This document shows, piece by piece, positions 1 through 21,111 of a DNA stretch of 21,111 nucleotides. This DNA comes from a virus, in IMG/VR virus record IMGVR_UViG_3300034523_000037, positions 1 to 21,111 of that record; one strand, written 5' to 3'. A program made the position numbers and the translations under genes. Under the pieces are notes generated by a model. The model was not told the DNA's origin and did not search any database. It worked only from the letters and a program-made list of their open reading frames with translations. Numbering within the stretch: position 1 is the first letter of the stretch; every line of letters begins with the position of its first letter.

Positions 1-567
1 CGGTACGGATGGCGCCCACATAAGCTTGCCACCACCATAGGTGCGGCCGGGGTGATATGACTGAAGATCAAGGATTCGGGTCGAGTCTTTGAGCTGCGCA
101 CCAATTTCCTTGATGGACGCGATGGTCACGCTGGAACGACCAATCAGCGCAGCGCCGAGGGTTGGATCTGAGACGCTTGATAGTTGCTGTCGGAGCGGAT
201 TATCGGCTCTATCAGTAAGCAGGGCCTGGTCTGCCGCCCAATTCCCACCAAGCGTCAATGGGAAGTTGGCGGGCAGCTTTACGCTGTAAGTGATTCCGGC
301 TCTATCGACCAGTTGCGTAGGCCTCGAAACCGTAAGGGCAGCCCCGTCCACATAGGACAGATGGACTGTTTCGAAGCCTGAACCTTGTAACATCTGCCGC
401 CATTCATTTTCAGCGCCAGCCCAGGTTAGGCGGTCAACGCCCAATCGGTCCTTCTCTGAGAAATTTGGAGAGGTGACAAATTTATCAAACACCTGGGTGT
501 TGTCGTGTAGGTCCCGCGGATCATCCGACCCATTTGGCTCAACAGGGTTGCTAGTGTTGTATCGCAT
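1..567 (-). CDS. Tailspike / tail fibre protein, N-terminal part (runs off left edge)
   Basis: An open frame of 189 codons starts at an ATG at 567 and continues without a stop to base 1, so the C-terminal part lies outside the window. A good ribosome binding site (GGAGACAGC) sits just before the ATG, directly after a terminator that closes the J-like gene. The N-terminus, MRYNTSNPVEPNGSDDPRDL, resembles the virion-anchoring head of many Pseudomonas phage tail fibres and tailspikes. Near the edge, residues about 170-186 (SYHPGRTYGGGKLMWAP) resemble the linker that leads into right-handed beta-helix tailspike domains, which bind and often cleave surface polysaccharide. The position after the central tip gene fits a receptor-binding protein. 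Whether it is a depolymerase, an esterase or a plain fibre cannot be decided from this fragment. Confidence 0.8.
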   Translation of the reverse strand, partial: MRYNTSNPVEPNGSDDPRDLHDNTQVFDKFVTSPNFSEKDRLGVDRLTWAGAENEWRQMLQGSGFETVHLSYVDGAALTVSRPTQLVDRAGITYSVKLPANFPLTLGGNWAADQALLTDRADNPLRQQLSSVSDPTLGAALIGRSSVTIASIKEIGAQLKDSTRILDLQSYHPGRTYGGGKLMWAPSVP

Positions 568-583
568 GCTGTCTCCAGGCGAG

Positions 584-605
584 AAAAAGCCCGCCGATGG
601 CGGGC
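584..605 (-). terminator. Intrinsic terminator after the J-like gene
   Basis: On the minus strand a perfect 7-bp stem GCCCGCC/GGCGGGC with loop ATC is followed at once by TTTTTC. It lies about 20 bases after the stop of the J-like gene and about 17 bases before the start of the tailspike gene. It would partly separate tailspike expression from the tail-tip operon. Confidence 0.85.
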
Positions 606-623
606 ATGCTCAGGTTTTTAAGG

Positions 624-3347
624 TCAAGCCGGCGGGAAGTTGTCGTCGTCCATGTAGACGCGTTCGTCGTAGTTCACTGCAGTCACGTTGCAACTGACGG
701 TACCGCTTGGGTTCACTTCCTTGATAAGCGCCGGGTAGCAGAATGTCGCCTTCGGACCGAACTGCAGCACAGGCGCGTCCATAGCGCTGTCTAGCACAGG
801 TGTGAAATCCAGGCTGCTGATGGTCATGCGATAGTCATCGATGCGGGTTGCGACGTACGGACCGGAGGCGCTGCCGTCTTTCCGTCTCAGCGCCACCCAG
901 TGCTCGACGCCAGGCGACCAGATGAGCCGCTCGGAGGACACCAGCATTTGCTGACTTCCCAGCGGCGCGAAGCCCTTGAGCATTGCGCTCTGCCCGTACC
1001 CTGGGGTGGTGTCGCCGAGCAATGCGTAGTCGAGGTACCCGCTGTTCAGGGCATCCAGTTCGGTCGAGAAGCTGTAGCGCTTGCGTTGATAGACCTGCTG
1101 CCGGCGCCGGCGCATGCCGTAGCGCCACGCACGAGTTTCATCGCTGATGCCCTCGACCTTGATCTTCTCAGTGCGTAAGCCGAGATCCCCTGGCAGTCGG
1201 CACTCAATCGTCTCTATCTGCCAGGTAGTCGAACTGAGGTACTCAACATCCACGCCATCAAAGTCATCGGCGGTGACGTGCTCAGCCTCGCGCTTCAGCG
1301 GCTTGGTCATGACCTGTGGGTTGAACAGCGGTGAATACTCATGATCGAAGCCCGGGCCGCGCTTCTCATCCCTGACGGGCCGCAGAAGGCCTCTGTCAAT
1401 GGTCAGCTCCGCAAATCCTGCTTGTAGGGCCTCGATCATGCAGGCCTTCACCGTGCTGGCCGACTCGATAGTCCTGTCGTAGTAATCACCGCGGGCGGTC
1501 CAGATGGCTTGCAGGCGGTCCAGTTCATCCAGATCGATGTCTGAATTTCCATCCTCGACCGAATAGCCGACGCTCTTGGCGATGTAGCCAAACCAGGCGG
1601 AGATATCACGAGTTGGCTCAGGATCAGTCCAGGCCCCGCCTCTTCGCGTTGGTAGCTTGCGTGTGGCGATGCAGGAAACCTGACTCTCGGACTGCGAAGC
1701 GATCCGGTTGCCGCCTTTCACGCGCAAGGCGATAAGGGTGACACCGTCATATTTGACCGGCGCGTCCAGGTTGGACCGCAGGCCATACCACTGCACGGTG
1801 TTTGCATCCTGGGTGCTAGTCGACTTGGCGCCGATCCTGCGGATGCGCACCTCGGGCCTGATGTCCGTGGGGATGTTGGTGTAATTGGTAAATCCGAGCT
1901 GGTCGAGTGTGGCAGCCGAGTAAATCTTGGTTTCCGAGGTCCAGGCGCCTGCCGTCGTGATATCGCGGTACTGCATCTCCACGGTCACTTCCAGCGCGTT
2001 CAGATCACCCTTCCCGCCCACGTGCACCAAGCCTTGCGGGAAAAAGATGTCCCAAGCGATGCGCCGCGTGGTCGTACCTGGCGGGCAGGCGGGGAACGGA
2101 CCTGACCAATCCCCCTCTTGGGTGGATCCGTCCAGGCGCAACACAGCCGTCGCCGTGGTCAGCGCATCAAACCCGGGCCAGGTTGTGTCGGCTACGCCAG
2201 CGGCATTGATCCGCTCAACCGTAATGGCCGCCGTGCTCGCCGCCGTGATGCGGTACCGCAGCCCACGGATGCCTATGCCCATCTGCAGGGAAGATCCGAT
2301 CTGGAGTCCCGTGGCCGGGCCGCCGTCCTGCCAATCCAGGGTCATCTCGTCTGGCGCGCCGCCAACGCCAGCCGTGAAGCTTGCCACCGTGTAGTTGCCG
2401 GCATTTGCGCCGGTGATCTCGATAGGCATGCCCACGTATGGCGCGATCTGGTCAAGATTGCCGCGAATGACATCTCGTCCTGCCCCACCTTCAATAACAT
2501 CGTAGGGGTACGAGACTTCAATACGCACCAGCATCCCTGCCGCCCATCCTTCCGGGAACTGGCCGGCACCGGCCGGCACGGTTACCGTGTAGCCGGAGAA
2601 CTGGAAAGACTGGGCCGTGGGCACCGGATTGACGGCGTAGGTTGCCTTCAGCTCGATGCCAGCGGTACCGGTGGAGGTAGCCCCAACTTCGGGAGCTGAA
2701 TGCCACCACCTGGCAGCCGTTTCGTAGGAAAGATCGTCGCCTGGCTGATAGATCACCATCTGCGCGTCTGCGCCCAGGGAGATCACCGGTGTATCACCGA
2801 TCAGCACGCTGCTCAATGGAATGTCATAGGTGCCTCGGCCAACGACCAACAACATCTCGATCCACTGGGAGCGTGGATCGTCGAAATACCGATTCGGCGG
2901 CAGGGCGTAATCCGGATATGGGCGCTGACGTCCAGCGATTTCGCGGATAACGGAGTTGAGCTTTACCTGGTTGCCCTTGACCGTGGCCAGACCCAGGTCA
3001 TTACCGCGCTTCGTGTTGCCCCCGCTGTTCAGCGAAGGCATTTTTGGCATCAGCGCGCCCAGCACCGCTTTGGCACCGAATACCAGCGCCAAAGTGATCG
3101 AAAACGGGTCGGTGCCTTTCGGCTCCCGGTAGATTTCGACACGATCCTCGGGCCCGAACTCAATGGTCGCCCACTGGGTCGGTAGCGCACGCTCTCCGTT
3201 TACGAAGACGCTCAGCGGCAGCGCCGAAGGCTCTACCTGCTCCGGTAGGCCGTCAGCGCGAAACCAGACCAGCAGGCTCTGCCGAGACGTGACCTCATAA
3301 GTCTCGGTCGGGAACGGCACGATCTTGTTGGGGAAGATTGCGATCAT
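624..3347 (-). CDS. Central tail tip / host specificity protein (lambda gpJ-like)
   Basis: A protein of 907 residues, large and acidic-polar, placed last in the tail-tip block as lambda gpJ is. gpJ-type proteins form the tail tip hub and carry the host-range determinant. Residues about 129-190 (KLNSVIREIAGRQRPYPDYA, then the PPNRYFDDP and MLLVVGRGTYDIPLSSVLIG stretches) look like the conserved N-terminal tip-attachment region. The middle and C-terminal parts are rich in beta-like and fibronectin-like patches. The first about 100 residues hold a VFVNGERALP...EDRVEIYREP pattern and then a hydrophobic run (about 84-100), reminiscent of a gpI-like assembly domain. The ATG at 3347 overlaps the stop of the NlpC/P60 gene as ATGA; a longer in-frame extension upstream lies inside that gene and is rejected. 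Lambda J is 1132 residues, so this one is somewhat short. Confidence 0.87.
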   Translation of the reverse strand: MIAIFPNKIVPFPTETYEVTSRQSLLVWFRADGLPEQVEPSALPLSVFVNGERALPTQWATIEFGPEDRVEIYREPKGTDPFSITLALVFGAKAVLGALMPKMPSLNSGGNTKRGNDLGLATVKGNQVKLNSVIREIAGRQRPYPDYALPPNRYFDDPRSQWIEMLLVVGRGTYDIPLSSVLIGDTPVISLGADAQMVIYQPGDDLSYETAARWWHSAPEVGATSTGTAGIELKATYAVNPVPTAQSFQFSGYTVTVPAGAGQFPEGWAAGMLVRIEVSYPYDVIEGGAGRDVIRGNLDQIAPYVGMPIEITGANAGNYTVASFTAGVGGAPDEMTLDWQDGGPATGLQIGSSLQMGIGIRGLRYRITAASTAAITVERINAAGVADTTWPGFDALTTATAVLRLDGSTQEGDWSGPFPACPPGTTTRRIAWDIFFPQGLVHVGGKGDLNALEVTVEMQYRDITTAGAWTSETKIYSAATLDQLGFTNYTNIPTDIRPEVRIRRIGAKSTSTQDANTVQWYGLRSNLDAPVKYDGVTLIALRVKGGNRIASQSESQVSCIATRKLPTRRGGAWTDPEPTRDISAWFGYIAKSVGYSVEDGNSDIDLDELDRLQAIWTARGDYYDRTIESASTVKACMIEALQAGFAELTIDRGLLRPVRDEKRGPGFDHEYSPLFNPQVMTKPLKREAEHVTADDFDGVDVEYLSSTTWQIETIECRLPGDLGLRTEKIKVEGISDETRAWRYGMRRRRQQVYQRKRYSFSTELDALNSGYLDYALLGDTTPGYGQSAMLKGFAPLGSQQMLVSSERLIWSPGVEHWVALRRKDGSASGPYVATRIDDYRMTISSLDFTPVLDSAMDAPVLQFGPKATFCYPALIKEVNPSGTVSCNVTAVNYDERVYMDDDNFPPA

Positions 3348-3739
3348 TGTCGGTCCCGATAGTAGATGACGGTGTTGTGGTCGCGCTGCCACTGTGAAAG
3401 CGGCAGGCACCGGGCGCCGCGCGCCGGGTTGATCTCAAGAACCTTGAGCCGGCCACCAACCTCAACAACCAGGGCTACGTGCACGCAGATCAGGCCGCGC
3501 ATTACCGCAGCGATCGCCCCAGGCTCTGGTTGGCAAACCTCCATGTGCTCGGCTTCGGCCCGATAGGCCCGGGTGAACTCCTTGGGCTCGGTATTGCGAA
3601 CATGCCCCCAACTGGGCAGCAGACGCTTGCCCAGGTGACGATGGCGCGCGTCCCGCACCAACCCCCAGCAATCGAACAATTCTGGACCGCGAGCGCCGTC
3701 CTCATACCTGCAGGACAGGTATTTGTTGATCCATTCCAT
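3344..3739 (-). CDS. NlpC/P60 family tail peptidase (lambda gpK-like)
   Basis: A protein of 131 residues with the NlpC/P60 cysteine-peptidase signature: FDCWGLVR with the catalytic Cys at 24, then HVALVVE with His 87, then EINP with a polar third residue (Asn 104). In siphophages this K-like protein is a tail-tip component thought to cut peptidoglycan peptides during tip assembly or DNA entry. The ATG at 3739 is preceded by AAGGG at good spacing, and the preceding DUF1833 gene stops only 11 bases upstream. The open frame extends another 32 codons upstream, but that part overlaps the DUF1833 gene and is not typical of the family. Lambda gpK has an additional Mov34/JAMM domain; it is missing here, leaving only the NlpC half, as in many phages of Pseudomonas. 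Confidence 0.88.
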   Translation of the reverse strand: MEWINKYLSCRYEDGARGPELFDCWGLVRDARHRHLGKRLLPSWGHVRNTEPKEFTRAYRAEAEHMEVCQPEPGAIAAVMRGLICVHVALVVEVGGRLKVLEINPARGARCLPLSQWQRDHNTVIYYRDRQ

Positions 3740-3750
3740 AGGGATTGCCC

Positions 3751-4248
3751 TTAGAGGTAGGTTAGGCCAGGTACGAACTTGGTGGTGTAAAGCGCGCGTG
3801 GCCAACCGGTGCCGATGACATCGAAGAAGCCGCACTGGAGAGTTGCCTGGTTCTGCTCGAACGAGTCGCTGTCCACACTCATTCGGTACGGCCTATCGCA
3901 TGGACTTGAGGTGTCGCTGGCCAGGTAGACCCGGTAAATCGCGGTAACTCGGGCGTTGCCGTCCAGGGCCTGGTCAGCTTTGCGCTGGACCTCCCCTGTT
4001 GTGTTGTCCACTGCAAACGCCAGGGCCTGATTGCCCTTGTTGTTCTTCTGCGGTAACGCAATGCCAATGTTGGCTGCCGTAAAGGTTAGTAGGCGCCCGT
4101 CTTCTGTGCCGCAGATCCGATCCTTGAAGCCGTTGCATATCAGCACCGGCGCATCCCAGGCCGGGCAGGCAATCTCCAGAGTGCGGACGAACGCCTCTTT
4201 ACCGCCCGACGCAATGGCCTCGCGATAGGTGTCTTGGAGTATCGTCAT
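3751..4248 (-). CDS. DUF1833-type minor tail protein (tail-tip, gpL position)
   Basis: A protein of 165 residues that I recognise as a DUF1833-type phage protein (YREAIAS...EIACPAWDAPVLICNGF opening, then beta-rich sequence). It lies immediately upstream of the K-like and J-like genes, where lambda has gpL, so it is probably a tail-tip structural protein. It has five cysteines (28, 38, 46, 117, 139), three of them clustered near the N-terminus. The ATG overlaps the stop of the LamG-like gene by four bases (ATGA) and has no clear Shine-Dalgarno motif, so translation is probably coupled to the upstream gene. Family assignment is from memory of sequence pattern and position. Confidence 0.8.
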   Translation of the reverse strand: MTILQDTYREAIASGGKEAFVRTLEIACPAWDAPVLICNGFKDRICGTEDGRLLTFTAANIGIALPQKNNKGNQALAFAVDNTTGEVQRKADQALDGNARVTAIYRVYLASDTSSPCDRPYRMSVDSDSFEQNQATLQCGFFDVIGTGWPRALYTTKFVPGLTYL

Positions 4249-5408
4249 GTCGTGATCGCTTGCAGTTCTGAGGCACTGAGGCGGTAAGGGTAGTACGCGA
4301 CCTTGCTGATATACCCGTTAAGACCGTCCGTAGCAATTCCCCGCGACCCTATACTAAGTCTTGATACGGTTGGAACTTCCCCGATTATACTCATAAGAGA
4401 CTGGGTACCATTCGCAGATGCTTGAAAATCATTTCGCCTGTACGCGGTGGCCTGTTTCATAACTGCCCCAACACCAACATTAGCTAATGCCGCACTGAAT
4501 GATATGCTTAGGTCATCCGCATATACCTGACTATTTACCGAACCTGCGGCGCTGCGCCAATTCGCGATACGGCCTCCAGAACCTACCGTGTTGCCAAGGC
4601 TGCCATGGAACGTCTGACCTCCGTATGAAACAGCCTCGGTATATAATGTGCCTTCACCCTGTCGCAACCATGGTGACATTTCATTAACCCATGCCACATC
4701 ACTGTTGCGGGTTGCCGAAACAGAAGTTGTAGCAATGTAGGATGTAGCACCATGACCAATTTCGTATTGCATTCCCCACAACAGATAGGTATTGCCAGCG
4801 ACAGCAGGTTGGCTGATTACGATCCAGTTTGCAGCGGCAACAGTGGTAGTTGCTTGGGCGGTCATTGAGCACCTAAACCAACCGTTGAGCAATTTTTCTA
4901 TTCGCGCTACTGTGCCTGCGCTACCGGAACCAGTTACGACAAACGAACCATTTCCAGATACGTCAAAGTTAACTTGGTTAGTTCCACCAAATGCTGCCGG
5001 GTTCATTTGCAGCTGGGCTATGCTTTGGGTTCCTGCCTTTACATAGCAACTCACGGCATATACTACACCAGCAGTCCATGCAATGTTGGTACGATATAAA
5101 TAGTTGGATCCGCTTGGGTCTGACAGCGTAATAGTTTGCGCTGTATTAGTACCATCAGGGGCAGTCGATGCACCGGAAACTGTGGTGCGAGTCTTGACCC
5201 AAGCAGCGTTGCTGAAATCTTGAGAATAAGTAAACGCATTGGTGCGCTGTGGCTCCATCTTCAGTCCAAGCAGCGCACCAGTAATAGGGTTGTATTCGAA
5301 TCGAGGCTCATTCACAGCAGCCTGAATCATCAAGCCGGCGCTGTTGAAATACCTAGCTACCGATGCCCTTGAAAAGGAGATCAGGTCGCTGAACGCTTTA
5401 GCTTCCAT
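4245..5408 (-). CDS. LamG/carbohydrate-binding putative receptor-binding tail protein
   Basis: A protein of 387 residues. The N-terminus (FSRASVARYFNSAG...AVNEPRFEYNP, then MEPQRTNAFTYSQDFSNAAW) matches the pattern of phage head-spike/tail proteins that carry a carbohydrate-binding-like jelly-roll domain (about 50-235; see GWFRCSMTA and YLLWGMQYEIG). The C-terminal third (about 240-387; EGTLYTEA, FQASANGT, LSIGSR, then NGYISKVAYYPYRLSASELQ) looks like a concanavalin A/LamG fold. Such proteins usually bind surface sugars, so I infer a receptor-binding or adhesion role. Sampled lines of this gene are 42-55% GC, against 55-63% for neighbours, suggesting separate acquisition. It is nonetheless fitted perfectly into the operon: its start overlaps the upstream stop by 11 bases behind a GAGGG motif, and its stop overlaps the next start as ATGA. 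Confidence 0.78.
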   Translation of the reverse strand: MEAKAFSDLISFSRASVARYFNSAGLMIQAAVNEPRFEYNPITGALLGLKMEPQRTNAFTYSQDFSNAAWVKTRTTVSGASTAPDGTNTAQTITLSDPSGSNYLYRTNIAWTAGVVYAVSCYVKAGTQSIAQLQMNPAAFGGTNQVNFDVSGNGSFVVTGSGSAGTVARIEKLLNGWFRCSMTAQATTTVAAANWIVISQPAVAGNTYLLWGMQYEIGHGATSYIATTSVSATRNSDVAWVNEMSPWLRQGEGTLYTEAVSYGGQTFHGSLGNTVGSGGRIANWRSAAGSVNSQVYADDLSISFSAALANVGVGAVMKQATAYRRNDFQASANGTQSLMSIIGEVPTVSRLSIGSRGIATDGLNGYISKVAYYPYRLSASELQAITT

Positions 5409-6075
5409 AGGCCCTCACCAATACCAGGTAGTCGTTTGGCTGCCCAGCCTTGTAGACCTGGGCCATGAAGTCGAGAATGAGCGATGGGCTATCAGCTCGC
5501 ACGACGTTGTAAACGGCATGCTGCCCTCCCTGTGTTTCGTCTGCTTCGATAGTGATTTGCAAGCCAGGGCGCATGGTTCTGATCGCTGCCATGGCCGCCG
5601 CGTAGGTCGGGTAATCGAAGTGCATCAGCGGCCATTCGCGGTTAAGCGCAAGGTCGATGATGTTCATCATGAACCAGTACTGCGGGAACTCCTCCCAGCC
5701 CGGATTCATCAGTGGCGGCTCACGCAGCTCAAGGACCGCCGAAAATTCCCAGCGGCTGACCTGCACCAACGACGGCCCAGTGTAGTGACCCGTAAACCTG
5801 CACTCGTATTCCTTGAAGCCAATAGGAGTCAGGAGGGTGGCTTTGAACCACTCAACCCCCTGCACCAGCTCGCGGGCGTACCACCCTTGGAAGAACGCCA
5901 TCTGGTTGCGGTCGCAGTTCCATTTGGCGTTGATCAGGTACGGTACTTCATCGAAATTCAGCCGCTGCCTGGCCCTCCCAGACTGCATCGATGTCCGCAT
6001 CATCGGGTCGACAGGGGTGTCCAGCGCGTATCCATCCTGCAGCGGTAGCGGCAGTTCTGCTGGGTATTCGATCAT
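5398..6075 (-). CDS. Minor tail protein following the tape measure
   Basis: A protein of 225 residues encoded directly after the tape measure, with an ATGA start/stop overlap. Its position corresponds to lambda gpM, a distal tail component. Recognisable features are a proline-rich opening (MIEYPAELPLPLQDGYALDT), a central tryptophan-rich beta region (KWNCDRNQMAFFQGWYARE, then GVEWFKATLLTP and YECRFTGHYTG), and WEFSAVLELREPP. This pattern recurs in siphophage and prophage tail modules, where it is generally annotated only as a virion or minor tail protein. No enzymatic motif, signal peptide or membrane segment is visible. The role is inferred mainly from synteny. Confidence 0.75.
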   Translation of the reverse strand: MIEYPAELPLPLQDGYALDTPVDPMMRTSMQSGRARQRLNFDEVPYLINAKWNCDRNQMAFFQGWYARELVQGVEWFKATLLTPIGFKEYECRFTGHYTGPSLVQVSRWEFSAVLELREPPLMNPGWEEFPQYWFMMNIIDLALNREWPLMHFDYPTYAAAMAAIRTMRPGLQITIEADETQGGQHAVYNVVRADSPSLILDFMAQVYKAGQPNDYLVLVRAYGS

Positions 6076-9000
6076 GATCCCACCGGTTGAAGTCCGAATT
6101 TGGTACTGATGGCCTGAAACACCTGGGTTTCACCCATAATGCTGGCCACCGTCATTTGCAGCGTCACCGAGCCGTCGTCGTTCGTGGTTTGCGTAACCTT
6201 CCCTGGATTCGACTTGTCCTCGATCAAGTTGACCGTAAGTGCCATTCCCCCACCGTTCGAGCCCGATGACGAGGCGCCGCTAGCTGTGACTCGCTCGCCA
6301 GAGTTGATCGCCTCCAGTAACGCCCGGTTCTTCCGAGTCGCGGCAGCATTGACCACGAACTCGCCATTGCTCAGGTTTGCCGGGATGCTGTCTGAAGTAG
6401 ACGATCCTGGCCCCCGGACGTAGCCACCTGTCGCCAGATTTAGGCCGACAGACTGGATATTTCCAACGATGGAGGCGGTAGCGGCTGCGACAGTTGCCAT
6501 AGCGGCAAGGTTGAGCGGGAACGGGTTGGCAGCAGCCATCGCGATACCGGTCTGGATGCTGATCAATGACTGAGCGATGGAGGCAGCCTTCTGGACTGCA
6601 AACATTGCCTTGTAGGCCGTCGACTGCTCGCCAGCAAAGGTGCCGACAATACTGGTCAGGTCTCCGAACATCCCTTCGGCCAACGACAGCCTGGCAACAT
6701 TCATCGCCTGCTCATTGCTCAGCGTATCTTCCTTCCGCTTCGCCTCAAGCTGCCGGATCGCCTCGTCATACTGGGCAGCGTTTTCCACCTCAAGTTGGCG
6801 ATACTGCTGATACATCGCAATGCGCTGGTCGTACCACGCTTGCAACTGCTCATTTTCCTGAGCCATTCGCGCAATTTCGCTGCCGGCCCCGCCGATTGAA
6901 GCGTCCAGATTCGAGGAATTTGGCTTTCCGCTGAATATCTGGTTGTTGATCGATGCATTGATGCCGGCCTGGGCTATTTTCCCAGCTGGCCCCTGAATCT
7001 CGGTCGCCGCCGCCTTCTGCGCATATAGCTCAGCAAGGCTCTGTCCTTTGACGTACTGGTCGTTGATCTGCTTGAGTCGAGCAAGGTGTTCGTCCTGCCC
7101 TTGAACAACTTCGGCATACTTCAGGGACGACTGAGCAAGCGCCTCGTTGTACTGCTCCTGAGTGATCTTCCCTTTCGAAAGCAGAAGCTCCAGCTGGGAC
7201 TGGCGCTCGACGTACTCTTGCAGGGCGAACTTTGCAGGCTGAGCGGCCTTGTAGAGGTTGTCGAAAGCTGTTTGGGCCTCGTTCAGCTTGCTTGATAGGC
7301 CTTTCTGCCCGGTTGGCGTCTTGGTCTTAGCGGTGGTGTTCCCATCGATCTGGTCCAAAACCTCTTGAACCATCTCGGCAACCGTCTTGGTTTTTGCCGA
7401 TGGTTGCGATTGTGCAGCAGGCTGGGCCTGACCAAAGGTGAGAAGGCTAGCACCTTGCAGGTTCTGCTTTGGCTCATATTTCTCTACCAGTGAAAGGCCT
7501 TTTGCGTACCGGACAGTCTGATCAATGACCGTCTGGATGGCGTCAACCTGGCGCTTGGCACTCGACTCTGCGTTCTCGGCCATGGTCTTCATGGAGCGCC
7601 CTTGGCTCTCCATTTGCGACTTGATGGCCTCCGAGGCGGTGATCGATGCGGTCAGCTGCACCCGCAGCCTATCCTGATCGGCCTTCTTGCCTTCCTTGAC
7701 GGCCTCCTCGTACTGCTTAAGGAGATCAGTCTGCTCGCCGATCAGCCGGGCATACTCGACCTGCTGACTGTTGAATCCAGTCTTCGCTGCAGTATATGCA
7801 GCTTCTTGGGCGGTATTTGCCCCGACCAAGTCACGGGTCTGAGTCAGTTGGGCGATGTACTTATCCCAGGCCTGCGCACCACCACCAACCGCAGCCGCAG
7901 AAGCCTGCTGCGCGCTCGCCAGAGATTTCGCTGAGCTGGTAGCTCCGTCCATTGCGGTCTTACTGCGATCCAGCAGGCGGGCGTAGTCGTCAGCCTTCTG
8001 GCTGCTGGCCGAGTATTCCGCTCCGATCTTGACCAGCTCATCGCGGTACACGCCGGATATCTGAGTATTGCTGGTCAGCCAACCGGTAAGAGAGTCGAGC
8101 GTCCTCTGCCCGTTCCTCACCTCTTCGAACATGCGCTTGAAGGTGTCTGCAGACTCCACGCCGCTGGCACCAAGCGAATTCAGACCATCAAAGGCGCGGG
8201 TGAAGTACTCATCGAGCGCGCTGCTAGCATCCTTGGTCGCGTCACGTTGCGCTTCCATCCATTTCGCAGACTGGAATCGCTGCTGTTCGGCGCTCAGCTG
8301 CTTGAATTTGGCGATCGAGTCATCAAGCGTCAGATTCTGGTCGATCAGCGATTGAGTAGCGCTGTCGGTGCTTGTTGCGAAGTAGATGGCCGCGCCTGCT
8401 GCCACAGTGATAGCCGTGGTGAGGAGGCCAATTGGCCCGCCGGCTAGCGCCATTAGACCTGCTGAAGCCCGGGCGCCAAGCGACTGTGCGGCATTCAGGC
8501 GCACCTGCGCTGCGTTTTGCGCCACGACAGCAGCCGTGTCGGCCTCGCGCAGCGTTGTCAGCCTGGCCTGGCCGGCTGCAAGCTGACCCTGAATAAGCAC
8601 CTCTTGCCCAGCCGCCTGACTAAGGGCGCGCTCTGCCGCCGCTTGCTGCAATGTGATCGCAGCCTCTGTCCTGCGAATTTCAGCCAGCCGGGTAAGGGAC
8701 TGCTGGCGACCAACATCATTGATCTGGGCTTGGAGGCGCTGAGCCTCCAGTGCGCGATCTGCGGCCAGCTGCTGTTGAACTGCCTGAAGTTGGGCCACGG
8801 TATTGGCCTGGGCAGCTCTTGCGGCTGATGTCTCTGCCAGGGATCGCTGAGTCACAGCTACAGCTGCGGCCTCTTCAGCCATAGCCTTACGCGAAGCCTG
8901 CGCAGCTGCGGCTGTCGACGCCACCTCTGCCTGTTTCTCTACGATAACCTGCTGCTGCGTGGCTGCGATTTCCGCATACCTTGCCTTGGTAGCTGCAGCA

Positions 9001-9977
9001 AGAGATACGACAAGTCCGGTACCGACCCTGGCAGCATATGCGCCCGTGATCGCCATCAGTGCATCGGTGTTCTCGGCTACGGTCTTCAGGCCATCGCCAC
9101 CGACCGCCACCAGACTTCCGAGAGCATTGGCAATGCTCTGGATACCTATGACCACTTCAGGCTTGGCGAGCGAGCTGGCCAGGGCGTCTACCGAGCTCAC
9201 TACCGGGTCTACGTTGATCTGACCGATTGCAGCAAGGAAGTTGTTCTTCAGCGCGACAGAGGCCTGCTCGAACCGACGCGGCATCTTGTCCAATTCACTG
9301 TTCAGCGATGACAGCGATTTTAGGAGCGCGTTGGTGACCACATCAGATGTGATTTTGCCGTCAGCTGCCATCTGGCGGATCTGGCCGTTGGTTACGCCCA
9401 GATACTCCGCTAGGGCACGAGTGATTCGCGGGCCTTGCTCCATCACAGAGTTCAGTTCTTCGCCGCGCAGAGTGCCAGATGCCAGGCCTTGAGACAGCTG
9501 AATCGCTGCGTTCGAAGCCTCCTGCATCGTCGCGCCGGAGATCACGAAAGCCTTGTTCAGGGCGTCCGTGACGTTCAGCAACTGTTCCTGGGTGAACCCT
9601 GCGCCGCGAGTGGCGTTAGCCAAGCGGGCGTACAGGGACACGGTAGACTCAAGCGAGCTGCCGGTGTTGTTGGCCATGGCCAGCAGCTTCTGGAACGACT
9701 CGCTTGCGTTCTGGGATGAAGTGCTTACCAGTGCCAGCGAGCCCTGCATGGACTTGAACGAGTCGGTGAGGCGCAATACCTCACGCGTCACAGCCCCCAC
9801 ACCAAGGGCGGCAAGTGCGCTGCCAGCGGCGCGCGCGGCAGTTCCTAGCCCGCGAACATTGACCGTAGCCTCGCCGCCGGCATCACTCAAGCTATTGAGG
9901 CTGGTCCGAAGCTGATCGATCTGCTGCCGTGCGTTCCGCGAATCGATGACTATCGCGAGGCGGGATTCCTGAGCCAT
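6072..9977 (-). CDS. Tail tape measure protein (lambda gpH-like)
   Basis: At 1301 residues this is the longest gene in the window. It starts with a tape-measure type N-terminus (SRLAIVIDSRNARQQIDQLR, a Gly/Ala-rich stretch, then VTREVLRLTDSFKSMQGSL and LMANNTGSS-type repeats; the GLASGTLRGEELNSVMEQGP segment at about 165-185 is very characteristic of lambda-type tape measures). Residues about 340-490 are an Ala/Gln-rich coiled coil, about 505-535 form a hydrophobic segment, and about 1120-1180 a second Ala-rich hydrophobic region. The C-terminus carries the common GGYVRGPGSSTSDSIPANLS and NGEFVVNAAATRKN motifs (about 1181-1215). Using the known rule of about 1.5 angstrom per residue, the tail would be near 195 nm. 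The ATG follows GGAGAAAGGC and a terminator. It is the scaffold that sets tail length and is later ejected into the cell. Confidence 0.93.
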   Translation of the reverse strand: MAQESRLAIVIDSRNARQQIDQLRTSLNSLSDAGGEATVNVRGLGTAARAAGSALAALGVGAVTREVLRLTDSFKSMQGSLALVSTSSQNASESFQKLLAMANNTGSSLESTVSLYARLANATRGAGFTQEQLLNVTDALNKAFVISGATMQEASNAAIQLSQGLASGTLRGEELNSVMEQGPRITRALAEYLGVTNGQIRQMAADGKITSDVVTNALLKSLSSLNSELDKMPRRFEQASVALKNNFLAAIGQINVDPVVSSVDALASSLAKPEVVIGIQSIANALGSLVAVGGDGLKTVAENTDALMAITGAYAARVGTGLVVSLAAATKARYAEIAATQQQVIVEKQAEVASTAAAAQASRKAMAEEAAAVAVTQRSLAETSAARAAQANTVAQLQAVQQQLAADRALEAQRLQAQINDVGRQQSLTRLAEIRRTEAAITLQQAAAERALSQAAGQEVLIQGQLAAGQARLTTLREADTAAVVAQNAAQVRLNAAQSLGARASAGLMALAGGPIGLLTTAITVAAGAAIYFATSTDSATQSLIDQNLTLDDSIAKFKQLSAEQQRFQSAKWMEAQRDATKDASSALDEYFTRAFDGLNSLGASGVESADTFKRMFEEVRNGQRTLDSLTGWLTSNTQISGVYRDELVKIGAEYSASSQKADDYARLLDRSKTAMDGATSSAKSLASAQQASAAAVGGGAQAWDKYIAQLTQTRDLVGANTAQEAAYTAAKTGFNSQQVEYARLIGEQTDLLKQYEEAVKEGKKADQDRLRVQLTASITASEAIKSQMESQGRSMKTMAENAESSAKRQVDAIQTVIDQTVRYAKGLSLVEKYEPKQNLQGASLLTFGQAQPAAQSQPSAKTKTVAEMVQEVLDQIDGNTTAKTKTPTGQKGLSSKLNEAQTAFDNLYKAAQPAKFALQEYVERQSQLELLLSKGKITQEQYNEALAQSSLKYAEVVQGQDEHLARLKQINDQYVKGQSLAELYAQKAAATEIQGPAGKIAQAGINASINNQIFSGKPNSSNLDASIGGAGSEIARMAQENEQLQAWYDQRIAMYQQYRQLEVENAAQYDEAIRQLEAKRKEDTLSNEQAMNVARLSLAEGMFGDLTSIVGTFAGEQSTAYKAMFAVQKAASIAQSLISIQTGIAMAAANPFPLNLAAMATVAAATASIVGNIQSVGLNLATGGYVRGPGSSTSDSIPANLSNGEFVVNAAATRKNRALLEAINSGERVTASGASSSGSNGGGMALTVNLIEDKSNPGKVTQTTNDDGSVTLQMTVASIMGETQVFQAISTKFGLQPVGS

Positions 9978-9993
9978 GCCTTTCTCCGGGCGT

Positions 9994-10013
9994 AAAAAAA
10001 CCCGCTCGGCGGG
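9994..10013 (-). terminator. Intrinsic terminator between GT and the tape measure
   Basis: On the minus strand a perfect stem CCCGC/GCGGG with loop CGA is followed by seven T. The stem begins directly at the stop codon of the GT frame (10014-10016). The T-tract and the following bases (GGTTTTTTTACGCC) are identical to those of the terminator near 12067. The tape measure is needed in few copies per virion compared with tube protein, so a partial terminator here makes sense. Confidence 0.85.
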
Positions 10014-10813
10014 CTATCGTTTTTTCGGCGGTGCTTTGGGCTTGGCGCTCTCTTGCTGCTCGTCCCAATGCCGCCTGAACTCGTCATCTAGCGCGAATAT
10101 CGAGGCGTCGAACTCATCCCGGCAAATTGCCGAGGGGTACCGCTCCAGATACTGACCGATGATTGCTGGCGAGATCGGGGCGGGTGCTCCAACCATTCCG
10201 ACATACTGTCGAGATCTCCCAATGTGGCCGTAGGCCTCAAGGATCTCGGCGGTGACCGGGTCAATTTCAGGTTCAGGAGGAACAGGCTCTACGCCTTTAA
10301 GACGCTCTCTCTTCCAGCGGGCTTTCTCGTTCGCCTCCCCCGCCCAGTCTCGCCCCCAGCAGTAGGCTTCAACGGCTTTTTTGCAGTCTCTTTGGCCCGC
10401 TCCTCAGCCCGCGTGGCGATATCAGAAGCCACCTGCAGGGCAGTGAAGTAGACGTCTGGACGCTGGGCAATGAGTAGCTTTCCGCGCTCCTTGGTGTAGG
10501 GCGTGTCCACGCCCGGCTGCTCAGCCTCTTCCACCCCTTCCCAGCCGAGAATGATGTGCTTGCACACCAGATCGACCAGCATGTCATCCATGCTTTCAAT
10601 GTCCTGGATTTCGGCGTTCGCCGGGTCGAAACCTTCGGTGCCAACGCCATAGCGAGAATCGACAATAGCCTGGTGCCGCTGGATCAGCGCGTGGTGAGAC
10701 TTGAACTTCGGATTAGCTGCCGAACCGACCTTGATCCTCACGCCTGGGGCAATTTCCACCCACCGCGTGCCTTCAAGGTCCAACTTTGGGGCCTGGGAAA
10801 TGACAAGAGCCAT
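10014..10813 (-). CDS. Tail assembly chaperone GT, minus-1 frameshift fusion product
   Basis: The fusion is complement(join(10014..10376,10376..10813)), predicted at 266 residues: the first 146 residues of the G-like protein, then 120 residues from the minus-1 frame. I translated the minus-1 frame by hand from the slippery site at 10376-10382 to the stop at 10014. It stays open, and the sequence looks like real protein (AVEAYCWGRDWAGEANEKAR, then ERLKGVEPVPPEPEIDPVTA and GRSRQYVGMVGAP). In lambda, gpG and gpGT bind the tape measure and recruit tube subunits; neither stays in the virion. An ATG at 10196 lies inside this frame, so automatic gene callers would probably report a separate 60-residue ORF there. 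I consider that a truncated view of the T domain. Confidence 0.85.
10289..10813 (-). CDS. Tail assembly chaperone G-like protein (zero-frame product)
   Basis: A protein of 174 residues encoded between the major tail protein and the tape measure, the invariant position of the tail assembly chaperone in siphophages. The N-terminal 60 residues are beta-rich (WVEIAPGVRIKVGSAANPKF), followed by a helical part (DMLVDLVCKHIILGWEGVEE) and a basic, low-complexity tail (KPTAGGETGRGRRTRKPAG) that is read only in the zero frame. The ATG at 10813 is preceded by AGAGGAATACC. Most ribosomes should make this short form; a minority shift at 10376-10382 to make GT. The odd basic tail after the slippery site is expected, as it only terminates the short product. 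Confidence 0.85.
   Translation of the reverse strand: MALVISQAPKLDLEGTRWVEIAPGVRIKVGSAANPKFKSHHALIQRHQAIVDSRYGVGTEGFDPANAEIQDIESMDDMLVDLVCKHIILGWEGVEEAEQPGVDTPYTKERGKLLIAQRPDVYFTALQVASDIATRAEERAKETAKKPLKPTAGGETGRGRRTRKPAGRESVLKA
10376..10382 (-). promoter_or_regulatory. Programmed minus-1 ribosomal frameshift site (A-AAA-AAG)
   Basis: On the minus strand the zero frame reads GCA AAA AAG CCG, i.e. the heptamer A-AAA-AAG in the correct phase. This is the most efficient minus-1 slippery heptamer known in bacteria (the E. coli dnaX type). A GAGGAG motif lies 17 bases upstream, somewhat further than the dnaX stimulator. A possible GCGGG/CCCGC hairpin lies about 35-60 bases downstream, which is weak evidence. 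Confidence 0.88.
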
Positions 10814-10829
10814 GGTATTCCTCTGCGGT

Positions 10830-10864
10830 AAAAGGCCCGACGCGCACCGCAGGGCGCGCCGGGC
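10830..10864 (-). terminator. Strong GC hairpin with short T-tract after the major tail protein
   Basis: On the minus strand an 11-bp stem (GCCCGGCGCGC/GCGCGTCGGGC with one G-T pair) and an 8-base loop is followed by CTTTT. It fills the gap between the major tail protein stop and the G-like start. The short T-tract suggests a leaky terminator or an mRNA-stabilising 3-prime hairpin for the highly expressed tube gene. Confidence 0.6.
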
Positions 10865-10870
10865 AAAGGA

Positions 10871-12040
10871 TTAAGCGGTGACGGTGACAGCGCAGGTGTC
10901 GGTCTTGGTGCCGTCTGCGACGCTGGTAGCCGTGATGGTGGCGGTGCCGGCGGTCAGGCCGGTGACCAAGCCGGTGGCGCTGACACTGGCGACCGCTGGG
11001 TCCGAGGTGGTCCACTCGACCAGCTGGCTCGCACCAACCGGGGTGACTACGGCCTCGAGGTCGGCGGTTTCATCAACGGCCAGACTCAAGGTGGCAGGTG
11101 TCACCTCTACAGCAGCGATTACAATCGGTGCCGGCAGGCGGGTGATGGTCGGCGGCACGCGGCGAGCGGTGTAGCTCAGCTCCACCTGGATGATGTCGGT
11201 GGCGCCGCCGTCCGGCCAATCGCCGCTGACTTCCATCTCAGGGATGAAGAAGGTGTAGCCCCCGTCTGCGTTGCTCAGGGTGAACTCGAAGCTCACTGCG
11301 TCACCAGTCTGCTGCGCCTTCCAGTATTCGTAGGCGGTCTTGGACCAGCTCATGGTGATCGAGCCGCCCGGCACGAAGGTGGTCTGAATGATGTTGCCGG
11401 CAAACGGGTTGCCGTTGCCGATGCATCGCTGGGTCTGCGAGTTATTGGCGAACTGCAGGTTGAAGGTGTCAACGCACGCGTTGTCGTCACCCAGTTGCAC
11501 GCCGTTGATCTTCAGCCCGGTCACGTCCTTGAAGCCGTAGCGCCGCTGGTTGGCCTCGGGCGCCGGGCTGACGATGAACGACGTGTTGTCTGCCTTGTCC
11601 TGCCACGATGTGGCCATGAACGTGGTGGTGACGGTGATCTCGTTGTCGTTCGGGACCTCGATGTTGATCGTGTCAACCTGAGCGCCCCGGGCAATGCCCG
11701 CGATACCCACGTCAGCGTCGTATGCGGCGATGGAGAACGAGATTCGCTCGTTGCCCATGGTCAGGGTATTGCCGACCCAGTTCGCGCCGAAGCAGGAGGC
11801 CAGGAACTCGTCCAGGGCGCCGTAGCGGAACTTGGTTTCGATATCGCCGCCTACGTCCACAGTCGTCTGGGCAGTGCCCTGCGACATCCGGGTTTCGCCG
11901 ATCTCGTTGTTCTCTTCGGTGTTGTAGGTGGGCACCAGGCCGAAGCTGACGCGGGTCAGCACGTTCCATGGGCCCGGCGGGGTGATCCCCGGCGTAACTT
12001 CGCGAATCCACGCGGTTGAGCGTTTTGCACCGCTACTCAT
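10871..12040 (-). CDS. Major tail tube protein with C-terminal Big_2 Ig-like domain
   Basis: A protein of 389 residues in the tube-protein position, upstream of the G/GT chaperones and the tape measure. Residues 1 to about 305 form the tube part (STAWIREVTPGITPPGPWNV opening, TRMSQGTAQTTVDVGGDIET, FNLQFANNSQTQRCIGNGNP), a pattern typical of Pseudomonas and lambda-like tail tube proteins. Residues about 311-389 are a bacterial Ig-like group 2 (Big_2) domain: VEVTPATLSLAVDETADLEA, VEWTTSDPAVASVSATGLVT, then GLTAGTATITAT. Lambda gpV has the same architecture; the domain decorates the tube surface and is not needed for polymerisation. The ATG at 12040 has AGGAG nine bases upstream and follows a terminator. 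Confidence 0.9.
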   Translation of the reverse strand: MSSGAKRSTAWIREVTPGITPPGPWNVLTRVSFGLVPTYNTEENNEIGETRMSQGTAQTTVDVGGDIETKFRYGALDEFLASCFGANWVGNTLTMGNERISFSIAAYDADVGIAGIARGAQVDTINIEVPNDNEITVTTTFMATSWQDKADNTSFIVSPAPEANQRRYGFKDVTGLKINGVQLGDDNACVDTFNLQFANNSQTQRCIGNGNPFAGNIIQTTFVPGGSITMSWSKTAYEYWKAQQTGDAVSFEFTLSNADGGYTFFIPEMEVSGDWPDGGATDIIQVELSYTARRVPPTITRLPAPIVIAAVEVTPATLSLAVDETADLEAVVTPVGASQLVEWTTSDPAVASVSATGLVTGLTAGTATITATSVADGTKTDTCAVTVTA

Positions 12041-12051
12041 GGGGTGTTTCT

Positions 12052-12063
12052 CCTATCGATAGG
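12052..12063. repeat. Perfect 12-bp palindrome overlapping the major tail protein RBS
   Basis: CCTATCGATAGG is a perfect palindrome between the terminator at 12067 and the tube gene start. Its minus-strand copy supplies the AGG of the AGGAG ribosome binding site. It could be a protein-binding site or chance; there is no other copy in the window that I noticed. Confidence 0.5.
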
Positions 12064-12066
12064 CGT

Positions 12067-12088
12067 AAAAAAACCGCCATGTGGCGGT
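12067..12088 (-). terminator. Intrinsic terminator upstream of the major tail protein gene
   Basis: On the minus strand a perfect 6-bp stem ACCGCC/GGCGGT with loop ACAT runs straight into TTTTTTT. It lies between the 63-residue small gene and the tube gene. The trailing GGTTTTTTTACGCC is identical to that at 9990-10003. Full termination here would block expression of the abundant tube protein, so it must be leaky, antiterminated, or bypassed by a promoter I cannot see. Confidence 0.85.
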
Positions 12089-12105
12089 GCAGGGTTTGCT
12101 TGTGG

Positions 12106-12297
12106 TCAGGCGGGAATAGTGCGGACCACGATGATCGGCAACGGGTCGTCGTCAGGCCTGAATACGACCTCGTTGTGCTCGAGCAGCGGCTCGGTGTACT
12201 CAACGATCGATCCGTCTTCCTGAATGGCCCTGGTGGTGTGCGCAACAGCGCGGTCTACCGCTTCGCCATTGAAGCGGACCTTCATCGTCTGGCTCAT
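12106..12297 (-). CDS. Small hypothetical protein between tail terminator and tube genes
   Basis: A 63-residue protein (MSQTMKVRFNGEAVDRAVAH opening; later VVFRPDDDPLPIIVVRTIPA). The start overlaps the stop of the tail terminator gene as TGATG, and an alternative ATG lies four codons in. It is acidic, predicted beta-rich, with no membrane segment or known motif. The tight coupling and sensible amino-acid composition argue that it is real. I do not recognise a family. Its position suggests a minor tail or neck component, or a regulator of tube expression, but this is inference only. Confidence 0.65.
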   Translation of the reverse strand: MSQTMKVRFNGEAVDRAVAHTTRAIQEDGSIVEYTEPLLEHNEVVFRPDDDPLPIIVVRTIPA

Positions 12298-12701
12298 CAG
12301 TAGGCCCTGTATGGGAGCGAGATGTTGACCTGATACCAGCCGTTACCTTCGTCACCAACCACGCTTGGCGATGCAGCGAAGAAGTCCAGCGGCCCTTCTG
12401 GCGCGCTGTAGTACTCGAAGTGCTGCACCAGGGTGTCGGCAGCCTTGGTGATGGCCAGGGTGCCCTTGTAGGTCGGCACGAACAGCTGAATCACAAGTAC
12501 GCCAGTGCGGCGCACGCTAGGCCCGTTGCCGACCTCTGGCGTGCTGCTCAGGCCAGGGATATCAGCCAGGCGGGCCCAGATGGTCATCCCAGCCGGGTCG
12601 AATGGCGCCACGTTGTTCGGGTAGTCCACGTTCGCGGATGGGATGCCGGACCACTGCTGCATGCGGCCAATGACGATGGCCCGGATCTGTTCGAAGGTCA
12701 T
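12297..12701 (-). CDS. Tail terminator protein (DUF4128-like)
   Basis: A protein of 134 residues (MTFEQIRAIVIGRMQQWSGI opening; IWARLADIPG; GVLVIQLFVPTYKGT; WYQVNISLPYRAY at the end). The size, the helix then beta-sheet layout, and the position between the gp10-like gene and the tube gene match phage tail terminators of the lambda gpU fold, probably the DUF4128 family. Terminators cap the tail tube once the tape-measure length is reached and join it to the neck. The ATG overlaps the previous stop as ATGA, indicating translational coupling. Confidence 0.75.
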   Translation of the reverse strand: MTFEQIRAIVIGRMQQWSGIPSANVDYPNNVAPFDPAGMTIWARLADIPGLSSTPEVGNGPSVRRTGVLVIQLFVPTYKGTLAITKAADTLVQHFEYYSAPEGPLDFFAASPSVVGDEGNGWYQVNISLPYRAY

Positions 12702-13087
12702 GAGTAGGCCTGCGATACGCCGTAGAAGCTGACTTCGTAGATTCCTCTCGGAGGAGCCTGCTTCGAATGCCCATCTTCAAGGGCCTGGGCGTATGGAAGA
12801 TTGTTTTGGATGAAGACCTGCGTGTACGGCTCCAGGCCGGTAACTGCTCGGACCCCGTTCTGGACGGTCTCAGCGCCAGTCGGATCGACGTTCACGGTGC
12901 TGGTGTACACCGGCGCCCCGACGCTGACGATGTTGTTACCACGGAAGCGCCCGGTATCAACCGGCGACCGCAGAACGATCTCGTTGAGCATGGCCATGGC
13001 GATAACCCTAACGCGCTGGCTCAGTTGCTCTTCAACCACCCCGGTGAACATGCTGGGCGGCGTGCTCCAGCCTCTGCTCTTGGCCAT
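12698..13087 (-). CDS. HK97 gp10-like neck / tail completion protein
   Basis: A protein of 129 residues with a pattern seen in HK97 gp10-like and minor tail Z-like proteins: RVRVIAMAMLNEIVLRSPVD followed by TGRFRGNNI, and LPYAQALEDGHSKQAPPRGI near the C-terminus (the Y-A-x-x-L-E-x-G-H/T-S motif followed by A-P). These proteins help connect the finished tail to the head. I choose the ATG at 13087 because GAGGA lies seven bases upstream; an in-frame GTG at 13093 would place it on top of the ribosome binding site. Two bases separate it from the upstream stop. Confidence 0.82.
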   Translation of the reverse strand: MAKSRGWSTPPSMFTGVVEEQLSQRVRVIAMAMLNEIVLRSPVDTGRFRGNNIVSVGAPVYTSTVNVDPTGAETVQNGVRAVTGLEPYTQVFIQNNLPYAQALEDGHSKQAPPRGIYEVSFYGVSQAYS

Positions 13088-13089
13088 GA

Positions 13090-13470
13090 TCACTTCCTCA
13101 GCTGGATTTCGTAGTGCGCCTTGGCTGGATCGATGCCTGGGCTGACGACGCGATAGGTAACCGGCTCTCCCGTGATCAGGTCGTTGGCTGTGATCTCGTG
13201 GCCTACCGCCGGCTTGTCCGTGACCTCATTGGCCAGGCAGATCAGCAGAACGTCGCCCACCAGGATGTTCAAACCGTCGATGCGCCGGCTGTCGTAGCTA
13301 TCGAGCACGCCGCGGCCGGTGTAGGTAACGTGCTGGGCCGTGGTGGTCTCGCTGACTGGATCCCAGACGCCGGGCCCCATGTAGGTACCGGTGAACGTCG
13401 ATACCGCATCGGCTAGGTCTTCGTCGAAGGCCTCGGCCAGGTCGGCCTGGATATCGTCGCGGAGCCCCAT
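13090..13470 (-). CDS. Head closure / neck protein candidate
   Basis: A protein of 126 residues (MGLRDDIQADLAEAFDEDLA opening with helical character, then beta-rich GTYMGPGVWDPVSE, YTGRGVLDSY, INILVGDVLLICLANE-type core and RVVSPGIDPAKAHYEIQLRK). Its place between a gp6-like connector and a gp10-like protein is where siphophages encode the head-closure or stopper protein (gp7/gpFII-like), and the beta-barrel-like C-terminal end fits. I know no definite family name from the sequence. The ATG at 13470 follows AAGGGG; a longer in-frame extension lies within the neighbouring gene and is rejected. Confidence 0.7.
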   Translation of the reverse strand: MGLRDDIQADLAEAFDEDLADAVSTFTGTYMGPGVWDPVSETTTAQHVTYTGRGVLDSYDSRRIDGLNILVGDVLLICLANEVTDKPAVGHEITANDLITGEPVTYRVVSPGIDPAKAHYEIQLRK

Positions 13471-13472
13471 GG

Positions 13473-13865
13473 CTATCCCCTTTTCACGGCAAAGGCGAAC
13501 GGATTGCTGCGCCATGGCGCCAGCAGCGCCAGTGCCAGCTGCACACAGGCTGGCTGGGCGACAGTGCTGGCCTTGTCGATCGAGCCGAAGGTCTTGCTGG
13601 TCGATACCGATCCGGCCTTGACGGTCTTCGCCTCGAGCGAGCCCTCGGTCTGCTGCTGGTAAAGCTTGCCTTGGGAGGCGCACTTGGCCAGCCGCGCTCC
13701 TGCCTGCTTCACATCGTCATGGATGTTGTCCATGTCGATGCCGACCAGGTTGAGCGCAGTCAGATAGGCATTCGCCTCGAAGACCGCCTCGTCCTTCAGC
13801 TCTGGAGCCTCCCAGTCAGGCCCGAGGATGGCGTCTACGTCGGCCACAGTGATGTAGGTAGCCAT
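13473..13865 (-). CDS. Head-tail connector, gp6 / DnaT_2-like
   Basis: A protein of 130 residues (MATYITVADVDAILGPDWEA; VFEANAYLTALNLVGID; VKQAGARLAKCASQGKLYQQ; then a C-terminal VQLALALLAPWR). The pattern matches phage proteins that databases name as putative DnaT-like ssDNA-binding (DnaT_2), which occupy the place of the HK97 gp6 connector after the capsid gene. The all-helical layout is consistent with a connector ring below the portal. I regard the DNA-replication label as misleading in this context. The ATG at 13865 has GGAGG five bases upstream; the longer in-frame extension to 14201 is the opposite-frame shadow of the next gene. Confidence 0.78.
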   Translation of the reverse strand: MATYITVADVDAILGPDWEAPELKDEAVFEANAYLTALNLVGIDMDNIHDDVKQAGARLAKCASQGKLYQQQTEGSLEAKTVKAGSVSTSKTFGSIDKASTVAQPACVQLALALLAPWRSNPFAFAVKRG

Positions 13866-13886
13866 CAGGCCTCCGCTTGAATGAGT

Positions 13887-13900
13887 GGGGCCAAGGCCCC
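13887..13900. repeat. GC-rich perfect hairpin between HeH protein and connector genes
   Basis: GGGGCC-AA-GGCCCC on the plus strand is perfectly self-complementary apart from its centre. It sits in the 40-base gap between two head genes, just after the stop at 13906, and lacks a T-tract on the coding strand. It may be an mRNA-processing or stabilising hairpin. Confidence 0.6.
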
Positions 13901-13905
13901 GGGGA

Positions 13906-14502
13906 TTACTGCTGGCCGAGTTCGGCAACCTGCTTCTGCAGCGACTCTTTAGAGGCGTTGGCGCGGTAGGTGACGTTCGCAGCGTCCAGCTTGGCTTTAA
14001 GCTCGTCGACCTCATTGGCCTCTCGGGCTTCTTCGGTCTCGAGCTCACGCTTGGCTGCCTGGGCCAGCAGGTCATCCACTTGCTTCTGCAGCAATCTGGC
14101 TTTCTCGGCTTCGCCGTCGCGCTCGCGCTGCAAGCTGGCGATGCCGGCATTGACCGCTTCCAGCACCTGGAAAAGGCGCCCGGCTGTTTCGCCAAGCTCA
14201 CCCTCTGGGCGCTCCAGGCTCTGAGCAGCGAGGGATTCGACGATCACCCCGACAGAGGCCAGCTCTGCAGTTAGGCGATCAAGCTCAGCTTGATCCGGGC
14301 CTTCGACGAGGGTCACGCGCTTCAGCGCCTCGACAAAAGTCACTTCAGCACCAGCATCTTCATAGGCGTCGGCCACCTTTGGCCAGTCACCTACGATCAC
14401 GACCGCCTTCACGCCAGGCTCGGGTCGGTCAAAGTGCTGAGGATTCCGATAACGCTTGCCTGGCTCGAACCCCGATGCCTGGGCGGTGTAGATCAGTTCC
14501 AT
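13906..14502 (-). CDS. Head-module structural protein with C-terminal HeH/LEM-like motif
   Basis: A protein of 198 residues encoded right after the capsid gene. The N-terminal 60 residues are beta-rich (MELIYTAQASGFEPGKRYRN; VKAVVIVGDWPKVADAYEDAGAE). Residues about 70-165 form a long Glu/Ala/Leu-rich coiled coil. The C-terminus (about 165-195: VDELKAKLDAANVTYRANAS, then KESLQKQVAEL) is a good match to the HeH/LEM motif (helix-extension-helix), which is often found in phage and DNA-associated proteins. The role is unknown; position suggests a virion component, for example a decoration or inner-head protein, possibly touching DNA. The ATG at 14502 is preceded by GGAGAACATC. Confidence 0.75.
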   Translation of the reverse strand: MELIYTAQASGFEPGKRYRNPQHFDRPEPGVKAVVIVGDWPKVADAYEDAGAEVTFVEALKRVTLVEGPDQAELDRLTAELASVGVIVESLAAQSLERPEGELGETAGRLFQVLEAVNAGIASLQRERDGEAEKARLLQKQVDDLLAQAAKRELETEEAREANEVDELKAKLDAANVTYRANASKESLQKQVAELGQQ

Positions 14503-14513
14503 GATGTTCTCCA

Positions 14514-14536
14514 GGACGACCCGTTGAGAGTCGTCC
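14514..14536. repeat. Hairpin between major capsid and HeH protein genes
   Basis: An inverted repeat GGACGAC / GTCGTCC with a 9-base loop follows the capsid stop and ends directly before the ribosome binding site of the HeH gene. There is no T-tract on the minus strand. It could protect the 3-prime end of the capsid mRNA or tune translation of the next gene. Confidence 0.6.
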
Positions 14537-14545
14537 GATGCGTGA

Positions 14546-15493
14546 TTACGGAGTGCCCAGGTCGATCAGCACACCAGCAGTGGCCTTGTCGCTGGTTGCG
14601 TACTTGGCCCAGTTGGCGCCCGCCCCCACGGCAGCCAGGTTCGGGTTGATGCCGCCAGTGGCGTCAGCCCAGCTGTAGCCCAGCAGGTCCAGGTTGAAAG
14701 TACCCTCGGCCCGGAAGCCCATCGCCAAGTTTTCCTGGTTGTCGATGTTGTACGAGCGGAACCCAGGGGCTTGGGATTCGGTTACGCGAATCGCGCCCGA
14801 CTGAAGACCGAAGATGGTTTCGGCGGGATGGGTGTCGGTAACCAGTACCGGTTTGCCCATGGTGCCCGGCTGGCCGCCGTAGATCACTACGCCCGCTTCT
14901 TCGTAGATCTTTTCGCTGATCGCCTGATCCACCATGTCGAAGTAGGTGGCCGAATCCATGGTCCAGAGCGCGATTCGGCCAAAACGGTCACCGAACTTGC
15001 GCATGCCCTTGGTCAGCACCTTCTTGCCGTCAGTGGCAAAGCTCCCGGTGGCTACCATGTTGGCGTTCGCACCGATAGAGGCCTTGAGGGCGGCCATCGC
15101 GTACTGGATATAGCCTTCCAGCACCGCGTCAGCGTAGTCCTGACCAACCAGCTCGGAGAACTCTTCAGGCGAGCGAGCGCGACGCTTGAATGCCTCTTCG
15201 GTAGTCTCGTAAGGGCCGTATTTGAACGGAACCTTCACGCCGACCATCTCGCCAGCACCGATCTTGGAGCCGGTCACGGTAGCGCTGGAGTTCACGTCGC
15301 GGTGACCGATCGCGCCGCCGATCTTGTAGAAGGCCCGCTTGCGCAGGTCGCCTTCGATAAGCTCGTTGTTCAGCACGATTGCGCCATTCGACGAGGCGTT
15401 GAAGACATCGATCACGTCCTGGATACGCTCCAGGTAGGCGGTTTGGGCAAGATCGTTGTAAACGATCATGTCCGAGTTGACGGTGGTCGCCAT
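14546..15493 (-). CDS. Major capsid protein
   Basis: A protein of 315 residues following the scaffold gene. Features: MATTVNSDMIVYNDLAQTAY opening, an E-loop-like charged stretch (EEAFKRRARSPEEFSELVGQ), ALWTMDSATYFDMVD, and AIRVTESQAPGFRSYNIDNQ with ENLAMGFRAEGTFN near the C-terminus, which looks like the P-domain strand pattern of HK97-fold capsid proteins (the family often labelled phage capsid or P22 coat-like in Pseudomonas phages). No N-terminal delta domain or prohead protease site is obvious, matching the presence of a separate scaffold. The ATG at 15493 follows GGGAGTAACAC. It would be the most abundant virion protein. Confidence 0.88.
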   Translation of the reverse strand: MATTVNSDMIVYNDLAQTAYLERIQDVIDVFNASSNGAIVLNNELIEGDLRKRAFYKIGGAIGHRDVNSSATVTGSKIGAGEMVGVKVPFKYGPYETTEEAFKRRARSPEEFSELVGQDYADAVLEGYIQYAMAALKASIGANANMVATGSFATDGKKVLTKGMRKFGDRFGRIALWTMDSATYFDMVDQAISEKIYEEAGVVIYGGQPGTMGKPVLVTDTHPAETIFGLQSGAIRVTESQAPGFRSYNIDNQENLAMGFRAEGTFNLDLLGYSWADATGGINPNLAAVGAGANWAKYATSDKATAGVLIDLGTP

Positions 15494-15503
15494 GTGTTAC
15501 TCC

Positions 15504-16223
15504 CTATTTGGGCAATTTGAGGTAGGCGCTCTGCCCGTGCGCTTCGATGAACTCGCGCTTCTGGGTAGAGGACATTTCGGAACGTTTCAGCGCGGCCCCG
15601 CCGCCACCTTTTGCACCGCCGGCCCCGCCGCCAGATGCTTTACTGCCAACAATCAGCGGGCCGAAGGCCGGATCGTTGGTGAATTCTGCTTTCAGCTCGT
15701 CCAGCGTTGCCGCCGAGAGCTTGCCGGCGGCGTCGAGCACGACGACGGTGGGTTTACCGTCGCGCTGCTCGACGCTCAGCCGGCGTTCGATGTGGGGAAG
15801 CAATGCCTTGGCGCTGCCAGGGACAGCAAGGGCGGTCGCGATCTCCGTAGCAGTACGGCCCACGGTCAGATCCCGGATCTGGCCTTGCAGGGTGCTGTTG
15901 GTGCTTTCGAGTTGGGCGGTCAGCTCAGCCTCACGGCGGGCGAACTTCTCGGACCAGGACTTCTCCAGGCCCTCGACATCGCCAGCCTTACGGGCGGCCT
16001 CCTCTGCCTCGGTGCGTGCCTTCTCTTCGGCCTCGCGACGGGCCTTCTCGGCGGCCTTCTTCTCGCCCAGGAGCTCCTCCACCTTGGCCTTCAGGCCGGT
16101 GACATCTTCCTGCTGCGGTAGACCATCGATGCCAAGGACGAACTTGCCGTCCTTCTCGACGTACAGGGCTGCTACCGATTCTTCGACGCCTTCGAGGCTG
16201 TCCAGTTGGAATTTCAAGGTCAT
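15504..16223 (-). CDS. Capsid scaffolding protein
   Basis: A protein of 239 residues directly upstream of the major capsid gene. It begins MTLKFQLDSLEGVEESVAAL YV-type, followed by a long charged coiled coil at about 45-125 (EEKARTEAEEAARKAG and similar Ala/Glu/Lys repeats), a region with ATEIATALAVPGSAKALLPH at about 125-145, and a Gly/Ser/Ala-rich linker (GGGAGGAKGGGG) before a short basic C-terminal end. The layout is that of phage scaffolds whose C-terminal tail binds coat protein. The ATG at 16223 has GGGAG at correct spacing; a further in-frame extension to 16268 enters the terminator and lacks a ribosome binding site. Confidence 0.82.
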   Translation of the reverse strand: MTLKFQLDSLEGVEESVAALYVEKDGKFVLGIDGLPQQEDVTGLKAKVEELLGEKKAAEKARREAEEKARTEAEEAARKAGDVEGLEKSWSEKFARREAELTAQLESTNSTLQGQIRDLTVGRTATEIATALAVPGSAKALLPHIERRLSVEQRDGKPTVVVLDAAGKLSAATLDELKAEFTNDPAFGPLIVGSKASGGGAGGAKGGGGAALKRSEMSSTQKREFIEAHGQSAYLKLPK

Positions 16224-16245
16224 TGCTGTCTCCCAGAGACGTTGA

Positions 16246-16260
16246 GCAGGCCCTGCCTGC
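16246..16260. repeat. Small hairpin between terminator and scaffold start
   Basis: GCAGGC-CCT-GCCTGC is a perfect 6-bp stem with a 3-base loop, placed just upstream of the scaffold ribosome binding site and just downstream of the terminator at 16267. Confidence 0.5.
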
Positions 16261-16266
16261 GGGTAC

Positions 16267-16291
16267 AAAAAAGCCCCAGCTCAGCCAGGGG
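16267..16291 (-). terminator. Intrinsic terminator between minor head and scaffold genes
   Basis: On the minus strand a 7-bp stem (CCCTGGC/GCTGGGG with two G-T pairs, loop TGA) is followed by C and six T. It lies in the 117-base gap between the minor head protein and the scaffold gene, the largest gap in the head module, and would separate packaging genes (low copy) from scaffold and capsid (high copy). Confidence 0.75.
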
Positions 16292-16301
16292 TTGGAAATT
16301 G

Positions 16302-16338
16302 CGCGCCACGAAATCGAGGCGCCGTGTTTTGTGGCGCG
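16302..16338. repeat. Inverted repeat after the minor head gene
   Basis: CGCGCCAC at 16302-16309 and GTGGCGCG at 16331-16338 form a perfect 8-bp inverted repeat with a 21-base loop that itself contains GGCGCC. It lies immediately after the minor head stop codon and before the terminator. It may be part of a compound 3-prime mRNA structure or a binding site. Confidence 0.5.
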
Positions 16339-16340
16339 GA

Positions 16341-17387
16341 TCAGTTCAGTCCGGCCCTCTCGAAAGCCATCGGCTCACGCTCGCGCAGCTGCTTGAGGGT
16401 CAGGGTGCGGCCGTCATCGTCGACAAACCGGTCGATGGTGAGCTGGCCCTTGCTGAACAGCTTGTAGCGAGCCGGGCCGAGCACATCCTCTTGGAACGCT
16501 GCCGGCTGGCGTGCAAGCCATTCGCCGTAGGTGGTCTTGCTGCTGACCTGCTCGGCACCGTCAGGGCCAACCGCTGGACGAGTCGAGCCGGGGATATCCC
16601 GGGCAAACTCGTCCTTGAGCACCGGTATCTCGGTGGTCCGGCAGTTCCAGTGGAACGGTGGCGAAGGGGCCGTCATGGGCACAACAGTGCCATCCAGCGC
16701 ACGGCACAGCGGCGTGGTTCTGCCATCCAGCGTGGCGACCCGGCGCTTACCCTTGAGGATGTCGTCGTTGTCGGCCATGACCTGAGCCCGCGCCGAGGTC
16801 GCGATGTGATTGGTCATGGTCCGAACCAGCGCGCCAGCCTGGTCACGCTGCTGCACGCCAAGCGAGTTGAGTCGACGGGTAATCTGGCCAGTCGTCTCGC
16901 CCAACGCCGACCCCATTCGAATCTCGCTGATGATCTCGGCGCTCTTCTTGGTGCCGTACTGGTCGAGCGCGCCGTTGATGCTGATGCGTTGGCGACCTTT
17001 GCCGACCTCCAAGTCGAGCGGATCGGCCAGCGCTGCGGCGGCGACCTGCTCAATGCTCGGCTTGTTCAGCTGCACGACCGTCTTCACGACCTTGCCCAGC
17101 AGTGTCATGTTGAATTCGGCCTCGTAGCCACCGAATTCGGTCAGGTCGAGCACGGCCTGCTGCTTCATCTCGCCGTATACGCCAGCCAGCTCGCCCTGTA
17201 GCTCCTGAATCTGCTTCTCGTACCGTTGGGTTCCGTATCGGCTCAATCCTTCTGATACGCGCGATTTGGCGGTGCTGATGGCCTTCGTGATGAACTTGGC
17301 CAGGCGCTTTAGGCTTCCCCCGGCGTAACGTTGCACGTGCACCTGGTGGCGAGTCGCTGCGTCGGACAGGTAGCCGTCACTGCTCAT
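16341..17387 (-). CDS. Minor head / head morphogenesis protein (Mu F, SPP1 gp7-like)
   Basis: A protein of 348 residues with an N-terminal helical, basic region and a C-terminal domain carrying ATLDGRTTPLCRALDG and then PPFHWNCRTTEIPV, the signature of the Mu F / SPP1 gp7 head morphogenesis family (the DGRTTxxC and HxNCRxT motifs). These proteins bind portal and DNA inside the head and influence DNA ejection. Portal then minor head protein then scaffold is the standard order. I place the start at the ATG at 17387, preceded by GGAGG at eight bases; another ATG at 17408, deeper in the portal gene, has no ribosome binding site. The chosen start overlaps the portal stop by 11 bases. Confidence 0.87.
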   Translation of the reverse strand: MSSDGYLSDAATRHQVHVQRYAGGSLKRLAKFITKAISTAKSRVSEGLSRYGTQRYEKQIQELQGELAGVYGEMKQQAVLDLTEFGGYEAEFNMTLLGKVVKTVVQLNKPSIEQVAAAALADPLDLEVGKGRQRISINGALDQYGTKKSAEIISEIRMGSALGETTGQITRRLNSLGVQQRDQAGALVRTMTNHIATSARAQVMADNDDILKGKRRVATLDGRTTPLCRALDGTVVPMTAPSPPFHWNCRTTEIPVLKDEFARDIPGSTRPAVGPDGAEQVSSKTTYGEWLARQPAAFQEDVLGPARYKLFSKGQLTIDRFVDDDGRTLTLKQLREREPMAFERAGLN

Positions 17388-18801
17388 CCTCGCCGCCTCC
17401 GGTGTCATCGCCGGTTACTGGCGGCTGCTGGGCCAGTTCCTCGTCGATCAGTTCGTCGGCGCGGTCAGCCTCAAGCACGCCGCCCTGGCGCAGGTTGGTG
17501 CGCAGGTCTGACTTCGCGATGATGCCCTGCTGCCAGAGCTGGACTTGAGCCAGGATGTCCTGGGCGGTCATCGTCTCGTCGAAGAACGATTGGTTGAGCC
17601 AGAAGACCGTCCCGACCTCGTCCGGCTCGCCCATCATGAAGCGCTCGGCGTCGAGGATGGCCCGTTTCAGGGCCTCGGATACGTTGCCAGCGATGGTGCC
17701 CAGCACGCTGTTGTCCGAGCTGTAGCGGATGCGCACAGCCTCAGCCGTCTCTGCTCCTCCCGCCTTCTGGACGATGCGGGCGCCGATCATGAGCATCTGC
17801 TCTTCCTTGTCCTTCTGCAGCGTTCGAGCCAATTGGCTCTCGGTCGCCTGGACAAGCTTTGCATCGCCGGACTTGCCGAGGTTGTAGCCCCGGGTAGAGC
17901 CGATGTGCATGCCGTTCGGGTTCACCTTGGCGAACTCGTCGGCACTGATGTCGGTGGTGATGAACAGCGTCGGCTGGCTGCTGATAAACCCGCTCTCCTC
18001 CACCGTGGCGCTGTTGCCATAGTGCAGGATGTTCACGTCGGCCAGGTCTTCCAATGGCGACTTGTCGACGCTGGCGTCGTTGTTCTGGGCGCCGTAGAAG
18101 CTGAACAGGATGTGATCGAATGGCTGGCCGTTCTTGTCGAGCGGCGAGACCTCCGTGAAGTTAGTCTTGTCCTCGCCGTAGATGCGCTGGACATACCGCC
18201 CATCGACCAGCAGAAGCACGCGGTACTGGGTGCTGGTGGTCCGCTCCAGGCTTTCCGGGCTGAATTCCGAGACGCACTCCAGTAGGCAGACGTACACCAG
18301 GCGCTTTACGCCATCAATCACCTGCTCATCCCAGTCGATGATCGACTCGGCGCCGTAGTGATGGATCATGGCGCGTCGGCCCTGCATATCAGCCATCGAG
18401 GACACACCGTCAACCGCCGGGAAATCCACGAGGAATCCGCCGCGACCGCTATCCAGGCACTCGCCAACCGAATCTTTCGACAGCTGTTCCAGGCTCGTGC
18501 CGTCGCCGCTGGCGTTCTCCTTCAGGTACTCCACGCCCGCAGGCAGCTGCAGTTCGGCTGTCTTGCGGAACACCGCGCCCAACAGGCCGGTGCGCGTGCG
18601 CCCGGTGATGTTCAGGAACATCGCCCGCTTCTTGTACTGCTTGTACCGCGCCAGGTTCTCCGAGGACTTGTTCTCCGGGTCCGGCATCGGCAGGTATTCG
18701 TCGTGCTTTCGCACCTCGCGGGCGCCGGCCACGCAGCGCTTGACCAGCTGCCAGCCGGGCAAGGCCTCCGAGTACTCTGCCCGGGGAATGAAGTTCGGCA
18801 T
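17377..18801 (-). CDS. Portal protein (DUF4055 family)
   Basis: A protein of 474 residues. The N-terminus (MPNFIPRAEYSEALPGWQLV, then KSSENLARYKQYKKRAMFLN and ITGRTRTGLLGAVFRK) is the recognisable opening of DUF4055 portal-like proteins. Later segments (SVGECLDSGRGGFLVDFP; INWD-type turns; LEDLADVNILHYGNSATVEE; TEAVRIRYSSDNSVLGTIAG near the C-terminal crown) also fit portals. The portal dodecamer forms the DNA-entry vertex where terminase docks. The start is the ATG at 18801, eight bases after the terminase stop with TGAGG as ribosome binding site; an in-frame extension of 44 codons runs into the terminase gene and is rejected. Confidence 0.87.
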   Translation of the reverse strand: MPNFIPRAEYSEALPGWQLVKRCVAGAREVRKHDEYLPMPDPENKSSENLARYKQYKKRAMFLNITGRTRTGLLGAVFRKTAELQLPAGVEYLKENASGDGTSLEQLSKDSVGECLDSGRGGFLVDFPAVDGVSSMADMQGRRAMIHHYGAESIIDWDEQVIDGVKRLVYVCLLECVSEFSPESLERTTSTQYRVLLLVDGRYVQRIYGEDKTNFTEVSPLDKNGQPFDHILFSFYGAQNNDASVDKSPLEDLADVNILHYGNSATVEESGFISSQPTLFITTDISADEFAKVNPNGMHIGSTRGYNLGKSGDAKLVQATESQLARTLQKDKEEQMLMIGARIVQKAGGAETAEAVRIRYSSDNSVLGTIAGNVSEALKRAILDAERFMMGEPDEVGTVFWLNQSFFDETMTAQDILAQVQLWQQGIIAKSDLRTNLRQGGVLEADRADELIDEELAQQPPVTGDDTGGGEDEQ

Positions 18802-18809
18802 GGGTGGCC

Positions 18810-20297
18810 TCAGAAAGTGAACGTGATGGGTACGTGCTTGACCACGGAGCGCTTGGTATTGGCCACGGCGAAGTAGCGGAATGCGTCGGCCGGGTGAGAT
18901 GACCAGTCGTGCAGGGGTTTGTCTTTCCAGCACCCACGCTTGTCATCCCACTCCTTGCGGTAGCTTTCCAGGGCGGTGATGCCTTCCTCGCACTTGGCTT
19001 CGTCAAAGGCGCAGCTGGGCAGAATCTCGCGCGCCTGCTCGATGCCTTCGTCAACACCAAGCTTCGGCACCACCTGGAAGGTCATCCGATACACCTGGCC
19101 GTCGATCTCGTAGCCCTCTCGCGCGAGTTCGCGTCGAGTCTTGCCGTCGCTACTAAATTCTCGGTTGTCGATGTCGTGGGGGCCCCAGTGCTCGGCGTAC
19201 TCGTATCCGCGATCCTTCAGCACCTTCATGTAGTGCCGTAGGCCTTCACCGCTGTTCTGGTAGAAGTCGACAACGTGGTACTCCTCACCGACGATCCGGA
19301 CGAACCAGATGGCCGTGGAGTCGCCCACACCGATGTCCCAGAAGGTGTGCACCGGCAGGTGGCTGTTGTCGGGCAACTTGCCAATGCGCTGGGCGGCGTA
19401 GAGCTTGGTGAACTGCTTGGCGTAGTACGCGCCCTCGATCGTCTGCTGGAATGCCTCGGCAGGGATCGACGGGTACTCCCGCTTCATGTCGTCGCCGAGG
19501 GTCTTTTCCTTGGCGCTGTACCAGGCGCGCTGGCCTGGGTTGGTGACGATGCCGTGCTTGGCGTTCAGGTCGTCGAAGTATTTGGTCAGGCGGTCGGGGA
19601 TGACGACGCCGGTCGGGTCCAGCCAGTACAGCGGGTTGCGCCACCAGCTGAAGAAGAAGAACTTCCAGTCCAACAGGCCTAGGGGCACGCCGGCCAGCTG
19701 CTGCTTCTCGGCAGACTGGCTGTAGTCGAAGAAGTACCCGGCCCGGCCTTCAGCGGTAGATTCGATGGTGACGAAACACTCAGCGGCCACAGCCTCGAAC
19801 GCACCGGTGACGATCTCCCGCGCCTTATGCGGGAACTTGGCGCAGATCTTCCCGAACTCGGAAACGTGCAGGTAGCGCAGCGTGCCGCCCCGGAAGGAGG
19901 TGGACACATACAGCGACCCGCCCTTGCTGAACACAAGCTCGCCCGCAGCGTCGTTACGCGCCGGGTTCGCTGCCTTGATCTCCTTGGGCAGGTGATCGTA
20001 GGCGTACTTCACCTTCTCCCTGAACAAGCGCTTTGCGTCGTTCAGGGTGTGGGCGATCAGGGCGCACTTGGCAGCCTCGAACAGCGCGGCGTCGAGCTGG
20101 ACGATGCACACCAGCGTGGTGAAGCCCAGCTGCCTGGCCTTGAGGATGATGTTGCGGGTGTGCATCCCCTGGAAGTAATCGATCTGCTCCTGCGTCATGC
20201 GGAAGCGGACCTTCTTGCCCTGCTTGTCCGTGATGAAATACAGGTTGTTCAGCCGCCAGAACCGGTCCCGGAGCAGTTTCATGTGCTCGGGCTTCAT
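18810..20297 (-). CDS. terL: Terminase large subunit
   Basis: A protein of 495 residues with a two-domain terminase layout. The ATPase domain has a deviant Walker A, LKARQLGFTT at about 52-61, in which the usual GKT is replaced by GFT and a lysine (53) sits at the front, as in lambda gpA. Walker B is the LRYLHVSEFGK segment at about 140-150, and the TIESTAEG segment (177-184) is the coupling motif. The RNase H-like nuclease has Asp 321 in FWDIGVGDSTAIW, HDIDN at 374-378 and Asp 471 in HPADAFRYF. It powers DNA translocation into the prohead and cuts the concatemer. The ATG is two bases after the terS stop with AAGGA inside terS, so translation is coupled. Confidence 0.94.
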   Translation of the reverse strand: MKPEHMKLLRDRFWRLNNLYFITDKQGKKVRFRMTQEQIDYFQGMHTRNIILKARQLGFTTLVCIVQLDAALFEAAKCALIAHTLNDAKRLFREKVKYAYDHLPKEIKAANPARNDAAGELVFSKGGSLYVSTSFRGGTLRYLHVSEFGKICAKFPHKAREIVTGAFEAVAAECFVTIESTAEGRAGYFFDYSQSAEKQQLAGVPLGLLDWKFFFFSWWRNPLYWLDPTGVVIPDRLTKYFDDLNAKHGIVTNPGQRAWYSAKEKTLGDDMKREYPSIPAEAFQQTIEGAYYAKQFTKLYAAQRIGKLPDNSHLPVHTFWDIGVGDSTAIWFVRIVGEEYHVVDFYQNSGEGLRHYMKVLKDRGYEYAEHWGPHDIDNREFSSDGKTRRELAREGYEIDGQVYRMTFQVVPKLGVDEGIEQAREILPSCAFDEAKCEEGITALESYRKEWDDKRGCWKDKPLHDWSSHPADAFRYFAVANTKRSVVKHVPITFTF

Positions 20298-20299
20298 GG

Positions 20300-20899
20300 T
20301 CAGGCATCCTTCGATAGTTCATCCATCAGCTGCGACAGCTCATCGGCGTCTTTCGACTGCTCCTTGTCGTCCAGGCCGAATGCATTGCGCTCAAGCACCT
20401 GCAGGTTCTTCATGGCCGAGGACAGCTGGAAAAGGGTTTTGGCGTTGCTCGGAAGGCTTACCGCGCCCAGCATCGCGCTACGGCGGAAACCGCTCTGGTC
20501 ATCAGCAGTATCGCGCTCGATCTCTTCTTCGATCTCTTCGCGATGCTTGATGGTCGTCATCAGATCATCCATCAGCAGGTTCGCAAGGTTCGTGGCCTTG
20601 CGAATGTCGCGGCGGTGGCTGCGAACGACCGTCGCGCCCTCTTCCGCTGCCTCTTCGATGATCTCGGCGTCCCGCTCAGGGTTCGCACATTGGTCTTCGC
20701 GAACCTCGCCGCGAACCAGCTTATTGCGAACCTCTTTACGGACCTGCTCGGAAAGGTCTCGCTCCCAGCCTAAGGCCTTGGCCTTCTTCCTGATCGCGGT
20801 GTCGCTCACCCCGTTGCGGTCAGCGATGGTGCGGATGGAAAGCGCCCCGGCCCGGTAGGCTCGTTCGATCGCCTCCCAGTCGGGTTGCTTGGTGCTCAT
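20300..20899 (-). CDS. terS: Terminase small subunit
   Basis: A protein of 199 residues placed directly before the large terminase. Residues about 8-46 (IERAYRAGALSIRTIADRNG, then VSDTAIRKKAKALGWERD) are a helix-turn-helix of the kind used by small terminases to bind the packaging site. The middle (about 60-130) is a charged helical oligomerisation region (AEIIEEAAEEG, IKHREEIEEEIE), and the acidic C-terminal tail (KEQSKDADELSQLMDELSKD) would contact the large subunit. The ATG at 20899 follows AAGGATTCGAC, which overlaps the stop of the upstream gene. The pac or cos site itself cannot be located from sequence alone; it is often inside or just upstream of this gene. Confidence 0.9.
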   Translation of the reverse strand: MSTKQPDWEAIERAYRAGALSIRTIADRNGVSDTAIRKKAKALGWERDLSEQVRKEVRNKLVRGEVREDQCANPERDAEIIEEAAEEGATVVRSHRRDIRKATNLANLLMDDLMTTIKHREEIEEEIERDTADDQSGFRRSAMLGAVSLPSNAKTLFQLSSAMKNLQVLERNAFGLDDKEQSKDADELSQLMDELSKDA

Positions 20900-20908
20900 G
20901 TCGAATCC

Positions 20909-21111
20909 TTATTGATCTCGGTCGATACGAAGCGTGCGGACCTTGCCACCAGTGCTTGTATCGCGCCTTGCCGCCATCTCGACGGCCTTCTCGGCAGATG
21001 CGCCCATATCCATCGCAGCGAATGCGTATGGTGTGCCGCTGCCGATGGCGTACGGACGATCAGGCTTGATTGGCGACTTCCACAGACCGGTATCGTCATC
21101 CACCGCCACCA
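20909..21111 (-). CDS. HslV/proteasome-like Ntn hydrolase, C-terminal end (runs off right edge)
   Basis: An open frame enters the window from the right edge and stops at 20909; the true start and the N-terminal nucleophile are outside. The visible 67 residues include PYAIGSGTPYAFAAMDMGAS followed by AEKAVEMAARRDTSTGGKVR. This is the C-terminal signature of HslV and proteasome-beta-like Ntn hydrolases (the G-S-G-x-x-x-A-x-x-A-M-x-x-G-A-x-A-x-x-A-V pattern followed by D-x-x-T-G-G). Phage genomes encode such homologues, but their role is unclear. The stop codon is part of the ribosome binding site for terS (TAAGGA), so the two genes are co-transcribed. The assignment rests on the C-terminal motif only. 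Confidence 0.75.
   Translation of the reverse strand, partial: VAVDDDTGLWKSPIKPDRPYAIGSGTPYAFAAMDMGASAEKAVEMAARRDTSTGGKVRTLRIDRDQ

Follow-up and report, generated by a model that had tools for sequence, protein, structure and literature searches.

Gene order and base composition of the locus

What is the gene that separates an upstream tail gene from the DUF1833-K-J genes at the tail tip of this phage, and did it arrive there as an acquired second receptor-binding module, as the initial annotation proposed? The window, i.e., the whole 21,111-nucleotide stretch analyzed here, is a 21.1-kb virus record (IMGVR_UViG_3300034523_000037) whose terminase region is 80–85% identical to that of Pseudomonas phages PseuP_222, Cruim01 and PS-1. 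The gene occupies 4245..5408 of the minus strand, starts with ATG and encodes a protein of 387 residues (P0001). Along the minus strand, genes encoding a tape measure protein (TMP; 6072..9977; PF20155, 1.3e-59) and P0002 (5398..6075) precede it. It is followed by genes for a DUF1833 protein (3751..4248; PF08875, 3e-20; phrog_396), an NlpC/P60-type K protein (3344..3739) and the TipJ/J tail-tip hub (624..3347; NF040662, 1.9e-125), the starts of the latter two being set at inner ATG codons, and then by the first 189 residues of a tailspike that the contig end truncates (1..567, minus strand), a second host-binding device. The DUF1833 protein is baseplate hub 1, equivalent to gp16 of Shigella phage Sf11, and its gene forms the downstream border of what we call the slot. 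Both the position of P0001 as an extra gene and its interlocking with neighbors were confirmed: the 5' end shares 11 nt with the P0002 gene and the 3' end shares a 4-nt ATGA with the DUF1833 gene.

Base composition of the gene is distinctive. P0001 has 49.6% GC. The 17,628 overlapping segments of 1161 bp that lie outside the gene average 61.0% (SD 1.7), and none falls below 55.8%. Third-position GC is 45%, versus 57–87% in the 18 other tabulated gene intervals, and the 600-bp flanks have 59.0 and 57.8% GC. The low GC originally noted thus holds, with a wider spread than the 42–55% first given: the 19 60-nt ruler lines lying fully within the gene range from 42 to 58%.

Domain family and predicted fold of P0001

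P0001 was originally described as a LamG/carbohydrate-binding protein. A Pfam search returned no family at E 0.1, hence no curated LamG/ConA sequence match, and LamG was ruled out as the family and kept as a predicted fold. The domain identified by sequence is instead the GTA/phage head spike fiber domain, covering residues 51–235 (4704..5258, minus strand; NF048003, 141 bits against a cut-off of 36). Consistent with this assignment, the PDB profile match of P0001 is the head spike fiber Rcc01080 of the gene transfer agent RcGTA (6tb9; E 2.5e-21, residues 7–265), and the tail protein family phrog_5939 matches the full-length protein (1.4e-68).

The lectin-like part of the original description was borne out by structure prediction. 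An AlphaFold2 model built from 25 aligned sequences (pLDDT 88.9) has a predicted jelly-roll fold, with CBM40, pentraxin, laminin-G and galectin matches. The best structural matches are baseplate proteins of phages Pa193 and E217 (VIA Z 21.2 and 18.6, respectively), after which VIA ranks CBM40 sialic-acid-binding modules (Z about 16, 156–159 residues) and pentraxins, with an aligned range of 47–387. Foldseek returned CBM40 6er2 (TMt 0.60) along with laminin-G domains and galectins. In BFVD the two-domain fold is matched (TMq up to 0.84) by 'ConA-like' proteins of uncultured phages, a source that names no function. The ConA/LamG-type fold is probably located mostly at residues ~239–387 of the model; we drew the ConA/CBM40/LamG-like C-terminal domain at residues 236–387 (4248..4703, minus strand), a boundary inferred from secondary structure.

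The N-terminus of P0001 is short and conserved (M-x-x-K-x-F-x-D-L/I). In the window it reads MEAKAFSDLISF and lacks the Ile/Leu-Gly repeat peptide used for RcGTA head attachment, and we accordingly treat P0001 as a member of the NF048003 domain family and not as a head spike. Three viral contigs carry three adjacent ORFs with the spike fiber domain (L025, 3376–7152; L028, 5905–9640; L031, 2930–6665).

The upstream protein and its extension

The upstream gene, first labeled a minor tail gene, can be named more precisely. P0002 (225 residues; phrog_384) is a distal tail protein (DTP; gpM-like) with a C-terminal extension. Its model matches Sf11 gp17 (9occ_C) with Foldseek E 2.4e-6 and VIA Z 13.6, and a profile search found the same chain at E 0.0019. 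VIA also gave Z 9.1 to lambda tail-tip chain 8iyk_E, which we take to be gpM, and Z 6.3 to T5 Dit pb9. Model pLDDT is 64 overall and 76–89 over residues 51–120. A predicted C-terminal helix at residues 137–147 (5635..5667, minus strand; ALNREW motif; local pLDDT <50) is the putative counterpart of the tailspike-adaptor helix of Sf11 gp17.

Beyond this helix, homologues of P0002 end in two ways. Those at empty sites stop at about residue 149–151, just past an N-R-E-W-P motif, or in some cases at 171, with the helix motif repeated. Those at filled sites continue for 76 residues or nearly so. This extension (residues 150–225; 5401..5628, minus strand), a proposed docking domain, is present only with a fiber gene: all 11 viral contigs that hold it have the fiber, and none has the extension without it. 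The extension has no convincing family match (best E 0.089 in PHROGs and 0.4 in the PDB profile search) and phage records gave no match at E 1. Relationship to the Sf11 tailspike (P0009, Tail_spike_N domain) or to Sf11 gp17 was considered and dropped (hhalign E 0.56 and 0.61, respectively), as was a VIA match of residues 148–225 to the collagen XVIII trimerization domain (Z 5.3, 49 residues, rmsd 2.9), too weak and within a low-confidence stretch. Residues 196–225 have pLDDT <50. Because the extension is without a recognizable relative and poorly modeled, its proposed docking role rests on co-occurrence. Sequence co-variation between extension and fiber is moderate (r 0.55–0.67 over 66 non-independent pairs), and contigs L006 and L011 have extensions just 56% identical with a fiber middle that is 90% identical.

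The terminal helix motif is nearly repeated in the 171-residue DTP forms (L013, L014, L017, L067, L076 and L088), giving two adaptor-like helices in tandem that are possibly two docking sites; where readable, these forms pair with a different tailspike N-terminus. On the other side of the P0002 gene, the TMP (6072–9977) is extremely mosaic next to the conserved DTP-to-J block, its N-terminus being only 21–33% identical in most contigs whose DTP core is 82–99% identical.

Occupied and empty sites

Viral contigs were scanned with P0002 and with DUF1833, which yielded 28 distinct contigs. The slot holds a fiber gene in 11 and is cleanly empty in 15; one contig (L083) has a tailspike-like 674-residue ORF (877–2901) with pectin-lyase and tail-fiber matches, and one (L066) is too short to score. 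In the empty contigs the P0002 homologue runs directly into DUF1833, with a gap of -4 to +11 nt where measured, the direct junction that the initial annotation had suggested looking for in relatives. Thirteen loci from genome contigs comprised one filled (Pseudomonas alkylphenolica, L087), nine empty, two with a tailspike and one without a recognized DUF1833. The two tailspike loci are from Tolumonas (L093, 7376–9376; L097, 4769–6661) and place a Tail_spike_N tailspike in the slot between DTP and DUF1833; L093 has no tailspike after J. Among 398 Pseudomonas genomes, a P0002 relative occurs in 24 and P0001 in one. In L084 (P. aeruginosa phage vB_Pae_CF124b) the slot (5016–5522) contains small ORFs that include one encoded on the opposite strand.

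The empty sites uphold the view of P0001 as an added module, although not as a single inserted gene. As read from gene content, the insertion exceeds the fiber gene and always brings the 76-residue extension of the upstream protein. When 10 occupied viral loci were examined, five also had a companion ORF of ~79 residues ahead of DUF1833 (L006, 7849–8088; L008, 7816–8052; L009, 7843–8079; L010, 7834–8070; L011, 6250–6489), which belongs to phrog_18574, a family of unknown function, in the two cases scanned (L006 and L009).

Allele exchange and history of the cassette

Comparison of the window with sister contig L002 places sharp borders within the fiber gene. DNA identity is 90–100% across P0002 and the first fiber codons, drops to 35–78% from about codon 18 until about 10 codons short of the fiber stop, and then returns to 97–100%, delimiting an allele-exchange segment at 4276..5355 (minus strand). 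Divergence was read from identities of 60-nt blocks and of proteins, as DNA alignment percentages are inflated by gaps. Across the filled contigs compared, the two fiber domains are 28–69% identical to those of the window versus 82–100% for DUF1833, making P0001 the most diverse protein in an otherwise conserved DTP-to-J block. Exchange also extends to the DTP. L003 and L016 have fibers that are 99–100% identical on DTP cores only 48% alike. Relative to the window, L016 is 93–96% identical in the extension and DUF1833, 66–69% in the fiber and 48% in the DTP core, with the changeover near the terminal helix.

Low GC had been taken as a sign of acquisition. The 11 other fiber alleles in the same slot have 52.5–60.8% GC with flanks of 58.5–62.7%, and fiber GC overall runs from 49.6% (window) to 60.8% (L010). 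Low GC is thus a property of the window's allele, and recent acquisition on this ground was ruled out by same-slot alleles reaching 59–61%. Sequence comparisons instead indicate that the cassette is old and recombining and not a fresh arrival.

Three trees, with 28 rows for DUF1833, 27 for J and 28 for the DTP core, were used to map filled and empty states. The genome loci included were L087, L088, L089 and L091; L007, L017, L019, L066, L075, L078 and L083, being near-copies, short contigs or distant loci, lie outside the trees. The best tree for each protein has three filled/empty changes; supported branches alone force one change for DUF1833, one for J and two for the DTP core. One origin of the occupied state was set aside, as a single occupied clade is rejected on the J tree at p 0.0003 and on that of the DTP core at p 1.4e-5, but not on that of DUF1833 (p 0.21). 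On these trees the cassette has been gained, lost or exchanged, probably more than once.

Co-occurrence of tailspike and fiber genes

The proposal that P0001 is a receptor-binding-type module additional to J and the tailspike agrees with its predicted lectin-like fold and with gene content. Wherever sequence after J is visible in a filled locus, a tailspike is present (10 of 10, the window included); L005 breaks off too soon for this count, in which the L006/L007 pair is unscored. By eye, the type of DTP end (single or duplicated helix motif) pairs with the type of tailspike N-terminus in 21 of 21 readable contigs. When relatedness is considered, this coupling reduces to two independent pairs on supported branches, without significance. 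The comparison covered 24 groups, of which L005, L080 and L093 have no tailspike start; PS-1, D3 and distant Pseudomonas loci were left out.

Fused counterparts in other phages

A relative of the P0001 domain is fused to the DTP in Sf11. The gene order is gp18 (TMP), gp17 (DTP), gp16 (phrog_396/DUF1833; PF08875 E 8e-4), gp15 (small, opposite strand), gp14 (hub) and gp13 (tailspike). Sf11 gp17 joins a DTP core (phrog_384, residues 1–156) to an NF048003 domain (residues 217–403; 88 bits, cut-off 36), with phrog_5939 also matched at E 2.8e-12. The P0001 profile aligns to gp17 residues 185–405 (hhalign E 9.9e-14), and BLASTP gives 28% identity over 172 columns (E 3e-7). According to the Sf11 structural report (PMC12724387, PDB 9occ), gp17 assembles into a hexameric DTP ring; a helical adaptor at residues ~129–152 receives the N-terminal helices of the tailspike, gp13, and salt bridges link Glu residues of the DTP to Lys19/Arg16 of the tailspike. 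The authors give the function of the large C-terminal gp17 appendage as unknown. A literature search combining 'head spike fiber' with 'distal tail protein' returned only the RcGTA paper, and one on DTP, tailspike, adaptor, Pseudomonas and siphophage placed the Sf11 paper first (PMC12724387); neither found a link in print between the Sf11 appendage and spike fibers.

The same presence/absence occurs in cis in a second phage lineage. Kagunavirus K1ind1 and phage Ivi have proteins of 466 and 461 residues, respectively, at the DTP position before DUF1833 that carry the spike fiber domain, whereas in Akira, where the DTP core shares 95.5% identity with that of Sf11, the protein ends at 157 residues without it. 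In Klebsiella phage KP591P1 (L137, 248–712), the CDS is annotated from 428 and DTP homology begins at 248; the record start looks too late.

Proposed role of P0001 and alternatives

We favor, with reasonable confidence, a model in which P0001 is a polysaccharide-binding tail-tip fiber seated on the DTP ring beside the tailspike and docked in trans via the P0002 extension, with extension and fiber constituting an exchangeable cassette. The two-domain, beta-rich P0001 would be a virion protein carried by a hexameric ring of P0002. The DTP core and terminal helix would dock the tailspike trimer as in Sf11, and the 76-residue extension past the helix would act as a group-specific docking domain that holds P0001 in trans by its short conserved N-terminus. 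The ring would then serve two host-binding devices, with the tailspike held by the terminal helix and the spike fiber by the extension, and P0001 would bind host surface polysaccharide reversibly before the tailspike and J commit. Between DTP and DUF1833, extension plus fiber are gained, lost and recombined as a unit, and fiber alleles are swapped between conserved ends. The cassette with its borders, the empty sites, the allele swaps, the domain family and the Sf11 fusion are read directly from sequence, while the position of P0001 in the virion, docking through the extension and sugar binding are the likely, inferred parts of the model.

The same domain occurs on the RcGTA head and in E217 and Pa193 baseplates, and domain identity alone does not fix the position of P0001. 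P0001 might be a tail-tip receptor-binding fiber docked elsewhere, such as on J, on DUF1833/hub 1 or on the tailspike, with the extension an unrelated hitch-hiker in the slot. The moderate co-variation of extension and fiber leaves room for this, docking on the extension being our inference, yet we consider it unlikely: the extension never occurs without the fiber in the 11 contigs, Sf11, K1ind1 and Ivi have the domain covalently on the DTP-position protein, and L016 has extension and fiber together on another DTP core. A structural baseplate piece resembling E217 gp45, with a fold that holds another fiber instead of binding sugar, would fit the best PDB structural matches and the role of gp45, which anchors the tail fiber (PMC10329688). 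We give this a slim chance, as 15 of 28 relatives do without P0001 and its domains have the diversity expected of a receptor binder when set against DUF1833. Low GC and rarity (1 of 398 Pseudomonas genomes) would fit a recently acquired cargo gene, or moron, with no virion role; starts and stops interlocked with neighbors, matches to tail-protein families, and occurrence in 12 loci, where alleles reach normal GC, make this highly improbable.

The favored model assigns a so far unannotated gene to the tail-tip ring, makes the 76-residue extension a candidate trans-docking domain and proposes an identity, as a spike fiber of the capsule-binding type, for the Sf11 DTP appendage. Sharp allele-swap borders suggest how such phages may change the polysaccharide-binding part and keep the rest of the tip constant. 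A broader reading, to which we assign about even chances, is that siphophages of Gram-negative hosts generally use the DTP C-terminus, just past the tailspike-adaptor helix, to plug in polysaccharide-binding modules. The extension would then be an undescribed trans-docking domain that allows fiber alleles to swap with the DTP core untouched, and one ring would carry two host-binding systems. At least four modes would then exist: empty (D3, PS-1 and Akira), in cis (Sf11, K1ind1 and Ivi), in trans on the extension (the window and occupied relatives) and with a tailspike in the slot (Tolumonas).

Comparison with known systems

Siphophages D3 and PS-1 have the same tail-module order around the slot as the window, but the slot is empty, with no fiber gene from the DTP homologue to DUF1833. 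RcGTA Rcc01080 is of the same NF048003 family and is likewise a separate protein with a short N-terminal region ahead of the domain. It differs in sitting on capsid pentamers via base protein Rcc01079 and the Ile/Leu-Gly repeat peptide, as described in PMC7296036, whereas P0001 is encoded within a tail-tip operon. RcGTA head fibers bind particles to the host capsule (PMC7296036, PMC10218006). E217 gp45 and Pa193 gp46, the top PDB structural matches, have a similar domain and differ from P0001 in being contractile-tail baseplate subunits of about 500 residues.

Sf11 gp17 is a close parallel, with the same DTP core family, the order TMP-DTP-DUF1833-hub-tailspike and a spike fiber domain after the adaptor helix. 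In Sf11 the DTP polypeptide itself contains the spike fiber domain, with no ConA-like domain at the C-terminus; in the window a gene of its own encodes the fiber, and 76 further residues extend the DTP. By analogy, the Sf11 fusion suggests where the fiber of the window sits and what the gp17 appendage does, different phage lineages using the same DTP position in cis and in trans.

Evolved Dit proteins of skunaviruses and Bacillus phages offer a functional parallel. In these proteins adsorption is promoted by a carbohydrate-binding module inserted into the distal tail protein, and among skunaviruses only some relatives have the module (PMC10688798, PMC9128512). The window shares a carbohydrate-binding-type module added to a DTP, a DTP core fold (P0002, by predicted structure) and close relatives free of the module (15 of 28 empty). 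The evolved Dit module lies inside the Dit polypeptide; in the window, which belongs with phages of a Gram-negative host, P0001 is a separate overlapping gene, encoded in trans beside a C-terminally extended DTP. By the same-polypeptide definition P0001/P0002 is not an evolved Dit, and by analogy the pair would act like one in trans.
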